64,000 nucleotides of DNA from Marinoscillum sp. 108 (GTDB lineage: Bacteria; Bacteroidota; Bacteroidia; Cytophagales; Cyclobacteriaceae). Shown piece after piece: positions 1 through 64,000 of this stretch (positions are counted from its first letter, which is position 1; each line of letters begins with the position of its first letter). The notes below the pieces were generated by a model that saw nothing but the letters and a program-made list of their open reading frames with translations, was not told where the DNA came from and searched no databases. The stretch lies in the NCBI RefSeq assembly GCF_902506655.1, contig NZ_LR734808.1, positions 1,178,001 to 1,242,000 of the forward strand. Direction: 5' to 3'. The position numbers were made by a program, and so were the translations under genes.

Positions 1-626
1 AGGACATTCCAGCCCCCCGTATGAAAAGGAGGCATACAATTGATTGTGAGATCGGCCGGAGTGATTTCCAGACTTTGACTCGTGTTGAGGCTATTCCAGA
101 GGAGCATTTTGTGAGAGTAGATGGCTCCTTTCGGGAAACCCGTAGAACCCGAGGTATACAGAATAAACGCCGGGTGATCCTCCTCCAGCTCCACTGCCTC
201 AAATCTTTGGTGCTCAGAATTGTTCAATTGAGGAAACAGATCATCCAGCCACAATATTTCTATGTTGGCCTTTAAGAAAGATACCAGGTCTGCAAACTTT
301 CGCTCCGCAATCAAAAGCCTCGGCTCACTATCCGAAATGAGATAGTCAATTTCACTCCCTGAGAGTCTAAAGTTGACCGGAACCAGTGTTATACCGGTTT
401 TTTGAGTCATGGAAAACAACGCCACGTACTCAATGCTATGCTCAGCCAGCACCATTAAGCGCTCTCCCTTCCCTACTTTCAGGTCATGCACTAAATAATG
501 AGCGAGCGAATTAGCCTGATTATTCAGCTCCTGATAGGTTAGGCTCCTGGCAGGTCGGTATTCTTTCACTGCCACCTTGTTGGGTGTGTATTCTGCCCAT
601 TTCGATGCCCAATCCTTTCTATACAT
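1..626 (-). CDS. AMP-dependent acyl-CoA synthetase/ligase, N-terminal part (cut by window edge)
   Basis: Adenylate-forming enzyme that would activate a carboxylic acid with ATP and join it to CoA. I read 208 residues from an ATG at 626 with no stop before the window edge. The adenylation P-loop YTSGSTGFPKG is at residues 157-167, with the conserved PVNFRLSGSE and PPFHTGG stretches on either side. Its first 8 bases overlap the end of the upstream symporter gene (ATGTATAG carries both the start and the stop), so the two are probably translationally coupled. It is the last visible gene of a minus-strand operon with a FabG-like reductase, a ketosynthase-III-like protein and a symporter. The substrate cannot be told from this fragment; medium- or long-chain acids are likely in this family. 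Confidence 0.9.
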   Translation of the reverse strand, partial: MYRKDWASKWAEYTPNKVAVKEYRPARSLTYQELNNQANSLAHYLVHDLKVGKGERLMVLAEHSIEYVALFSMTQKTGITLVPVNFRLSGSEIDYLISDSEPRLLIAERKFADLVSFLKANIEILWLDDLFPQLNNSEHQRFEAVELEEDHPAFILYTSGSTGFPKGAIYSHKMLLWNSLNTSQSLEITPADLTINCMPPFHTGGWNV

Positions 627-2133
627 GATTTTGAGAAGGTTTTAGATAAAGATGCATAGATAACCCAACAATCATTGAAACGATCAAAGCGGCTGTACTG
701 GCAATTGCAGGGTTGTTAACGGTCTCCTTCATATAAGGTAAAAAGCGACCATAATACACTGTGAAATGAACCAGAAAGGCCACAATAGAGGATGTAAAAA
801 CGGTTTTCAATCTTACGTCTTTGAGAAACATCCCAAACAGAACAGGAACAAATGCCGATGAAAAGTAGGCGTATACGCCATTCTGTGCAAAAATCCCCAC
901 ACTGAGATTGGGTGATTTCAACTGCCGATAAGAGAGCACAAAGCTGATAATGGCCAAAAACACAATCATGAGCTTATTGACCAGAATCTCCTGCTTGTCC
1001 CTTTTGACGGGATCATATATTTTACCAAACAGAGGGTTGAACAAATCCGCTGTAAGTGTGGCACTCAGCGACTGAATGAGCCCCTCCAATGTGGACAGCC
1101 CGGCTGAGATCAGCCCTAGCACTACCAAAATGGTCACGTAGACAGAAAACTCACTAACCACATAAGCGGAAACAATACCATCCATGGGGATGGGCATGCC
1201 ATTGACCGTGAGATCTGGAAAATGAAGTCTGGCGAAAAGGCCAACAAACACCACCTGAAAAAAGACCAACAACACCAATATACCGACAATCAGGTACCTA
1301 TTGACATCCTTTTCATCCTTTAGCAAAAGCGACTTGGTGATAATATGAGGCTGACATACAATGGCAACACCGATGACGGCCTGGCAAAATATGATTTCGA
1401 AAAAGTCTCTGAAAAGAAAACTGTCAGGATTCGTCAGGCTGGCATAGTGAGGCCCTATGGACTCCAGCTTTTTCACAAAACCCCCAATCCCATCCTGAAA
1501 ATATTCCATCCCTGAAAAGAGCAATATCACGGCCACTACCAACATCAGAGTGGCCTGAATGGCATTGGTATACACCATGGAGTTGGCTCCCCCAAACATC
1601 ATATAACCAAACACGAACACTATCACCGATAGCAGTACTATCACCGGTTCGACATTGAGGGTGCTGGCGAGTACCTGAGTTAACCCTACACAGATAAGCA
1701 CAATGAAAGTGACCAGAAGCAGCGAGATGAAGGCAAAGAAAATGGCGTAGTTCTGGCTTTGATACATTTTGCCTATCCACTGTGCCATGGTAAGTGCTTT
1801 CACGTAGCTCCCGGACTTTCTGAATTTCTTGGTTAGTAAAATCAGTGAACAAAAGATAGCCAGAGGCATCACCACGCCGAAGGACAAGACGCCACTTAAT
1901 CCATACAGTGCTATAAATCCGGGATTGATAATGAAAGTGGCAGCGCTGGTCATAGAGGCAGCCAGGGCCAATCCCACAGCCAGGGGTGAAAAACTGATGC
2001 TGCCGATCGCATAATCACTCATGCTCTTGACCTTCAAAGCTCCCCTGATCACAAAAAAGAGGATGACGAGCATGTAAAGAATCACTACGATCCAGGTTGC
2101 AAAGATCTGTTCTGAAGAAGCCAGGTTATTCAT
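619..2133 (-). CDS. Sodium:solute symporter (SSS family)
   Basis: Integral inner-membrane transporter of 504 residues. It is rich in long hydrophobic segments (roughly 13) and has the SSS-family signatures, including the glycine-rich MMFGGANSMVYTNAIQATLM stretch near residue 180. Family members couple Na+ entry to uptake of organic acids, sugars, amino acids or vitamins. It sits 27 bp after the ketosynthase-III-like gene and overlaps the acyl-CoA ligase by 8 bp. A carboxylate that the ligase then activates is a reasonable guess for the substrate, but this is inferred from context only. The start ATG at 2133 is the only good one before the first membrane segment. Confidence 0.88.
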   Translation of the reverse strand: MNNLASSEQIFATWIVVILYMLVILFFVIRGALKVKSMSDYAIGSISFSPLAVGLALAASMTSAATFIINPGFIALYGLSGVLSFGVVMPLAIFCSLILLTKKFRKSGSYVKALTMAQWIGKMYQSQNYAIFFAFISLLLVTFIVLICVGLTQVLASTLNVEPVIVLLSVIVFVFGYMMFGGANSMVYTNAIQATLMLVVAVILLFSGMEYFQDGIGGFVKKLESIGPHYASLTNPDSFLFRDFFEIIFCQAVIGVAIVCQPHIITKSLLLKDEKDVNRYLIVGILVLLVFFQVVFVGLFARLHFPDLTVNGMPIPMDGIVSAYVVSEFSVYVTILVVLGLISAGLSTLEGLIQSLSATLTADLFNPLFGKIYDPVKRDKQEILVNKLMIVFLAIISFVLSYRQLKSPNLSVGIFAQNGVYAYFSSAFVPVLFGMFLKDVRLKTVFTSSIVAFLVHFTVYYGRFLPYMKETVNNPAIASTAALIVSMIVGLSMHLYLKPSQNHV

Positions 2134-2160
2134 TGATCAATTTTTGGGTTGAGGTACAAG

Positions 2161-3150
2161 TTAGTAACGAATGGCTGCCGCTGCGAATGCCAATCCACCT
2201 CCTGAGCCTATAAAAAGCAAAAGATCACCTTTTTTTAGTTTTCCTTGCAAATGAGCATCATGCAGGGCCATGGGTATACACGCGGATCCGGTGTAGCCAA
2301 ATTTGTCCATGACCATGTGGGCCTTATCCCTACTTACCCCCAGATTATCCATGGTCTCATTGATCGAGTTGAAATTGAGCTGGGTGATGAAGTAGTGATC
2401 CACCTCATTGGGAACCACCCCTATCCGTTCACAGATATCCCGGGCCATCTCTGTCCACATCTTAGGATTCAACTCCTTCGGAAATTTATGAACAAACTTG
2501 AGCTGATGGTCATGATTCTTCAGAACCGTTTCGGTGACGGGCTGGTGAGTAGCTCCGGCATATATTCCCATCCAGCCATTGTATTGACCTTCCGTTTTAA
2601 GGTCGCTGGCCAGAAAGCCCTTGCCCGCCTCAGTGGTGGCTGACATGACCACCGCTCCTGCTCCATCCGCGAAAAGCGTTACCGTTTTTTTATCATGCTT
2701 ATTGAGGTACTTGCTCATGGCATATCCGCCTATGACCAGGATGTGCTGGTAGCGCTCATCCGCTGCAATGTATTTCGCAGCTACGTCCATGGCAGTCACA
2801 AACCCCGCACATGCGGTATTCAGATCGAAAGTCCCGGCATTCTTCAATCCCAGCCTATCCTGAATAACAGAAGCCGTAGATGGAGAAACATACTCGGGAG
2901 TGTCTGTAGATAATATCACCAGATCGATGTCCTCCGGCACCAATCCTGCCTCGCTGATGGCCTGGCGAGCCGCCTCTTCACAGAGGTCAGCCACTGACTC
3001 ATCATCTTTGCACCACCTTCTGGTGGTAATGTTGACATTTTGTCTCAGCCATGTGTCCACGTCCTCGCCAAGTAGGGTGTTAAAATAGCTGTTGGGGATC
3101 TCCTGTTCTGGGGCATAGGAGCCTATTCCGGTTATTGTTGCTTTTCTCAT
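2161..3150 (-). CDS. 3-oxoacyl-ACP synthase III (FabH)-like protein with altered catalytic triad
   Basis: Thiolase-fold protein of 329 residues, full length for the FabH/KAS III family. The nucleophile is present: Cys114 in NTACAGF. The usual His of the VPHQAN motif aligns with Thr256 (FITQLN), and the usual Asn of GNTSA aligns with Tyr286 (FGYTGSA). The C-terminal glycine-rich GSGGGLAF loop is intact. A decarboxylating condensation normally needs the His and Asn, so this protein may act as an acyltransferase or catalyse a non-decarboxylating reaction; that is inference. It lies 10 bp after the FabG-like gene and 27 bp before the symporter, in one operon. Housekeeping FabH is a less likely role. 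Confidence 0.85.
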   Translation of the reverse strand: MRKATITGIGSYAPEQEIPNSYFNTLLGEDVDTWLRQNVNITTRRWCKDDESVADLCEEAARQAISEAGLVPEDIDLVILSTDTPEYVSPSTASVIQDRLGLKNAGTFDLNTACAGFVTAMDVAAKYIAADERYQHILVIGGYAMSKYLNKHDKKTVTLFADGAGAVVMSATTEAGKGFLASDLKTEGQYNGWMGIYAGATHQPVTETVLKNHDHQLKFVHKFPKELNPKMWTEMARDICERIGVVPNEVDHYFITQLNFNSINETMDNLGVSRDKAHMVMDKFGYTGSACIPMALHDAHLQGKLKKGDLLLFIGSGGGLAFAAAAIRY

Positions 3151-3160
3151 GAATCTGGTC

Positions 3161-3904
3161 TTAAATCGTTACTGCTCCATCTACACTGATTACCGCTCCG
3201 CTTATGAATGAAGCATCTTCTGAGGCTAGAAAGGCATATGCATTAGCTATGTCTTCTGGGGTACCTAACCTTCCGAGGGGTGTTTTACTTGTCATCATTT
3301 CTATCACTTTTTCTGGCATTGCTTTCACCATATCTGTGGCAATAAAACCTGGGGCAACCGCATTGACGGTAATGGAGTATTTACCTAGCTCTTTGGCGAG
3401 TGTCTTGGTCATACCTATTACTCCGGACTTGGTGGCAGCGTAATTAGTCTGGCCAAAATTCCCGTACAAACCAACCACCGAGGAGGTATTAATGATTCGC
3501 CCATAAGCCTTTTCAATCATAAAAGGGCTCACCGCCTTCACGCAATTAAATACACCGGAGAGGTTAATGTTCAGTACCTGGCTCCATTGCTCAAAGGTCA
3601 TTTTACGAATGGTCGCGTCCCGTGTGATCCCAGCATTGTTGATGAGGATATCAATCCGCCCGAACTGCGCAATGGCCTCTTGTGCTGCAGCTTCTGTTTC
3701 CTCCGGATCAGCTGTATTGACCTTTCGGAAACTCACCTGATGACCATCCTTGCTCAACGTCACTGCCAACTCCTTTCCGGCAGCCTCGTTCACATCCCAA
3801 ATCACCACTATGGCTCCTTCCTGCACGTATTTCTCCACTGCTGCCCGGCCAATACCCGCGGCGCCTCCTGTTATAATGGCTACTCTATTCTTTAATTTGC
3901 TCAT
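3161..3904 (-). CDS. fabG: 3-oxoacyl-ACP reductase (FabG-like short-chain dehydrogenase)
   Basis: NAD(P)H-dependent reductase of 247 residues, the usual FabG size. It shows the Rossmann glycine motif TGGAAGIG (12-19), NNAG (89-92), and the catalytic Ser142, Tyr155 and Lys159 (YAATK), plus the PG motif after the active site. I start at the ATG at 3904, preceded on its strand by AAGAGA; the 20-residue upstream extension has no family similarity. It is the first gene of an operon with the ketosynthase-III-like protein, symporter and acyl-CoA ligase. Its substrate is probably a beta-ketoacyl thioester made in that pathway. It could instead be an acetoacetyl-CoA reductase, a close SDR relative. 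Confidence 0.9.
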   Translation of the reverse strand: MSKLKNRVAIITGGAAGIGRAAVEKYVQEGAIVVIWDVNEAAGKELAVTLSKDGHQVSFRKVNTADPEETEAAAQEAIAQFGRIDILINNAGITRDATIRKMTFEQWSQVLNINLSGVFNCVKAVSPFMIEKAYGRIINTSSVVGLYGNFGQTNYAATKSGVIGMTKTLAKELGKYSITVNAVAPGFIATDMVKAMPEKVIEMMTSKTPLGRLGTPEDIANAYAFLASEDASFISGAVISVDGAVTI

Positions 3905-4362
3905 GTATATCTCTTGGTTATTTAATGAATGGCTTATGATCAACTCATCACTTAGCCATTCCATTTAGAAATTTTTAAAATTGATTGGCTAAAAATACCA
4001 TTTTGAAAATCTGCACCAGAATGGAGTTTCATTAAACATCTCTGGACTTTTGAAGATATTCACTTACATGAAACACCTATCTAACTGTTAATAAGATACT
4101 TAATAGCCAATAAAGTAGCCGCGACTTTTAAAACAGTGATTCAAGGCGACTGAATGCTCATTTGCACATTTTCAAAAGACCAGGATAAAAGTCCAGACCT
4201 CAAAGAAATCAGCAAAACCGTCCATAGAGTACCTATAAGCACAAAAATGAGCTATCCACAGGCCAGATTTGTCCAGTTCAATACCAATAGTCATACCATC
4301 CAAATTCCAACCAGAGGTACTTTTATCCTTACTTCTCCGTCAATTTTACCTAAAAAACGATC
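3905..4362. other. Intergenic region between divergent fabG-like operon and rraA
   Basis: An AT-rich 458-bp spacer between genes that point away from each other, so it should hold both promoters. I find no convincing gene, terminator or strong inverted repeat. A 70-codon frame at 4154-4366 has no recognisable features and runs 4 bp into rraA; I do not count it as a gene. Confidence 0.5.
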
Positions 4363-4842
4363 ATGACTTTTACCACCTCAGACCTTTGGGATGTTCATGG
4401 CGATGCGCTGGCATGTGCCGAGCCGGTTTTTAAGAGCTATGGTATGGTCCAGTCCTTCCATGGGCAAATAGTGACTCTGAAGCTGTTTGAAGACAACAGC
4501 CTCGTCAGAGAATTATTGAAAACCAATGGCCAGGGAAAGGTTCTCTGCGTTGATGGTGGTGGCTCCACAAGGTGCGCTTTGGTTGGAGATTTGCTTGCTC
4601 AGCTCGCTTTAGACAACCAATGGTCGGGGTTAATCATTTACGGGAGCATCAGGGATAGTGCTCAAATTGGGCGAATGCCGATTGGAATCAAAGCACTTAA
4701 CACCTGCCCCGTGAAAAGCATCAAAAGAAACGAAGGACAGATTAACATCCCCTTAAACTTTGCTGGAGTGAATTTCACTCCCGGACAGTATGTGTACAGC
4801 GATGCGGATGGAATTATCGTAAGTGAGCAGCCATTATTGTGA
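4363..4842 (+). CDS. rraA: RraA family protein (RNase E activity regulator / class II aldolase-like fold)
   Basis: Protein of 159 residues, matching RraA (about 160). It carries the family core DGGGSTRCALVGD (64-76), YGSIRD (93-98) and the IGIKALNTCPVKSIKRNEG segment. In Escherichia coli RraA binds RNase E and slows mRNA decay; related proteins are HMG/CHA aldolases or dimethylmenaquinone-associated proteins, so the true role here is uncertain. It stands alone between a divergent operon and an esterase gene. No strong ribosome-binding site precedes the ATG. Confidence 0.85.
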   Translation: MTFTTSDLWDVHGDALACAEPVFKSYGMVQSFHGQIVTLKLFEDNSLVRELLKTNGQGKVLCVDGGGSTRCALVGDLLAQLALDNQWSGLIIYGSIRDSAQIGRMPIGIKALNTCPVKSIKRNEGQINIPLNFAGVNFTPGQYVYSDADGIIVSEQPLL

Positions 4843-5093
4843 TGCAAATTATGATTTATACAAAAAACACTCAATTCAGTCGATAAAATTTCAAAACCAC
4901 CTTTCCTTCCTCTACATAGTCGACATGTCATTTTTTGAGTAACAATTTGCAATCACTCAAAATACATCGGCATTTGATTGGAAAATGAGGCGCGGCTTTC
5001 CGAAAAGTCAACCTTGTCTTTTTTCATCAAATCATAATTTTCATGGGTATAAATTGAAAACTTGGTAAAATCATTAACCAAAAAACCAACCCA

Positions 5094-7316
5094 ATGAAAA
5101 AATTATTCCTTTCCATCATGATGGGCGTATACTTCCTGTCTGCCCAGTCACAGCTCTCACTTGTCTCCAACTTTGGATCAAATCCGGGAAACCTGAGCAT
5201 GTACAGGTATACACCAGCGAATATACCAGCAAATGCTCCATTGGTGCTGGTGCTACACGGATGTACACAATCAGCGAGTACGTACGCTTCCGAAAGCGAT
5301 TGGAACAGTCTGGCCGATACTTACAAGTTTCACCTGATCTATGCCGAACAAAAAAGCAGCAATAACTCCTCCAAATGTTTCAACTGGTTTGAAACTGGTG
5401 ATATCAACCGGGGATCTGGTGAGGCAGCCTCCCTCAAAAACATGACTGATTACATGAAAAACAACTACTCTATTGATAACAGTCGGGTGTTTGTTACAGG
5501 GTTTTCGGCGGGTGGTGCCATGACCACCGTGATGCTGGCGGCATATCCTGACGTATTTAGCGCGGGAGCCGTGATGTCTGGCCTGCCTTACAAAGTAGCC
5601 ACCAGCAGTAATTCAGCTTTTCAGGCGATGTACGGCAATGTCAACCAAACGCCCACTCAGCTTGGAAACAGCGTACGAAATGCCTCCAGCCACACCGGAC
5701 CCTGGCCTACGGTTGGCGTTTTTCATGGTACTTCTGACTACACCGTGTATTACATGAATCAAAATGAAATCATGGAGCAATGGACCAACGTACACGGCAC
5801 AGATCAAACAGCCGATGCGGAAAATGGTGCCTTTCAGGGCAATAGTGTAGTGAGCAGAAAAGAATACAGGGATGGCTCAGGCAACCCTGTAGTAGTCACC
5901 TATAGTCTCAGCGGCATGGGACATGCCATTGCCATCGATCCGGGCAGCGGAGCAACCCAGGGTGGCAATACAGGCTCGTATGCTTCTGACGTCAACTTCT
6001 TCTCTTCTTACTGGTCTGCTGAGTTCTTTGGCATTACAGGAGCTCCACCGATCTCACTCTCTCCTCCCACCAACGTATCAGCCACTGCCGTTTCATCTTC
6101 TCAGATTAATCTCTCCTGGACGGACAATGAATCGACGGAAAGTGCATACCTGGTTAAACGCTCCACTTCTTCTGGTGGCACTTACAGCACCATTGCCACA
6201 CTGGCTCCCAATACCACCTCATACTCCAATACTGCCCTGGCTGCCTCCACTACCTATTATTACAAGATTGTGGTGCAGGATGCCAACAGCAATACAGCCA
6301 GCAGTGGAATCGTAAGTGCTACTACTTCATCAGGGGGCTCCTCAAACCCTCCGGCACCATCAGGGCTTGCAACTACGAGCATTACCACTTCGAGCATTGG
6401 TCTTTCCTGGCAGGATAACTCGTCAGACGAAAATAACTTTGTAGTGGAACGCTCCACTAACGGATCATCCTATTCGGTAATCGCCACACTCAGCGCTAAT
6501 AGCACCAGCTACTCAAATACAGGGTTAACCCCATCAAGCACCTATTACTACAGAGTAAAGGCACAAAACTCCTATGGCTCCTCAGGCTATACCTCAGCTG
6601 TGAGTGCTACCACAAGCGGAACAGCTACCGTGGTGACTATAGAACAACTTACAGGAACGGGTATATTCACCTATGGAAATGCGCACCATATGGGGCAGTC
6701 CTTCACGGCCATAGCCAACGGCCAGATCATCGAAATTGAAGCAAACCTCGTCTACGCCATTAGTGGATCCACCCTGAAGATTTTTAGTGGTAACACCACC
6801 ACCGACACCCCAATCTATCAACAATCCGGCGTGAGTAAAGGAAGTGGATGGCAAACCATCACATTGAGTCAACCAGTATCGGTATCCAACAACTCGGTTT
6901 ATACCTTTCAATTGACCAATGCTTCTATCAAATATGCATATTCCAATGTATACAGTGGCGGAAACCTCTGGTACGACGATATCTCGTATTCACCTTTTGA
7001 CGTTGGATTTATTGTCTCCATCAGCACAGGGTCTTCCTCCCGACTGGCTGCTGAAGGCATTACACCCGAATCAAATCAAGTAGGCTTCAGGGTGTTTCCC
7101 AACCCTGCTTCCGAACTCCTCCACGTAACCTCAGATCTGGATGATCTGCCTGGAGTCATTGAAATCTACTCCCTTTCCGGCAAGGTCGTTTATCAAAAAG
7201 CCATGGCAGGCAAAATTGATGAACGAATCCACCTAAGTGAATGGACACCCGGAATCTATACTGTGGTATTACAAACTGGTCATCAGCGCCTCACTCATAA
7301 ATTAATCATACACTAG
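5094..7316 (+). CDS. Secreted PHB-depolymerase-type esterase with two FN3 domains and T9SS type A signal
   Basis: Extracellular alpha/beta-hydrolase of 740 residues. Order: signal peptide (1-19), esterase domain (about 25-315), two fibronectin type III domains (about 322-412 and 418-508), a beta-rich module (about 512-645) and a T9SS type A sorting domain (about 665-740, FRVFPNPASELLHV and EWTPGIYTVVL). In the esterase domain the oxyanion motif is HGCTQ (55-59), the nucleophile is Ser138 in GFSAGG, with probable Asp215 (HGTSDYTV) and His277 (GMGHA). The family includes poly(3-hydroxybutyrate) depolymerases and feruloyl or acetylxylan esterases; the sequence does not decide between them. It ends at a strong hairpin and converges on a thiolase gene. 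Confidence 0.88.
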   Translation: MKKLFLSIMMGVYFLSAQSQLSLVSNFGSNPGNLSMYRYTPANIPANAPLVLVLHGCTQSASTYASESDWNSLADTYKFHLIYAEQKSSNNSSKCFNWFETGDINRGSGEAASLKNMTDYMKNNYSIDNSRVFVTGFSAGGAMTTVMLAAYPDVFSAGAVMSGLPYKVATSSNSAFQAMYGNVNQTPTQLGNSVRNASSHTGPWPTVGVFHGTSDYTVYYMNQNEIMEQWTNVHGTDQTADAENGAFQGNSVVSRKEYRDGSGNPVVVTYSLSGMGHAIAIDPGSGATQGGNTGSYASDVNFFSSYWSAEFFGITGAPPISLSPPTNVSATAVSSSQINLSWTDNESTESAYLVKRSTSSGGTYSTIATLAPNTTSYSNTALAASTTYYYKIVVQDANSNTASSGIVSATTSSGGSSNPPAPSGLATTSITTSSIGLSWQDNSSDENNFVVERSTNGSSYSVIATLSANSTSYSNTGLTPSSTYYYRVKAQNSYGSSGYTSAVSATTSGTATVVTIEQLTGTGIFTYGNAHHMGQSFTAIANGQIIEIEANLVYAISGSTLKIFSGNTTTDTPIYQQSGVSKGSGWQTITLSQPVSVSNNSVYTFQLTNASIKYAYSNVYSGGNLWYDDISYSPFDVGFIVSISTGSSSRLAAEGITPESNQVGFRVFPNPASELLHVTSDLDDLPGVIEIYSLSGKVVYQKAMAGKIDERIHLSEWTPGIYTVVLQTGHQRLTHKLIIH

Positions 7317-7327
7317 TGACCATTTTT

Positions 7328-7364
7328 CCGGGGACAGCAGCAGAGCTGCTGTCCCCGGTATTTT
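7328..7364 (+). terminator. Rho-independent terminator after the esterase gene
   Basis: Perfect 13-bp inverted repeat CCGGGGACAGCAG (7328-7340) and CTGCTGTCCCCGG (7346-7358), loop CAGAG, followed by TATTTT. It lies between convergent genes. The T-rich tail favours the plus strand, but the stem probably stops minus-strand transcription of the thiolase gene too. Confidence 0.8.
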
Positions 7365-7365
7365 A

Positions 7366-8550
7366 TCAGGATATGACCTTCTCAATCACTATGGCTGAAG
7401 CTCCTCCACCGCCATTGCAGATGCCAGCCACGCCTATGTGGCCATTCTTATCACTCAGCACAGAGCTAAGAGTGGTGAGGATTCTACTTCCCGAACATCC
7501 CAGCGGATGCCCTAAGGCCACCGCACCACCAAAGACATTCACTTTGTCTTCATCCAGGCCGAGTAGTTCCATATTGGCCAGTGCCACAGCTGCAAATGCC
7601 TCATTGATTTCATAATAATCAACATAGCTCTTCTCAATCCCGGCCATTTTCAAAGCTTTGGGAATAGCCAATGAAGGTGAGGTGGTAAACCAAAGAGGCT
7701 CCTGAGCAGCATCAGCATATCCAAGAATTTTAGCTTCGGGTTTCAATCCATACTCCTTCATTTTTCGCTTGCTGATCAAAATGACAGCAGATGCACCATC
7801 ATTAATGTTAGAGGCGTTGGCCGCCGTGACTGTACCTTCTTTTGAAAAGACAGGATTCAGCGCAGGAATCTTGTCAAAATTCACATTGCTGAATTCTTCG
7901 TCCTCTGTAATCACCAGAGGATTACCCTTTCTTTGTGGAATCTCCACCGGAACAATTTCATTCTTGAATTTTCCCTCAAGGGTGGCAGATTCTACCCTCT
8001 TATAAGACCGTACGGTGTATTCATCCTGAGCTTCCCTACTGATCTTCATCTCTCTGGCGGTATGATCTGCACAGTTACCCATCGCGAAATTGTTGTACGC
8101 TTCCCAAAGGCCATCATGCTGCAATCCATCGACCAGAGTACCATGACCATATTTGTAACCAAACCTGGCCCTGGGGACATAATATGGGACATTAGACATA
8201 CTCTCCATACCGCCGGCCACTACCACATCTGCCTGCCCCAAAGCAATGGACTGAGCTCCAAGCATTATGGCTTTCAGACCGGAGGAACAAACCTTATTGA
8301 CAGTGGTACATGGTACATTCACATCTAATCCGGCTTTCAGCGCGGCCTGCCTCGCAGGGGCCTGACCAAGGTTCGACGAAATCACGTTTCCCATGAACAC
8401 TTCCTGAATCTCGGAGGACTCCAGGCCAGACTTTTTCAGTGCATCTTTAATGGCTAAGGCCCCCAACTCCACGGCTGAAAGACTCGATAAAACACCTCCA
8501 AAACTGCCAATAGGAGTTCTGGAAAGGGATAAAATATATACTTCTTGCAT
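7366..8550 (-). CDS. Acetyl-CoA C-acetyltransferase (thiolase)
   Basis: Thiolase of 394 residues that joins two acetyl-CoA to acetoacetyl-CoA or cleaves 3-ketoacyl-CoA. The catalytic set is complete: Cys88 (VCSSG), His348 (GHPLGCSG) and Cys378 (CNGGGG), with NEAFA upstream. The numbering matches the Zoogloea biosynthetic thiolase almost exactly, which favours an acetoacetyl-CoA thiolase (AtoB/PhaA type) over a long-chain FadA. It is monocistronic as far as can be seen, with the EF-hand gene upstream on the same strand about 105 bp away. Confidence 0.92.
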   Translation of the reverse strand: MQEVYILSLSRTPIGSFGGVLSSLSAVELGALAIKDALKKSGLESSEIQEVFMGNVISSNLGQAPARQAALKAGLDVNVPCTTVNKVCSSGLKAIMLGAQSIALGQADVVVAGGMESMSNVPYYVPRARFGYKYGHGTLVDGLQHDGLWEAYNNFAMGNCADHTAREMKISREAQDEYTVRSYKRVESATLEGKFKNEIVPVEIPQRKGNPLVITEDEEFSNVNFDKIPALNPVFSKEGTVTAANASNINDGASAVILISKRKMKEYGLKPEAKILGYADAAQEPLWFTTSPSLAIPKALKMAGIEKSYVDYYEINEAFAAVALANMELLGLDEDKVNVFGGAVALGHPLGCSGSRILTTLSSVLSDKNGHIGVAGICNGGGGASAIVIEKVIS

Positions 8551-8655
8551 TTTGGATTATGGTTATTTCTGTAGAAAGGTAAATAACCATCGAAGCGAAT
8601 TCTTCGGGAAGCGAATTTTTAGGGGGTGGACTATTTAAAAGATCACAACACTATT

Positions 8656-9213
8656 TTACTCCCAATTTCCAAAAATCCAATTCCCGGGTTGGTTGGGCTC
8701 ATTGGACAGGAGAAAGGTCTCAAAAGCATGGAGGAGCTCATTTCGGGAAAGTCTGTCGTCCCTATTAATGTCCAGTTTAATGAAAGATTTAGCCGAGTAT
8801 TTGATGTCTATTCCATATACCACAAACATATCCACATACTCATCTGTGGAGATATAACCATCATGGTTATCATCAAACAAATCGAATAAAAAGCCAATGA
8901 TGAATTCCTGAAATTCTTCCAACACATCCTCATTTCCCTGAGCTATCACCTGCTCTGACACAAAGGTAACCCACTCATCCTGTGAGATTTTTTGGTTATC
9001 CTTATGAGGAATCTCAAGAAGCAGGGCGTGAAAGAACTTAGCAGATTTCTCCGCCAACCAAATATGCTTGGGCCCATTTGCCTCATAACCCAGACCTATT
9101 CTTATGCGCTCGGCAATCTCCGAAAAATCATCCGCATGAAGGAATCCATTTTTGTGAGAATCTAGTAATCCAAAAAAATGAATTAACTTTTTCCGCTGAA
9201 ACTCTGAAACCAT
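8656..9213 (-). CDS. Calerythrin-like EF-hand calcium-binding protein
   Basis: Small soluble protein of 185 residues built from EF-hands. Loops at residues 114-125 (DDNHDGYISTDE) and 148-159 (DINRDDRLSRNE) are canonical, with Asp at 1, Asn at 3, Asp at 5 and Glu at 12. Loop 18-29 is near-canonical (Asp instead of Glu at position 12). The second site near 68-80 is degenerate. The length, the three good loops and the ending NEPNQPGNWIFGNWE resemble calerythrin and the sarcoplasmic calcium-binding proteins and calexcitins. There is no signal peptide, so it is probably a cytoplasmic calcium buffer or sensor. No partner gene is obvious. Confidence 0.85.
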   Translation of the reverse strand: MVSEFQRKKLIHFFGLLDSHKNGFLHADDFSEIAERIRIGLGYEANGPKHIWLAEKSAKFFHALLLEIPHKDNQKISQDEWVTFVSEQVIAQGNEDVLEEFQEFIIGFLFDLFDDNHDGYISTDEYVDMFVVYGIDIKYSAKSFIKLDINRDDRLSRNELLHAFETFLLSNEPNQPGNWIFGNWE

Positions 9214-9313
9214 CTACCCTAGTTATTTGTATAGACAATAATCTCAATTAAGAATGAGAATTTCTAACAATTTACCCAAAATTAACAGGCACACCATCCT
9301 CTAAACCCGAATC

Positions 9314-9619
9314 ATGAACTACAAAGACAAATATCTTCCTGTTGATCCCGATTTCATAGAGTACTGTGACTCACAAGTAACCCTTAAGTCATCCGGTAAA
9401 ATCCACTTTTTCAATGATCAACACAAGGTTGATGACGTAAAAGGTCCACTCTCGACTCTGAACAATACTTCAGAAGGTTATTTTCTGGAACTGGAAAATG
9501 GGAATTCAGTAAGATTAGATAAAATCATCACACTCATGGGGAAGCCTGGGCCGGGGTATGCTGAATATGACAGTTATGCCAATGCCTGCCTGACTTGTGA
9601 AGATTTAGGGCAGTTTTAG
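9314..9619 (+). CDS. Small hypothetical protein, weak Rof-like pattern
   Basis: Protein of 101 residues without signal peptide. The middle (YFLELENGNSVRLDKIITLMGKPGPG) resembles the Rho-binding antiterminator (Rof/YaeO) pattern of a small beta-barrel ending in an 'IRLD.I..ldG' strand, and the start YLPVDPDFIEYCDSQ fits the 'y.PI.cdfyDyle' opening. The C-terminus has a CLTC pair. This resemblance is from memory and weak, so I give no gene name. The stop codon lies inside the left arm of a hairpin terminator. Confidence 0.7.
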   Translation: MNYKDKYLPVDPDFIEYCDSQVTLKSSGKIHFFNDQHKVDDVKGPLSTLNNTSEGYFLELENGNSVRLDKIITLMGKPGPGYAEYDSYANACLTCEDLGQF

Positions 9620-9640
9620 CACAAAACTGCCCATTTATTT
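9608..9640 (+). terminator. Hairpin terminator overlapping a stop codon
   Basis: Inverted repeat GGGCAGTTTT (9608-9617) and AAAACTGCCC (9623-9632) with loop AGCAC, followed by ATTTATTT. The TAG stop of the preceding gene (9617-9619) sits at the stem-loop boundary. Confidence 0.65.
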
Positions 9641-9755
9641 AGCTCGGCTTTACCAATCCGAGATGTTTACGAAATAGCTTAATAAGAAAGGTACCCAGCC
9701 CTTCATACCTTCTGGCAGCCCTCTGGCTGACGTTGTTTGATCTGTTTGTTTGCAT
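9639..9755 (-). CDS. Possible 38-residue basic peptide
   Basis: A short open frame from ATG at 9755 to TAA at 9639 encodes a basic peptide whose C-terminal half (GTFLIKLFRKHLGLVKPS) could form an amphipathic helix. It fills an otherwise empty 222-bp gap. Without homologues this may be chance. Confidence 0.25.
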   Translation of the reverse strand: MQTNRSNNVSQRAARRYEGLGTFLIKLFRKHLGLVKPS

Positions 9756-9841
9756 AACCTATTCTGTTGTTTGTAGTAAAACCAACGGAGAGATCTATTC
9801 CCTTATTGTATCTTCACATGAAAAGCTAAAATCAATCACTA

Positions 9842-10771
9842 ATGGTCTATGACATGATTTCTTGCGGGCAATTTGGCCAGCAGCTGGCAGAACTGGTAAA
9901 TAGTTCTTATCGTCATATCGCCAGGTGTGTGTATAAAGAATCGCTTGTTCAGGAAGATCTGCAGGGCAAAAATGCCATTGCGGGTTTCTACCAGTTTGAC
10001 AAGCTGGATTTATCAGAGATCAAATGGATTCATGCCTTTGGAGCCGGGGTAGATGACTACCTAAAACAACCCACTATCCAACGGGATCTTATTCTCACCC
10101 GCACTCTTGGATACATGGATAAGCGCATAGGCGAGTATTGTCTGGCTTACCTTTTAGAAGACCTTAAATGGGTAGTCTCCACCCATGATAATCAGCGATC
10201 ACACCTGTGGGATCGCACCAACCTCAATGTGCTTTATAACAAGAAAGTGTTGGTTCTGGGCACAGGTTTTGTCGGGCAAGGCATTGCTTCCGCACTTGGT
10301 CATCTCGTTGAAAAAATTGATGGCATTAATGGATCGGGTACTTCCAATCCACTATTTCATCAAACCATGGCCATGGGGAATATTTCTCAAGCTCACCTTG
10401 AACATTATGACATTGTCATCAGTGCACTACCTCTTACTCCCTCCACCAGAAACTTTCTCAACCAGGCTTTCTTCCGTTTACTGCACGGTGCCTTCTTCAT
10501 GAATGTAGGCAGGGGAAAATCTTTGGTGGAAGACGACCTCTTGTGGGCGCTCGAAAATGGTCATGTGCGAAAAGCTGTTTTAGATGTCTATCAAATTGAG
10601 CCTCTCCCATCCGATTCACCGCTCTGGGATCATTCAGGGGTAATGATGACCCCACATCACTCTGGATTGACCACATTTGAAGACATTAGAAAGAGTTTCG
10701 AAGAGAGTGTGAAGGCCATGAAAGGTGGTATTAGGAATCAACTTTTCGTTAACATTAACCAGGGATATTAA
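9842..10771 (+). CDS. D-isomer-specific 2-hydroxyacid dehydrogenase (GhrA-like)
   Basis: NAD(P)-dependent oxidoreductase of 309 residues, close in size to glyoxylate/hydroxypyruvate reductase A. The nucleotide-binding motif is GTGFVG (140-145). The catalytic residues are Arg224 (NVGRG), Glu253 (YQIEP) and His272 (PHHSG), so the active site is complete. The preferred substrate (glyoxylate, hydroxypyruvate or another 2-oxoacid) cannot be read from sequence. The next gene starts 2 bp after its stop and a third follows closely, so it heads a three-gene operon. Confidence 0.88.
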   Translation: MVYDMISCGQFGQQLAELVNSSYRHIARCVYKESLVQEDLQGKNAIAGFYQFDKLDLSEIKWIHAFGAGVDDYLKQPTIQRDLILTRTLGYMDKRIGEYCLAYLLEDLKWVVSTHDNQRSHLWDRTNLNVLYNKKVLVLGTGFVGQGIASALGHLVEKIDGINGSGTSNPLFHQTMAMGNISQAHLEHYDIVISALPLTPSTRNFLNQAFFRLLHGAFFMNVGRGKSLVEDDLLWALENGHVRKAVLDVYQIEPLPSDSPLWDHSGVMMTPHHSGLTTFEDIRKSFEESVKAMKGGIRNQLFVNINQGY

Positions 10772-10773
10772 CC

Positions 10774-11301
10774 ATGGAATTCAAAACGACACTCAGTAAA
10801 TTTTCCGGAAAAGACGCAAGTGTGTACGAGCTTCATCTACCAGTACCCAAACCAATTGCTGAGCAGTTTATCAGGGGCGAAAACAGACGTATCATTTGTG
10901 AAATCAACCAAACCACCAGTATTCGGAGCGGCTTGATGCCTCACAAAGATTATTGGTACATACTCCTCAATCAGGCCGTCATCAAGAAGCTTGGCTTGGC
11001 TATTGGAAATACGGTGACAGTCAAATTATCCCCAGATGACTCAACCTACGGAATGGATATGCCAGAAGAACTGATAATTTTACTGGATCAGGACCCCGAA
11101 GGAAATGAGTATTTTCACCAACTCACCCCCGGTAAACAACGAAACCTCATCTACATTGTAAGCAAAGTAAAAAGTCCGGAAAGCAGATTGAACAAGGCCC
11201 TGGCCATAGTACATCACCTCAAGGAACGAAATGGAAAACTCGACTTTAAGCTATTGAATGTGGTCATAAAGGATTACAATCAGCGAGGAAAACTCAATTG
11301 A
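10774..11301 (+). CDS. YdeI/OmpD-associated family protein (DUF1905 domain)
   Basis: Soluble protein of 175 residues. The N-terminal part (about 1-95) is a DUF1905-like beta-barrel with RSGLMPHKDYWYILLNQ and an IGNTVTVKL strand. The C-terminal part (PEELIILLDQDPEGNEYFHQLTPGKQRNLIYIV) is the YdeI/OmpD-associated helical domain, which often ends in helices contacting substrate or partner. The family has no firmly known biochemical role. It is placed 2 bp after the dehydrogenase and 1 bp before the PhzF-like gene, so the three are surely co-transcribed. Confidence 0.8.
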   Translation: MEFKTTLSKFSGKDASVYELHLPVPKPIAEQFIRGENRRIICEINQTTSIRSGLMPHKDYWYILLNQAVIKKLGLAIGNTVTVKLSPDDSTYGMDMPEELIILLDQDPEGNEYFHQLTPGKQRNLIYIVSKVKSPESRLNKALAIVHHLKERNGKLDFKLLNVVIKDYNQRGKLN

Positions 11302-11302
11302 T

Positions 11303-12091
11303 ATGGATGAATTAAAATTCTCTACCTATGCGGTTTTTAGTAACAAAGACAATGGACTCATTGGGAATACAAGTACAGTAGTGGAGACAGAGCATGCCTT
11401 ATCCAATGTCCAAATGCAATCCATAGCCTCCGATCTTTGGCAGCCAGCAACCACTTTCTTATGGAAGAAAAACGACCAATGGCATGTGAGATGGTTTGCG
11501 CCTGATCAGGAGATTGGACTTTGTGGACACGGATCACTGGCTGCAGTGGCCCATCTCTATGAAAAAGGAATATTAGACACGGAGATCCATTTCCAAAATG
11601 GAATAATTTCAGGAGGAGTAGAAAACGAAAAGTGCTACATCACCTTGGCCTCCATACCAGTTATTGATGAACTAACCATTGAGAACTATCTTCTGGATGG
11701 GCTAAAAATACCCATACTTGGACATTTTAAAACCTCAAATAAAAACATCATTCTTACCGACAGTCAGGAATCTGTTAGATTCATGAGTCCTAACTTCGAA
11801 ATATTGAGAAGATCACCCATATTCGGATATGCCGTAACTTCAGTAGGTGATGATTGTGACTTTGTGAGCAGAACGCTGGTGCCTCATGTACATCAACTGG
11901 AAGATCCAGCCACCGGCTCATCACATGCCGCTCTTGCTCCCTTCTGGGCTGCCAAGCTCAATAAAACAAAAATGAAAGCCATCCAGCTTAGCAAAAGAGG
12001 TGGTCAGTTTCACTTGACCTTAGAGGGTAAAAAAGTAAAGCTTTATGGAGAGCATTATAAATTAAACGAGGGCAAGCTTTTTTTGCACTAA
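11303..12091 (+). CDS. PhzF family isomerase-like protein
   Basis: Protein of 262 residues with the PhzF diaminopimelate-epimerase-like fold: IGLCGHGSLAA in the first half and DPATGSSHAALAPFW in the second. In PhzF the general base is a Glu in NLSES; here the aligned position is Ala49 (WQPATTF), so the classic isomerase chemistry may be changed or lost. There is no phenazine cluster nearby, and most PhzF-like proteins outside such clusters have unknown substrates. It is the third gene of an operon with a 2-hydroxyacid dehydrogenase and a YdeI-like protein, and its stop overlaps the convergent DUF3108 gene by 4 bp. Confidence 0.85.
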   Translation: MDELKFSTYAVFSNKDNGLIGNTSTVVETEHALSNVQMQSIASDLWQPATTFLWKKNDQWHVRWFAPDQEIGLCGHGSLAAVAHLYEKGILDTEIHFQNGIISGGVENEKCYITLASIPVIDELTIENYLLDGLKIPILGHFKTSNKNIILTDSQESVRFMSPNFEILRRSPIFGYAVTSVGDDCDFVSRTLVPHVHQLEDPATGSSHAALAPFWAAKLNKTKMKAIQLSKRGGQFHLTLEGKKVKLYGEHYKLNEGKLFLH

Positions 12092-12885
12092 AAGAGCGAT
12101 TGAGTGTTCCCTCGGATAGAATACTCCTTGAGTTCGCATCTCACCTTTCCAATTTTCATATCCGCTTCTATTACCAGAGGGATTCCCATTCCGTTTTTTT
12201 CGAGCACCCAAACCACCACCGCTTTCTCTTTGGGAAAAGTGCGCGAAATGGGAAAGAGTCCATAAAACTTATGAACCTCTACCCTTTGGCCGTCAAACTT
12301 AATTTTCTCCTTCCCTCCATACTCCATCCCAAAATCATAGAGTTTATCCTCCCAGTAAGTATTAAGAAGTATTGACTCACCAGGTTTAAATCCAGACCAA
12401 AGTTTGCTCCGCAAGTACATATAGGTGCCGTGCAGATCATAAGATTTATCATTGAGATCTACAGTTACCTCTTTTTTGGGATATTCCTTAGTGTAATCCA
12501 TCATTTTGACGTAGGTCTGCATTTTGTCATAGTCAAATGTATTCCACTGATCAAACTTCCCTTTTCTTTCATCGAGATGCTTCTCAGAAACAATGGTCTT
12601 ATAATTACTCGTATTCACATAACCCCAGTATTCATTCTGTACACCACCCAACCAACTGAAGAGACCAATGGTGTGTGCATCAATATAACTGTGGTAAAAA
12701 GTCTGATCACCTCGAACAATCAACGAATCGGCCAACGACATGGTGGCTTCACCCAGAGCAAACCACCCATAAGAAATCTTAAATGTGATCTGCTCTCCAA
12801 GGGGGAAATCAAGGCCCTTTTTGGGCTGTGAAACTGCTAAGAGTGACAACAGAATAGTACTAATAAACGAGCTAAATTTTATCAT
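12088..12885 (-). CDS. DUF3108 domain-containing exported protein
   Basis: Protein of 265 residues with a signal peptide (about 1-19, MIKFSSFISTILLSLLAVSQ) and a single DUF3108 domain: LGEQITFKISYGWFALGEA near the start and IPLVIEADMKIGKVRCEL near the end. DUF3108 proteins are beta-rich periplasmic proteins in Bacteroidota and Proteobacteria, with no settled function. It converges on the PhzF-like gene and overlaps its stop by 4 bp. Confidence 0.85.
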   Translation of the reverse strand: MIKFSSFISTILLSLLAVSQPKKGLDFPLGEQITFKISYGWFALGEATMSLADSLIVRGDQTFYHSYIDAHTIGLFSWLGGVQNEYWGYVNTSNYKTIVSEKHLDERKGKFDQWNTFDYDKMQTYVKMMDYTKEYPKKEVTVDLNDKSYDLHGTYMYLRSKLWSGFKPGESILLNTYWEDKLYDFGMEYGGKEKIKFDGQRVEVHKFYGLFPISRTFPKEKAVVVWVLEKNGMGIPLVIEADMKIGKVRCELKEYSIRGNTQSLF

Positions 12886-12980
12886 ATGTTTTTGGGCTTA
12901 CCGCAGATCAGTCAAAAACCAAGCCCAATTTATATAGGCTGATTACCAATTCATCAATTACATAGTTTTATCTTCGATCT

Positions 12981-13205
12981 ATGGATAGAACAATTCTTTT
13001 GGATTTAACCAGCTATCGGATGCCATACGGCAAGTACAAAGGTGTGGCCATTTGCAATCTTCCCGAGCGTTATTTAATTTGGTTGAGATCAAAAGGCTTT
13101 CCCGAAGGGAAATTAGGAATGTTACTCAATACGATGTATGAAATAAAACTCAACGGACTGGAATATCTCCTCAAAGGTCTGAAAGATCCTTCACACCGCT
13201 CGTAA
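12981..13205 (+). CDS. DUF3820 family small protein
   Basis: Protein of 74 residues matching the DUF3820 family (also annotated as putative quorum-sensing-regulated virulence factor): MPYGKYKGVAICNLPERYLIWL followed by KGFPEGKLG and LNGLEYLLKGL. A related short module appears at the C-terminus of the DEDDh exonuclease at 57726-58526 (FGKHRGKLVSEVLQKEPSFYDW). This suggests the domain has a nucleic-acid-related role, but that is inference. It seems monocistronic. Confidence 0.85.
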   Translation: MDRTILLDLTSYRMPYGKYKGVAICNLPERYLIWLRSKGFPEGKLGMLLNTMYEIKLNGLEYLLKGLKDPSHRS

Positions 13206-13339
13206 CCTTTTAAATACGTTCTATCGAAAAGCTTTTTTAATACCGCCTTAGAAATTCAATATTTGCTGAAATTTTCACTAATTGAGTGCTGGATCTCAAA
13301 ATGGTGCGAATTTTGTTAAGAAAAGGTCAAAAACGGTAT

Positions 13340-13876
13340 ATGAAGCGAATCAGCATTGGTATTTTATTCCTAATAGTCTCCTACCTGGCAGTAGCCCAGG
13401 AAAATGAGCAAACATCCCTCGGTGCTACAATAGATAAACTTAGCTACGACTGGGACCTGGAAGCTGACAACTTGAATAGCTATGACGGTCTCTCCAAATT
13501 CTGCTTAGACAAGGACTATCGAATAGGCGTGATCCAACTCCTCAACGACATTCACCATTATGACTCAGTCCTTTATGATCGGCTAACTAAGGCTTCTAGG
13601 TTTAATAAAGACAAGGAAATAGACAAAACATTGAAGGAAATATCCAAGTTTGAAGAAGGTTATAGCTTGAAGGACTTTATTCATTTTCTACATGAAGAAT
13701 GCACAACCAGAAGTGACATTGAGAAACACTCAGCCGAATCGAGAAACGATATAGGATCGAATTCTTATGATGGTCAGGTTTACATTGTAGAAACTGAACT
13801 TAACAAATTCATCAAACACATCACGAAAAGAGTGGATCATATCAGGGAACATGTACATCATTTACACATCAAATAG
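13340..13876 (+). CDS. Exported hypothetical protein, helical
   Basis: Protein of 178 residues if started at the ATG at 13340, which puts the signal peptide (MKRISIGILFLIVSYLAVAQ) at the N-terminus; an upstream ATG at 13286 would add 18 residues before it. The mature part is charged and mainly helical, with many His residues near the end (HVHHLHIK). I do not recognise a family. It probably ends up in the periplasm. Confidence 0.65.
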   Translation: MKRISIGILFLIVSYLAVAQENEQTSLGATIDKLSYDWDLEADNLNSYDGLSKFCLDKDYRIGVIQLLNDIHHYDSVLYDRLTKASRFNKDKEIDKTLKEISKFEEGYSLKDFIHFLHEECTTRSDIEKHSAESRNDIGSNSYDGQVYIVETELNKFIKHITKRVDHIREHVHHLHIK

Positions 13877-14192
13877 ATTTTGATCCATACCCATGAACTA
13901 AGAAACTCATTCCAGAATAACCGGAGGCATCTAAGTGTTGACCAGTCATAAAGTAGGATAAATGGGTTTTGAAAACTTGGGTTTCGGGTATAAGGCATTT
14001 CACTTTTTCTACCGGAGAATATAACAGACAATTTAAAGTTCAAGTTGTAGTTGCGCTGAGCGATACTTGATTCAGAAGGTATTATCACAATAGTCAGACT
14101 TGAGTCGACTAATTTCAGGACGTGACAATATTTTAAACAAAAAGGCCCGGTGGTTTTACCACCGGGCCTTTCTGTTTCCAATCGATCTATTC
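13877..14192. other. Intergenic region between convergent genes
   Basis: A 316-bp spacer between the exported hypothetical gene and the 3' end of the minus-strand giant gene. I find only the terminator at 14141-14171. Short frames here have no recognisable features. Confidence 0.5.
14131..14171 (-). terminator. Terminator for the minus-strand giant surface-protein gene
   Basis: Perfect 13-bp inverted repeat AAAGGCCCGGTGG (14141-14153) and CCACCGGGCCTTT (14159-14171) with loop TTTTA. On the minus strand the stem is followed by a T-rich stretch (TTGTTTAAAA). It lies 22 bp beyond the stop of the giant gene. Confidence 0.85.
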
Positions 14193-17100
14193 TTATCTCC
14201 TGATCATTACTCTTTGTGGGGCCCATTTCTCCTGATCGTTGAAGAAGTGAATCAGGTAAATACCACTTGGCAACTCCTTAGAGGCAATTTCGATTTCAAG
14301 CTCTCCTGATTTCACTGCTCCGGTTATCACCTCTCGACCCACCTGATCGTAGAGAATCCAGTCCATATCATTGAGTGGTGCGGTCTCAAACTGCACCTTA
14401 AAGACCTTATCCGCCGGGTTAGGATACACCGCGAAATTGTGAATGTCCTCCAGTCTGTTATCAAGTCCTGTTAATAATGGCACCACTTTTCCTGCTCCCG
14501 CATTCGTTCTCTCAGACGCCTGCAGAATCAACTTGTTAAGTTCATTCGCTGTAGAACCACCTACGTTATCAACCTGAACAAAAACCACAACACTCAATTC
14601 ATTCACATCGTACACGTTGGAAATATCCCAGCTTACACTCACGGATTCCTGACCGTTGAAGAATACACTCTGGCCGTCAGTAACTGCTCCCGAATATGTC
14701 AATCCTGCTGAACTCGGAAGCATTTTTCTAAGCACATTATAAAGTGGCTGGCCTCCATTCGCGGCAATGACTTCCGGATCTGTAATCTGTTTTTCAATCA
14801 CAGCAAATCTGAAGGACACTTCACTCTTCGCAGGCAGGTCAATTTTTGAAATAAACGATGCGGTAATAACCAACTCGTCAGATTCTCCACCGATGATGAT
14901 GTCTCCTATTTCAAACAGCGCTCCCTCCAAGGCTCTGGCTTTGTAACTATTTAGACTCCAACCAACAACATCTGTGTCACTTGTTTTCTTACCCGACAGC
15001 AAACTTTTTGGTCGACTATCTATTCCATAAAAGTTAGATCTTGCCCCTGGGTCTGATTGATTTCGCTGGCTCACTTCATCCTCTTCTCCCTGGAAGTAGT
15101 TAATCCAGATAGCGTCACTGCTAATCTCTGAATCAATACGGGTCTTGATCTCAGCACTCACATCCTGACTGGACTCTCCCAAATCTGAGAATTGTTCAAT
15201 CAAGATAAATTTATCCTTGTTGTAGATTCTAAAATTATCGAAAGCAAAACCATGTAGCACATTATTATTATTATCCACTTTATCACCCGCAGTGGAGCCC
15301 ATGGCAATTCGGAATCTCACTTCGGCAAAACTTGACGGTAATTTGTGAGCAGAAAACTTCCAAGCTGAAGTGGTTGTCCATCCGTCAGACCTGGAATTGA
15401 AGGTTACCAACCCAGGAGCACCACTTAATTCCTCACTGTTATACCACTCCAAACCAGATGCAGAATTGGTATTTCGAGTATAATCACCGAGCAAAATCCA
15501 TGTAAGTCCATCATCGGTAGAATACTGAACCACCACACCATCTGTGAAGGTAAGTTCTCGAGCATGATCAAAACCAATGGTAGGCTGAATCATATTAGAT
15601 AGGTCATACGCAGGAGAGTAAACCCAGGCATCTTCATCAGAAGCATATGCTGAGTTCAATCCAGTTGCCCAATAATTAGTAGAATTAATTCCACTCTGAT
15701 CCGCAGGACTCGCATAGTTCACACTTTCCTCAGTACCTAATTCCCAGACAGGGCTTGAGCGGGTTCCAAAACCATCCACTGTGGTACTATCTGCATACCA
15801 CCCCGAAGTTCCATTTTCAAAGTCATAGGTAATGTCCTCAGTCACCACGACCCTATCCAAAATAGTGATAGACCGGGTAATAGAAGCCACGCAACCAGAG
15901 GTAGATTGATAAAACAAATCCAACTCATAAGTACCTGATTCCTGGAAAGTGAACTCCCCAACCGCGATGGAGTTTCTGTTTTGAATTTCAATGTCAGTTA
16001 CAGTTACTACTTCACCCAAGGCCGGAATGGACAGCTCAATCAAAGCAATATCATAGTTATTACTTTGAGTAGGGTTATTATCTCCAAACACGAAAGTGGT
16101 CGTATTCCCTTCTGTAATTCCATCCCATCTCATTTTCGGCTGTGGAGTTGTACCTATTTCTGTTGTATTTGAAGCTGATTCAACGCACCCTGTCAGGCCA
16201 GCCGGCGCATTGTTGTCAGTAACTTTCACCTCAAAGTAATTATCCCCTGCTGCCAGTCCGTCGGCGCCTACAGATTTAGGATCAAACTCAATTCGTCTTG
16301 TCCTGACACCTACATCAGTCTGGGTTGATGTTTCAATCTCAATAGCCTGAGCAGCTGTTCTTCCAGCAGACCAAACAAAAGAAGCCTGGCTAACATCAAG
16401 GTTGTCCAGAGTTACTTCCAAAATAATATTTTGTTCGTCGCAAGCCTGAATCACATCGATTCTTTGATTATTCGCCAGTGTAGATACTACCGGTACAGGA
16501 GCCACAGTGAGGGTAATTGGCGTAGGGTCACTTATGCACCCTGCAAAAGATTCTCCCACTACGATATTCGTTATTTGTCTGACATAAATAGTTGTATCAC
16601 CAACAAACCCCTCCAGATTCACAGAAAATTGCCCCCCAAGTACGGGGTTTGTCAAAGTAGTTTGCTGTACTTCAACATCATCCTCATTGTACCATTTAAA
16701 TACGGTCTCACCTGCTGTGGTCTCTACACCAGAGTAATTGATTATGGTAGACGTACTAGTTACATTCCTGTTACACTGAGGAGCCGGAGTATTGGCAATA
16801 GGTGCGGTCGGAACAGAATACAGCGTAACGCTAAACTTGGTATATGCACTCTCGCACCCTTCAAAATCGTCAACACCAGCAGCAATATCCTGAGTCTGAC
16901 TTACCACAAATCTATATATACCATCATTGGCTCCAACCAAACCTAAATTTGAAGCTGTCGCCACCGATGATGTACCTGATGGAGTTTCTGTATAGAGTGG
17001 ATTAAACGCATCATCAGGGAAACCATCATTATTGCTGTCTAAGTACCATTTAAAAGTAGAACCTGCCTCACCTGACACCTCAACATCATTGATTCCATCA

Positions 17101-19937
17101 CCTTCACAATATACCATAGTAGCATCCACAATCGATGGCGCCAACGGTATATCATAGACATGAACAGTGAGGTATGCCATATCCGAAACTTCAGATTCAC
17201 AACCAGGGAAAGTAGACCCATTAGGGGCTATATCATTCGTTTGAGCAATCAGGAAGTAATAAGTACCTTGAATCGCATTCGTAAGCAAAAGTGATTGAGC
17301 CGTAACCTGAACCTGTCCATCAGGATCAATATTCCCTCCAAATAGTGAAGTCCTTGAAGAAGCAATAGTACCTGCTCCATTCGAACTATAATAACCAAAC
17401 GAAGCGTTCGCATTTGCCGTTATATCAAAACCTACACCTCCAAGATCACCTTCGCAGTAGCTTACCTCCAATTCTCTTACCCCGCTCTCATCAAAAGCAA
17501 TGGTGCTCGGATCTGGGAATACGGTAACCATGATTTTCATAGGATCACTCTCGCAACCATAGAAGTCTGTTGATGAATTTTCGTTTTTGGTTTGAGTAAC
17601 CCAATAGGTATAAGTTGCACTCACAGAATCATCAAAAACGCCCTGATCTTCCAGCTCATCCAAGGTAATCAACCGACCGTTAAACGCCTCAGCCACGAGC
17701 GGATCACCAGGTGCAGTACCGGTACCGTCATCCTTATACCAGGTATATTTTGAACCTGTAAGTCCCGGAGATTCCAACTGAATAAACTCTTCTTCCTCGC
17801 CGAAGCATAAGTAATAATTCAGTTCGTTATCCACAGCCGAAGCTTGTCTACTGGTGCTACCAGCCCCTCCTTTAAAATTACTATCAACCGGAGCTGCAGG
17901 AATCTGGTAAACACTGATGATGAATTTGCGCAGATCACTTTCACAACCCGTAAAAGGATAAGAATCGGAACCTACTGCATTGTCAAAATCTGTTCTTGAT
18001 ATGTAGAATGTATCTGAAGTCGCAGCTATAGGATCATAGCCTGTTGCACCCAGCAGGTCAAGCTCTGCAAGGTTCAAATTATTGCTTCCATCCAAATCAG
18101 AAGGGTCAAAAGTCGCCAGGGCTGTAGAAGCATCGCCATCATAGATCGTAAAATAGGTCTCTGTCAGATCCTCATTGTTAAGTCCACTATTAATTACAAT
18201 GGTTTCAAGACTAGCAGAACTACCGCCTATCTCACAATATTCATAGAGATAACCAGAACTATTTACATTGCTCGCCTCTCCAAGTAAATTAACACTACCA
18301 AGATTTGTTTGATTGGTAGCTGTTGCCAAAATATTATCAACAATTGTTACTGGGCTTGGGACAGCATAAATCTCAACCACGACCTTTCTCAATGATGACT
18401 CACAACCTGAGAACGAAGTAGTATTGGCACCGGTAATCCCCACATGTGAGAGTTCAGAAATCCAAAAATTAACCGTGGTTCTCGAGTTAGGTATATTTCC
18501 TCCGAAGAATTCGTTTAAAACATTCAAAGTGGTATCATTGGCCCCAGTAAGATTTGCTGTTCCTACTTCATTGTTCCCATTCTCATCAAGATACCACTTA
18601 AAAAACTCGGTGGAGGCTCCTGTAGAGCTCACAACAACATCCTCAATACTCTGACCTCCACAATACTCAATGATATATTCTCCTGTTCCACTATCAAACG
18701 CCGAAATAGCATCAAGATCAGGATTAGAAGCCAAATCCAGGGTCGGAGCTTCAGCTACCGACAACACCCTAAACTCAAAGCGTCCGGTATCGGTAGTTGC
18801 TGCGACAGTCTGTGGCTTTGATATATACACAATCTGATAATAACCAGGATCAACGCTTGTCGGGTCGAAAGTATTAACAACACCCAAAGAGCCACTTGAT
18901 GTTGAATCTGCCAATAACTCATATGGCGCAACTCCGTCTGAGCTTGAATAAAGCAGGTATCCATTGGTTATATACCCTGTAGAATCGACTCCTCCACTTC
19001 CAGTGTAAGTATAAATGCTTGCCTGAATTCTGAAATCACCATCATCGGCACAATAGAAATCATTGATTAGCTTTTGCCCCGTTACGGTATGGTCAAAAGT
19101 TACTGTCGGATTAGGATAGAGATAGACAAACGCCTCATCCTTTACAATCAACGCTCCATCAGACTCCTGACTCAAAACAGACACAAACTTCAATGTATCA
19201 ACTTCACGGCTTGGAATCCCTGCAATTGAATCCAACGCTGATGGATCAAATATCCAATCTCCATCAACTACAGAAGTTGGAATGTTGGCAGTTGGGGAAC
19301 CTGGCACATAGTTGATTAGCCTATTCACAATATTTCCATCTGCTTCACTTATCCCAACTTCTCCGTAACCAGTCAAAGAACTTCCATTTTCTATGTAATA
19401 AACCTCAAGGAAATAGAAATCATCATCAGGTCCATCAACCCCATTGATATCATACGTCGGATCGGAAACACCGTCAGAGCCGTATAGATAGATTTCTCCA
19501 GAGCCCATGACTTTTTGAAATGACAACTCTTGTCGATTCAGATCAAACACATTCTCAGTTTGATTAACCGTCATATAGATGGCATTAAAAGAAGCCGTAA
19601 CTCCAGACACATTGTTTTCCCAACGATATTTTAGGGTATGTACTCCGGCACCAGCAGCAATAGGTGAGAATTTCACCGAACTCGTACCGCCTGAATTATA
19701 ACTAAAGTTAGTAAGGCCATTTCCTGAAATCAATAAATCGTTCGTCGCAGGGTGACTTAAAGTAAGCGTGGTTCCGGTCACGTTGCTCTCAGCAAAAGTG
19801 GTCACATTGGCACTATTGGTGATATCATCCAAAAAGGCTATTGAATATTTTACTGAAGGCCCCTCGCTTGAAACACCATTTAACAGCCGTTTCGGTGATA
19901 TAGAATGTAAACACTCCGTTATCATCCGTGCCCGCAA
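14193..19937 (-). CDS. Giant Ig-like surface protein, C-terminal part, with T9SS type A signal (frameshift-separated)
   Basis: Frame of 1,914 residues forming the C-terminal half of one very large secreted protein. Its first 18 or so residues are out-of-frame noise: native sequence starts at NGVSSEGPSVKYSIAFLDD (about 19881) and continues the protein encoded upstream at 19882-26185. The N-terminal two-thirds hold Ig-like modules of about 100-130 residues, each with a conserved Cys in a YCEGD-like strand. Then come a jelly-roll/MAM-like module (DFENGTSGW to FDNFRIY, about 1370-1570) and a region recalling Omp28-type thioredoxin folds but without cysteines (LIEQFSDLGESSQDV to SRPKSLLSG). The last 86 residues are a type A sorting domain (FAVYPNPADKVFKV, LPSGIYLIHF, QRVMIRR). 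Probably exported by T9SS as an adhesin. Confidence 0.8.
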   Translation of the reverse strand: MRARMITECLHSISPKRLLNGVSSEGPSVKYSIAFLDDITNSANVTTFAESNVTGTTLTLSHPATNDLLISGNGLTNFSYNSGGTSSVKFSPIAAGAGVHTLKYRWENNVSGVTASFNAIYMTVNQTENVFDLNRQELSFQKVMGSGEIYLYGSDGVSDPTYDINGVDGPDDDFYFLEVYYIENGSSLTGYGEVGISEADGNIVNRLINYVPGSPTANIPTSVVDGDWIFDPSALDSIAGIPSREVDTLKFVSVLSQESDGALIVKDEAFVYLYPNPTVTFDHTVTGQKLINDFYCADDGDFRIQASIYTYTGSGGVDSTGYITNGYLLYSSSDGVAPYELLADSTSSGSLGVVNTFDPTSVDPGYYQIVYISKPQTVAATTDTGRFEFRVLSVAEAPTLDLASNPDLDAISAFDSGTGEYIIEYCGGQSIEDVVVSSTGASTEFFKWYLDENGNNEVGTANLTGANDTTLNVLNEFFGGNIPNSRTTVNFWISELSHVGITGANTTSFSGCESSLRKVVVEIYAVPSPVTIVDNILATATNQTNLGSVNLLGEASNVNSSGYLYEYCEIGGSSASLETIVINSGLNNEDLTETYFTIYDGDASTALATFDPSDLDGSNNLNLAELDLLGATGYDPIAATSDTFYISRTDFDNAVGSDSYPFTGCESDLRKFIISVYQIPAAPVDSNFKGGAGSTSRQASAVDNELNYYLCFGEEEEFIQLESPGLTGSKYTWYKDDGTGTAPGDPLVAEAFNGRLITLDELEDQGVFDDSVSATYTYWVTQTKNENSSTDFYGCESDPMKIMVTVFPDPSTIAFDESGVRELEVSYCEGDLGGVGFDITANANASFGYYSSNGAGTIASSRTSLFGGNIDPDGQVQVTAQSLLLTNAIQGTYYFLIAQTNDIAPNGSTFPGCESEVSDMAYLTVHVYDIPLAPSIVDATMVYCEGDGINDVEVSGEAGSTFKWYLDSNNDGFPDDAFNPLYTETPSGTSSVATASNLGLVGANDGIYRFVVSQTQDIAAGVDDFEGCESAYTKFSVTLYSVPTAPIANTPAPQCNRNVTSTSTIINYSGVETTAGETVFKWYNEDDVEVQQTTLTNPVLGGQFSVNLEGFVGDTTIYVRQITNIVVGESFAGCISDPTPITLTVAPVPVVSTLANNQRIDVIQACDEQNIILEVTLDNLDVSQASFVWSAGRTAAQAIEIETSTQTDVGVRTRRIEFDPKSVGADGLAAGDNYFEVKVTDNNAPAGLTGCVESASNTTEIGTTPQPKMRWDGITEGNTTTFVFGDNNPTQSNNYDIALIELSIPALGEVVTVTDIEIQNRNSIAVGEFTFQESGTYELDLFYQSTSGCVASITRSITILDRVVVTEDITYDFENGTSGWYADSTTVDGFGTRSSPVWELGTEESVNYASPADQSGINSTNYWATGLNSAYASDEDAWVYSPAYDLSNMIQPTIGFDHARELTFTDGVVVQYSTDDGLTWILLGDYTRNTNSASGLEWYNSEELSGAPGLVTFNSRSDGWTTTSAWKFSAHKLPSSFAEVRFRIAMGSTAGDKVDNNNNVLHGFAFDNFRIYNKDKFILIEQFSDLGESSQDVSAEIKTRIDSEISSDAIWINYFQGEEDEVSQRNQSDPGARSNFYGIDSRPKSLLSGKKTSDTDVVGWSLNSYKARALEGALFEIGDIIIGGESDELVITASFISKIDLPAKSEVSFRFAVIEKQITDPEVIAANGGQPLYNVLRKMLPSSAGLTYSGAVTDGQSVFFNGQESVSVSWDISNVYDVNELSVVVFVQVDNVGGSTANELNKLILQASERTNAGAGKVVPLLTGLDNRLEDIHNFAVYPNPADKVFKVQFETAPLNDMDWILYDQVGREVITGAVKSGELEIEIASKELPSGIYLIHFFNDQEKWAPQRVMIRR

Positions 19938-22900
19938 AATCTATCACTTCCTCTACCATGAAATCAGCCACAGTAGGTTGGATATTGGTAGTTACATTGG
20001 TGTATGGAGCTCCAACCGGGTCAAGCATGGTTTCATCCCTGTAGATGGTGATGGTACTCCCTGAAATAGCTGGCGTAATCACTACCGGAATCTCAGCAGA
20101 AGGGTCAGAAGCTCCTGACGTTCTGTACAGCGCCTTTTTATCTCCATTTACATCTCCGTCAGCAGTATTGGCCGCATTTTCCACCAAGGTCACCACCTCG
20201 GTCATGGTTAAATCAATGGTGATGGCACCAGAGGTTGGCGCCTGATTTTGTGACGGATCATATATTTCACCATTTGAATTAGTATAGGTCACAAGCAAGT
20301 CACCTTCGGCATTGGTAAGGTCAGCCACTGTGAGTACGATATACAAGTCACCAGCACTACCATCAGCCTGTCCACTAACTAAAAATGGCGTTCCATCTTC
20401 ATCCACTACAGTGAAATCAGTCGGATTGGTACCATTGGTAAGGACTACTTCACTAAACTCCACCCTGATCTGCGTATTGCTGTTCTTGACAGCTGCCTGT
20501 AACGTTGGCGCTGTATTGTCAATAGTGAAAGTATTTGAAATAGCATTGGCCGACAGCTGATTACCAGCATTGTCAGTAAACGCACTGGCCGTTAGGGTAA
20601 TACCCAAAGTGCCATCACCTGCTACATTGGAAACTGTGAGAGTGAAGTCACTGTAAGCTACATCGGTGGTCAGACTCACATTAGCTCCAAACCCACTTGC
20701 TAAACCTGACGTTCCCGAACCACCAACGGTAGCTCCTCCCAAATTCAACGTAATATCGCTCAAATCAAGGTCTGTTATTCCCTCGCTAAACGCAAGATCA
20801 AAACTTACACTCGAAGCATTGGTCCCATTCACAGTGCCATTGGCTGCTAAAGGAGCATTTCTGGTAATCACAACGGTCGGGCGTGTGTTATCTACAATCA
20901 CCGTATTATCTCCTCCTGTCAAATCCGTGTTATCCAAAGGTGCAGCTATAGGATTACCCGCTGCATCGGTAAAGCTCAAACTAAAATTAACTGCCCCATC
21001 CGTATCCAAGGCATCTACCACATAGGTCATTGTATAATTTGTCGGATCTATCTGATTAACTGTCACCGAATTATCGATGGCATCTCCACCACTCGTAAAA
21101 CTCACAGTAGGAAGCCCTGAAAGTGGATTATCAACAGTCAAACTCAGAGTGATCACATTACCTGTCACCGCACTATCCAGGCTTGTGGAATTATTCGATG
21201 CGATAGTTAAAGCAGTGGCTTGCGGCGCAGTGTTATCAATTGTAAAGGCATCAGATGGACCTTCATCTGCCACCAGCGCATTTCCGGAAACATCGGTGAT
21301 AGGACTCGCTCCTGCATTTTTTATCGTAATGGTGATATCTCCATCTCCACTTACACTGGTCAGGTTCAAAGTGAAATTCTGATTGTCTCCATCATTGACC
21401 AGATTGGAGCCCCCAACTGTTGCCGCGTTCGTTATCGTGATATCATCAGCTATAGTGAAATTGCCAACTAGGATCGGTTCACTGAAGGCTATGTCGAAAC
21501 TAACAGCATTGTCATTCGTTCCTGTGAATGAACCACTCGATACTGCGTTGCGGGTGATGACCACCGTGGGTAAAGTATTGTCAATTGTGAAAGTATTTGA
21601 AACAGCATTGGCTGACATCTGATTGCCAGCATGGTCAGTAAACGCACTGGCCGTCAGCGTGATCCCCAAAGTACCGTTACCTGCTACATTGGAAACTGTG
21701 AGAGTGAAGTCACTGTAAGCTACATCGGTGGTCAGACTCACATTAGCTCCAAACCCACTTGCTAAACCTGACGTTCCCGAACCACCAACGGTAGCTCCTC
21801 CCAAATTCAACGTAATATCGCTCAAATCAAGGTCTGTTATTCCCTCGCTAAACGCAAGATCAAAACTTACACTCGAAGCATTGGTCCCATTCACAGTGCC
21901 ATTGGCTGCTAAAGGAGCATTTCTGGTAATCACAACGGTCGGGCGTGTGTTATCTACAATCACCGTATTATCTCCTCCTGTCAAATCCGTGTTATCCAAA
22001 GGTGCAGCTATAGGATTACCCGCTGCATCGGTAAAGCTCAAACTAAAATTAACTGCCCCATCCGTATCCAAGGCATCTACCACATAGGTCATTGTATAAT
22101 TTGTCGGATCTATCTGATTAACTGTCACCGAATTATCGATGGCATCTCCACCACTCGTAAAACTCACAGTAGGAAGCCCTGAAAGTGGATTATCAACAGT
22201 CAAACTCAGAGTGATCACATTACCTGTCACCGCACTATCCAGGCTTGTGGAATTATTCGATGCGATAGTTAAAGCAGTGGCTTGCGGCGCAGTGTTATCA
22301 ATTGTAAAGGCATCAGATGGACCTTCATCTGTAGGCATGGTATTCCCAGAAACATCCGTAATTGGGCTCGAACCAGCATTTTTTATCGTAATTGTGATAT
22401 CTCCATCACTACTTATTGTCGTCAGGTTCAAAGTGAAATTCTGATTATCCCCATCATTAACCAAGTTGGAACCTCCTACTGTCGCTGCACTTGTTATCGT
22501 GATATCATCAGCTATGGTGAAATTGCCGGCGATGATCGGTTCGCTGAAAGCTATGTCGAAGCTGACAGCATCGTCATTCGTTCTAGTGGGCGACCCACTC
22601 GATACTGCATTGCGAGTGATAACCGCCGTAACTGAATCCAAATCGGAAATAATACTAAACTGAGCAGCAGCACTATTAGCATTGCCAGCAGTATCCGTGC
22701 AAACGGAAGCGTTAATATCCACTGTCAATTCATTCGTTCCCGATAAGCCGGTAACATTAAAAGTGAATACCGGATTGGCTGTATTATCAAAGGCGGAAAC
22801 ACTACCTACACTTAGTGTTATATCTGAATCATCAAAATTTAAGACCTTCTCAACGAATGTCACCGTAAATGGAATAGAAGTAAGGTTCGTTGAATCCGAT

Positions 22901-25900
22901 TCCGGCGATGAGATAACTGCCGTCGGAGCAGTATAATCAATATAGACATTCAGGGAATCCGATATCGTATTGGAATTGCTATTAGCATCTGTCACCGTGA
23001 TCGGAATCTGATGAAAGCTCCCTGGAGTTTCATCCATATTGTTCACTGTAGTGGTAGTGAAGGTGTACGTATTGTTACCATTGTCTGTCAACAACTGGTT
23101 GGTAGCAAAAGAACCATTCAGGTTTGACAAATCGGCCCTCACTTTCAGTCCGGTTTCACCAAGGTCCGCATATATATAAATCCTATCACCAGATTTGAAT
23201 AAACTATCTATTACAGTATTCGCAGTTGCCTCTCTGGTATTTAACTCCAAAAAGTAGGGAGTCGCTTTATCTGTGATATTTGATACAGCAATTGGCGAAA
23301 TAGCCACCCCAAGCGTATCATGAATCAAGCCGAAACTAGGATCAGCATACTTAAACTGGATAACACCTGTACCCTCAACCATGGAAGGAGTGAAAATCAG
23401 TGTGGCATATTCATCATCTGTCACATTGGTTACCACACCATTCGTAATGTTGTGTACTGATGTACTAAATATGGATGCAGAATCAGCTGTCACAAAACTA
23501 TCATCAGAAAAAGTGAAGTTCTTAATAGATGGCAGTACAAAGTCAGAATCCTTCACAGGCTCTGAGAACCTAAACTCTACTGTTTCCACATTTCCATCGA
23601 CATTCACACTATCCAGAGATACTGCAGAAAGAATTGTGGGTGAAGCCTTATCTACCACTTCTATTCCCGTTGTATCCTTAAACAAATTTTGATTAGCGGA
23701 TTGATCGGTAATATCTCCAAGGGAATTTACATAACTCAATTTATACTGACCTGTTCCCACCGTATTTACAGGTGTCCACCTAAGTCTGATGTATTTGTCA
23801 TTAGCAACATTAGTGGTCACACCCGTCAAAGAATCCACTCGTGAAGAGAATTGCACAATCTTATCTGAGGTCACAAAATTGTCAGATGAAACCGTAAAAT
23901 CATTGATGACATCAAGGAAATCCAAATCCTGAATTCTTTCAGAAAACTCTACTTCAATAGCATCTGAATACCCGTCGGCATTCAAATCTAGGGAGATCAA
24001 ATTAGCTATAGTTGGAGCTGCAAAGTCCTGGGTACTGGTAAAATTCTGCACCCCCACTGTCACAACCGAGCCAGATGCAGCATCATTTATGAAACCTGCA
24101 TTGAGGGTAATATCAGGTATAGAATCGGTATCATAAAAAGCGGACTCCGTCAAATCAAGTTTAATGCTATCTCCTCCGATTAAGGTTGCCCCTGTGATGG
24201 ATCGAATGGGATCACTCAGTGAAAATCCTCCAAACCCTCCCGGATCATCAATATCCTCTGAAAATCTCACATATATGGCATCAAGATGTCCGTTACTATT
24301 TTCATCTGCTGTGTAGGCAGAATGGATGATCGCAGCAGCAGAATCTAAAACTGATATGGCTAGGTCTGTAAGAAGTAAATTGCTTGCAGTATCTGCTAAA
24401 AAACCATTATTCGTATAGGTAACAGTCAAGGTATCTGTGGCAGTTCCAGCGATATTTACAGAAAAGGTGAGGAATTTATCATTGTACAGCCCAGGGTCGT
24501 ATGCATTTTGAATCAATCCGGAGGCCACTGTATCTATTGGATTGTAACCCCCAATAATGAAATCTGCAAATTTCACGGAATCGTCTACTATGGGCTCGCT
24601 GAACTCAAATACAAACTCATCCAAGTAACCATTCTCGTCAGTATCATAAGCCACTGTCTGAACGATAGTGGGAGCAAATTTATCAGGAAAGCTTACAAAC
24701 AAAGTATCTGCTTGTGGGAACTCGATTCCTGTGGTGGTTCCGTAAATCTTAAAATTAGAGGCATCACCATCATCGTAGGCAAATATTTTCAAAGTTTCGT
24801 CTCCTGAAAATGCCCCGGTATAACTACCCAGATTAAATCGAACTCTGTCATATCCTTCATAAAGACTATTACTATTATCTCCATCCAGAACTGCCCCCGC
24901 AAAATCGGTCATAGTTGTAACAGTATCGGTATCGAACGATATGCTACCATCAGGATCAATGAATCGAAACCATATCTCTTCATTAGCTGTCAAATCATCC
25001 GTATATAGACGAATTTCCTTATCATTATTATCGCTGGAATTTGATTCTCTATCTACATCATCAGTAAACCAGAAAAAGACCGCCCCATCGGGGCCATTGG
25101 TCACTGAAGTTAAAACCACTGAATCCTTTAAGAAACCTAAACCCAATACGTTGGCCATCTGCACAAAAGCTGTGGAATCGTACAGATAACTGGGGTAGTT
25201 ATCAAAAATAGATGTTTGTGACTGAGCAAAAATCCTTACCCCTTCGTTCCCATTGGCAGAACCGGATTGAGTCAAAGAAAACCTCACAGTATCTTCAGGA
25301 GCAGAGAGCAATGCATCATTTATGTCCGTAATGTTGGATCCAAATGTTATATCTGTCGCTGTTCCAGAACCAAATGCATTCACATCAAACTCAAGATCAA
25401 AATCTCCCAAGCTTGGAGAACCGCCTGTCCCTGAACCAGAAATCAACTCAGAAAAAACAACATCAATGTAAGAGTTTACAGCAGGTGATCGAGATTCGCT
25501 CAAGATTTGCGGCGCAGCCCTATCCTCAATTGAGAAGGATGTAATATCCAAAAGAATATTCAGTCCGGTGCTGTCATAAATGGCAGCCCCACTACTGTAA
25601 TCCAGGAGCAGATCGCCAGTACCCAAATCTGTATCTTCAGGGCTGATTAGTAAAGTATAGAATCGATCTCCAAATACATTGGTACCTGAAATTGAATCCA
25701 CTAAATTTTCAAAGTCATTAATAGCAACAGAGGTCCCACGTCTGGAGTCACTTACTACCCAGTCAGCCAAATTAGCCTTCAAGATAACCGTATCAACGGG
25801 TTCTGAAAATTCAAGTTCGATTGACTCGACCACTCCGGTGGAATCTTTATCAAGTGAAATAGCAAAAACAAGTACGGGTGCTGCCGCATCTGTAGGGGTA

Positions 25901-26232
25901 AATGGGGTATTGAAGTTATTGTAGCCATTACCTGAGGCATCCAACAGGTTCGCACTTCCTGAATAATCAATCGTAGGAACACTGTCTGTATTGTAAATAC
26001 CTACCTCATTGAACGTAAACACCGCTACGCTATCCACTCCACTTGATACTGCTGTGAGTGTTCGACCACTAAACGTAGCTCCCAGCACAAAATCCATCGT
26101 GCCATCCGCGCCATTCACGATCGGCTCACTGAAGTATACCGAAATCGAATCAAGCTGACCATTCCCGTCATTGTCGTGGGTATAGGCTGCGGACTCTTCA
26201 GCCATCGAAGGGCTTCCTTCAGGTAAGTACAC
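19825..26232 (-). CDS. Giant Ig/cadherin-like surface protein, N-terminal part, lacking its true start (frameshift at the end)
   Basis: Open frame of about 2,135 residues. It has no signal peptide, and its first 16 codons are antisense to the plus-strand adhesin repeat, so the real 5' end is missing upstream of 26185. From there it has about eight modules with the pattern 'D.d.nG.lD.i.v.FSEPi' (dockerin- or EF-like acidic loops, possible Ca2+ sites). These are followed by bacterial Ig-like modules (PTVVITRNA...FDIAFSEP, TLTASAFTDNAGN), two of which are duplicated almost exactly. At 19879-19883 one base too many in an A run shifts the frame, so the last 17 residues (KWCFKRGAFSKIF...) are spurious. 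Removing one A joins ETAV to NGVSSEGP and continues to the T9SS signal at 14193. Confidence 0.75.
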   Translation of the reverse strand: MYLPEGSPSMAEESAAYTHDNDGNGQLDSISVYFSEPIVNGADGTMDFVLGATFSGRTLTAVSSGVDSVAVFTFNEVGIYNTDSVPTIDYSGSANLLDASGNGYNNFNTPFTPTDAAAPVLVFAISLDKDSTGVVESIELEFSEPVDTVILKANLADWVVSDSRRGTSVAINDFENLVDSISGTNVFGDRFYTLLISPEDTDLGTGDLLLDYSSGAAIYDSTGLNILLDITSFSIEDRAAPQILSESRSPAVNSYIDVVFSELISGSGTGGSPSLGDFDLEFDVNAFGSGTATDITFGSNITDINDALLSAPEDTVRFSLTQSGSANGNEGVRIFAQSQTSIFDNYPSYLYDSTAFVQMANVLGLGFLKDSVVLTSVTNGPDGAVFFWFTDDVDRESNSSDNNDKEIRLYTDDLTANEEIWFRFIDPDGSISFDTDTVTTMTDFAGAVLDGDNSNSLYEGYDRVRFNLGSYTGAFSGDETLKIFAYDDGDASNFKIYGTTTGIEFPQADTLFVSFPDKFAPTIVQTVAYDTDENGYLDEFVFEFSEPIVDDSVKFADFIIGGYNPIDTVASGLIQNAYDPGLYNDKFLTFSVNIAGTATDTLTVTYTNNGFLADTASNLLLTDLAISVLDSAAAIIHSAYTADENSNGHLDAIYVRFSEDIDDPGGFGGFSLSDPIRSITGATLIGGDSIKLDLTESAFYDTDSIPDITLNAGFINDAASGSVVTVGVQNFTSTQDFAAPTIANLISLDLNADGYSDAIEVEFSERIQDLDFLDVINDFTVSSDNFVTSDKIVQFSSRVDSLTGVTTNVANDKYIRLRWTPVNTVGTGQYKLSYVNSLGDITDQSANQNLFKDTTGIEVVDKASPTILSAVSLDSVNVDGNVETVEFRFSEPVKDSDFVLPSIKNFTFSDDSFVTADSASIFSTSVHNITNGVVTNVTDDEYATLIFTPSMVEGTGVIQFKYADPSFGLIHDTLGVAISPIAVSNITDKATPYFLELNTREATANTVIDSLFKSGDRIYIYADLGETGLKVRADLSNLNGSFATNQLLTDNGNNTYTFTTTTVNNMDETPGSFHQIPITVTDANSNSNTISDSLNVYIDYTAPTAVISSPESDSTNLTSIPFTVTFVEKVLNFDDSDITLSVGSVSAFDNTANPVFTFNVTGLSGTNELTVDINASVCTDTAGNANSAAAQFSIISDLDSVTAVITRNAVSSGSPTRTNDDAVSFDIAFSEPIIAGNFTIADDITITSAATVGGSNLVNDGDNQNFTLNLTTISSDGDITITIKNAGSSPITDVSGNTMPTDEGPSDAFTIDNTAPQATALTIASNNSTSLDSAVTGNVITLSLTVDNPLSGLPTVSFTSGGDAIDNSVTVNQIDPTNYTMTYVVDALDTDGAVNFSLSFTDAAGNPIAAPLDNTDLTGGDNTVIVDNTRPTVVITRNAPLAANGTVNGTNASSVSFDLAFSEGITDLDLSDITLNLGGATVGGSGTSGLASGFGANVSLTTDVAYSDFTLTVSNVAGNGTLGITLTASAFTDHAGNQMSANAVSNTFTIDNTLPTVVITRNAVSSGSFTGTNDNAVSFDIAFSEPILVGNFTIADDITITNAATVGGSNLVNDGDNQNFTLNLTSVSGDGDITITIKNAGASPITDVSGNALVADEGPSDAFTIDNTAPQATALTIASNNSTSLDSAVTGNVITLSLTVDNPLSGLPTVSFTSGGDAIDNSVTVNQIDPTNYTMTYVVDALDTDGAVNFSLSFTDAAGNPIAAPLDNTDLTGGDNTVIVDNTRPTVVITRNAPLAANGTVNGTNASSVSFDLAFSEGITDLDLSDITLNLGGATVGGSGTSGLASGFGANVSLTTDVAYSDFTLTVSNVAGDGTLGITLTASAFTDNAGNQLSANAISNTFTIDNTAPTLQAAVKNSNTQIRVEFSEVVLTNGTNPTDFTVVDEDGTPFLVSGQADGSAGDLYIVLTVADLTNAEGDLLVTYTNSNGEIYDPSQNQAPTSGAITIDLTMTEVVTLVENAANTADGDVNGDKKALYRTSGASDPSAEIPVVITPAISGSTITIYRDETMLDPVGAPYTNVTTNIQPTVADFMVEEVIDFAGTDDNGVFTFYITETAVKWCFKRGAFSKIFNSLFG
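20617..21269 (-). repeat. Exact 653-bp internal duplication, copy 1
   Basis: Identical by eye to 21679-22331, offset 1,062 bp (354 codons), within a longer, less exact tandem duplication of Ig-like modules. The multiple of three keeps the frame. Confidence 0.9.
21679..22331 (-). repeat. Exact 653-bp internal duplication, copy 2
   Basis: Partner of 20617-21269. Sequence outside this block (for example just before 21679 and after 22331) differs by scattered substitutions, so the identical core suggests recent duplication or gene conversion. Confidence 0.9.
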
Positions 26233-26313
26233 CGTAGTGGCTTATGATGCCAACGATCCTTACAATGGATGTAAGTCTGTCGCTACATACACACTCAAAG
26301 AAGACAATCCGGT
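26186..26313 (+). repeat. 128-bp exact repeat at the head-to-head junction, copy 1
   Basis: Identical to 26846-26973, offset 660 bp (220 codons). Identity begins exactly at the point where coding sense switches from the minus-strand to the plus-strand giant gene. It encodes the end of one SprB-like module pair. Confidence 0.9.
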
Positions 26314-29300
26314 TTATCAGATCAAACTCGCAGACATAGTCACCAAAGACAATGACAACTGTACAGGTACGACCAACGGATACATCGCCATCAGAGAAAT
26401 CTATGTAGATGGAGTCGCTGTAGATCTCGCTACCAATGGGACTGATTATACCTTCACCTGGTCAGGAAACACTACCGCTGGGGATGGTACACTCGAAACC
26501 GTCAATGCTGTAGGTGACAGCATCGGTACGGTAGGCGCTGGTACTTATACCGTATTCGTTACCAACACTTCGGCTGGTGGTAATGCTTGTTCTTCGGCTT
26601 CTGTTTCGGTAACCATTGCTGATGATACTGAGAATCCACTTATCGAACTGGTAACCCTATCCGATGATACCTTCTGTGACCCTACTGCTGATACCGGAGA
26701 TGGACAGCTTGAAGTGAAAATCACAGGTACTCCGGGAATCGATGTGACTGAATACCTCTTCAGATGGTGGGCTGGTACCGATACCACTATCGCAGCTATG
26801 GAGATCACAAACGCTGCCAACTTCGGTGGTACCATCGATGTGACTGCTGCGGACTCTTCAGCCATCGAAGGGCTTCCTTCAGGTAAGTACACCGTAGTGG
26901 CTTATGATGCCAACGATCCTTACAATGGATGTAAGTCTGTCGCTACATACACACTCAAAGAAGACAATCCGGTCTATCAGATCAAACGCGTTGATATCAT
27001 CACCACTGATGATACCAACTGTGATAATAACAATGCCAATGGAACTATCAATATTACCAGAATATTCAAGGATGGCATTGCTGTTGACCTGAGTGTAAGT
27101 GGAGGAGATTATGCCTTCACCTGGACAGGACTCAATGCTGGAGCTAATCCATTCACTGTGAATTCCGTTAATGACAATGTGTCCGATGTGCTTCCTGGTA
27201 CCTATACCGTATATGTAGAAAACCTGGTGGACAACCTCTGTCGTTCGCAGGCCGTCAATGTAACTGTTGGTCAGGATGGAATAGAGCCTACGTTCGACAC
27301 TCCTGTGGTCACTGAGGATACGTACTGTACTGGTGGAAATGGGTCTGTCACGCTGGCTATCCTGGCACCTGATACAGACGAAGCAAATTATGACTTTAGC
27401 TGGTATGAAGGAACTGGTACTGCTGGTACATTCAGAGGTGATCTGAGTGGAGTGGGCAACTTCTCAGCTACCAACCTCAACGCTGGATTCTATACCATTG
27501 TGGTGACTGCTCAGGCTACGGCATCCGAAGGAACCGGATGTACAGATATGATTGTAGTAGAAGTTGAAGATAACCCTGATGTGATCAAAATTGCTGCCAA
27601 TCAAATTGTAGGAACTCCTATCACTGATTGTAGTCCACACAATGGACAAGTGGTTGTCAACAACGTCACCCTGAATGGGGCATTAGTTGGAACAGCAGGT
27701 TACACCTTTACCTTATATGAAAGCGATGGTGTCACTCCAAGTGCTTCCACATTTACCGGAGCCAGCACCTCTGCTAACCTATCTCCTGGCACCTATTTCG
27801 TGTCAGCCAATGACGCTGTAACAGGTTGTACTACGCCGCTCAGAAGTGTAATCATTGATTATGATACAGAGCAACCTACTTTGAGTATAGCTCTGGATAG
27901 GTTGAATTCTTCTTGCGATGTGGCCAATGCTGACGGACAGTTGACGCTCTCAATTACCGGAGCTGATATGGATGCCAACTATACCATAGACTGGTATCTT
28001 GGTACCGTTTCTAATCCAGGAAGTGCAGAACTATTAGCCGATGGAGTTCCATCAGCAGGTGGATTCACTCCTTCAATTACCATTTCTGGCACCACCCCTC
28101 CTACTTCTACGATCAGTGGGTTGGCTACTGCCAGGTATTTTGCGAGAGTGACGGACACCACTAATCCGAATGCTAATTGTAATAATGTAATTGCTAAATC
28201 CGTATTGCAAGACTCCACATTTGCCATCAGCATGACACTGACTGCCAGTAGCCAGACCAACTGTACTGCGAACGGAGAGGTAGTGATCAACAGCATTACA
28301 TTGACTACTCAGGATGGTCCTACATCTGTCTCTGGTGAAGCAGTGGATGGTGGAGTAGCTAACCTGATCGGAACATATGATCTGCAACTGCTAAACGCAA
28401 ACCAACAACTGATCACAGCTGTAACTACAGATGCGGATCTGCAAGGTCTGAGTGAGGGTAACTACTTCATCAATGCTACACATCAGGTGTATGACTGTGA
28501 GTCAAACAGCTTCCCATTCCAGATTGTGGAAGACATAGCTTATCCCGAAGCATCTGTGACTACCATAGAGCCTAATACAAGTTGTACTTCTACAGGTGTT
28601 GGTTCTATTGAGATTACGTTACTGACCGACGGGGTGGCCAACGCTTATACCGTGGACTGGAGAAATGGAAGTTTGCCAACCTCTCCTGCTGTAACCCCAG
28701 CAGAAGGAACAGCTTCTTCATCAGCCAACACCTTTACCTTAAGCGGCCTTTCTGCAGGAAACTATACGGCGGTAATCTCGGATGCTACTTCCGGATGCTC
28801 TGTTAATTTCACTTATGAGGTACTTGAGAATTTAAGCTACCCAACCATCAATATTCCAGATGGACAGGTCACTCACAATACACTATGTGGGGCCGGAAAC
28901 GGAGCGATTACGATAGATGATAACGACATCACCTATCAGGGTGCTGCAGGCCTGGTTGCTGATTACGACTGGACGATTACCTCAAGTATTGGACAGGCTG
29001 GCTTCCCTCAGGCATTAAATGCTCCCGCGGCTATCAGTCTTTCAAATCTGTTACCAGATACCATCACCTTCCTGGCCACTCATAGGGTGACAGGATGTTC
29101 GAATGGATCTCTTGAGTTGATCATTCTGGATAAGAGCAGACTTCCAGAAATTGATTCACTGGTGATGATCCCTAATGCCAACTGTGATGGTGGAGGAATC
29201 GCGCAGGGATTGATTGAGATCAGAGAGATTGATGGAATAGCTCCTTCTGCTGGAAACTATGACTATCAGTGGTATGTGGGTACTTCTGCGAGTGCGGGCA

Positions 29301-32005
29301 ATGAGGTGAGTGTGGTACTTGGAGAGTCCGATAGTACTGAACTTGTGCAGAACCTGCCAGATGATTTCTATACCGTAGAGATCACAAACAACAACACCGG
29401 ATGTGTGTCTACACAAACGATCGAAGTTCAGAACGATCCCGATTATCCGATTATTATTTCTTACGAAGTGAACAAAAACCTGACTTGTTTCACTGTTGGA
29501 AATGGCTCTTTTGTCATTACCCAGATAAGATACCAAGGTACTGACCTGAGTATGGGTAACAGCGCAGATTCATTGACCATAGTAAGTGATTACACCCTGC
29601 TGCTATTCGCATCAGATGGAGTCACTCCGATGACCGATGGGGACCCTGCTACCACAATGAAACTTGATAGCTTAAGTGCAGGTACTTACTATGCTGCCAT
29701 AAGGAAAAATGATTCTAATTGTGATTCTGAAAAAGTACAATTTGTGATAAAGGACAATCCTTTCTACCCTCAGATTCAAATCATCCAGGTAGAAGCGGAC
29801 TCTACGTGTTCGGAAACAGGTACCACTCCAAACGGAATGCTATTGGCAATCCCGGACAATGCTAACGATCCGATTCATATTGATTCGTCATATACCTTTA
29901 ACTGGTATGAAGTGGATCCAGGCACCAATGCCAGAATCACAGGAAGCATATCGTCCAACGACACACTCAGCGGACAATATCAGGGTAAGTTTGAAGTGGA
30001 AGTTGTGAATGTCAATGTTGGTTGTCTATCCAACGCCTACTTCACGCTGACCAATGAACCTGAAGAACTGAGGATTGTTGCTATTGATTCGGTGAGTATG
30101 ACGGCTTGTTCGCCTTCCAATGCCTTCTTTGAGGTGACAATGATCAATATTGGCAATCTGACAGACTATACTTACTATTTCTATAATGGTGATCCTACCA
30201 TTGGAAACCCGAATGACTCATTGATCTATAGTGGCCCTAGCCCGATCCTATCATTTAATGATACAGGATTTGATGTGGTGCCTGATGAATACTATGTGAT
30301 TGCTATGAGTAACATTACCGGATGTAGTACAGATATCTATCAGATTGAGATAACGGATAAGACTACCAGACCAGGAATTACACTTGAAGCTTTCTCTCTT
30401 CAAACAAACTGTGACCCTGCTAATCCAAATGGATCACTCACAGTGAGTGCTAATGGCTCTCAGGATAACACATTGTACATTTTTGAGTGGACCAACTCTG
30501 CTGGTACCGTGGTAGAAGCTAACAATGCGACGGCTGATAGCCTGGCAGCGGACACTTATACCGTGACCATCACGGAGGTGGCAACCGGCTGTTCGGTTTC
30601 GGAAAACTACACGATGATTGATGATTATCCAGATCCGTTGAAACTATCAGTTACTTCTGAGGGTAATTCAAATTGTGTAAATCCTGATGGTAGACTGGCA
30701 GCCAAAGTGAATAACATCCCTGATGGCAAGTCGGCCTCTGATTATCAGTTCTACTGGTTTATTGGTGATCAAACCGCGGGTACTCCTGATCCTACACAAG
30801 CGGATTGGATCGGAACAGTATACTCAGGACTTGAGGCCGGTACCTATACTGTCTATGTAGTAGATGGAACAGACGCCTTCTGTACTTCTGTACCTCGGGC
30901 TGTTACAGTCGAAGACCTGCGAGATACTCCTGACTTTAGAGTGGACGTGATCAATGATGTGACCATTTGCTATCCTACATTGCCAAATGGTAGAGCCACT
31001 ATCGGTTTCACAGAAGGCGAGCTATTCAGATATACTTTCCTTTGGTATGAAGGTGCCATCTCTGATACTACCGGACTCACTCCATTTGTCAGCAATAAGC
31101 AGAGTGTGGATTCACTAAGTATCGGAGTATATACTACGGCGGCTATTGACAAAATCACCGGATGTATAGGATATCAGCAATTCAACATCATGGATGCAAC
31201 GGAAACCGTTGGACTCCCTACTTTGGTGAAGGTGTCTGACCGAACCAACTGTATCTACCCTGATGGACGTGCATTAGCCAGAGTAAATGGAAACACCGAA
31301 GGCTATACTTTCAACTGGTACGAACAGGGTAACCTGACAACTCCGGTATTTACGGGCAGCGATGTGTCTACCCTGGATACCACAACCTACCTGGTAGAGG
31401 CCATCAAAATCTCAACCGGATGTGTATCTGCGAGAGTTTCGGTGGAAATCCTGAATGGTATTGAAGATCCTGAATTCGAAGTATTCACCACGGGGTCCAT
31501 CTGTTTGAGAACAGAAGACGGTGCAGCAAATCAGTTCAACGGAACGGCTGACATCTACTTTGAGGTATTCCATGAGATAGATACAATCTCCTGGATTAAT
31601 CCTGATGGAATTTCAGTCTCTAGTGATGTGAAGTTGATTGGAGCTGAACCAGGCATCTGGAGCGTTTGGTTCAGATCTGACAATGGATGTGATTATACAC
31701 GTGAATTTGAGATTACCGCTGCATTGAAAATCTACAATGGTATCTCATCCAATGGTGACGGAAAGAATGACTTTATGATCATTGATTGTATTGACTACTT
31801 CCCTAACAACAGGGTGAGTATCTATAACCGCGATGGTTCTCTGGTTTACGAAACCAAAGGGTATAATAACATCGACAGAAGATTTGATGGTACGAGTAAT
31901 GTGGGCAGAAATGGATTGAAACTGCCGGTAGGTACTTACTTCTACTTCATTGATAAAGGCGATGGAACTGAAGTAGTGAATGGATATTTAGAGTTAGTTC
32001 GTTAA
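26237..32005 (+). CDS. SprB-like giant repeat adhesin with gliding-type C-terminal domain, 5'-truncated
   Basis: Frame of 1,922 residues from a GTG at 26237, but coding similarity begins at 26186, directly after an in-frame stop, in the middle of a repeat module. There is no signal peptide, so the true 5' end is missing. The body is about 20 modules of 85-110 residues, each with a Cys early (N.tC...NG) and a strand like YTF.WY.G, then AGTYTV.V.D..TGC, as in SprB-repeat proteins. Residues 1829-1922 form a gliding-motility/T9SS type B C-terminal domain (YNGISSNGDGKNDF, YNRDGSLVYE, LPVGTYFYFI). A SprF-like gene follows 9 bp later. The intact protein would be a cell-surface adhesin moved by the gliding machinery. 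Confidence 0.82.
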   Translation: MAYDANDPYNGCKSVATYTLKEDNPVYQIKLADIVTKDNDNCTGTTNGYIAIREIYVDGVAVDLATNGTDYTFTWSGNTTAGDGTLETVNAVGDSIGTVGAGTYTVFVTNTSAGGNACSSASVSVTIADDTENPLIELVTLSDDTFCDPTADTGDGQLEVKITGTPGIDVTEYLFRWWAGTDTTIAAMEITNAANFGGTIDVTAADSSAIEGLPSGKYTVVAYDANDPYNGCKSVATYTLKEDNPVYQIKRVDIITTDDTNCDNNNANGTINITRIFKDGIAVDLSVSGGDYAFTWTGLNAGANPFTVNSVNDNVSDVLPGTYTVYVENLVDNLCRSQAVNVTVGQDGIEPTFDTPVVTEDTYCTGGNGSVTLAILAPDTDEANYDFSWYEGTGTAGTFRGDLSGVGNFSATNLNAGFYTIVVTAQATASEGTGCTDMIVVEVEDNPDVIKIAANQIVGTPITDCSPHNGQVVVNNVTLNGALVGTAGYTFTLYESDGVTPSASTFTGASTSANLSPGTYFVSANDAVTGCTTPLRSVIIDYDTEQPTLSIALDRLNSSCDVANADGQLTLSITGADMDANYTIDWYLGTVSNPGSAELLADGVPSAGGFTPSITISGTTPPTSTISGLATARYFARVTDTTNPNANCNNVIAKSVLQDSTFAISMTLTASSQTNCTANGEVVINSITLTTQDGPTSVSGEAVDGGVANLIGTYDLQLLNANQQLITAVTTDADLQGLSEGNYFINATHQVYDCESNSFPFQIVEDIAYPEASVTTIEPNTSCTSTGVGSIEITLLTDGVANAYTVDWRNGSLPTSPAVTPAEGTASSSANTFTLSGLSAGNYTAVISDATSGCSVNFTYEVLENLSYPTINIPDGQVTHNTLCGAGNGAITIDDNDITYQGAAGLVADYDWTITSSIGQAGFPQALNAPAAISLSNLLPDTITFLATHRVTGCSNGSLELIILDKSRLPEIDSLVMIPNANCDGGGIAQGLIEIREIDGIAPSAGNYDYQWYVGTSASAGNEVSVVLGESDSTELVQNLPDDFYTVEITNNNTGCVSTQTIEVQNDPDYPIIISYEVNKNLTCFTVGNGSFVITQIRYQGTDLSMGNSADSLTIVSDYTLLLFASDGVTPMTDGDPATTMKLDSLSAGTYYAAIRKNDSNCDSEKVQFVIKDNPFYPQIQIIQVEADSTCSETGTTPNGMLLAIPDNANDPIHIDSSYTFNWYEVDPGTNARITGSISSNDTLSGQYQGKFEVEVVNVNVGCLSNAYFTLTNEPEELRIVAIDSVSMTACSPSNAFFEVTMINIGNLTDYTYYFYNGDPTIGNPNDSLIYSGPSPILSFNDTGFDVVPDEYYVIAMSNITGCSTDIYQIEITDKTTRPGITLEAFSLQTNCDPANPNGSLTVSANGSQDNTLYIFEWTNSAGTVVEANNATADSLAADTYTVTITEVATGCSVSENYTMIDDYPDPLKLSVTSEGNSNCVNPDGRLAAKVNNIPDGKSASDYQFYWFIGDQTAGTPDPTQADWIGTVYSGLEAGTYTVYVVDGTDAFCTSVPRAVTVEDLRDTPDFRVDVINDVTICYPTLPNGRATIGFTEGELFRYTFLWYEGAISDTTGLTPFVSNKQSVDSLSIGVYTTAAIDKITGCIGYQQFNIMDATETVGLPTLVKVSDRTNCIYPDGRALARVNGNTEGYTFNWYEQGNLTTPVFTGSDVSTLDTTTYLVEAIKISTGCVSARVSVEILNGIEDPEFEVFTTGSICLRTEDGAANQFNGTADIYFEVFHEIDTISWINPDGISVSSDVKLIGAEPGIWSVWFRSDNGCDYTREFEITAALKIYNGISSNGDGKNDFMIIDCIDYFPNNRVSIYNRDGSLVYETKGYNNIDRRFDGTSNVGRNGLKLPVGTYFYFIDKGDGTEVVNGYLELVR
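26846..26973 (+). repeat. 128-bp exact repeat, copy 2
   Basis: Partner of 26186-26313. Here the repeat continues in frame upstream (DVTAADSSAIEGL), whereas copy 1 is preceded by an in-frame TAG at 26183-26185 and by antisense sequence. Confidence 0.9.
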
Positions 32006-32014
32006 TTTACACTG

Positions 32015-32947
32015 ATGAGCATGAAAAAATACATAGCAGGCATTTTGTTCATATTGAGTGGGGTCATAGCATCTGCCCAGATGCGGGCCCTCACCTCTAC
32101 TTACCCTTTTAATGGTTTATTGATCAACCCTGCTTATGCAGGCAGTCTCAATGTTTTTTCAGTCATAGCTGTACATCGAGAACAGTGGATCAACGTGGAG
32201 GGTGCACCGGTCTATCAGGCGCTTACGGCCCACTCCTCTTTCAATTCGAACAGAATTGGCGTGGGATTGCAAGCCACACGTGATCAGGTAGGTATTACGG
32301 AAAGTGTATCCGTGTATGGCAGCTATGCTTACAAAATCAAAATGAGTTTCGGGATTTTGGCCATGGGCCTGCAGGGAGGCTTTGACAGCCGGGCCTCTGA
32401 TTTCAGTAAACTCTCTGTCTTTGATGAAGATGACCAGTTGCTCTCTGGTACTGTAAACCGCTTTACTCCAAATTTTGGGACCGGACTGTACTTTGCTAAT
32501 CCGCATATGTACGTGGGATTCTCTGTACCCTATATTCTGGAAAACAGAACACTGGTGATTGATGAGAGTGATGCCGTAGCCGCCGATTCCAGAGAAAGCA
32601 GATATTATTACGCCACTGGTGGGGTGATCCTTCCTTTGACCGAATCTATTAAGCTATCTCCTTCCATCCTTTTGAGAGGACAGGAACAAAACAGATTTGC
32701 CTATGACATAACGGCAATGGTTATTTTTGACAATATCGCCTATGCCGGAATTAGTTACAGAAACTCTAATGACATCACCTTCATCGGTCAGTTAATTCTT
32801 AATGAAAACTTCCGTGTAGGGTATGCCTATGATGCTACCACCAGTGAGATCACTACAGAAACCAGCGGGTCACACGAGATTTTGGTCAACTACCGAATCA
32901 AACTAAGGAATTACAAAAAGGATCCTCAGTGTCCGGTTTATTTCTAG
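32015..32947 (+). CDS. PorP/SprF family type IX secretion outer-membrane protein
   Basis: Outer-membrane beta-barrel of 310 residues with a signal peptide (MKKYIAGILFILSGVIASAQ; an ATG two codons earlier may be used) and the family start Y-PFNGLLINPAYAGS. Members such as SprF are needed for secretion or anchoring of the neighbouring SprB-type adhesin with a type B C-terminal domain. It lies 9 bp downstream of just such a gene, so the pair is a cargo-and-partner unit. It converges on a small membrane protein gene with only 7 bp between them. Confidence 0.92.
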   Translation: MSMKKYIAGILFILSGVIASAQMRALTSTYPFNGLLINPAYAGSLNVFSVIAVHREQWINVEGAPVYQALTAHSSFNSNRIGVGLQATRDQVGITESVSVYGSYAYKIKMSFGILAMGLQGGFDSRASDFSKLSVFDEDDQLLSGTVNRFTPNFGTGLYFANPHMYVGFSVPYILENRTLVIDESDAVAADSRESRYYYATGGVILPLTESIKLSPSILLRGQEQNRFAYDITAMVIFDNIAYAGISYRNSNDITFIGQLILNENFRVGYAYDATTSEITTETSGSHEILVNYRIKLRNYKKDPQCPVYF

Positions 32948-32954
32948 TGCTCGA

Positions 32955-33305
32955 TTAGTTATTCCTCTTAGCTCCACTGAGATCCGTGAGAAGGGCATTG
33001 GTCAAGGAAAGCAGCAAGCTAAAAAGCAGTGCCCACCAAAAACCGGCCACCTCAAATCCGGGAATAATAGCATCAGCTATTAAGATAATTAAGGCGTTGA
33101 TTACCAGGAGAAATAATCCCAAGGTGAAAACCGTCAGCGGAATGGTCAGCAAAATGAGAATTGGCTTGATGGTAAGGTTCAGTAGAGACAGCACCAGGGC
33201 CAGTATTACAGCGGCCAAAAATCCCTCCACATAAACACCGGGAAGCAAATGCGACACGATAATAACGGCCAATGCTGATAAAAGTAATCGGACAATAAAG
33301 TTCAT
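32955..33305 (-). CDS. Phage holin family (YvlD-like) small membrane protein
   Basis: Protein of 116 residues with four hydrophobic segments and the family pattern LNLTIKPILILLTIPLTVFTLGLFLLVINALIIL. Despite the Pfam name (phage holin 4 superfamily), these are common chromosomal inner-membrane proteins of unknown role, and nothing phage-like is nearby. Confidence 0.88.
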   Translation of the reverse strand: MNFIVRLLLSALAVIIVSHLLPGVYVEGFLAAVILALVLSLLNLTIKPILILLTIPLTVFTLGLFLLVINALIILIADAIIPGFEVAGFWWALLFSLLLSLTNALLTDLSGAKRNN

Positions 33306-33342
33306 AGCTTTTCTATTTGTTTGGTTAATGTAACGTTGAGGA

Positions 33343-33864
33343 CTATACCTCGTATCGCTCCTTTAGAATATTCCAATGATGCGCCAGGTGGCCTCCGAGA
33401 ATATATACCAAAGCTCTTACTGAGAAAATCACTTCGTTGGATTGCCCCGTGTACTTTGTTTGCTCTTCGGTTAGTGATTTGATTAATTCGATGTTTGCTG
33501 CCCTGAGTCCCATCAACTCTGCCCTCAGGGATGTGATACTCCTCGCTTCGAAAAACGAATTTTCCACATAAGTATTTTGGTCAAACCCAGGAATGGGGGT
33601 CTTATCCTGTCTGGAAAACCGAAGAATCCGATAAGCCATTACCCGCTCCGTATCTATTATATGACCCAATACCTGAGCCACGGTCCATTTCCCTTCATGG
33701 TAAGCAAAGCTCATTTTCTCCTTGGGTATCTTTTCGAGATACGTGGAGAAGGAGTCTGACTGATCTGACAAATATTCTATTACATCTTGATCTCCCACCA
33801 ATTCAATATATCCTCGGTAGAAGTTGGCGTACTCTTCAGGTTTGGGTTTACCTATCTTATTCAT
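33343..33864 (-). CDS. DinB family protein
   Basis: Four-helix DinB/YfiT-like protein of 173 residues from the ATG at 33864. The putative metal ligands are His in WTVAQVLGHIIDTE and the paired His of LGGHLAHHWNIL. Members are metal-dependent thiol transferases or have unknown roles. Its start overlaps the stop of the carbonic anhydrase gene by 8 bp, so it is coupled to it; the longer frame from 33903 would overlap far more. Confidence 0.87.
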   Translation of the reverse strand: MNKIGKPKPEEYANFYRGYIELVGDQDVIEYLSDQSDSFSTYLEKIPKEKMSFAYHEGKWTVAQVLGHIIDTERVMAYRILRFSRQDKTPIPGFDQNTYVENSFFEARSITSLRAELMGLRAANIELIKSLTEEQTKYTGQSNEVIFSVRALVYILGGHLAHHWNILKERYEV

Positions 33865-34372
33865 TTTTGAACCAGTTTGCATATTTGATATAATTACCGG
33901 CAATCCTCAGCAGCATTTCCCGATTTTTACCTTCCACATCCTTTACCTTTCTGGCTGGCACTCCGGCATAGATACTGTTCTCTTCCACAATAGTGCCTTC
34001 CAGCACCACCGCTCCGGCTGCCACGATGGCTCCTGTCTTAATCACCGCTCCATCCATTACCATAGCGCCCATCCCAATAAGTACCTGATCCTGAACAGTA
34101 CACCCATGCACGATGGCATTGTGCCCAATGGACACGTCACTCCCAATATTGGTAGGCGCTTTTTCAAAAGTACCATGAATCGTGACATTATCCTGAATAT
34201 TGGTACGATCTCCTATTTTGATGTAGTTAACATCCCCACGGATGACTGCATTAAACCATACTGTACATTGCGCTCCCATGATCACTTCACCCACGATGGT
34301 TGCATTTTCGGCGAGCCAGCATTCCTTCCCTATTTCAGGAGTATAACCACGTACAGATTTTATCAAAGCCAT
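33857..34372 (-). CDS. Gamma-type carbonic anhydrase family protein
   Basis: Left-handed beta-helix protein of 171 residues made of hexapeptide repeats. The three zinc-ligand His are present: His66 (VTIHG), His84 (IGHNA) and His89 (IVHG). The ending IYAGVPARKVKDV is typical of the YrdA/CaiE/PaaY branch. Probable reaction is CO2 hydration, though many relatives have low activity. First gene of a two-gene operon with the DinB protein; divergent from the YceI gene. Confidence 0.88.
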   Translation of the reverse strand: MALIKSVRGYTPEIGKECWLAENATIVGEVIMGAQCTVWFNAVIRGDVNYIKIGDRTNIQDNVTIHGTFEKAPTNIGSDVSIGHNAIVHGCTVQDQVLIGMGAMVMDGAVIKTGAIVAAGAVVLEGTIVEENSIYAGVPARKVKDVEGKNREMLLRIAGNYIKYANWFKNE

Positions 34373-34449
34373 AAATCATCTCTTTTTTAAACTTCCTAAC
34401 TTGTCGGCTGTTAAGGTAATGTTTTAAAACAAAAAATGAAATCAGGAAT

Positions 34450-35187
34450 ATGAATGCCCCCACAATGAAACTTATGATTGGTCTATTCACGCTGACCTTG
34501 ATCTCCTCATGCTCTACTCCTACCGAAAAAAACCTGGAAGCCGGGGCAGAGCAAGAGGTCATGTCTGTATCAGAAAAAGCTGCATGGATCGATATTGATA
34601 CAACTTCGTCTGTGGTCACATGGATCGGAAGCAAGCCTAAAGGTCAACACAATGGAATCATTCCCTTCACTACCGGTCAACTTGCTGTACTCAACAATGA
34701 AATTGTTGGTGGAAAATTCGAAATGGCTGTTCGAAGACTACAAGTGATGGATCTCATGAAAGATCCTGCAAGGAGTAAGAAGCTAAAAGACCACTTGATG
34801 TCAGAGGATTTTTTTGAGGCAGACAGTTTCCCCACTGCTTCCTTTGAGATTGTAGAAGTAACTCCTTTCGATTCAACAGCGCTGCCAAAAGACACCCAGG
34901 AATTCGAATCTGAGTACACACCGGCCACACTGAGTTCATTCATGGTTGCCAACCCTACACATCTGATCACCGGCAACCTGACCCTGAGAGGCGCTACCAG
35001 AAGTATAACTTTCCCAGCCGATATAAGCTTCAATCCAGAATCTATCCGTGCAGAAGCCAAATTCAACATCGATCGGACAGATTGGAACCTCTCCTACAGT
35101 GATGAAGCCAGTGTGATCGACAAAGCCAAGGATCGGTTCATTTATAACACGGTGAATGTGGGACTAAACCTGGAAGTGACGAGATAA
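34450..35187 (+). CDS. YceI family lipoprotein
   Basis: Protein of 245 residues with a lipoprotein signal (LFTLTLISSC, Cys21) and a YceI lipocalin-like beta-barrel: SVVTWIGSKPKGQHNGIIPF at the start and RATRSITFPADI and RTDWNLSY later. YceI proteins bind isoprenoid-type lipids in the periplasm. The start could also be the ATG at 34465, which gives a shorter signal n-region. The spacing from the divergent carbonic anhydrase gene is 77 bp. Confidence 0.88.
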   Translation: MNAPTMKLMIGLFTLTLISSCSTPTEKNLEAGAEQEVMSVSEKAAWIDIDTTSSVVTWIGSKPKGQHNGIIPFTTGQLAVLNNEIVGGKFEMAVRRLQVMDLMKDPARSKKLKDHLMSEDFFEADSFPTASFEIVEVTPFDSTALPKDTQEFESEYTPATLSSFMVANPTHLITGNLTLRGATRSITFPADISFNPESIRAEAKFNIDRTDWNLSYSDEASVIDKAKDRFIYNTVNVGLNLEVTR

Positions 35188-35218
35188 ATTTAGCCTCAGA
35201 AATACTGACAAGATGTCA

Positions 35219-35245
35219 TTGTCTTAAGTTTGCTACTTATCTTTG
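35219..35245 (+). promoter_or_regulatory. Likely Bacteroidota-type promoter of miaB operon
   Basis: TATCTTTG at 35238-35245 fits the TAnnTTTG -7 element, with TTG at 35219-35221 as a weak -33 element (16-bp spacer, shorter than usual). Start of transcription would fall about 15 bp before the miaB ATG. Confidence 0.4.
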
Positions 35246-35267
35246 CCCATTAAATAATTGACCCACT

Positions 35268-36731
35268 ATGACTCAGTTGATAGAGGACCTGGAAATTTTG
35301 GACCAAAGCAATGATGTGCAGGAAGAGCACTGTGAGGTAAAAGTTTCGAAAGAAAGTAATAATCAAACAGCCAAAAAACTTTACATAGAAAGCTACGGCT
35401 GTCAGATGAATTTCTCTGATAGCGAGATCGTTACATCTATACTCCAAAAAGAGGGATTCGACACCACCGCTTCATTTGAAGCTGCAGATGTGATTCTCCT
35501 GAATACCTGCTCTATTCGTGAAAAAGCGGAGCAAACCATCAGAAAAAGGCTTACCCAGTTTAATAAAATCAAGCTTGAGCGGCCAGAAATCACCATAGGT
35601 GTACTGGGCTGTATGGCCGAGCGCCTCAAAAGCAATCTACTGGAAGAGGAGAAAATTGTTGACCTGGTGGTAGGCCCGGATGCCTATAGAGATTTGCCTA
35701 ACCTTGTAAGACAGGCCGAGGAAGGTCAAAAAGGCGTAAACACCTTCCTTTCTCGTGAAGAGACCTATGCAGATATCTCTCCGGTAAGGCTCAACTCCAA
35801 TGGAGTGACTGCTTTCATCTCCATTATGCGTGGCTGTGACAACATGTGCTCCTTTTGCGTGGTGCCCTTCACCAGGGGTCGGGAGCGCTCAAGAGACCCT
35901 CATTCCATCATCAGCGAAGCCCAGGATCTTTTTAGCAAAGGGTACCGCGAAGTGACCCTCCTGGGGCAAAATGTGGACTCTTATAAGTGGTCACCGGAAG
36001 AAAACAACAAAGCCCGACTGGAAAAGCAAGAGGTAAATCAAGTCGTCAATTTTGCTAATTTGCTGGAAATGGTGGCGCAGGTACACCCTGAGCTGAGGGT
36101 GAGATTCTCCACATCGCACCCCAAAGACATCACCGACGAGGTGCTTCATACAATGAAGCGCTATGAGAACATCTGCAAGTACATTCACCTACCGGCACAG
36201 AGCGGCAACTCACGGGTACTGGAACTTATGAACAGAACCTACGATCGGGAATGGTACATCAACCGAGTGGATGCGATTCGTGAGATCCTTGGAGATGATT
36301 GTGGCATCAGCTCTGACATGATCACCGGATTTTGTACCGAAACAGAGGCCGAGCACCAGGACTCACTTTCTCTCATGGAGTATGTGCAGTACGACTTCTC
36401 GTACATGTTTTTCTACTCTGAGCGACCAGGAACACTAGCGGCCAAAAAATACAAAGATGACATTCCATTGGAAGTCAAAAAAAGAAGGCTTCAGGAAGTC
36501 ATAGACACCCAGCGCGGGCTCTCGCTGGCCAGAAACCAGCGAGATATCGGGAAAACTTTCATGGTGTTGGTTGAAGGGTTTAGCAAGAGATCTAATGACG
36601 ATCTGCAAGGCAGAAACACTGCCAACAAGGTGGTCATTTTCAAAAACAATGGAGCTAAAAAAGGCGAATACGTTCAGGTGAAAGTGTATGACTGCACTGC
36701 AGCTACACTATTCGGGGAGGTGATAGCATAA
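35268..36731 (+). CDS. miaB: tRNA-2-methylthio-N6-dimethylallyladenosine synthase MiaB
   Basis: Radical SAM methylthiotransferase of 487 residues that adds the 2-methylthio group to i6A37 of tRNAs. The first cluster ligands are Cys45, Cys81 and Cys115. The radical SAM motif is Cys190-x3-Cys194-x2-Cys197 ([13 protein letters not shown]). A TRAM domain ends the protein ([21 protein letters not shown]). It has an N-terminal extension of about 37 residues before the UPF0004 domain, common in Bacteroidota. Its TAA shares a base with the ATG of the sigma-54 regulator gene (TAATG), so the two are coupled. Confidence 0.95.
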
Positions 36732-38029
36732 TGGATTACAAAACAAGTTCGGAAGTACAGGCTGTCAAGCAGCGTTTTGAGATCATTGGTAACTCGCCAA
36801 AACTCAACAATGCTATCAGAATAGCCATGCAGGTAGCGCCTACTGACATGAGTGTGCTGATCTCCGGAGAAAGTGGTGCGGGCAAAGAGTCCTTTTCCAA
36901 GATCATTCACAGTCTTTCTCATCGCAAGCATGGACAGTTTATTGCCATCAACTGCGGAGCCATTCCTGAAGGAACCATCGACTCGGAACTTTTCGGCCAT
37001 GAAAAAGGAGCTTTTACAGGGGCGCACGAATCCAGAAAAGGATATTTTGAAGTCACCAATGGGGGCACCATCTTCCTGGATGAAATCGGGGAACTGCCGG
37101 TAAGTACCCAAGCGAGGTTACTCAGGGTCCTGGAAAATGGTGAGTTTATCAAAGTAGGTTCATCCAAGGTTTTGAAGACAGACGTGCGGGTGATCGCCGC
37201 GACCAATGTGGACCTGAATGCCGCCATTGAGAAAAATAAGTTCAGAGAAGACCTCTACTACCGCCTCAATACGGTACCTATACAGGTACCAGCTCTCAGA
37301 GAACGTGGTGAGGATGTCCTTTTACTTTTCAGGAAGTTTGCCTCGGATTTTTCCGAGACCTACAGAACCAAACCTGCCTACCTCACTGAAGGTGCGCAGG
37401 AAATGCTCCTGAAGTTCAGATTTCCCGGCAATATACGTCAGCTTAAAAACCTGGTGGAACAAATGAGCGTGCTAGAGATGGAACGTGAAATTGATGCTGA
37501 CACACTTCTGAAATACCTTCCTAAAACCACCTCCTACCTCCCTGCCCTTATTGGGAAAACGGAGAATTCAGAGAACTTCTCAGAGCGTGATCTACTCTAC
37601 AAAGTTCTTTTCGATATGAAAAAAGACATGTCCGAGATGAAATCGCTGATCCATGAGATTTTGTCTGAGGACGGCTCCCGAAGTGAAATTTTGTCCCAAC
37701 ATGAGCGTTTGTTCAATGATGTGGAGGCCTATAACAGACCCGAACGCAATGAAGACTATGATCACCCACCTATCAAGCCGATCATGCTGGAGTCTACCAG
37801 GGAGCAAAACACCCGTGACCGGATTGTTGAGGACGAATATGACATAGAAGACATCACACATGAAACCGACGATGGTGATTCTCTTTCCCTTGAAAAGAAG
37901 GAGAAGGAAATGATCATTATGGCATTGAAAAAGAACAATAATAAAAGAAAGTATGCAGCCAAAGATCTGGGGATTTCTGAAAGAACGCTTTATAGAAAAA
38001 TCAAGCAATATGAGATTGATAGCATTTAG
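36731..38029 (+). CDS. Sigma-54-interacting transcriptional activator, no receiver domain
   Basis: Enhancer-binding protein of 432 residues: AAA+ domain from about residue 15 to 260, with Walker A GESGAGKE (46-53), the sigma-54 contact loop GAFTGA (93-98) and Walker B IFLDE (114-118). An acidic linker follows (about 280-385), then a Fis-type helix-turn-helix at the end (KYAAKDLGISERTLYRKIK). There is no N-terminal sensor domain, so control is through expression or partner proteins. It is coupled to miaB and overlaps lptE by 20 bp. Targets are unknown; in Bacteroidota this gene often sits in this neighbourhood, which suggests an envelope-related regulon. Confidence 0.92.
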   Translation: MDYKTSSEVQAVKQRFEIIGNSPKLNNAIRIAMQVAPTDMSVLISGESGAGKESFSKIIHSLSHRKHGQFIAINCGAIPEGTIDSELFGHEKGAFTGAHESRKGYFEVTNGGTIFLDEIGELPVSTQARLLRVLENGEFIKVGSSKVLKTDVRVIAATNVDLNAAIEKNKFREDLYYRLNTVPIQVPALRERGEDVLLLFRKFASDFSETYRTKPAYLTEGAQEMLLKFRFPGNIRQLKNLVEQMSVLEMEREIDADTLLKYLPKTTSYLPALIGKTENSENFSERDLLYKVLFDMKKDMSEMKSLIHEILSEDGSRSEILSQHERLFNDVEAYNRPERNEDYDHPPIKPIMLESTREQNTRDRIVEDEYDIEDITHETDDGDSLSLEKKEKEMIIMALKKNNNKRKYAAKDLGISERTLYRKIKQYEIDSI

Positions 38030-38531
38030 TGCCCTGCTTGGTTCACTTGTTATTCTCTCCGGTTGTGGGGTGTATAGTTTCACAGGAGCTTCTATCTCTC
38101 CTACTGTGAAAACCATCTCCATTCAAACCTTTTTCAATAACGCCACTCTTGGTCCTTCCAACATGAGTGTCCTTTTCACCGAAAGCATCAAGGATTACTA
38201 TCAGCAGAATACCAGCTTGTCTCTGGTGGATGACAATGGTGATCTGCAAATAGATGGTTATATCGCTGATTATACCATTACACCTGTATCGGCCACCGCT
38301 TCTGGAAACAACGATCAGGCTGACTTTGCCAGCATGTCAAGAATCACCATCACTGTCTTTGCCAGCTATATCAATACGCAGGATGACGAGTTTGATTTTG
38401 AGCGAAAATTCTCCTTTTTCAAAGATTTTGACAACTCTCAGGACATTTCATCCGAAGAGCAAATCCTTGTAGAGGAGATATTTGACCAAATAATCCTCGA
38501 TATATTCAATGCCTCTGTGGCAAATTGGTAA
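38010..38531 (+). CDS. lptE: LptE family LPS-assembly lipoprotein
   Basis: Outer-membrane lipoprotein of 173 residues. I choose the ATG at 38010, inside the 3' end of the regulator gene, because it places the signal and lipobox correctly (LVILSGC, Cys19). The mature start GVYSFTGASISPTVKTISI is the Bacteroidota LptE pattern. It plugs the LptD barrel to place LPS or lipooligosaccharide in the outer leaflet. The longer frame from 37953 adds 19 residues with no signal-like character. Confidence 0.88.
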   Translation: MRLIAFSALLGSLVILSGCGVYSFTGASISPTVKTISIQTFFNNATLGPSNMSVLFTESIKDYYQQNTSLSLVDDNGDLQIDGYIADYTITPVSATASGNNDQADFASMSRITITVFASYINTQDDEFDFERKFSFFKDFDNSQDISSEEQILVEEIFDQIILDIFNASVANW

Positions 38532-38570
38532 TTTTTCTTAATTTAGATTTTCACCGAAACATAAATTCCT

Positions 38571-39926
38571 GTGAACAAACAGAAATTCGTTGAGTATTTG
38601 AGGACGCCTTCCAATCTGGACACGGAATCTCTGGGACAGTTAGAAGCACTTGTAAATGATTATCCCTACTTCCAGGGTGCAAGGACTCTCTTAGCAAAAG
38701 GCAGTAAAATCCTGAAGTCTAAAAATGCCGGCGCGAACATCTCCTCGGCTGCCGTATATGCTACCGATCGTGCATTACTGAAGCGATATATCAATGATGA
38801 ATTAATTTTCCTGAGTCCACTGACGGTGCATGAGTCTCACGAAGCAGACAGAGAGCGTGACCTAACCGACACCATCAAAACCAACAGAATCACCACTGCC
38901 CAAAGTAAGCAGATCGCCAAAGAAGAACCTCCCAAACCAAAACCTCAACCGAAGCCCATTATCCAGGATGAGGCACCTGCTCCAGAGCCTTCAGTGCCAG
39001 AAACGAGCAAATCTTCTGATTTAGATCACATCATTGATGAGCTTTATCGTGATTTGGAGGAGTTAAAAATCAACAGGGCCAGGTTCAACAAAATAGAAAA
39101 TGAACTGGCCGAAGAAGAGGCTGTGGACAATGCGGTCAAAAAAGCTACGCAAAAGACCACTGCGGCCCCTGAACCTGAGGAAACAAAAGAGGTAACACCT
39201 GAACCTGCTCCTTCTTCCAAAGAAGAGTCCCTTGAAGCTGATACTCCTGAGGAACCAAAAGCAGAGGCAGAACCAGAAGTGGCAGAAGCGGTGGAGTCAC
39301 AACAGAAAGAAGAACCAATTGCCGAAAAAGCTGACGAACCCCAACCAGATACGGATCCGGAAGAAGAGAAGCCTCGCGATATCGTAAGGAAACCATCCGA
39401 ATCTCGTTCGGCCAGGGTATCAAGGATTACCGAAGAGAATGAACCTTTGGAACCTAAAAAGACTAAAGCTGAGTCCAAAAAAGTAGCCAAAAAACCAGCC
39501 AAAACGGCCAAAGCCGCTGGCAAAACCAAGCCAACAACCACTAAGCAAAAGCCCGAGAGTAAGAAGAAGTCTGCCGATACACCAAAAAAGAAAGCTCAGA
39601 AAAAGGACAAGAAGAAGTCAGAAGAGGGCAATAAAAAGGACGACAAGGGTGAGCCCAAAAGGGTAAATCAGGACGATATCATCACCAATTTCATTAAAAG
39701 CAACCCGTCCATTTCGCCGGCCAGCAAATCAGCTGCCAACGCTCAGGTAGACCTTTCTGGCGCCAGTACAGAATTGCATCCTGAGATTGCTTCGGAGTAT
39801 CTCGCCGAAATCTATTTGCAGCAAGGCAAAAAGGATCGTGCCGTTCAAATATATGAGGCCCTCATAGTGCGATTTCCTGAAAAAACAACTTACTTTGCGG
39901 ACATTATCAAGAAAATAAACCAATAG
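38571..39926 (+). CDS. Lys/Glu/Pro-rich protein with C-terminal TPR-like end
   Basis: Protein of 451 residues starting with GTG. The N-terminal 100 residues are helical (LRTPSNLDTESLGQLEALVNDYPYFQGA, ALLKRYINDEL). Residues about 105-390 are low complexity, first Pro/Glu-rich then Lys-rich, and surely disordered. The last 55 residues (SEYLAEIYLQQGKKDRAVQIYEALIVRFPEK) look like one tetratricopeptide unit. There is no signal peptide, so it is cytoplasmic. Genes of this kind are found between lptE and secG in relatives, pointing to a role at the membrane or in secretion; no function is known to me. Confidence 0.8.
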   Translation: MNKQKFVEYLRTPSNLDTESLGQLEALVNDYPYFQGARTLLAKGSKILKSKNAGANISSAAVYATDRALLKRYINDELIFLSPLTVHESHEADRERDLTDTIKTNRITTAQSKQIAKEEPPKPKPQPKPIIQDEAPAPEPSVPETSKSSDLDHIIDELYRDLEELKINRARFNKIENELAEEEAVDNAVKKATQKTTAAPEPEETKEVTPEPAPSSKEESLEADTPEEPKAEAEPEVAEAVESQQKEEPIAEKADEPQPDTDPEEEKPRDIVRKPSESRSARVSRITEENEPLEPKKTKAESKKVAKKPAKTAKAAGKTKPTTTKQKPESKKKSADTPKKKAQKKDKKKSEEGNKKDDKGEPKRVNQDDIITNFIKSNPSISPASKSAANAQVDLSGASTELHPEIASEYLAEIYLQQGKKDRAVQIYEALIVRFPEKTTYFADIIKKINQ

Positions 39927-39933
39927 ATTTAGA

Positions 39934-40287
39934 ATGTACGCCCTTATCATTAGCATTATCATCCTTGTAGCATTTTTGTTGATTCTTGTTGTTTTGGCCC
40001 AAAACCCTAAAGGGGGTGGACTTTCTAGCCAATTTGGCGGGGCTGGCACACAGCAGATCATGGGTGTGAAGAAAACGGGTGATATCCTGGAAAAACTTAC
40101 CTGGGGTTTGGCTATAGCCATGCTTGTGCTCACACTTTCCACCAATTTCTTTGTGGAAGATAACACCCAGACACTCACTTCTCCTAACATTGAAAGTGCC
40201 CAGGAGTCAGTGCTTCCTACTCAGAACATCCAGTCAATAGAGCAGCCTTCAGGAGACCTTGGTCTTGAAGAAGATTCTGTTAATTAA
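39934..40287 (+). CDS. secG: Preprotein translocase subunit SecG
   Basis: Inner-membrane protein of 117 residues with two transmembrane helices (about 1-22 and 50-68) around the conserved LAQNPKGGGLSSQFGGAGTQ loop. It supports SecYEG-SecA export. It has a longer acidic C-terminal tail than the proteobacterial form. Starts 7 bp after the TPR-like gene; its stop overlaps the convergent gene at 40280 by 8 bp. Confidence 0.93.
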   Translation: MYALIISIIILVAFLLILVVLAQNPKGGGLSSQFGGAGTQQIMGVKKTGDILEKLTWGLAIAMLVLTLSTNFFVEDNTQTLTSPNIESAQESVLPTQNIQSIEQPSGDLGLEEDSVN

Positions 40288-41032
40288 TCTCCTCTATCTT
40301 TCTTACGAGCATCCTCTTAGCCACAGGCAATATGGTCTGTGGCAATGGAAATTTTAATTTGCTCACCACCAAAAAAGTCGCCGGGTTAGGTAGCTCTCTA
40401 AACCTACGAACAAGATCCATCTTGATCTGCTCATAAGTCCTGGAAATATCCCTGAAATCATTGGTCAGAAAAGTAGTGCTAATGCCACGGTACTTTTCGT
40501 CAGCATTTTCGAAAACTGATACCTGGTATCGAAATACAGACACATCTCGTTTCGCATCCTGATTCACCAGTACATAGCCCTCTTTGGCATAAATCGGCGT
40601 AAGCCCCACTGCACTTACCTCCAGATTATCCTCTACCAGGTCATACAGCTCCTTCCCTTCATTGATACTCCCCTCCAGCTTGGGTAGTGCAAATCCAATG
40701 ATGTCCTCAATTTCCTGCATCATCTCATCATCTTGTATCATTCGGTGATAAGTAAACTTCAGCTTTTTGAAGTCGGCACGAGAGATGGACTTAGGAAAAT
40801 GCTCGTAGATAAGTTCCTTATTTGATTTTACATTCAACAGGTTCTTATAGTGCATAATAAGGTCCGATAAAAACGGAAACAATTCTGCAGAGTCAAAATG
40901 CTGCTTGATGTCCTTTAAATAAGCCAACAGAACATACTTTTTATACTCGTAATCGATCATACCTTCTGTCAGCCAATCATGATTCAAATTTCCCATATGT
41001 CTATCAATTTTTATCTCCAAGAATTTAAACAT
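40280..41032 (-). CDS. Conserved hypothetical cytoplasmic protein
   Basis: Protein of 250 residues from the ATG at 41032 (an ATG at 40996, MGNLNHDWLTEG, is also possible). There is no signal peptide or membrane segment. It opens with HDWLTEGMIDYEYKKYVLLAYLKDI and is helical in the first half, then beta-rich (AVGLTPIYAKEGYVLVNQD, VFRYQVSVFE). I do not recognise a domain. It stands between secG and groES, divergent from the chaperonin operon. Confidence 0.75.
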   Translation of the reverse strand: MFKFLEIKIDRHMGNLNHDWLTEGMIDYEYKKYVLLAYLKDIKQHFDSAELFPFLSDLIMHYKNLLNVKSNKELIYEHFPKSISRADFKKLKFTYHRMIQDDEMMQEIEDIIGFALPKLEGSINEGKELYDLVEDNLEVSAVGLTPIYAKEGYVLVNQDAKRDVSVFRYQVSVFENADEKYRGISTTFLTNDFRDISRTYEQIKMDLVRRFRELPNPATFLVVSKLKFPLPQTILPVAKRMLVRKIEEIN

Positions 41033-41215
41033 GAAAATTCTAAATGGCAAACTGACAGACAGCCTGACATTGAAAAAATTACTCTGATATTTTGTCAGTA
41101 TTTATCTGCCATTTACTGCCTTATCATACCTTTTTATACGATTGGCATGTAAAATGCTACTTGGCCTATCAGCAATATTTTTTCATTAATTGACTAAACC
41201 ATAAAATTCACACAC

Positions 41216-41494
41216 ATGTCAAAAGTTAATTTCAAACCACTAGCCGATAGGGTTCTTGTGGAGCCAGCGGCCGCAGAAGAAAAAACTGCATCAGGGATCA
41301 TCATTCCTGACACGGCAAAAGAGAAGCCTCAAAGAGGTGAAATCGTAGCGATTGGTACTGGTAAGAAAGACGAGCCTATCAATGTAAAAGTAGGTGACCA
41401 GGTTTTGTATGGTAAATACTCTGGTACGGAAATCTCCATTGACGGTAAAGAGTATTTGATCATGAAAGAAAGCGATATCTACGGTATCGTATAA
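41216..41494 (+). CDS. groES: Co-chaperonin GroES
   Basis: Protein of 92 residues, the normal 10-kDa size. The mobile loop is [19 protein letters not shown], and [10 protein letters not shown] opens the protein. It caps the GroEL chamber. It is followed 45 bp later by groEL. The 165-bp upstream spacer has no CIRCE repeat, so HrcA-type control is not evident. Confidence 0.97.
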
Positions 41495-41518
41495 TAAAAT
41501 TCATTTATCACAATCTAA

Positions 41519-43186
<1,668 letters not shown>

Positions 43187-43212
43187 TCCCATTTCCTCAT
43201 TAAGAACAAAAG

Positions 43213-43237
43213 AGCCCGAGCAATCGGGCTTTTTTTT
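43213..43237 (+). terminator. Rho-independent terminator after groEL
   Basis: Stem AGCCCGA / TCGGGCT (43213-43219 and 43224-43230), GCAA tetraloop, followed by seven further T. Confidence 0.92.
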
Positions 43238-43296
43238 GCTCCTCACTTTTTAGACCAGTCGCAATAAACATATCTTCACCAGATAACTCATCTCTT

Positions 43297-43965
43297 ATGA
43301 AGCGACTATTCATTCTGGCAATAATCATTTTTTTCGGCTACATGTCTTTTGGGCAAGGCGTCTCCTTCTCTTACCTCATACCCAAAAACGGCTATCTCTC
43401 AGCCCCGGTGAGCCCTTTTTCTGTACGAGGCATCGGCCTTGGCAACAAGATTGGGGTGGAGACCGGAGCCACCCTCTATAGCATCCCCGGCCTAGCCATG
43501 GAAAAACTCCCATTCGAATACGAAAAACCTCTCACAGGGCCGCATTATGCCCTGCTGGTCCCTATGGAACTCTTCTTTAAAATTCCATTGGGACCTATGC
43601 AAATCAAACTGCTCGGTGGTGGTTTTGGTTGGTGGAATATCAACACCCGAATCAATGAAGGAAATATGGATCGGGCATTTAGAGATTATGAAGGCTGGGA
43701 AGTGCTCAACTCAGATTTTAAACTCGAAGACCAGCTGGGACTTGGCTGGATGGCGGGTATTGAATTCGAATTCAAAGTGAATGACAACTTCTCCATCACT
43801 GCAGAATCTCAATACCTCAAAGGGGCAGCATCTTCTCACCTCTCGGGCTCTTACACGGGCGGCACCACTGCTTCAGGCATTCAAACCAAGGCTATCGATC
43901 TTGAAGACACGGCCATCCTCCTGGAGGGAATCGAGTTTTCAATTGGTGTCAAGTTTTCAAAATAA
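43297..43965 (+). CDS. Exported hypothetical protein, probable outer-membrane beta-barrel
   Basis: Protein of 222 residues with a signal peptide (MKRLFILAIIIFFGYMSFGQ). The mature part has alternating hydrophobic strands and glycine turns (IKLLGGGFGWWNI, LGLGWMAGIEFEFKVNDNFSITAESQYL) and ends in FSIGVKFSK, all fitting a small outer-membrane barrel. I do not recognise a specific family. Confidence 0.72.
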   Translation: MKRLFILAIIIFFGYMSFGQGVSFSYLIPKNGYLSAPVSPFSVRGIGLGNKIGVETGATLYSIPGLAMEKLPFEYEKPLTGPHYALLVPMELFFKIPLGPMQIKLLGGGFGWWNINTRINEGNMDRAFRDYEGWEVLNSDFKLEDQLGLGWMAGIEFEFKVNDNFSITAESQYLKGAASSHLSGSYTGGTTASGIQTKAIDLEDTAILLEGIEFSIGVKFSK

Positions 43966-44001
43966 AAAAGCCGCTCGTAGCTGTAGCTACGAGCGGCTTT
44001 T
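43966..44001. terminator. Bidirectional terminator
   Basis: Perfect 17-bp inverted repeat with arms 43966-43982 and 43985-44001 (AAAAGCCGCTCG... on the left), only 2 bp between the arms. It has T-rich tails on both strands and lies directly after the stop of the plus-strand gene and 23 bp from the stop of the convergent transporter gene. Confidence 0.9.
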
Positions 44002-44024
44002 CATGTGTATCGGACTATTGGCTA

Positions 44025-45509
44025 TTACCTCACATTGCCCATCCACCTTCTCATAAATCCGGAGAAGATCAGGAACATGATACCACTACCCACTCCCAGG
44101 AGGACTACTGACATGAACAGTCCCGGCACCTGAGAGGCGTCATTAGGGTCAAATCCACCGGCAAAAAGTCCCGCAATAAGGTTACCGAGGGCCGTGGCTA
44201 CAAACCATATACCCATCATCTGGCTATAATATTTTCGAGGAGCCAGCTTAGTGGTGGCACTCAAACCAACAGGACTCAAGGTCAACTCGCCTGTAGTATG
44301 AAAAAGGTAAGTCACGATCAACCAGCCCATGCCTGCTTTGGTACCTTGCACCACGATTACAGCGGCGAAATACATAACCAAGAAGCCCACTGCCATCATG
44401 ATCAGTCCAAAACCAAACTTGATCGGGGTACTTGGATTCATTTGCTTGGCTGCCAGCCGAATCCAGATCGCTCCAAACACAGGAGAAAGTATAATAATGA
44501 AAAAAGGATTAAAATTCTGAAGAATACCTGCGGGTAGTTCATACCCAAAAATCATCCGGTCAGTGTAATCTCTGGCAAACAGATTGAGGGTGGATCCAGC
44601 CTGCTCAAAGCCCGCCCAAAATACCGAAGCACCAATAAACAAGAGAAAGATCACAAAAACCTGCTTGCGCTCTGCCATATCCAGCCCTCCTGAGATAAAT
44701 ATATTGGCAAAATAAGCCAGGGTCACGACCACTATGAGGACTCCCACACTCTCTGCTATCCCACGCGCGGTGGTCACGTCCACAATACCCAAATATTGCA
44801 TTACGAATATTAACAATATAGCACCTGCTGTCAGCGCATAGGTGAACGTGGCTCCACTTTTCTCTCCCGGTAGCTTCACTTTCTTCTCGGGCTTCATGCC
44901 TATGCCCTTGAGGGTACCCAGGGTGAGTTTATACTGGATCAGTCCGAGAAACATCCCAACCGCTGCAGCTCCAAAACCCATATGCCAGTCTACCTTCTCT
45001 CCTAAAAAGCTCACGACCGTTTGCCCCAAAAGAGACCCCAGATTGATGCCCATATAGAAAATTGAAAATCCAGCATCACGCTTCGCTCCTTTGTCATCGC
45101 CATAGAGATCCCCCACAATGGAGCTTATGTTTGGCTTGAGGAAACCCGTACCCATCGCCACAAAGCCCAGGCCGATAAAGAAAATCTCCTGCGAACCGGG
45201 TATGGCCAGAATCAAGTGACCAACCATGATTAGAATACCACCGTACCAAATAGATTTTTGTTGGCCGAAAACATTATCAGCCAGCCATCCACCGGGTAGA
45301 GAGAGGAGGTAAACTGCCGCAGTATACAAACCATAAACTGCCGCAGAAGTCTCCACATCCAAACCCAGCCCCTGCTGGGCCGTTTCTGTGGTCATAAAAA
45401 GGATAAGAATGGCCCGCATACCATAATAGCTAAACCTTTCCCACATTTCCGTAAAAAACAGGGTGGCTAGTCCCCTGGGGTGGCCAAAAAACGTGCTTTC
45501 AGAACTCAT
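44025..45509 (-). CDS. POT/PTR family proton-dependent peptide transporter
   Basis: Inner-membrane transporter of 494 residues. The POT motif ExxERFxYY is present as EMWERFSYYG (21-30), and the second family signature is at GFLKPNISSIVGDLYG. It takes up di- and tripeptides with protons. About 13-14 membrane segments are visible. Peptide uptake suits a bacterium that secretes hydrolases. It appears monocistronic, divergent from pckA. Confidence 0.93.
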   Translation of the reverse strand: MSSESTFFGHPRGLATLFFTEMWERFSYYGMRAILILFMTTETAQQGLGLDVETSAAVYGLYTAAVYLLSLPGGWLADNVFGQQKSIWYGGILIMVGHLILAIPGSQEIFFIGLGFVAMGTGFLKPNISSIVGDLYGDDKGAKRDAGFSIFYMGINLGSLLGQTVVSFLGEKVDWHMGFGAAAVGMFLGLIQYKLTLGTLKGIGMKPEKKVKLPGEKSGATFTYALTAGAILLIFVMQYLGIVDVTTARGIAESVGVLIVVVTLAYFANIFISGGLDMAERKQVFVIFLLFIGASVFWAGFEQAGSTLNLFARDYTDRMIFGYELPAGILQNFNPFFIIILSPVFGAIWIRLAAKQMNPSTPIKFGFGLIMMAVGFLVMYFAAVIVVQGTKAGMGWLIVTYLFHTTGELTLSPVGLSATTKLAPRKYYSQMMGIWFVATALGNLIAGLFAGGFDPNDASQVPGLFMSVVLLGVGSGIMFLIFSGFMRRWMGNVR

Positions 45510-45656
45510 TGATCAAAAAAATAAAGTAGGTTAATGTTTATTTAAATACGCACTTTACGCAACCAACAATAATAATGAAATATATCTAGACCAAGGCATT
45601 TCAAAACTTCCTAAACCATATCACCCCTAAAGTTTCTCTTTTTGACGCATCCGGCT

Positions 45657-45681
45657 TAAATTTGTATTGCAAACGATTGCA
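45657..45681 (+). promoter_or_regulatory. pckA promoter element with overlapping LacI-family operator
   Basis: TAAATTTG (45657-45664) fits the Bacteroidota -7 element TAnnTTTG. Directly after it TGCAAACGATTGCA (45668-45681) matches the LacI/CcpA-family consensus TGNAANCGNTTNCA, inside a longer inverted repeat TTGCAA-N4-TTGCAA (45667-45682). The operator would cover the transcription start, suiting repression. It lies 101 bp before the pckA ATG. I see no good -33 box. Confidence 0.55.
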
Positions 45682-45781
45682 AACAACAAAAAACACCTCA
45701 CATACTGACCAATATCAGACTTATAAACAACCTATATATTGACCTTTGATTTGTTATTCAAAGGCTAAACCCCCGAAAACA

Positions 45782-47416
45782 ATGAACGAAAAAGGATTAA
45801 AATCTCAGAAAGTAGGACTGGAGGCCGCCGGGATTCTCAAGGTGAAAGAAGCATTCTGGAACCTCAATGCCGCAGAACTGATTGAAGATTCAGTCAGAAA
45901 TGGTGAGGGACACCTTACAGATACTGGCGCCCTGATGTGCGATACCGGAAAATATACTGGAAGATCACCTCAGGATCGCTTTATCGTGGAAGATGCAAAA
46001 ACGCAGGACAAAGTATGGTGGGGTGACATCAACAGACCTGTGAGTCCGGAGAACTTCGATAAAATCCACGCCAAGATGCTGAAGTTTCTGGAAGACAAAA
46101 AAGTCTATGTGCGTGACGCCTATGCCGGAGCGGACAAAACGCACAGGCTGAAGTTGAGAGTAGTGAACACGCTTGCGTGGCACAACCTCTTCTGCTACAA
46201 CATGTTCATCACCCCTCCGGACTACAAACTGCAGGATTTCGATCCCAATTTCACGGTAATCTGCTGTCCTGAATTTGAAGCGGATCCAAAAACAGATGGC
46301 GTCAGACAGGGAAATTTCGCCATTATCAACATGACCAAGCGGATCATCCTTATAGGAGGTACCGCTTATTCCGGGGAAATCAAAAAAGGCATTTTCTCAG
46401 TGCTTAACTTCCTGCTACCCACCGAAGATCACGTGCTACCCATGCACTGTTCTGCTAATATGGGAGTTGAAAAACACGATACGGCCATTTATTTCGGACT
46501 TTCCGGAACAGGGAAAACCACCCTTTCAGCAGATCCGGAGCGCCTATTGATCGGTGATGATGAGCACGGATGGACCAACAATAACATATTCAATTTCGAA
46601 GGTGGATGCTATGCCAAAGTGATCAACCTTAGCGAGGAGAACGAACCGGATATTTTCAACGCCATTCAATATGGTGCCATTTTGGAAAACACTCGATTCA
46701 TTCCAAATACCCGCACGGTAGACTATAGCAACACAGAGGTAACGGAAAACACTCGTGTATCCTACCCGATCGAAAGCATCAAAAACATCGCTAAGCCATC
46801 CGTTGGAGGGTTACCGAAGAACATATTCTTTCTTACCTGTGACGCCTATGGGGTAATCCCTCCTATTCAGAGGTTATCCAAAGGTCAGGCGATGTATCAC
46901 TTCATCTCCGGATACACCTCCAAGGTAGCAGGCACTGAAGCGGGCATCACCGAGCCAGTACCAGTGTTCTCAGCATGTTTTGGAGCGCCGTTCATGCCCC
47001 TGCACCCTACTGCTTATGCAGAAATGCTGGGTAAGAAAATGGAGGAAAACGAAGTGAAAGTTTGGCTCATTAATACCGGATGGACAGGTGGCCCTTACGG
47101 TGTAGGATCCAGAATCAAACTCAAGTACACACGCGCTATGATTTCCGCTGCCCTTTCTGGTGTGTTGGAAAATGTGGGGTACCGAACACACTCTATCTTT
47201 GGTGCGGAGATGCCCCTGACGTGTCCGAATGTACCGAATGAGATTCTGAGTCCTCGAGAGACCTGGAAAAACGACGAAGCTTTCTACAAAAAGGCGAACG
47301 AGCTGGCACTCAAATTCAACAGGAACTTTGATAAGTTCAGAGAATATGCCAGCAAGGAGATTCTGGAGGGAGAACCACAGCCTAATAAAAAGTACCCAAT
47401 GAAAGTGGAGGCTTAA
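45782..47416 (+). CDS. pckA: Phosphoenolpyruvate carboxykinase (ATP)
   Basis: Gluconeogenic enzyme of 544 residues converting oxaloacetate and ATP to phosphoenolpyruvate, CO2 and ADP. The P-loop GLSGTGKTT is at 239-247, the metal-binding GDDEHGW at 258-264, and GKYTGRSPQDRFIV at 56-69 binds substrate. I use the ATG at 45782; the frame opens 12 codons earlier but those codons are not family-like. It is followed by a terminator, then methylglyoxal synthase. A LacI-type operator lies in its promoter, suggesting carbon-source control. Confidence 0.96.
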   Translation: MNEKGLKSQKVGLEAAGILKVKEAFWNLNAAELIEDSVRNGEGHLTDTGALMCDTGKYTGRSPQDRFIVEDAKTQDKVWWGDINRPVSPENFDKIHAKMLKFLEDKKVYVRDAYAGADKTHRLKLRVVNTLAWHNLFCYNMFITPPDYKLQDFDPNFTVICCPEFEADPKTDGVRQGNFAIINMTKRIILIGGTAYSGEIKKGIFSVLNFLLPTEDHVLPMHCSANMGVEKHDTAIYFGLSGTGKTTLSADPERLLIGDDEHGWTNNNIFNFEGGCYAKVINLSEENEPDIFNAIQYGAILENTRFIPNTRTVDYSNTEVTENTRVSYPIESIKNIAKPSVGGLPKNIFFLTCDAYGVIPPIQRLSKGQAMYHFISGYTSKVAGTEAGITEPVPVFSACFGAPFMPLHPTAYAEMLGKKMEENEVKVWLINTGWTGGPYGVGSRIKLKYTRAMISAALSGVLENVGYRTHSIFGAEMPLTCPNVPNEILSPRETWKNDEAFYKKANELALKFNRNFDKFREYASKEILEGEPQPNKKYPMKVEA

Positions 47417-47437
47417 AATGAAAATGATTTAATCACG

Positions 47438-47470
47438 AATGGCAGTCAATTAATTGGCTGCCATTTTTTA
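47438..47470 (+). terminator. Terminator between pckA and mgsA
   Basis: Stem AATGGCAG (47438-47445) and CTGCCATT (47458-47465), extended inside by CAAT/ATTG, followed by TTTT. It lies 22 bp after the pckA stop. Confidence 0.8.
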
Positions 47471-47480
47471 TTTTGCCCCC

Positions 47481-47855
47481 ATGAAAATCGCAATTATCGC
47501 CCACGATGGCAAAAAAGCTGAAATGGTAGCATTTCTGCTCAAATACAAGGACTGGTTAGAAAAGGTAGAACTGGTCTCCACAGGAACCACAGGGTCGCAC
47601 GTAGAAAAAGCCGGGCTCAAAGTACATCGTTATTTATCAGGCCCACTGGGTGGTGATGCTCAGATCGCAGCTGAGGCGGCTGAGAAGAAACTCGACATGG
47701 TCATTTTCTTTAGAGACCCCATGGGCAAACACCCACACGAACCCGATGTGCAAATGCTTATGAGGATATGTGATGTACATGACATCCCATTGGCTACCAA
47801 TCCTGCAGCTGCAGGGCTCATGATGAACTCGCTACTTAAGAAGATAGATAGCTAG
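47481..47855 (+). CDS. mgsA: Methylglyoxal synthase
   Basis: Enzyme of 124 residues from the ATG at 47481 (the frame opens upstream inside the terminator hairpin). It converts dihydroxyacetone phosphate to methylglyoxal and phosphate. The catalytic set is complete: STGTTG phosphate site, Asp59 in GPLGGDAQI, Asp79 in FFRDP, His86 and Asp89 in HPHEPDVQ, spaced as in Escherichia coli. It relieves sugar-phosphate build-up. It converges on the nucleoside transporter gene with a 4-bp overlap. Confidence 0.93.
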   Translation: MKIAIIAHDGKKAEMVAFLLKYKDWLEKVELVSTGTTGSHVEKAGLKVHRYLSGPLGGDAQIAAEAAEKKLDMVIFFRDPMGKHPHEPDVQMLMRICDVHDIPLATNPAAAGLMMNSLLKKIDS

Positions 47856-49141
47856 ACCATTAGTGCTCCGGCAATGGAGGCGGTCATCATTGTAGCAAGG
47901 GTGGCCGCAAATAAAGCCCTGAGTCCCAATTTTGAAATATTACCCTGCTGTGTTGGAGCCATCCCACCAATACCACCAATCTGGATGGCAATGGAGCTGA
48001 AATTGGCAAATCCACAAAGGGCGTAAGTCGCTATTACGATAGACTTCTCATTAAGAGCTCCCTCAGCTACAAACTCTGACAGTCCCAGGTAGGCTACAAA
48101 CTCGTTTACCACTACTTTTTGACCCAAAAGGCTACCCACCTGCAGAGACTCATTCCAGTCCACACCGATGACAAAGGCAAAAATCCTGAAGAACTGACCA
48201 AGGATATACTCTAATGAAAAACCATCAAAACTACCATTGGTGCTGGAAACGATCACGGCATTCAGGCCTGTGACATCACCAAGCGCCATCAGTATATAGT
48301 TGATTGCTGCAATCAGGGCAATAAAGGCCAACAGCATAGCACCAATATTTAGGGCCAGCTTCAAGCCCTCGGCTGCACCTCTGGCCAAAGCATCCACCAG
48401 ATTCACCCCCATAGTATCTGAGGATACTGTCAAATCCGTATTGATCTGATCTCGATTGAGTTCTGGCAACATGATCTTGGACATCACGATTGCTGCTGGA
48501 GCGTTCATAATAGAAGCGCTGAGCAGATACGCAGCAAATCGTTCCTGGGCCACAGGGTCTCCGCCTCCCAAAAAGGCCACATAACCGGCCAGCACACCAC
48601 CTGCAATGGTAGCCATACCCCCTGTCATCAGGCACATCAGTTCTGAATTCGTCATTTTAGGAACAAACGGCCGCACCAGCAATGGTGCTTCGGTTTGTCC
48701 AAGGAAAATATTAGCCGCTGCTGAAAGGGATTCTGCTCCTGAAAGCTTCATTGTTCGGGTCATGATCCAGGCAATGCCCTTCACAATCCACTGAAGCACG
48801 CCGAGGTAATACAGACCTGAGGTCACAGTAGAGAAGAAAATAACCGTGGGAAGTACCTGGAGGGCAAAAATAAAGCCCATGTTCTCCGTGTCCATCAGGC
48901 TGCCAAACAGAAAGGATGCCCCGTCCCCTGAGAAGCTCAGCAACACCACAAACTGACGGCTGATCCAATTGAACGCCTGCCGAACAAAATCTATCTGTGT
49001 AATCAGCAGACCAAATATCACTTGCAGCGCGATACCGGTAAGCACGAGCCTCCAGTCTACAGATTTTCGCTTAAGTGAGAAAAGATAGGCTACACCTACC
49101 AAAAATATCAGCCCAAATGCAGCCCTTAGAACATCCATCAA
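47852..49141 (-). CDS. NupC-type concentrative nucleoside transporter
   Basis: Inner-membrane symporter of 429 residues in the CNT family. The signatures FLGQTEAPLLVRPF, MTGGMATIAGGVLAGYV and the LLGQKVVVNEFVAYL and CGFANFSSIAIQIGGIGG substrate-site segments are all present. It imports nucleosides with Na+ or H+. It starts 14 bp after the bifunctional nuclease gene and is the last gene of the etfB-etfA operon. Confidence 0.93.
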   Translation of the reverse strand: MMDVLRAAFGLIFLVGVAYLFSLKRKSVDWRLVLTGIALQVIFGLLITQIDFVRQAFNWISRQFVVLLSFSGDGASFLFGSLMDTENMGFIFALQVLPTVIFFSTVTSGLYYLGVLQWIVKGIAWIMTRTMKLSGAESLSAAANIFLGQTEAPLLVRPFVPKMTNSELMCLMTGGMATIAGGVLAGYVAFLGGGDPVAQERFAAYLLSASIMNAPAAIVMSKIMLPELNRDQINTDLTVSSDTMGVNLVDALARGAAEGLKLALNIGAMLLAFIALIAAINYILMALGDVTGLNAVIVSSTNGSFDGFSLEYILGQFFRIFAFVIGVDWNESLQVGSLLGQKVVVNEFVAYLGLSEFVAEGALNEKSIVIATYALCGFANFSSIAIQIGGIGGMAPTQQGNISKLGLRALFAATLATMMTASIAGALMV

Positions 49142-49155
49142 AATCCTGCGGTGAG

Positions 49156-49752
49156 TTAGTTTCGTTTATTGATTTCATCCCGAATCTTGGCTGCACGCTC
49201 ATAGTCTTCCTGAGCCAATGCCTCATCCAGCATACTGTTGAGTTGATCCGATGGTAAGTCCTCCAATTTTTTGGAAACAGGCTCCGGCTTGCCTGAGCCG
49301 GTAGACTTACGTTTCACCTCAGTGATTTCTTCCTCTTCGTCTGTAAGTACAATACCAGCTTCAGTCAGGATGGACTCATGGGTGTATATATCTACTTTAA
49401 ATCTCAGACCAATCGCGATAGCATCAGATGGTCGGGCGTCTATTTCAAATTGATTTCCCCCTGACTCACAAATGATTTTGGCGAAAAAGACCCCCTCTTT
49501 CAGATCGGAAATATAAATCTCCTTGATATCATACCCCAGATTAAATGCGAACGACTTAAATAAGTCATGCGTCATGGGCCTGTTGGGAGTGATCTCCTCT
49601 ATCTCGATGGCAATCGCTTGGGCTTCAAACATCCCTATGATAATGGGGAGGCGACGGTTTCCGCCTACCTCACCCAGTACCAATGCAAATGATCCAGATT
49701 GTGATTGACTCGATGAGAGTCCTAGTATTTCTAATTTGATTTTATCTGCCAT
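49156..49752 (-). CDS. Bifunctional nuclease family protein (DUF151) with UvrB/C motif
   Basis: Protein of 198 residues: a DUF151/BFN domain (1-150; GEVGGNRRLPIIIGMFEAQAI, IDARPSDAIAIGLRF) and a C-terminal UVR motif (LNSMLDEALAQEDYERAAKIRDEI). The plant founder has RNase and DNase activity; the bacterial role is unsettled. Its ATG shares a base with the etfA stop, and the nucleoside transporter follows, so nucleic-acid breakdown and nucleoside uptake could be linked here. Confidence 0.9.
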   Translation of the reverse strand: MADKIKLEILGLSSSQSQSGSFALVLGEVGGNRRLPIIIGMFEAQAIAIEIEEITPNRPMTHDLFKSFAFNLGYDIKEIYISDLKEGVFFAKIICESGGNQFEIDARPSDAIAIGLRFKVDIYTHESILTEAGIVLTDEEEEITEVKRKSTGSGKPEPVSKKLEDLPSDQLNSMLDEALAQEDYERAAKIRDEINKRN

Positions 49753-50708
49753 TAACCTTGCTGTGCCTTGATCGCTTCTGTTAGTTTTGGTATTACCTCG
49801 AATGCATCTCCCACCACACCGTAATCAGCGGCTTTGAAGAAAGGTGCCTCTGCATCTTTATTGATGACCAATATGTACTTGGAGGAATTGACACCTGCCA
49901 AATGCTGAATGGCTCCGGAAATTCCTACAGCAATATAAAGAGATGGACTCACCTTTACACCTGTCTGGCCCACATGTTCGTGGTGTGGTCGCCAATCCAT
50001 GTCTGAAACAGGTTTACTACAGCCAGTAGCCGCTCCTATCGTTTTGGCCAACTCCTCTATCATTCCCCAATTCTCGGGGCCTTTCAATCCACGGCCACCA
50101 GACACCACCAGATCTGCTTCTGGTAGCAATATCTCACCCGTCGCCTTTTCCCTGCTGGTCACCTTCACCTTGAAGTCCGCATCGTTCAAAGTAGGTGAAA
50201 AGGTTTCTACACTAGCAGATCCTCCATCCTCTTTGATAGCAATAGCGTTCTTTTTAAGACCGAGTATTTTCTTATCACCACTTAGTGTGGTCATTGCAAA
50301 AGCTTTTCCTGTGTATATACTACACTTCACCTTGAACCCGCCAGATGTATCCGGAAGATCCACCACATTGGTGGCCAATGATGCTCCGGTTTTGATGGCC
50401 ACTCGGGCCGACACAGGGTCACCAAGAGATGACTTAGCCAATACCAACAGGGAACTACTTTCCTTTTCCATTGCCTCTGCTATGGCCGAAGCATATGCCA
50501 TGATATTGGGTGTGGCCAACTTCTCATCGCTGGCATGCAATATTTTCGAAGCACCGGCCGCTCCTATTTTTGAGGCTTCATCATCACTTAACGCGCCAAA
50601 TACGATAGCCACGGCAGATCCATCTACCTGCGCAGCATAACTCACCGCCTCCAGGGAGGATTTCTTTACTGCTCCTTCTTCTATTTCTACAAATACTAAT
50701 GCTGACAT
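49752..50708 (-). CDS. etfA: Electron transfer flavoprotein subunit alpha
   Basis: Protein of 318 residues. The C-terminal half holds the FAD domain: GRGLKGPENWGMIEELA, DWRPHHEHVGQTGVKVSP and YIAVGISGAIQHLAGV. With EtfB it carries electrons from acyl-CoA dehydrogenases to the quinone pool, which ties in with the acyl-CoA genes at the start of the window. One base separates it from etfB, and its stop overlaps the next gene by one base. Confidence 0.96.
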   Translation of the reverse strand: MSALVFVEIEEGAVKKSSLEAVSYAAQVDGSAVAIVFGALSDDEASKIGAAGASKILHASDEKLATPNIMAYASAIAEAMEKESSSLLVLAKSSLGDPVSARVAIKTGASLATNVVDLPDTSGGFKVKCSIYTGKAFAMTTLSGDKKILGLKKNAIAIKEDGGSASVETFSPTLNDADFKVKVTSREKATGEILLPEADLVVSGGRGLKGPENWGMIEELAKTIGAATGCSKPVSDMDWRPHHEHVGQTGVKVSPSLYIAVGISGAIQHLAGVNSSKYILVINKDAEAPFFKAADYGVVGDAFEVIPKLTEAIKAQQG

Positions 50709-50709
50709 C

Positions 50710-51447
50710 TTACAATACTTTTGCTTCGTTCTTCAATAGATTAACCAGTTCGTCCAGATGATCCGGATCAATGAGTTTTACCCCGCTTTTCGCTGGTGGT
50801 AGCTCAAACACCTCTACTTCTGTGGCTTTATCATCGGTAGATGGCTCCACCACATTCAAAGGCTTGGAACGAGCCGACATAATGCCTCGCATGTTGGGGA
50901 TTTTCCATTCGGCTATTGGCTCCTGACAACCTGCCACGAAAGGCAGATCCAGCTCCATAAATTCTTTACCTCCTTCTATTTCCCGCTGAATTTTTGCTGT
51001 ATTACCTTCTATGTCCAGTACCATCACGGGAGATACTGAGGGTAACCCCATCAGTTCACCTACCATACTATGTACCTGACCTCCGTTGAAATCGATCGAC
51101 TCACGTCCCATCAATATCAGATCATATTCACCTTGCTGAGCAGCCTTGGCAATCTCTTTTGCTACGAAAAAAGCATCTCTTGGGAAAGCATTGATCCTGA
51201 TGGCATCATCCGCACCAATGGCCAAAGCCTTGCGTAAGGTAGGCTCGGTTTCGGCTTCTCCTACATTTAACACAGTGATGGATCCACCCGAGGACTCCTT
51301 CAGCTCCACAGCTCTTGCCAGGGCATAATCATCATAGGGGCCGATGATGTACTGCACACCGGTCTTGTCGAACTTTGTGTTATTGTCTGTGAAAGAAATC
51401 TTAGACGTTGTATCGGGTACGTGTGTAATACAAACGAGTATTTTCAT
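50710..51447 (-). CDS. etfB: Electron transfer flavoprotein subunit beta
   Basis: Protein of 245 residues binding AMP and forming the heterodimer with EtfA. Seen are MKILVCITHVPDT at the start, DYALARAVELKE, and GRESIDFNGGQVHSMVGELMG, the family signature region. It is first in an operon etfB-etfA-nuclease-nupC. An AAAAAGAGA stretch precedes the start. Confidence 0.96.
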   Translation of the reverse strand: MKILVCITHVPDTTSKISFTDNNTKFDKTGVQYIIGPYDDYALARAVELKESSGGSITVLNVGEAETEPTLRKALAIGADDAIRINAFPRDAFFVAKEIAKAAQQGEYDLILMGRESIDFNGGQVHSMVGELMGLPSVSPVMVLDIEGNTAKIQREIEGGKEFMELDLPFVAGCQEPIAEWKIPNMRGIMSARSKPLNVVEPSTDDKATEVEVFELPPAKSGVKLIDPDHLDELVNLLKNEAKVL

Positions 51448-51514
51448 TCTCTTTTTCTTAAAAATTTAGGGTTAATATTAAGGCTTCGAAGTTAGTAAAT
51501 AATATCTACATAGG

Positions 51515-51835
51515 ATGAACACAGATCGAATCAGGCAGCTTGAGAAATTCATAGAGGATGATCCAAATGACCCTTTTCCAAAATACGCGCTCGCTCTGGA
51601 ACACCTTCAAGAAAATAAGGAAAAAAGTGCGCAATTGTTTGAAGAATTACTAAAAAATCATTCGAAATATATAGGCACCTATTATCATGCCGCGGCACTC
51701 TACTCTGAACTAGGCGATCGAAAAAGAGCTGAGCAAATTTACCTGGCGGGTATAGAGATAGCCACTGAGCTCAATGAAGCGCATGCCCTCAAAGAGTTAC
51801 GATCCGCTTATATGAATTTCCAATTTGAGGAATGA
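51515..51835 (+). CDS. Small tetratricopeptide-repeat protein
   Basis: Cytoplasmic protein of 106 residues with about two and a half TPR units (NDPFPKYALALEHLQENKEKSAQLFEELL, KYIGTYYHAAALYSELGDRKRAEQIYLAGI). It probably mediates protein contacts; the partner is unknown. Divergent from etfB across 67 bp. Confidence 0.87.
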   Translation: MNTDRIRQLEKFIEDDPNDPFPKYALALEHLQENKEKSAQLFEELLKNHSKYIGTYYHAAALYSELGDRKRAEQIYLAGIEIATELNEAHALKELRSAYMNFQFEE

Positions 51836-52088
51836 ATTATTAGAACTATAAGTCTGAAAAAAAGAATAGTTTAAAATTTTATTCGGTCTTTTATTGAATC
51901 TAAAATTGATTATTTCATTATTTATAAAAAACTGATTCTTTGCCCACCTTCAATTATTAAATAATCAACAATTATTCCATTTAGCAATATAAAATGTAAA
52001 TAAATTAACATTTAATTGCGTAATTCTTAATAAAAGAAAGTATTATCTAAATTTCCGTAGTTTTCAACCAACCAACCAACCAACTTCT

Positions 52089-54338
52089 ATGGATCTATTA
52101 GAACTCTCTCAGACAGATAGTTTCAACACCACTGACACGCTCTGGATTCTCATCTCAGCAGCACTCGTTTTTTTCATGCAGGCCGGCTTCAAGGTATTGG
52201 AGACAGGCCTGGTCAAATCTGAACACCGCTCCGGAATCGGCATTAAGAACCTGATGGACTGGGTAGCGGGAAGTCTTGCATTCTTCATCATCGGTTTTGG
52301 GTTAATGTTTGGCACCTCCGCCGGAGGGTTCATTGGTACAAGTTTCTTCTTTGGCAATGATCTGGAACCCGGCTATCCGTTGGTGTTCTTCATCTTCCAG
52401 CTTGCTTTTGCAGGCACAGCCCTTACGATCGTCTCCGGTGCTATGTCTGGAAGGACCGCCCTGGCGCCGTACTTCATTGCATCGTTATTTACCGCGGTTC
52501 TGATATACCCTATTTTTGGCCACTGGGCCTGGGGAAACCTACTGAATGAAGACAATCAACCATGGCTTGCTGGTCTTGGGTTTATGGACTTTGCCGGCTC
52601 CACTGTAGTACACTCTGTAGGCGCTTGGGTAGGTCTGGTCGGCATTTGGATGGTAGGGCCCCGCCTGGGACGATTCACCTCCAAGGGCACACTCATCCCG
52701 GTGAAAGCTTCTGATTACGCATACAGTGTTTTGGGCGTGATGATCCTTTGGCTGGGCTGGTGGGGATTCAATGGCGGCAGTGCTCTGGCCTTTGATACCT
52801 CCGTGCCCCTCATCATTCTCAACACCAACCTGGCAGCGGCTGGCGCTTGTTTCAGCGCTTATCTACACGCCAAAATATTTCAAAAAAATCAGGACCTGAT
52901 AGAAAAGATCATTGGCGGATCTCTCACAGGGTTGGTAGCCATCACGGCTTGCTGCAACGTGGTCTCCCCTATCAGTAGTTTGATTATTGGGCTACTCGCC
53001 GGTGTTATTCATAATATTTCCTATATCATTATTTCAGAAAAATGGAAGTTGGATGATCCCGTTGGTGCCATTCCAGTACATGGATTTGGTGGCGTATTCG
53101 GTACACTTTGCGTAGCGCTTTTCGGAAAAGAAGAGTTCCTCATGCACGGCAGAGGCACTCAACTCGTCGTGCAAATTTTTGGGATCATCGTGTGCTTCGT
53201 ATTCACTGTAGGGGTCTCCTACCTCATTTTCCTGTTGATTAAATCCACAATCGGACTTAGACTCTCCCCTAATGAAGAGGTAGATGGCGCCATATTTGGT
53301 GCGCAGGTTCAGTCCATGGAGCTGGATGAACTACCTGAGCAAACGGTGAGTCAAGTATCAGTAAGAGTGGGCGAGCGGGCATACAACCTCTTCAAAGTGG
53401 ATGAATATCTCAACCTGCCTCGAGAAACCCGCATCAATCTGATCAAAAACGAAGGTGTACAATACCTCGACGACTCTGGCAATGTGGTACCCACTTTAAA
53501 GGCTGTAAGGTACCTCTCCGGTATCATCGAGGAGCAAAGAGACAAGAGCACCACGTCGATTGATCTGGTGGAGCTTTCTTTTTACAAGGATAAAATGGAT
53601 GTCATCGGCAACATGCAGGATGTGCTACTCGGAGAAGAACACTCCATCACCAGCGTATTTGAAGATTCTTTCCTTTTACTGAAACCGAAAGGAAAGGTAT
53701 CGTCGGGATTTTACTGGCATGGCAAGGAAAAAGGATACAACATCGCCATAGCCGCCACCTCCCAGGATCCCGACATTTCGAGTGCATTTATTACGGCACT
53801 TACCATCTCTCAGCTCAATGAGATAGTGGGAATCAAAAAAATATTAGCCCCAGAGAAAGTGCTCGAAATTCTGGATCAAAAGCTCACTATGGCACTTGGC
53901 CAATCCAAAGCCGACGAGGAAGTGAGAAAAGGTGTAGAAATCGGGATGCTATTGGTAGATACGGTCAGAAGGAGGGTTTATTATTCAGGATCGGGATCAG
54001 GTGTAAAGCTATACGCCAAAAAGCTAGATAGTATCCTTACAGAATTTAAAGGACTGGATGTTCCGCTCGGTATGTCCGGAAAAGCTCAAAAGAAATTTGA
54101 ACGAGTCAAAATAGATTACTCAAAAGGTGACGCTTTCTTCCTTTGTACAGAAGGATTTCCGAACCAACTGAATGAAAGCGGCAAGCGATATTCCACCACC
54201 AAATTCAGGGTACTCCTGGAGAAGGGTGCCGGAAAATCCATGGCTGATCAGAAAATAAATATTACCACCGAACTGGAAAACTGGAAAGGTAAAGAAGACC
54301 AAACCGAGGACATTTTGGTCATGGGCATCAAACCCTGA
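52089..54338 (+). CDS. Ammonium transporter fused to a degenerate SpoIIE/PP2C-like domain
   Basis: Protein of 749 residues. Residues 1-400 are an Amt channel with the key pore residues: Asp167 (MDFAGSTVVH), twin His175 and His331 (PVHGFGG), and WWGFNGGSA. Residues about 400-515 form a linker. Residues about 520-749 follow the SpoIIE phosphatase pattern (FLLLKPKGKVSSGFYW, ITALTISQLNEIV, YYSGSGSGVKLY, FLCTEGFPNQ, EDILVMGIKP). The metal ligands of the usual SGDFYW and ADCTGHGVPG motifs are replaced (SSGFYW, AATSQDPDISSAF), so it is likely a pseudophosphatase. Inference: a transceptor that reports ammonium flux to a cytoplasmic partner. No glnK lies adjacent. It is preceded by a 253-bp AT-rich spacer and ends at a bidirectional terminator. 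Confidence 0.88.
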   Translation: MDLLELSQTDSFNTTDTLWILISAALVFFMQAGFKVLETGLVKSEHRSGIGIKNLMDWVAGSLAFFIIGFGLMFGTSAGGFIGTSFFFGNDLEPGYPLVFFIFQLAFAGTALTIVSGAMSGRTALAPYFIASLFTAVLIYPIFGHWAWGNLLNEDNQPWLAGLGFMDFAGSTVVHSVGAWVGLVGIWMVGPRLGRFTSKGTLIPVKASDYAYSVLGVMILWLGWWGFNGGSALAFDTSVPLIILNTNLAAAGACFSAYLHAKIFQKNQDLIEKIIGGSLTGLVAITACCNVVSPISSLIIGLLAGVIHNISYIIISEKWKLDDPVGAIPVHGFGGVFGTLCVALFGKEEFLMHGRGTQLVVQIFGIIVCFVFTVGVSYLIFLLIKSTIGLRLSPNEEVDGAIFGAQVQSMELDELPEQTVSQVSVRVGERAYNLFKVDEYLNLPRETRINLIKNEGVQYLDDSGNVVPTLKAVRYLSGIIEEQRDKSTTSIDLVELSFYKDKMDVIGNMQDVLLGEEHSITSVFEDSFLLLKPKGKVSSGFYWHGKEKGYNIAIAATSQDPDISSAFITALTISQLNEIVGIKKILAPEKVLEILDQKLTMALGQSKADEEVRKGVEIGMLLVDTVRRRVYYSGSGSGVKLYAKKLDSILTEFKGLDVPLGMSGKAQKKFERVKIDYSKGDAFFLCTEGFPNQLNESGKRYSTTKFRVLLEKGAGKSMADQKINITTELENWKGKEDQTEDILVMGIKP

Positions 54339-54361
54339 GCATCCTGGCAATCATTATTCTG

Positions 54362-54393
54362 AAAAAACGTCTGGCTCAGGTCAGACGTTTTTT
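54362..54393. terminator. Bidirectional terminator
   Basis: Perfect 12-bp repeat AAAAAACGTCTG (54362-54373) and CAGACGTTTTTT (54382-54393) with an 8-base loop. It lies between convergent genes and touches the stop codon of the minus-strand gene at 54393. Confidence 0.88.
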
Positions 54394-55385
54394 TATATCA
54401 TCTCCAGCACCACCTTACCAAATTGACTGGAGCTTCCCGTTTGGCGTATAGCCTCAACACCCTCTGCAAATGGATGTACGGAATCAACGATTGGTTTGAT
54501 CTGATGGCTGGTAATGAAATCAACCATAGACGCAAATTCCTCATCGTTGCCCATGGTAGACCCCACGATGGATGCTTGCGACCAAAATAATCTAAATAAA
54601 TCAAGTCCTTCTGTTTTCCCCGTAGTGCTGCCATACACCACAATACGGCCTCCCGGCTGAATAAGTCTCAGGTAATCATTAATGGCATTTCCCCCTGCAC
54701 TGTCAATGATGGCGTCAAACTTATTCACTTTTCCGCCTGCCTCTTTCACCCAGCCCGCGTCAGTATAGTTGAACCCGCCGGAGGCACCCATTCTCATCAT
54801 TCTTGTCAGCTTATCGTCACTGCTGCTGGTCACATACACTTCAGCACCAACAGCCAGAGCAAAAGCACAAGCGAACTGAGACACCCCGCCTCCTACACCC
54901 GTGACCAGGACTTTTTGATTTCTCTGAACGTTGGCCTTTCTGAATACCGCCCTGTATGCGGTGAGGGCAGCCAGTGGGAATGCTGCAGCCTCTGTATCAC
55001 TCAAATAGTAGGGTTTTTCGATCAACCGATCTGTTGGTACCATTAGATACTCTGCGAAAGTTCCATTTTCAGGGGTACCCAGAATAGAGTATTGAGAAGA
55101 TTGATGCTCGGGGTTATCCCCCCAGTTGATGTTTGGATTGATCAGCACAGTCTTGCCCATCCAGGCCGGTTCACCAGCTATTACCTCTCCGCATCCGTCC
55201 GAGCCCAAAACCACACCATCTTTGATGCCTGGATATTTCCCTACGGAAATCCAGTAGTCACGCCTGTTAAGAGCGGCAGCTTTTATTCTCACCAGACAGT
55301 GGCCCGGCTTCAAAACCGGATCAGAAACTTCTGAAAACTCCAGTTGATACTTTTGACCATTCGCTCTGACTACAATCGCTTTCAT
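54393..55385 (-). CDS. Zinc-free MDR-type NAD(P)H:quinone oxidoreductase-like dehydrogenase
   Basis: Medium-chain dehydrogenase of 330 residues. It has the GroES-like N-terminal domain (KPGHCLVRIKAAALNRRDYW, LGSDGCGEVI) and a Rossmann domain with the VTGVGGGVSQFACAFALAVGAEV motif. The zinc-site cysteines of classical alcohol dehydrogenases are not evident, so it fits the quinone oxidoreductase (QOR/YogA) branch. Substrate unknown. The start codon directly abuts the dnaB stop, so it is co-transcribed behind dnaB. Confidence 0.88.
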   Translation of the reverse strand: MKAIVVRANGQKYQLEFSEVSDPVLKPGHCLVRIKAAALNRRDYWISVGKYPGIKDGVVLGSDGCGEVIAGEPAWMGKTVLINPNINWGDNPEHQSSQYSILGTPENGTFAEYLMVPTDRLIEKPYYLSDTEAAAFPLAALTAYRAVFRKANVQRNQKVLVTGVGGGVSQFACAFALAVGAEVYVTSSSDDKLTRMMRMGASGGFNYTDAGWVKEAGGKVNKFDAIIDSAGGNAINDYLRLIQPGGRIVVYGSTTGKTEGLDLFRLFWSQASIVGSTMGNDEEFASMVDFITSHQIKPIVDSVHPFAEGVEAIRQTGSSSQFGKVVLEMI

Positions 55386-56933
55386 CTAGAAAGGCATTTC
55401 ATCATCGCCACCATCCTTCTTGTTAGCCTTACTTGGTATGGTAATGGTGAAATCCGAATTAGAAGGACCGGTAGTTGGGAAGGAACTCCCATAAGTGTCA
55501 TTGGTAGCACTGATGGATGCATCCAGGTCTTCAAATTTGGTGAATTTACCGATGAATTTCAGTTGAACATTTTCCAACTTACCATGTCTGTTCTTAGCAA
55601 TGATCACTTCCCCAATCCCTTGCAATGGCATACCGTTTTCATCCTGAGTCATGCCGTAGTATTCAGGTCGGTAAAGGAACATTACCATATCGGCATCCTG
55701 CTCGATAGATCCAGATTCCCTAAGGTCGGAAAGCTGTGGACGTTTGTCACCACCTCGTGTTTCCACTGCCCTACTCAACTGTGACAGAGCAATCACTGGC
55801 ACATTCAATTCCTTGGCTATTCCTTTCAATGCCCTTGATATCGAAGCAATTTCCTGTTCACGATTGCCACCACTACTCTTGGAGGTATCACCGGTCATCA
55901 GCTGCAAGTAGTCAATCACTATGAGGGACACTCCATGCTGCGCTACGAGTCTTCGGCTTTTGGCACGAAGCTCCAGAATGCTCAATGCGGGTGTATCATC
56001 AATGAAAATGGGGGCTTCTGAAAGCTTCCCTGTCTTGCTGATCAGCTGCTGCCACTCATAAGCCTGAAGGTTTCCTCGTCTCAGTTTATCACTCTCCAGC
56101 TCGGCTTCTGCTGAAACCATCCTGTGTACCAGCTGTACGGATGACATCTCCAGTGAGAAGATGGCCACAGGTGTTTTGAAGTCAATGGCGGCATTCCTCA
56201 AAGCAGATACGACAAAAGCGGTCTTACCCATACCCGGCCTGGCCGCAATAATGACCAAATCTGACCGCTGCCAACCTGAGGTAATCCGATCCAGAGAGGT
56301 GAATCCACTGGCAATACCTGTGAGGCCGTCTTTTTGGTTTTTTCGGTCTTCGATCTCCTGAATGGCCTGATGCATCAGGGCATTCATTTTATCATAGTTT
56401 TTCCTGATATGGGACTCAGACACATCAAAAAGAGCCTGCTGCGCTTTATCTAAAAGATCAAAAACGTCGGTGGTATCCTCATATGAATCCTGCTGGATCT
56501 CAGAGGAAATCTGAATAAGCTCTCTTTTGATGGATTGCTCAGCGATGATCCGTGCGTGATACTCAATATTGGCTGCCGAGTTCACTTTGGTCGTGAGGTC
56601 CGACACGTAATAAGCTCCCCCTACTATATCCAGATGCCCGTTCTTCCTTAGGCGGTGAACAACCGTCTTGATGTCCACAGGCTCACTGTTATTGAACAGC
56701 TGAACAATCGCTTCGAAGATCATCCTGTGAGCGTCCTTGTAAAAACTCTCAGGTTTTAATATTTCTATTACATTGGTGAGGGCATCTCTTTCTAGCATCA
56801 GGGCACCCAGCACAGCTTCCTCAATTTCCACCGCCTGTGGTGGCACTTTTCCCAGTTGCCTGGAAAGATCCCCTACAGTGAGTCTCCTGTTTTTAGCTGT
56901 GGTCTTTAGTGCAGATGATTTCCCTCCCTCCAT
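55386..56933 (-). CDS. dnaB: Replicative DNA helicase DnaB
   Basis: Hexameric helicase of 515 residues, without an intein. The N-terminal DnaB domain begins at PPQAVEIEEAVLGALML; the RecA-like domain has Walker A ARPGMGKTAF, Walker B LIVIDYLQLM, and the DLRESGSIEQDADMVMFLYR sensor region. A Ser/Thr/Lys-rich C-terminal tail of about 50 residues follows. It unwinds DNA at the replication fork. Confidence 0.97.
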   Translation of the reverse strand: MEGGKSSALKTTAKNRRLTVGDLSRQLGKVPPQAVEIEEAVLGALMLERDALTNVIEILKPESFYKDAHRMIFEAIVQLFNNSEPVDIKTVVHRLRKNGHLDIVGGAYYVSDLTTKVNSAANIEYHARIIAEQSIKRELIQISSEIQQDSYEDTTDVFDLLDKAQQALFDVSESHIRKNYDKMNALMHQAIQEIEDRKNQKDGLTGIASGFTSLDRITSGWQRSDLVIIAARPGMGKTAFVVSALRNAAIDFKTPVAIFSLEMSSVQLVHRMVSAEAELESDKLRRGNLQAYEWQQLISKTGKLSEAPIFIDDTPALSILELRAKSRRLVAQHGVSLIVIDYLQLMTGDTSKSSGGNREQEIASISRALKGIAKELNVPVIALSQLSRAVETRGGDKRPQLSDLRESGSIEQDADMVMFLYRPEYYGMTQDENGMPLQGIGEVIIAKNRHGKLENVQLKFIGKFTKFEDLDASISATNDTYGSSFPTTGPSNSDFTITIPSKANKKDGGDDEMPF

Positions 56934-57123
56934 TTTTTACGTTTTAAATTCCTTAAGCAAACTTAGACACTAGGCTGCGATTTGACACCTTTCCAACTCG
57001 GGTGATTTTGCACCACTTACCAACAAACCACCCTGTGGATAAATCTAGTTCCTGTGTAATGTGTCTAAAAGTTTGCCTCCGATCCTTTTTGGTTTATTTT
57101 TGAAATTCAGAGATGACAAACCC

Positions 57124-57726
57124 ATGCAGATAAACACAGACCTATTAAAAAATAAACAGCGCATATACATTGGAGGCAACCATGGTGTAGATGAAATTTT
57201 CGAAATAGTAGAGATCGTACTAAAGCACATTAAGAAACCTGCCGATTTCTACACCATAGGCACCGAATTCACCAGCACAGACGCTCCCATTGTGATCATG
57301 AAGGGTGGTGATGCTTTGCATAACGGAAAAGCCATCTTTCATCAATTAGGCATTCATATTCTTTTGATTCACAAAATAGAAGAAGACATCCCTTCTTCTT
57401 ACAACTCCTTCGATAGTTACCTGGCAGAGTTTGAGACCTTGGCTGACAATCTACCCAAAGCAGGTTGTTTCCTCTATTTTGAGGATGACGATGTGGCTTT
57501 ACTCATGGGGAAAAAGGAGCGTGAGGATGTAAAAGAGATAGAGTATACTTCTCTTGATGCAGAGCCGGTTCCAGGTGGTTTTTCTTTGAAAACAAATGGA
57601 GGGGCTGTGATCTATAAGACAGACAACGACCGGTTCCCTCATCATGCAGCCGGAGCCAAGGCATTGCTCAACCGCATTGGCGTCTCTGATGATCAGTTTT
57701 ACTCAGCTCTAAAATCAAAGGCATAA
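57124..57726 (+). CDS. Short Mur-ligase-like protein (Mpl-related, lacks the ATP P-loop)
   Basis: Protein of 200 residues from the ATG at 57124 (an upstream ATG at 57061 adds 21 unrelated residues). It follows the central domain of Bacteroidota Mpl-type UDP-muramate-peptide ligases: RIYIGGNHGVDEIFE in place of AGTHGKTT, APIVIMKGGDA in place of APIIIEGDEY, FDSYLAEFETLADNLPKAGCFLYFEDDD, REDVKEIEYTS, and GVSDDQFYSAL near the end. The GKT/S needed for ATP and the C-terminal domain are missing, so it is unlikely to be a ligase. Its stop shares a base with the start of the exonuclease gene (TAATG), so the two are coupled. Confidence 0.72.
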   Translation: MQINTDLLKNKQRIYIGGNHGVDEIFEIVEIVLKHIKKPADFYTIGTEFTSTDAPIVIMKGGDALHNGKAIFHQLGIHILLIHKIEEDIPSSYNSFDSYLAEFETLADNLPKAGCFLYFEDDDVALLMGKKEREDVKEIEYTSLDAEPVPGGFSLKTNGGAVIYKTDNDRFPHHAAGAKALLNRIGVSDDQFYSALKSKA

Positions 57727-58526
57727 TGCTCAAATTAAAAAACCCATTGGTCGTATTTGACCTGGAGACCACAGGCACCAATATTGCCAATGACAGAATA
57801 GTGGAGATGGCGCTACTCAAAGTAATGCCAGATGGCACGGTAGAAGAAAAAAGCCGCCGCATCAACCCCACCATCCCTATTCCCCTGGAAACCAGTTTGA
57901 TTCATGGCATTTATGACGAAGATGTCAAGGACGAACCCAACTTTAAGCAGGTAGCTAAATCACTGGCTACATGGCTGGAAGGTTGTGATCTTGCCGGGTT
58001 CAACATCCTGAAATTTGATGTACCCATGTTGGTAGAAGAGTTCTTAAGAGCGAATGTAGATTTTGAGGTGGATAACCGAAAACTAGTGGATGCTCAGAAA
58101 ATTTTCCATCTGATGGAAAAGCGAAATCTCTCAGCAGCGTATCAGTTCTACTGTGGCAAACCCCTGGAAAATGCCCACAGTGCCCTGGCTGATACTCAGG
58201 CAACCTACGAGGTACTTATGGCTCAGATAGACAAGTACGAAGGTGAGCCTGTTAAGGATCTTCTGGGAAAAGAATTGGGCACTATCAAAAATGACATGAA
58301 CATCCTTCATGAACTCACCAATCAGAAAATGGTGGATTTAGCTGGCAGGATGGTCTACAACGATAAAGGAGAGGAAACCTTCAATTTTGGAAAGCATCGT
58401 GGCAAGCTCGTGTCAGAAGTTTTACAAAAAGAGCCCAGCTTTTATGACTGGATGATGAAAGGTGATTTTCCCCTTGACACCAAACGAAGACTAACCAAGA
58501 TAAGATTAAGAAATAACTTTGGGTAA
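57726..58526 (+). CDS. DEDDh-family 3'-5' exonuclease with C-terminal DUF3820-like module
   Basis: Protein of 266 residues. The exonuclease domain (1-175) has motif I VFDLETTG (Asp and Glu ligands), motif II FNILKFDVPML and motif III HSALADTQ (His and Asp), all intact, as in the DnaQ/PolC epsilon family. The C-terminal part (FGKHRGKLVSEVLQKEPSFYDWMMKGDFP) resembles the DUF3820 protein at 12981-13205. It could act in proofreading or repair as a stand-alone enzyme. It is translationally coupled to the Mur-ligase-like gene. Confidence 0.9.
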   Translation: MLKLKNPLVVFDLETTGTNIANDRIVEMALLKVMPDGTVEEKSRRINPTIPIPLETSLIHGIYDEDVKDEPNFKQVAKSLATWLEGCDLAGFNILKFDVPMLVEEFLRANVDFEVDNRKLVDAQKIFHLMEKRNLSAAYQFYCGKPLENAHSALADTQATYEVLMAQIDKYEGEPVKDLLGKELGTIKNDMNILHELTNQKMVDLAGRMVYNDKGEETFNFGKHRGKLVSEVLQKEPSFYDWMMKGDFPLDTKRRLTKIRLRNNFG

Positions 58527-58616
58527 AGCCCCGGCCCATTCTTTGCATTGACCCATCACTCTTTTCTAACAAAAGAGGACTAAGGATTGTATCTTTAAAA
58601 GAGAAAGTAAAGTATT

Positions 58617-60788
58617 ATGGCCAAAACGATCATCGTATCAAATAGATTACCTGTAAAGATCTCTCAGGAGAACGGTAAATATAACTACATGCCCAGTGAA
58701 GGTGGACTTGCCACCGGACTAGGGTCTATCTACAAAGATGGCGACAACATCTGGATCGGTTGGCCTGGCCTGGCAGTCTCTAAAGCAGATCATCAGAAAG
58801 AGATCACCAAAAAGCTGAAAACAGAGAGTATGAAGCCGGTATTTCTCACCAATACCGAAATCGAAGAGTTCTACGAAGGCTTCAGCAACGAAACCCTCTG
58901 GCCCAATTTTCACTACTTCAATCAATACATCGTATTTGATGATGACATGTGGCGTGCCTATCAGAAGGTAAATCGCAAATTTGCCCGTGCCATCGCTGAG
59001 GTACTGGAGCCAGAAGACACCATTTGGGTACACGATTATCAGCTGCTGCTTTTACCCGAGATGTTGAGGGAATCTGCCCCAAAGGCAAGCATTGGCTTCT
59101 TCCTGCACATCCCCTTCCCCTCCTACGAATCCTTCAGACTACTACCTTGGAGAAGAGAACTGCTGGAGGGCATGCTGGGAGCTGACTTCCTCGGGTTCCA
59201 CACCTATGATGACATGAGGCACTTCCTTTCGTCAGTCAACAGACTGGCGGGACTGGGCAATAGCAATGGCATGATCAATGTGGACAACAGAAAAGTGATG
59301 GTGGATGCCCTACCTATGGGTATTGACTATGACAAATATGCCGAATCTGCTGCCGCAAAAGAGACCCTGGAAAGAGAGGCCCGATATCGAGAATCCATCG
59401 GTGCTCAGAAGCTCATACTCTCCATCGACAGGCTCGACTACTCCAAGGGTATTCCACAAAGGCTCAAAGCCTTCGAATTGTTTCTGGAACAAAACCCGGA
59501 CTACAGAGAAAAGGTATCTCTGCTCATGGTCGTGGTGCCCTCAAGAGATCAGGTGGGTAAATACAAGGAACTCAAAGAGGAAATAGACCTCCTGGTAGGG
59601 CGGATCAACGGAAATTATTCCCGGTTGAACTGGACACCCATTCACTATTTTTATCGATCCTTCCCGCTCAACGCGCTTTCTGCATTTTACCGAATGGCGG
59701 AAGTGGCCATGGTCACTCCTATGAGAGACGGGATGAACCTGGTATGTAAGGAATTCATCGCGAGTAAGCTGGACAAGAAGGGCGTCCTGATCCTCAGCGA
59801 AATGGCGGGAGCTTCCAAAGAACTCTCAGACGCCATCCTTATCAATCCCAACGACATGGGAGAGTTGGTCAATGCCATCAAAACAGCTCTGACAATGCCC
59901 GTCAAAAAGCAGATGGCCAATATGATCAGCATGCAGCGATCGCTGCAGAGGTACAACATTCACCATTGGGTCAACCTTTTCATGGAACGTCTCCACCACA
60001 TCAAACATGAGCAGAAGGCACTGGAGACCCAACTACTGGATAAAACCATTACTTCCAGACTCACCAAGAGTTATCAGGCCGCCAAGAAGCGCATGATCTT
60101 CCTGGACTATGATGGCACCCTTGTAGGGTTTGACAGTGATCCATTGAAAACCAAACCTGATAAAGGACTGAAGACGATCCTTGCCAAACTAACCGCGGAC
60201 AAGAAAAACCGTGTGGTGGTAATCAGTGGCAGAGGCAGAGACACCCTTGAGGAGTGGCTGTCAGACTTTGACCTGGAAATCATAGCCGAGCACGGAGTTT
60301 GGATCAAAGAGAGAGGGAAGAAATTCAGGACACTTACCAGCCTAAATGATAATTGGAAAGGCCCAATCATGAAGGTATTGGATGGTTATGTAGATCGTAC
60401 ACCCGGAAGTTTTGTAGAGAAAAAGGACTACTCGCTGGTCTGGCACTACAGAAAGGTAGAAACCGGACTTGGAGAGGCCCGAACAAGAGAACTCACCAGC
60501 CACCTGAAATACATTACAGTAGACAGAAACCTGAAAGTGCTGGAAGGCAATAAGGTAGTGGAAATCAAAAACTCTGAAATAGATAAAGGGCGTGCCGCCA
60601 CTGTATGGCTCAATAAGCACCCCTCAGATTTTGTGATGGCCTGCGGTGACGATTGGACAGATGAGGACACTTTCAAGGTCATGCCAGATAGTGCCTACAC
60701 CATCAAGGTAGGCACCACCTCATCAGCAGCCAAATACCGGGTCACTGACTTCCATGACATTAGAAAACTCCTGAAAAGCCTGCTATAA
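58617..60788 (+). CDS. Bifunctional trehalose-6-phosphate synthase / trehalose-6-phosphate phosphatase
   Basis: Fused OtsA-OtsB enzyme of 723 residues. The N-terminal GT20 domain (1-470) begins IIVSNRLPVKI and has GWPGLAVS, WVHDYQLLLLPEML, and RLDYSKGIPQRLKAF, joining UDP-glucose with glucose 6-phosphate. The HAD phosphatase starts at about 490, with nucleophile Asp497 and Asp499 in FLDYDGTL and the ligand motif CGDDWTDED near the end. Together they make trehalose, a stress protectant. The convergent GH15 gene overlaps its stop by 6 bp. A weak promoter-like TATCTTTA lies at 58590-58597. Confidence 0.95.
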   Translation: MAKTIIVSNRLPVKISQENGKYNYMPSEGGLATGLGSIYKDGDNIWIGWPGLAVSKADHQKEITKKLKTESMKPVFLTNTEIEEFYEGFSNETLWPNFHYFNQYIVFDDDMWRAYQKVNRKFARAIAEVLEPEDTIWVHDYQLLLLPEMLRESAPKASIGFFLHIPFPSYESFRLLPWRRELLEGMLGADFLGFHTYDDMRHFLSSVNRLAGLGNSNGMINVDNRKVMVDALPMGIDYDKYAESAAAKETLEREARYRESIGAQKLILSIDRLDYSKGIPQRLKAFELFLEQNPDYREKVSLLMVVVPSRDQVGKYKELKEEIDLLVGRINGNYSRLNWTPIHYFYRSFPLNALSAFYRMAEVAMVTPMRDGMNLVCKEFIASKLDKKGVLILSEMAGASKELSDAILINPNDMGELVNAIKTALTMPVKKQMANMISMQRSLQRYNIHHWVNLFMERLHHIKHEQKALETQLLDKTITSRLTKSYQAAKKRMIFLDYDGTLVGFDSDPLKTKPDKGLKTILAKLTADKKNRVVVISGRGRDTLEEWLSDFDLEIIAEHGVWIKERGKKFRTLTSLNDNWKGPIMKVLDGYVDRTPGSFVEKKDYSLVWHYRKVETGLGEARTRELTSHLKYITVDRNLKVLEGNKVVEIKNSEIDKGRAATVWLNKHPSDFVMACGDDWTDEDTFKVMPDSAYTIKVGTTSSAAKYRVTDFHDIRKLLKSLL

Positions 60789-62564
60789 GAAGTCAGGCTT
60801 ATCAAGTTTTCTGGCAATTCTGGAGGCTGCATTGAGCAGACCCACATGGCTATACGCCTGGGGGAAGTTACCCCACATACCACCATCTTTTTCGTTGACA
60901 TCTTCGCTGAGTAGCCCCACGTGGTTAGAGTAAGAGAGGATGTTCTCGAAATACTTGATAGATTCATCCAGTCTGCCCACACAGGCAAGAGCCTCTACGT
61001 ACCAGAACGCACAAATAAGAAAAGTAGTCTCCGGAGCGCCGAAATCATCCTGATGCTTATAGCGGTAGAAGAGTCCATCCTTCGCATGTAGCTCCTTCTC
61101 CAGTGCCTTCAGGTGGTCTTTAGCTTCCTGTGTATTACCATCCAGATAGTTCATCATAATGAGCTGTAAGGTGCTGGCATCCATGCGCTCCACCCCTACA
61201 GCCTGAGCATAGCCCTTCTTGGAAGGCACATAGCATTTCTGAATCATCTCCTGAGAACGCTTTTGCAAACGGGCAGCCTTTTCCCCCATGGCCTTATCCC
61301 CTATCACTTCGGCAATCTTCAGCGCGGCACTACTGCCTGTCCAATGGAAAAGATAAGTATAGCAATGATGCTGACGTAAATTTCTGAATTCCCACAAACC
61401 AGCATCCGTTTCGTCAAACGTCTTCTCAATCATATCCAGAGTTTTGCTCACCAACTCAGATGAGTCAAATCGCTCGGTGAATATAATTCGCTTATCCGCA
61501 TAAAGAGGTAACAATGAGATCAATACCTGCCCATAAACATCATTCTGAATGTGTGTGTATGCGTCGTTTCCAATACGCACGGGCTGATTCCCCATGTAGC
61601 CAGCCAGATCAAGTTCCTTCTCTATGAGGGCTTTCTGTCCACTAATGCCGTAGAGTGGCTGATAGCGATTGGTCTCCTCTATCGTGGTATTGAGGATGTA
61701 GTGAAAATACTTTTCGGACTCCTCAAAGTGGCCAATGTTATTGAAGGCATTGAGGGTATAGTAGGTATCCCGCATCCAGCAATAGCGATAATCCCAATTT
61801 CGCGTACTCCCGGGCGACTCAGGCAAACTGGTAGTAGCTGCTGCTATTATCGCTCCGGTATCCTCATACTGGTGAATTTTAAGGATAAGAGCTGACCGGA
61901 TGGCTGCACGCTGATAAAAGTTGACAATATTGGCTGTCTTCACCCAATCACGCCAATAATTTTTTGTTTTATACAGGAAGTTTTCAATGGTTTCGAGCAG
62001 TGGCCCCTCAAGCGGCGCCCCGTAGGTAAAGACCAGGTACTTATTCTCGTTCAACACAAAACTCTCTTCGCTCATCACATAGTTGAGGGAGATGTTGGTG
62101 GTCAAACGCACGTGGGCATCCAGTCCCAAAAACTGGATATGATTACTCCCCATCGTAGCTTGTGGGGTGATTTCACCATAATTCCCTTTAGGTGCACACT
62201 TCACTACCAACCTAGGGTTACCTTCCAGGCGCTCTATCTTTCTCACCAGCATGAGTGGTCTATAGTAACGGTCATTCTGATAAAATCGAGGGGCAAAATC
62301 AGTCACCCGGTACTTTCCGGTTTCCGAAACCACTTCTGTGCAAAGAATATTAGTGTTCTCTACATAATATTGTTTAGTCTTAAAATCAGGCTCAAGGGGC
62401 TTCACAGAAAACTCACCACCCTTTTCCTTATCCAGCAGGCTACCAAAAATAAAACTGCTATCAAATCTCGGCCAGCACATCCAGGCTATGCTGGTGTCTG
62501 TGTGAATGTGAGCGGTATATGCACAATTGCCAATTACACCATAATCATAAGTGTGTCTTTGCAT
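60783..62564 (-). CDS. Glycoside hydrolase family 15 protein (trehalase/glucoamylase type)
   Basis: Protein of 593 residues with no signal peptide: N-terminal beta-sandwich (1-200) and an (alpha/alpha)6 barrel (about 215-590) with NWDYRYCWMRDTYYTL (256-271). A catalytic acid candidate is Glu392 (GLWEFR). The base position in TGExLGNFPQ aligns with Gly562 (DGGMWGNFPQAYSHVGL), so the second Glu may be elsewhere or absent. It converges on the trehalose synthesis gene with a 6-bp overlap, which favours trehalase over starch glucoamylase. The same GH15-OtsA pairing is known in other bacteria. Confidence 0.88.
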   Translation of the reverse strand: MQRHTYDYGVIGNCAYTAHIHTDTSIAWMCWPRFDSSFIFGSLLDKEKGGEFSVKPLEPDFKTKQYYVENTNILCTEVVSETGKYRVTDFAPRFYQNDRYYRPLMLVRKIERLEGNPRLVVKCAPKGNYGEITPQATMGSNHIQFLGLDAHVRLTTNISLNYVMSEESFVLNENKYLVFTYGAPLEGPLLETIENFLYKTKNYWRDWVKTANIVNFYQRAAIRSALILKIHQYEDTGAIIAAATTSLPESPGSTRNWDYRYCWMRDTYYTLNAFNNIGHFEESEKYFHYILNTTIEETNRYQPLYGISGQKALIEKELDLAGYMGNQPVRIGNDAYTHIQNDVYGQVLISLLPLYADKRIIFTERFDSSELVSKTLDMIEKTFDETDAGLWEFRNLRQHHCYTYLFHWTGSSAALKIAEVIGDKAMGEKAARLQKRSQEMIQKCYVPSKKGYAQAVGVERMDASTLQLIMMNYLDGNTQEAKDHLKALEKELHAKDGLFYRYKHQDDFGAPETTFLICAFWYVEALACVGRLDESIKYFENILSYSNHVGLLSEDVNEKDGGMWGNFPQAYSHVGLLNAASRIARKLDKPDFL

Positions 62565-63007
62565 AGGATAATTTTTTTATTGAGAGTACGTGAGATTCAA
62601 AGAATAATAGTAATTTTTATCAATTCATAAAATAAAAGGATAATACATTATAATAAAAATAATTTTCAATTAGTTTTCTTGAAATACCAATAATTTGACC
62701 TCCCATAGAACATCCCCTCATTCATGCTTTTCTCCCCTTTGGCATCTACCTCCCCAAAACTGATAACATCGGGTGGTCATCTACCCCATACCAAGAAAAG
62801 TGAAACATTTCCTCAGAAATATAACATTTCGTGGATTACTTAATAACCAAAATCCAAAAAGTTCGCAAGATTTACTCTGCTGAATCTTAATATTTCAGCA
62901 AATTGGCCCGAATATCCAAACTATCTCTTCAAAGCTATCAATCGGCAAAGAATTGAACTATAAGAGAAACCTTTTATATATATTTGGTTCGTTTGTAACA
63001 TCATCAC
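62565..63007. other. AT-rich divergent promoter region
   Basis: A 443-bp spacer between the GH15 gene (leftward) and the potassium channel gene (rightward). It is strongly AT-rich, with no gene or hairpin that I can support. The channel promoter is called separately at 62953-62986. Confidence 0.5.
62953..62986 (+). promoter_or_regulatory. Likely Bacteroidota-type promoter for the potassium channel gene
   Basis: TATATTTG (62979-62986) matches TAnnTTTG, with TTG at 62953-62955 and a 23-bp spacer. Transcription would begin about 15 bp before the start codon. Confidence 0.5.
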
Positions 63008-64000
63008 ATGCTCAAAGACCTCATAAATAATAAGACGTTTAGCATAGCCATTAAAATTGTTGCCGGCTTTATTGTATATTTTCTACTATTGGCCGCTCTG
63101 GTATATGTGGAAAAAGACAGCAACCAGTCAGCAATAAGAGACATGCAGAATGCCGTTTGGTATTCCATCGTCACGCTTACTACTGTGGGCTACGGAGACC
63201 TGTTCCCCGCCACGGTATATGGGCGAGCTATCGGCTACATTTTCATCTTTTTGAGTTTGGGTATTTACGGATTATTAATTGGTCAATTCACTAACCTTAT
63301 GGCTACTATTCAGGAAAATAAAAAACTAGGCTACAATGGCACTACATTCGAGGGCCACGCGGTGATCATCGGATGGAATGAGTTCGGAAAAATGGTCCTC
63401 GAACAATTGATAGGGGTAGGCAAACAGGTAGCCATATTCACCAACAATCGGGAGGACATCGATCACATCAAAGATCTGTATGGAACCAAAAACATTTTTA
63501 CACTGTACGGTGATTTTGGCAGCCAGGAACTCCTCAAGAAAACCAACATTGAACAATCTTCTATTGTCTTTGTAAACCTGGACAATGACACAGAAAAGCT
63601 GGTATATATCCTGAACCTTAAGAAGATATTCCCAAACCTCGATTATGTAGTCACTCTCGATAACGGTGATCTCAAAAACACCTTTGTGAGTGCCGGAGTT
63701 ACCAACACCATCTCCAAACACGAAATCTCCTCTAAACTACTAGCCTCCTACATGTTCGAGCCGGACGTAGCCAGCTATAGTGAATCCATTATGTCATTTG
63801 CCAGAGGTGACGGTGATTATGATATCAAGCAGCTTCTTGTCATTCCTACCAACCCCTACGTAGGCAAAGCCTATCAGGAAGTGTTTTTCGACCTCAAAAA
63901 GCGCTTCAATGCTGTATTGATAGGCATTACCAAAAGGGATAAGTACGGCAACAAAAGACTGATCAAAAACCCGCTGGGTGAGCTTAAAATAGCTCCGGGT
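63008..64000 (+). CDS. Potassium channel with RCK/TrkA-N domain (partial, runs off the window)
   Basis: I read 331 residues from the ATG at 63008 with no stop to the window end. There are two membrane helices (about 10-34 and 73-95) around a pore loop with the selectivity filter TTVGYGD (58-64). A cytoplasmic RCK domain follows (GHAVIIGWNEFGKMVLEQL, a variant Rossmann glycine motif, to about 240), then the start of a TrkA-C-like part (KQLLVIPTNPYVGKAYQEV). It would pass K+ gated by a ligand bound to the RCK ring. Confidence 0.92.
   Translation, partial: MLKDLINNKTFSIAIKIVAGFIVYFLLLAALVYVEKDSNQSAIRDMQNAVWYSIVTLTTVGYGDLFPATVYGRAIGYIFIFLSLGIYGLLIGQFTNLMATIQENKKLGYNGTTFEGHAVIIGWNEFGKMVLEQLIGVGKQVAIFTNNREDIDHIKDLYGTKNIFTLYGDFGSQELLKKTNIEQSSIVFVNLDNDTEKLVYILNLKKIFPNLDYVVTLDNGDLKNTFVSAGVTNTISKHEISSKLLASYMFEPDVASYSESIMSFARGDGDYDIKQLLVIPTNPYVGKAYQEVFFDLKKRFNAVLIGITKRDKYGNKRLIKNPLGELKIAPG

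Follow-up and report, generated by a model that had tools for sequence, protein, structure and literature searches.

An Amt sensor with a kinase output has already been characterised, and reportedly so has one with a diguanylate cyclase output. Ks-Amt5 of Kuenenia, in which an ammonium channel (Amt) is joined to a histidine kinase, binds two ammonium ions through Q24, E31, N47, D50, T51, T109 and T112, a seven-residue site that, according to its authors, assimilatory Amts lack (PMC5764959). That paper also describes Amts as trimeric, states that the coupling in Ks-Amt5 needs further study, and notes, citing Tremblay and Hallenbeck 2009, that Amts joined to other domains had been noticed earlier (PMC5764959).

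On the phosphatase side, the conserved active-site residues of SiaA include D457, D474, D600 and D653, and SiaA-PP2C is dimeric (PMC7647112). Helical linkers that move PPM domains have been documented, and the inactive PPM domain of Escherichia coli RssB is described as an adaptor (PMC12143880, PMC7226468). Kinases, cyclases and PPM phosphatases have been proposed to form an exchangeable toolkit (PMC12143880).

The DNA analysed here, called the window, is a stretch of 64,000 nucleotides from Marinoscillum sp. 108. It contains a gene in which an Amt is joined, through a small domain that we call the companion, to a degenerate PP2C domain. We favour, at about even confidence, the reading that this protein is a single-chain ammonium receptor with a pseudophosphatase adaptor output, for which a SiaC-family protein would be the likeliest partner. 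Features of the fusion and of its relatives are described below.

Architecture and occurrence of the fusion

The gene, its parts and its immediate neighbours are as follows.

52089–54338, + strand: fusion gene, one unbroken open reading frame of 749 amino acids
52140–53288, + strand: Amt channel domain, residues 18–400; Pfam Ammonium_transp (PF00909), 349 bits
53346–53534, + strand: companion domain, residues 420–482; HMM and alignment
53493–53630, + strand: long helix from the companion to the PP2C domain, residues 469–514; AlphaFold model of the tail
53646–54335, + strand: degenerate SpoIIE/PP2C domain, residues 520–749; Pfam and the NCBIfam SiaA model
51515–51835, + strand: small TPR-like gene, upstream; TPR matches under the Pfam cut-offs
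54393–55385, − strand: zinc-type dehydrogenase gene, downstream and convergent

In the Pfam scan of the protein, the Ammonium_transp match (cut-off 23.2 bits) is followed by a SpoIIE match at residues 562–747 (45.7 bits, cut-off 25 bits), and no Pfam domain was found between the two. The original prediction, made from the sequence alone, described a complete Amt continuing in one frame into a tail of about 230 residues with the SpoIIE/PP2C layout, and both halves are as it described them. The protein has three parts, however, and the domain at residues 420–482 had been missed. The host genome (5.2 Mb), which belongs to a genus-level group shared with Marinoscillum furvescens, encodes two further Amts, found with the fusion as query, and five further SpoIIE-domain genes, found by a search for that family. 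A structure model of the full-length protein was poor (pLDDT 61.8 from 11 sequences), and therefore no domain packing was taken from it.

We found nine full-length matches to the fusion in a family sample of 196 genomes, together with a tenth match that is a tail fragment at a contig edge (G161). A scan at species level detects only places that have short peptides in common with the query. It gave 27 loci, eight of them full fusions, of which six duplicate matches from the family sample. The 11 distinct full-length fusions, which were aligned, comprise six from the clade of the window fusion, four from a Reichenbachiella group and one from UBA2561, and their bearers include Marinoscillum furvescens DSM 4134 and Reichenbachiella agariperforans DSM 26134. 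A misjoin, which the original prediction would have suspected had no relative carried the fusion, is ruled out by its full-length presence in 11 distinct genomes, as is a chance frame. In G133, of the same genus, we found separate Amts only and no fusion. All the fusions found come from a single order, and remote versions could escape the searches used.

The architecture is conserved across the 11 fusions, with a mean pairwise identity of 0.72 for the Amt, 0.50 for the companion and 0.39 for the PP2C part. The spacing between companion and PP2C domain is 55 residues in every one of the six fusions from the window's clade, 57 in each of the four from the Reichenbachiella group and 50 in UBA2561, a constancy that fits a helix of fixed length. 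In the Amt tree, proteins that have the companion and no PP2C domain fall within the fusion group, and in the PP2C tree UBA2561 was not placed. Loss of the PP2C domain in genus g115 and a separate gain of it in UBA2561 are both possible.

The companion domain and the Amt half

The companion occurs in relatives as a separate small gene just after a free Amt, as part of an Amt fusion without PP2C (Amt::companion), or as the last part of a TetR-like protein beside an Amt. In the tail model its topology is strand-strand-helix-helix-strand; the long helix begins inside it, and the pLDDT dips to about 59 within that helix. The standalone companions that were scanned gave no Pfam or NCBIfam match above cut-off, and neither they nor the fusion match the PII family (PF00543). 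A companion HMM, based on 11 fused copies and three encoded separately, revealed more copies beside Amts in loci of Bacteroidota, Myxococcota and Acidimicrobiales, the remotest of which are weak (E about 1e-6 to 2e-3). With this HMM no companion was found beside the Amts of L054, L055, L060 and L061, nor at L049, whose contig ends soon after the Amt.

An order sample of 390 genomes yielded 25 companion matches in 20 genomes. Four are full fusions and 13 are Amt::companion proteins of 519–543 residues without PP2C, from genus g115. Five are separate genes beside an Amt, and one is a frame joined to an interrupted Amt; the companion is thus fused to or directly beside an Amt in 23 of the 25. The remaining two are a companion with no Amt for about 6 kb around it and a doubtful match that contains stops. 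Amt::companion proteins without PP2C are not confined to genus g115, as G124 encodes one too. That genome also has the full fusion and an Amt whose companion is a separate gene, and the last two are likewise found together in G175 and in G180. Across a phylum sample of 395 genomes, the only match was in the host genome itself (G000).

Other arrangements link the companion to regulators. In two Sericytochromatia loci it forms the C-terminal end of a TetR-like protein encoded on the opposite strand beside an Amt. For one of these (L050) a Pfam TetR_N match was obtained; the other (L057) is called by sequence similarity to L050, and its companion match is weak (E 1e-4). In one genome (L045, the same as L114) consecutive genes encode an Amt, a companion and a 1218-residue protein with a propeller, a GAF domain and an intact SpoIIE domain.

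The companion is an unnamed domain and the part of the fusion that may prove new, and it is the best clue to how the Amt couples to the tail. We tentatively suggest, with less confidence than we place in the receptor itself, that it defines an undescribed ammonium-signalling module, in which a sensor-type Amt is paired with a small coupling protein in a GlnK-like role and outputs are wired in by fusion or gene order. If so, the outputs would be the Amt itself, TetR-like regulators and active PP2C enzymes, and in the present clade a pseudophosphatase that signals through docking alone. The companion also offers a small, testable handle on signal transfer from Amts to the cytoplasm.

The Amt half belongs to the Amt/Rh family, having the full-length Amt fold with its twin-His pair; F107, W148, D167, H175, F227, S231 and H331 are all present. 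Asp167, His175 and His331, to which the original prediction had pointed, are invariant in all 11 aligned fusions. The best PDB chain is the Amt domain of Ks-Amt5 (6eu6, 335 bits), followed by 8qj3/8qpf (281 bits) and E. coli AmtB (about 90 bits). Most of the site reported for Ks-Amt5 can be located in the fusion.

52179–52436, + strand: span of the Ks-Amt5-type intramembrane NH4+ site, with Q31, E38, N54, D57, T113 and S116

Compared with the residues given for Ks-Amt5 (PMC5764959), Q31, E38, N54, D57 and T113 are identical, S116 stands for a Thr, and W58 stands for T51. We compared the columns of this site over 67 Amt rows. Every one of the 11 fusions, of the 13 Amt::companion proteins and of the 15 Amts with a separate companion in the table carries the Q/E/N/D/T/S residues. 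None of the six is found in the GlnK-linked AmtB of the host genome. In the third host Amt, a free Amt (L002), and in its 15 relatives, Gln is replaced by His and Asp by Ile or Thr. In the one TetR-linked Amt of the table (L050), Asn is replaced by His. The same six residues are also found in 8qj3, in L019, L020 and L054, where no companion was detected, and in L049 at its contig end. Since the full site occurs in Amts without a detected companion as well, it marks a sensor-like group and is no proof of the wiring described here.

The fusion is not alone in being close to Ks-Amt5, as L002 also matches 6eu6 best (249 bits). Nor is a long loop 5 distinctive: it spans 20 columns in both the fusion and Ks-Amt5, compared with 19 for the L002 group and 15 for AmtB. 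Of the three residues that block the pore in Ks-Amt5, two are replaced by Leu in the fusion (L37 and L41), so its Amt may conduct. In the Amt tree, one supported group (100/99) unites L049, L054 and L055 with all Amts that are fused or linked to a companion. Ks-Amt5 neighbours this group with weak support (82/48), and its position is unsure because of long branches. Judged by its residues, the Amt half appears to be a sensor-type Amt with most of the two-ion site of Ks-Amt5.

The original prediction had proposed a search for conserved neighbours of such fusions. In the nine loci with long flanks that were compared (L012 and L013, with short flanks, were left out), the genes next to the fusion include no conserved partner candidate. 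Four loci of the same genus share a flavoprotein and other genes upstream, and the other five have no common immediate neighbour. The only PII match in the host genome adjoins the GlnK-linked AmtB and is not near the fusion. Promoter-like sites are no commoner than in shuffles; terminator-like sites number seven versus a mean of 2.8 in shuffles, and all seven lie inside genes.

The strongest rival to the receptor reading concerns the channel itself. The companion and the pseudo-PP2C domain could form a built-in cytoplasmic cap that gates the Amt pore, doing the job of GlnK with no downstream partner. Companion genes lie directly after Amts, as glnK lies after amtB; there is no PII gene near the fusion and no conserved partner gene; and in genus g115 and the second Amt of G124 the companion is fused without any output domain. 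However, a PP2C fold of 230 residues far exceeds the needs of a cap, the TetR-companion proteins and the row of Amt, companion and SpoIIE genes point to outward signalling, and the sensor-site residues are conserved. We consider a cap unlikely.

Fold of the tail and its catalytic residues

An AlphaFold model of residues 417–749, built from 20 aligned sequences, has a mean pLDDT of 87.5, and its best Foldseek match is SiaA-PP2C (6k4e; E 6.5e-19, TM 0.88 by target length). RsbX, Pseudomonas aeruginosa RssB and SpoIIE come next, and E. coli RssB and the RsbU-RsbW protein Rv1364c (3ke6) are matched as well. The model and these matches place the tail in the PP2C fold, as had been predicted. The tail scores 77.8 bits against the NCBIfam SiaA model NF038263, over the C-terminal part of the model only and against a curated cut-off of 700 bits, and it is not a SiaA equivalog.

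SpoIIE-type PP2C domains include the RsbU and SpoIIE enzymes, which act on STAS proteins, and SpoIIE (5ucg) and Rv1364c (3ke6) are among the fold matches of the tail. A receptor of the proposed kind could thus have an anti-sigma-factor antagonist (a STAS protein) as its partner instead of SiaC, as the original prediction had suggested. We regard this as improbable. SiaA, whose described target is SiaC, is by a wide margin the best match of the tail in both sequence and fold, which argues, if weakly, against a STAS partner. Because SiaA is the best match and the host genome has SiaB-family and SiaC-family genes (one and eight, respectively), a SiaC-family phosphoprotein is our favoured candidate partner. 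SiaC-family genes are present in 10 of 10 relatives tested, including G133, where no fusion was found, and their presence is therefore not specific and suggestive only.

A SiaB/SiaC locus lies about 38 kb downstream of the fusion, and the spacing recurs in G180. This linkage is absent in G061, G068, G088, G124 and G175, and the contig is too short in G007, G060 and G161. With recurrence in G180 only and five genomes contradicting it, we dropped the linkage as evidence.

The positions of the four SiaA metal ligands (PMC7647112) are occupied in the window fusion as follows.

53706–53708, + strand: G540 for SiaA metal ligand D457
53757–53759, + strand: T557 for SiaA metal ligand D474; alignment within one residue either way, neither candidate being Asp
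54150–54152, + strand: E688 for SiaA metal ligand D600
54306–54308, + strand: E740 for SiaA metal ligand D653

The motifs quoted in the original prediction are correct, namely SSGFYW at residues 538–543, AATSQDPDISSAF at 555–567 and TEG within CTEGF at 686–690. To these we add QTEDILV at 738–744, in which the fourth Asp is now Glu. In addition, D560 takes the position of a conserved Gly (SiaA G477).

The ligand loss is complete in the window fusion, but it is not uniform among relatives. All four Asp are intact in the deep relative UBA2561, and in G068 and L038 the second ligand alone is gone. Among the 11 clade members (10 full-length fusions and the G161 fragment), Asp is kept at the first to fourth ligand positions in 10, 0, 5 and 5 members, respectively. 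At the second position, members of the Reichenbachiella group have Asn and members of the window's subclade Ser or Thr, so the loss of this ligand could be one event or two. Losses of the other ligands differ among clade members, and the window fusion is the only one of 12 compared to lack all four Asp. By comparison, nine of ten other SpoIIE domains keep all four.

The window tail thus has none of the four Asp of active PP2C phosphatases and, judged by its ligands, is not an active PP2C. That it is still a phosphatase, with odd metal coordination and switched by ammonium, seems very improbable to us. The intact set in UBA2561, the single loss in G068 and L038, and the two changes from Asp to Glu in the window fusion, which could in principle still hold metal, are compatible with activity. 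They are set against Gly and Thr in place of D457 and D474, an Asp in place of the conserved Gly, and a D474 equivalent that is missing in 11 of 11 clade members.

The variable decay of the ligands other than the second, the faster divergence of the PP2C half and the sister group of Amt::companion proteins without any PP2C domain would also suit a tail that is a decaying, functionless passenger on a working Amt::companion unit. However, all nine fusions matched in the family sample, the most divergent of them 53% identical to the window fusion, are free of internal stops; the aligned set of 11 was picked for open frames and so gives no second test of this. In four comparisons of the window fusion with clade members, the PP2C part has a pN of 0.26–0.34 versus a pS of 0.73–0.90, which is a contrast of pN with pS and not a dN/dS ratio, as synonymous sites are mostly saturated. 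The fit of the tail to SiaA at the level of the fold is also still high. A mere passenger is a doubtful account of the tail, which is constrained, though less so than the channel.

The series from intact ligands in UBA2561, through one lost in G068 and L038, to four lost in the window fusion lets one ask when a phosphatase turns into an adaptor.

Proposed mechanism and comparison with known systems

With the metal-binding residues lost, ammonium is probably reported by the binding of a partner and not by catalysis. In the proposed receptor, the sensor-type Amt would bind, and perhaps also conduct, ammonium. The 63-residue companion, lying under the Amt trimer, would hand a conformational change to the long helix, which would re-orient the PP2C domain. 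Since that domain cannot hold catalytic metals, we propose that it acts as a docking platform that would hold or release a phosphorylatable partner without dephosphorylating it. The three-domain layout and its persistence among relatives, the residues of the site, the PP2C fold and the missing ligands are backed by sequence or structure model; we infer the binding of the companion to the Amt, signalling through the helix, the adaptor function, the identity of the partner and the direction of the ammonium effect. The original prediction of a transceptor that works by non-catalytic binding agrees with the sensor-type Amt, the PP2C fold and the clade-wide ligand loss; the anti-sigma antagonist that it tentatively named is not supported.

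We count for the receptor the conserved sensor-site residues, of which the GlnK-linked AmtB has none of six, and the linkage of the companion to Amts, to TetR-like proteins and, by gene order, to a SpoIIE protein. The retained PP2C fold, whose D474 equivalent is gone from all 11 clade members, the pN well below a saturated pS, and the precedent of an inactive PP2C domain that acts by binding in E. coli RssB also weigh in its favour. Against it stand the lack of a conserved neighbouring partner, a SiaC presence that is not specific and an NH4+ site that is not specific to fusions. The Ks-Amt5 site differs here at one of its seven residues, the PP2C half has diverged faster than the Amt, and an Amt is trimeric whereas SiaA-PP2C is described as dimeric. 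The poor full-length model and the one companion copy without an Amt within about 6 kb count against it as well.

No report of an Amt-PP2C fusion was found in the literature searched, among the matches listed and with thin coverage of subscription journals; Tremblay and Hallenbeck 2009 may already list this kind of fusion. What appears to be new is the combination of Amt and PP2C on a known theme of Amts with effectors, and the companion is probably its newest part. A PP2C output on an Amt sensor would fill the third slot of the exchangeable toolkit (PMC12143880).

In the AmtB-GlnK pair, a small-protein gene lies directly after the Amt, as separate companion genes do. However, the companion has no PII-family match, and the PII gene of the host lies beside another Amt. 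The second-nearest solved Amt is 8qj3/8qpf (annotated 'Ammonium transporter', 644–661 residues), which has the same six site residues. We take it to be an Amt-diguanylate cyclase fusion of Shewanella, and its effector would thus be unlike that of the fusion.

At the input, the fusion resembles Ks-Amt5 (PMC5764959, 6eu6) in five of seven identical site residues and one Ser for Thr, in an equally long loop 5 and in an effector fused after the C-terminus of the Amt. Neither has a GlnK gene nearby. In contrast to Ks-Amt5, the effector of the fusion is a degenerate PP2C domain and not a kinase, a companion is inserted between Amt and effector, W58 stands for T51, and the pore positions are less bulky. 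At the output, SiaA of P. aeruginosa, the PP2C phosphatase of SiaC (6k4e; PMC7647112), is the best match of the tail in sequence and fold; however, SiaA is active with D457, D474, D600 and D653, of which the window tail has none. RssB of E. coli has a PP2C fold without an active site, works by binding and is connected to its input by a helical linker (PMC7226468, PMC12143880). The window tail has the same fold and has lost its ligands, and it may also act by binding a partner. RssB differs in that its input is an N-terminal receiver domain, its partner is sigma-S and it has no membrane domain, whereas the N-terminal part of the fusion is an Amt. By analogy with these systems, the fusion most likely works like Ks-Amt5 at its input and like RssB at its output.

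Companion domains within and beyond Amt proteins

One sampled genome, G124, encodes the full fusion, an Amt::companion protein without the PP2C domain (L117) and a third Amt with a separate companion (L118).

L117 1023-2621, (+): 533-residue Amt::companion protein that lacks PP2C (G124)
L116 3630-7164: tandem pair of Amt::companion genes (genus g115)
L113 6634-6867, (-): companion-domain gene
L052 7291-7872: extended companion protein (Acidimicrobiales)
L056 4250-4834: extended companion protein (Acidimicrobiales)

There is no Amt within about 6 kb of the L113 gene, and another companion-domain copy in the same genome adjoins an Amt. The Acidimicrobiales proteins contain a second, unnamed part that brings their length to about 195 residues.

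TetR-like proteins that carry the companion domain at the C-terminus are possibly membrane-sequestered regulators.

L050 569-1639, (-): TetR-like companion protein (Sericytochromatia)
L057 4554-5720, (-): TetR-like companion protein (Sericytochromatia)

Both genes adjoin a sensor-type Amt on the opposite strand.

Trehalose genes in the window

Two genes in the window form a convergent pair.

58617-60788, (+): trehalose-phosphate synthase/phosphatase gene
60783-62564, (-): GH15/trehalase-like gene

SiaC-family genes and a SiaABC-like locus

The Marinoscillum genome has eight SiaC-family genes in total; short members are clustered on contig G000:C1, three at L075 and four at L076. The same contig carries a SiaABC-like locus.

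L072 4576-11373: SiaABC-like locus, lying downstream of the fusion at a distance of about 32-38 kb

This locus includes an intact Cache-HAMP-SpoIIE gene, a second degenerate SpoIIE gene with a receiver (ligand positions E, E, N, D), and histidine kinase, SiaB-family kinase and SiaC genes.
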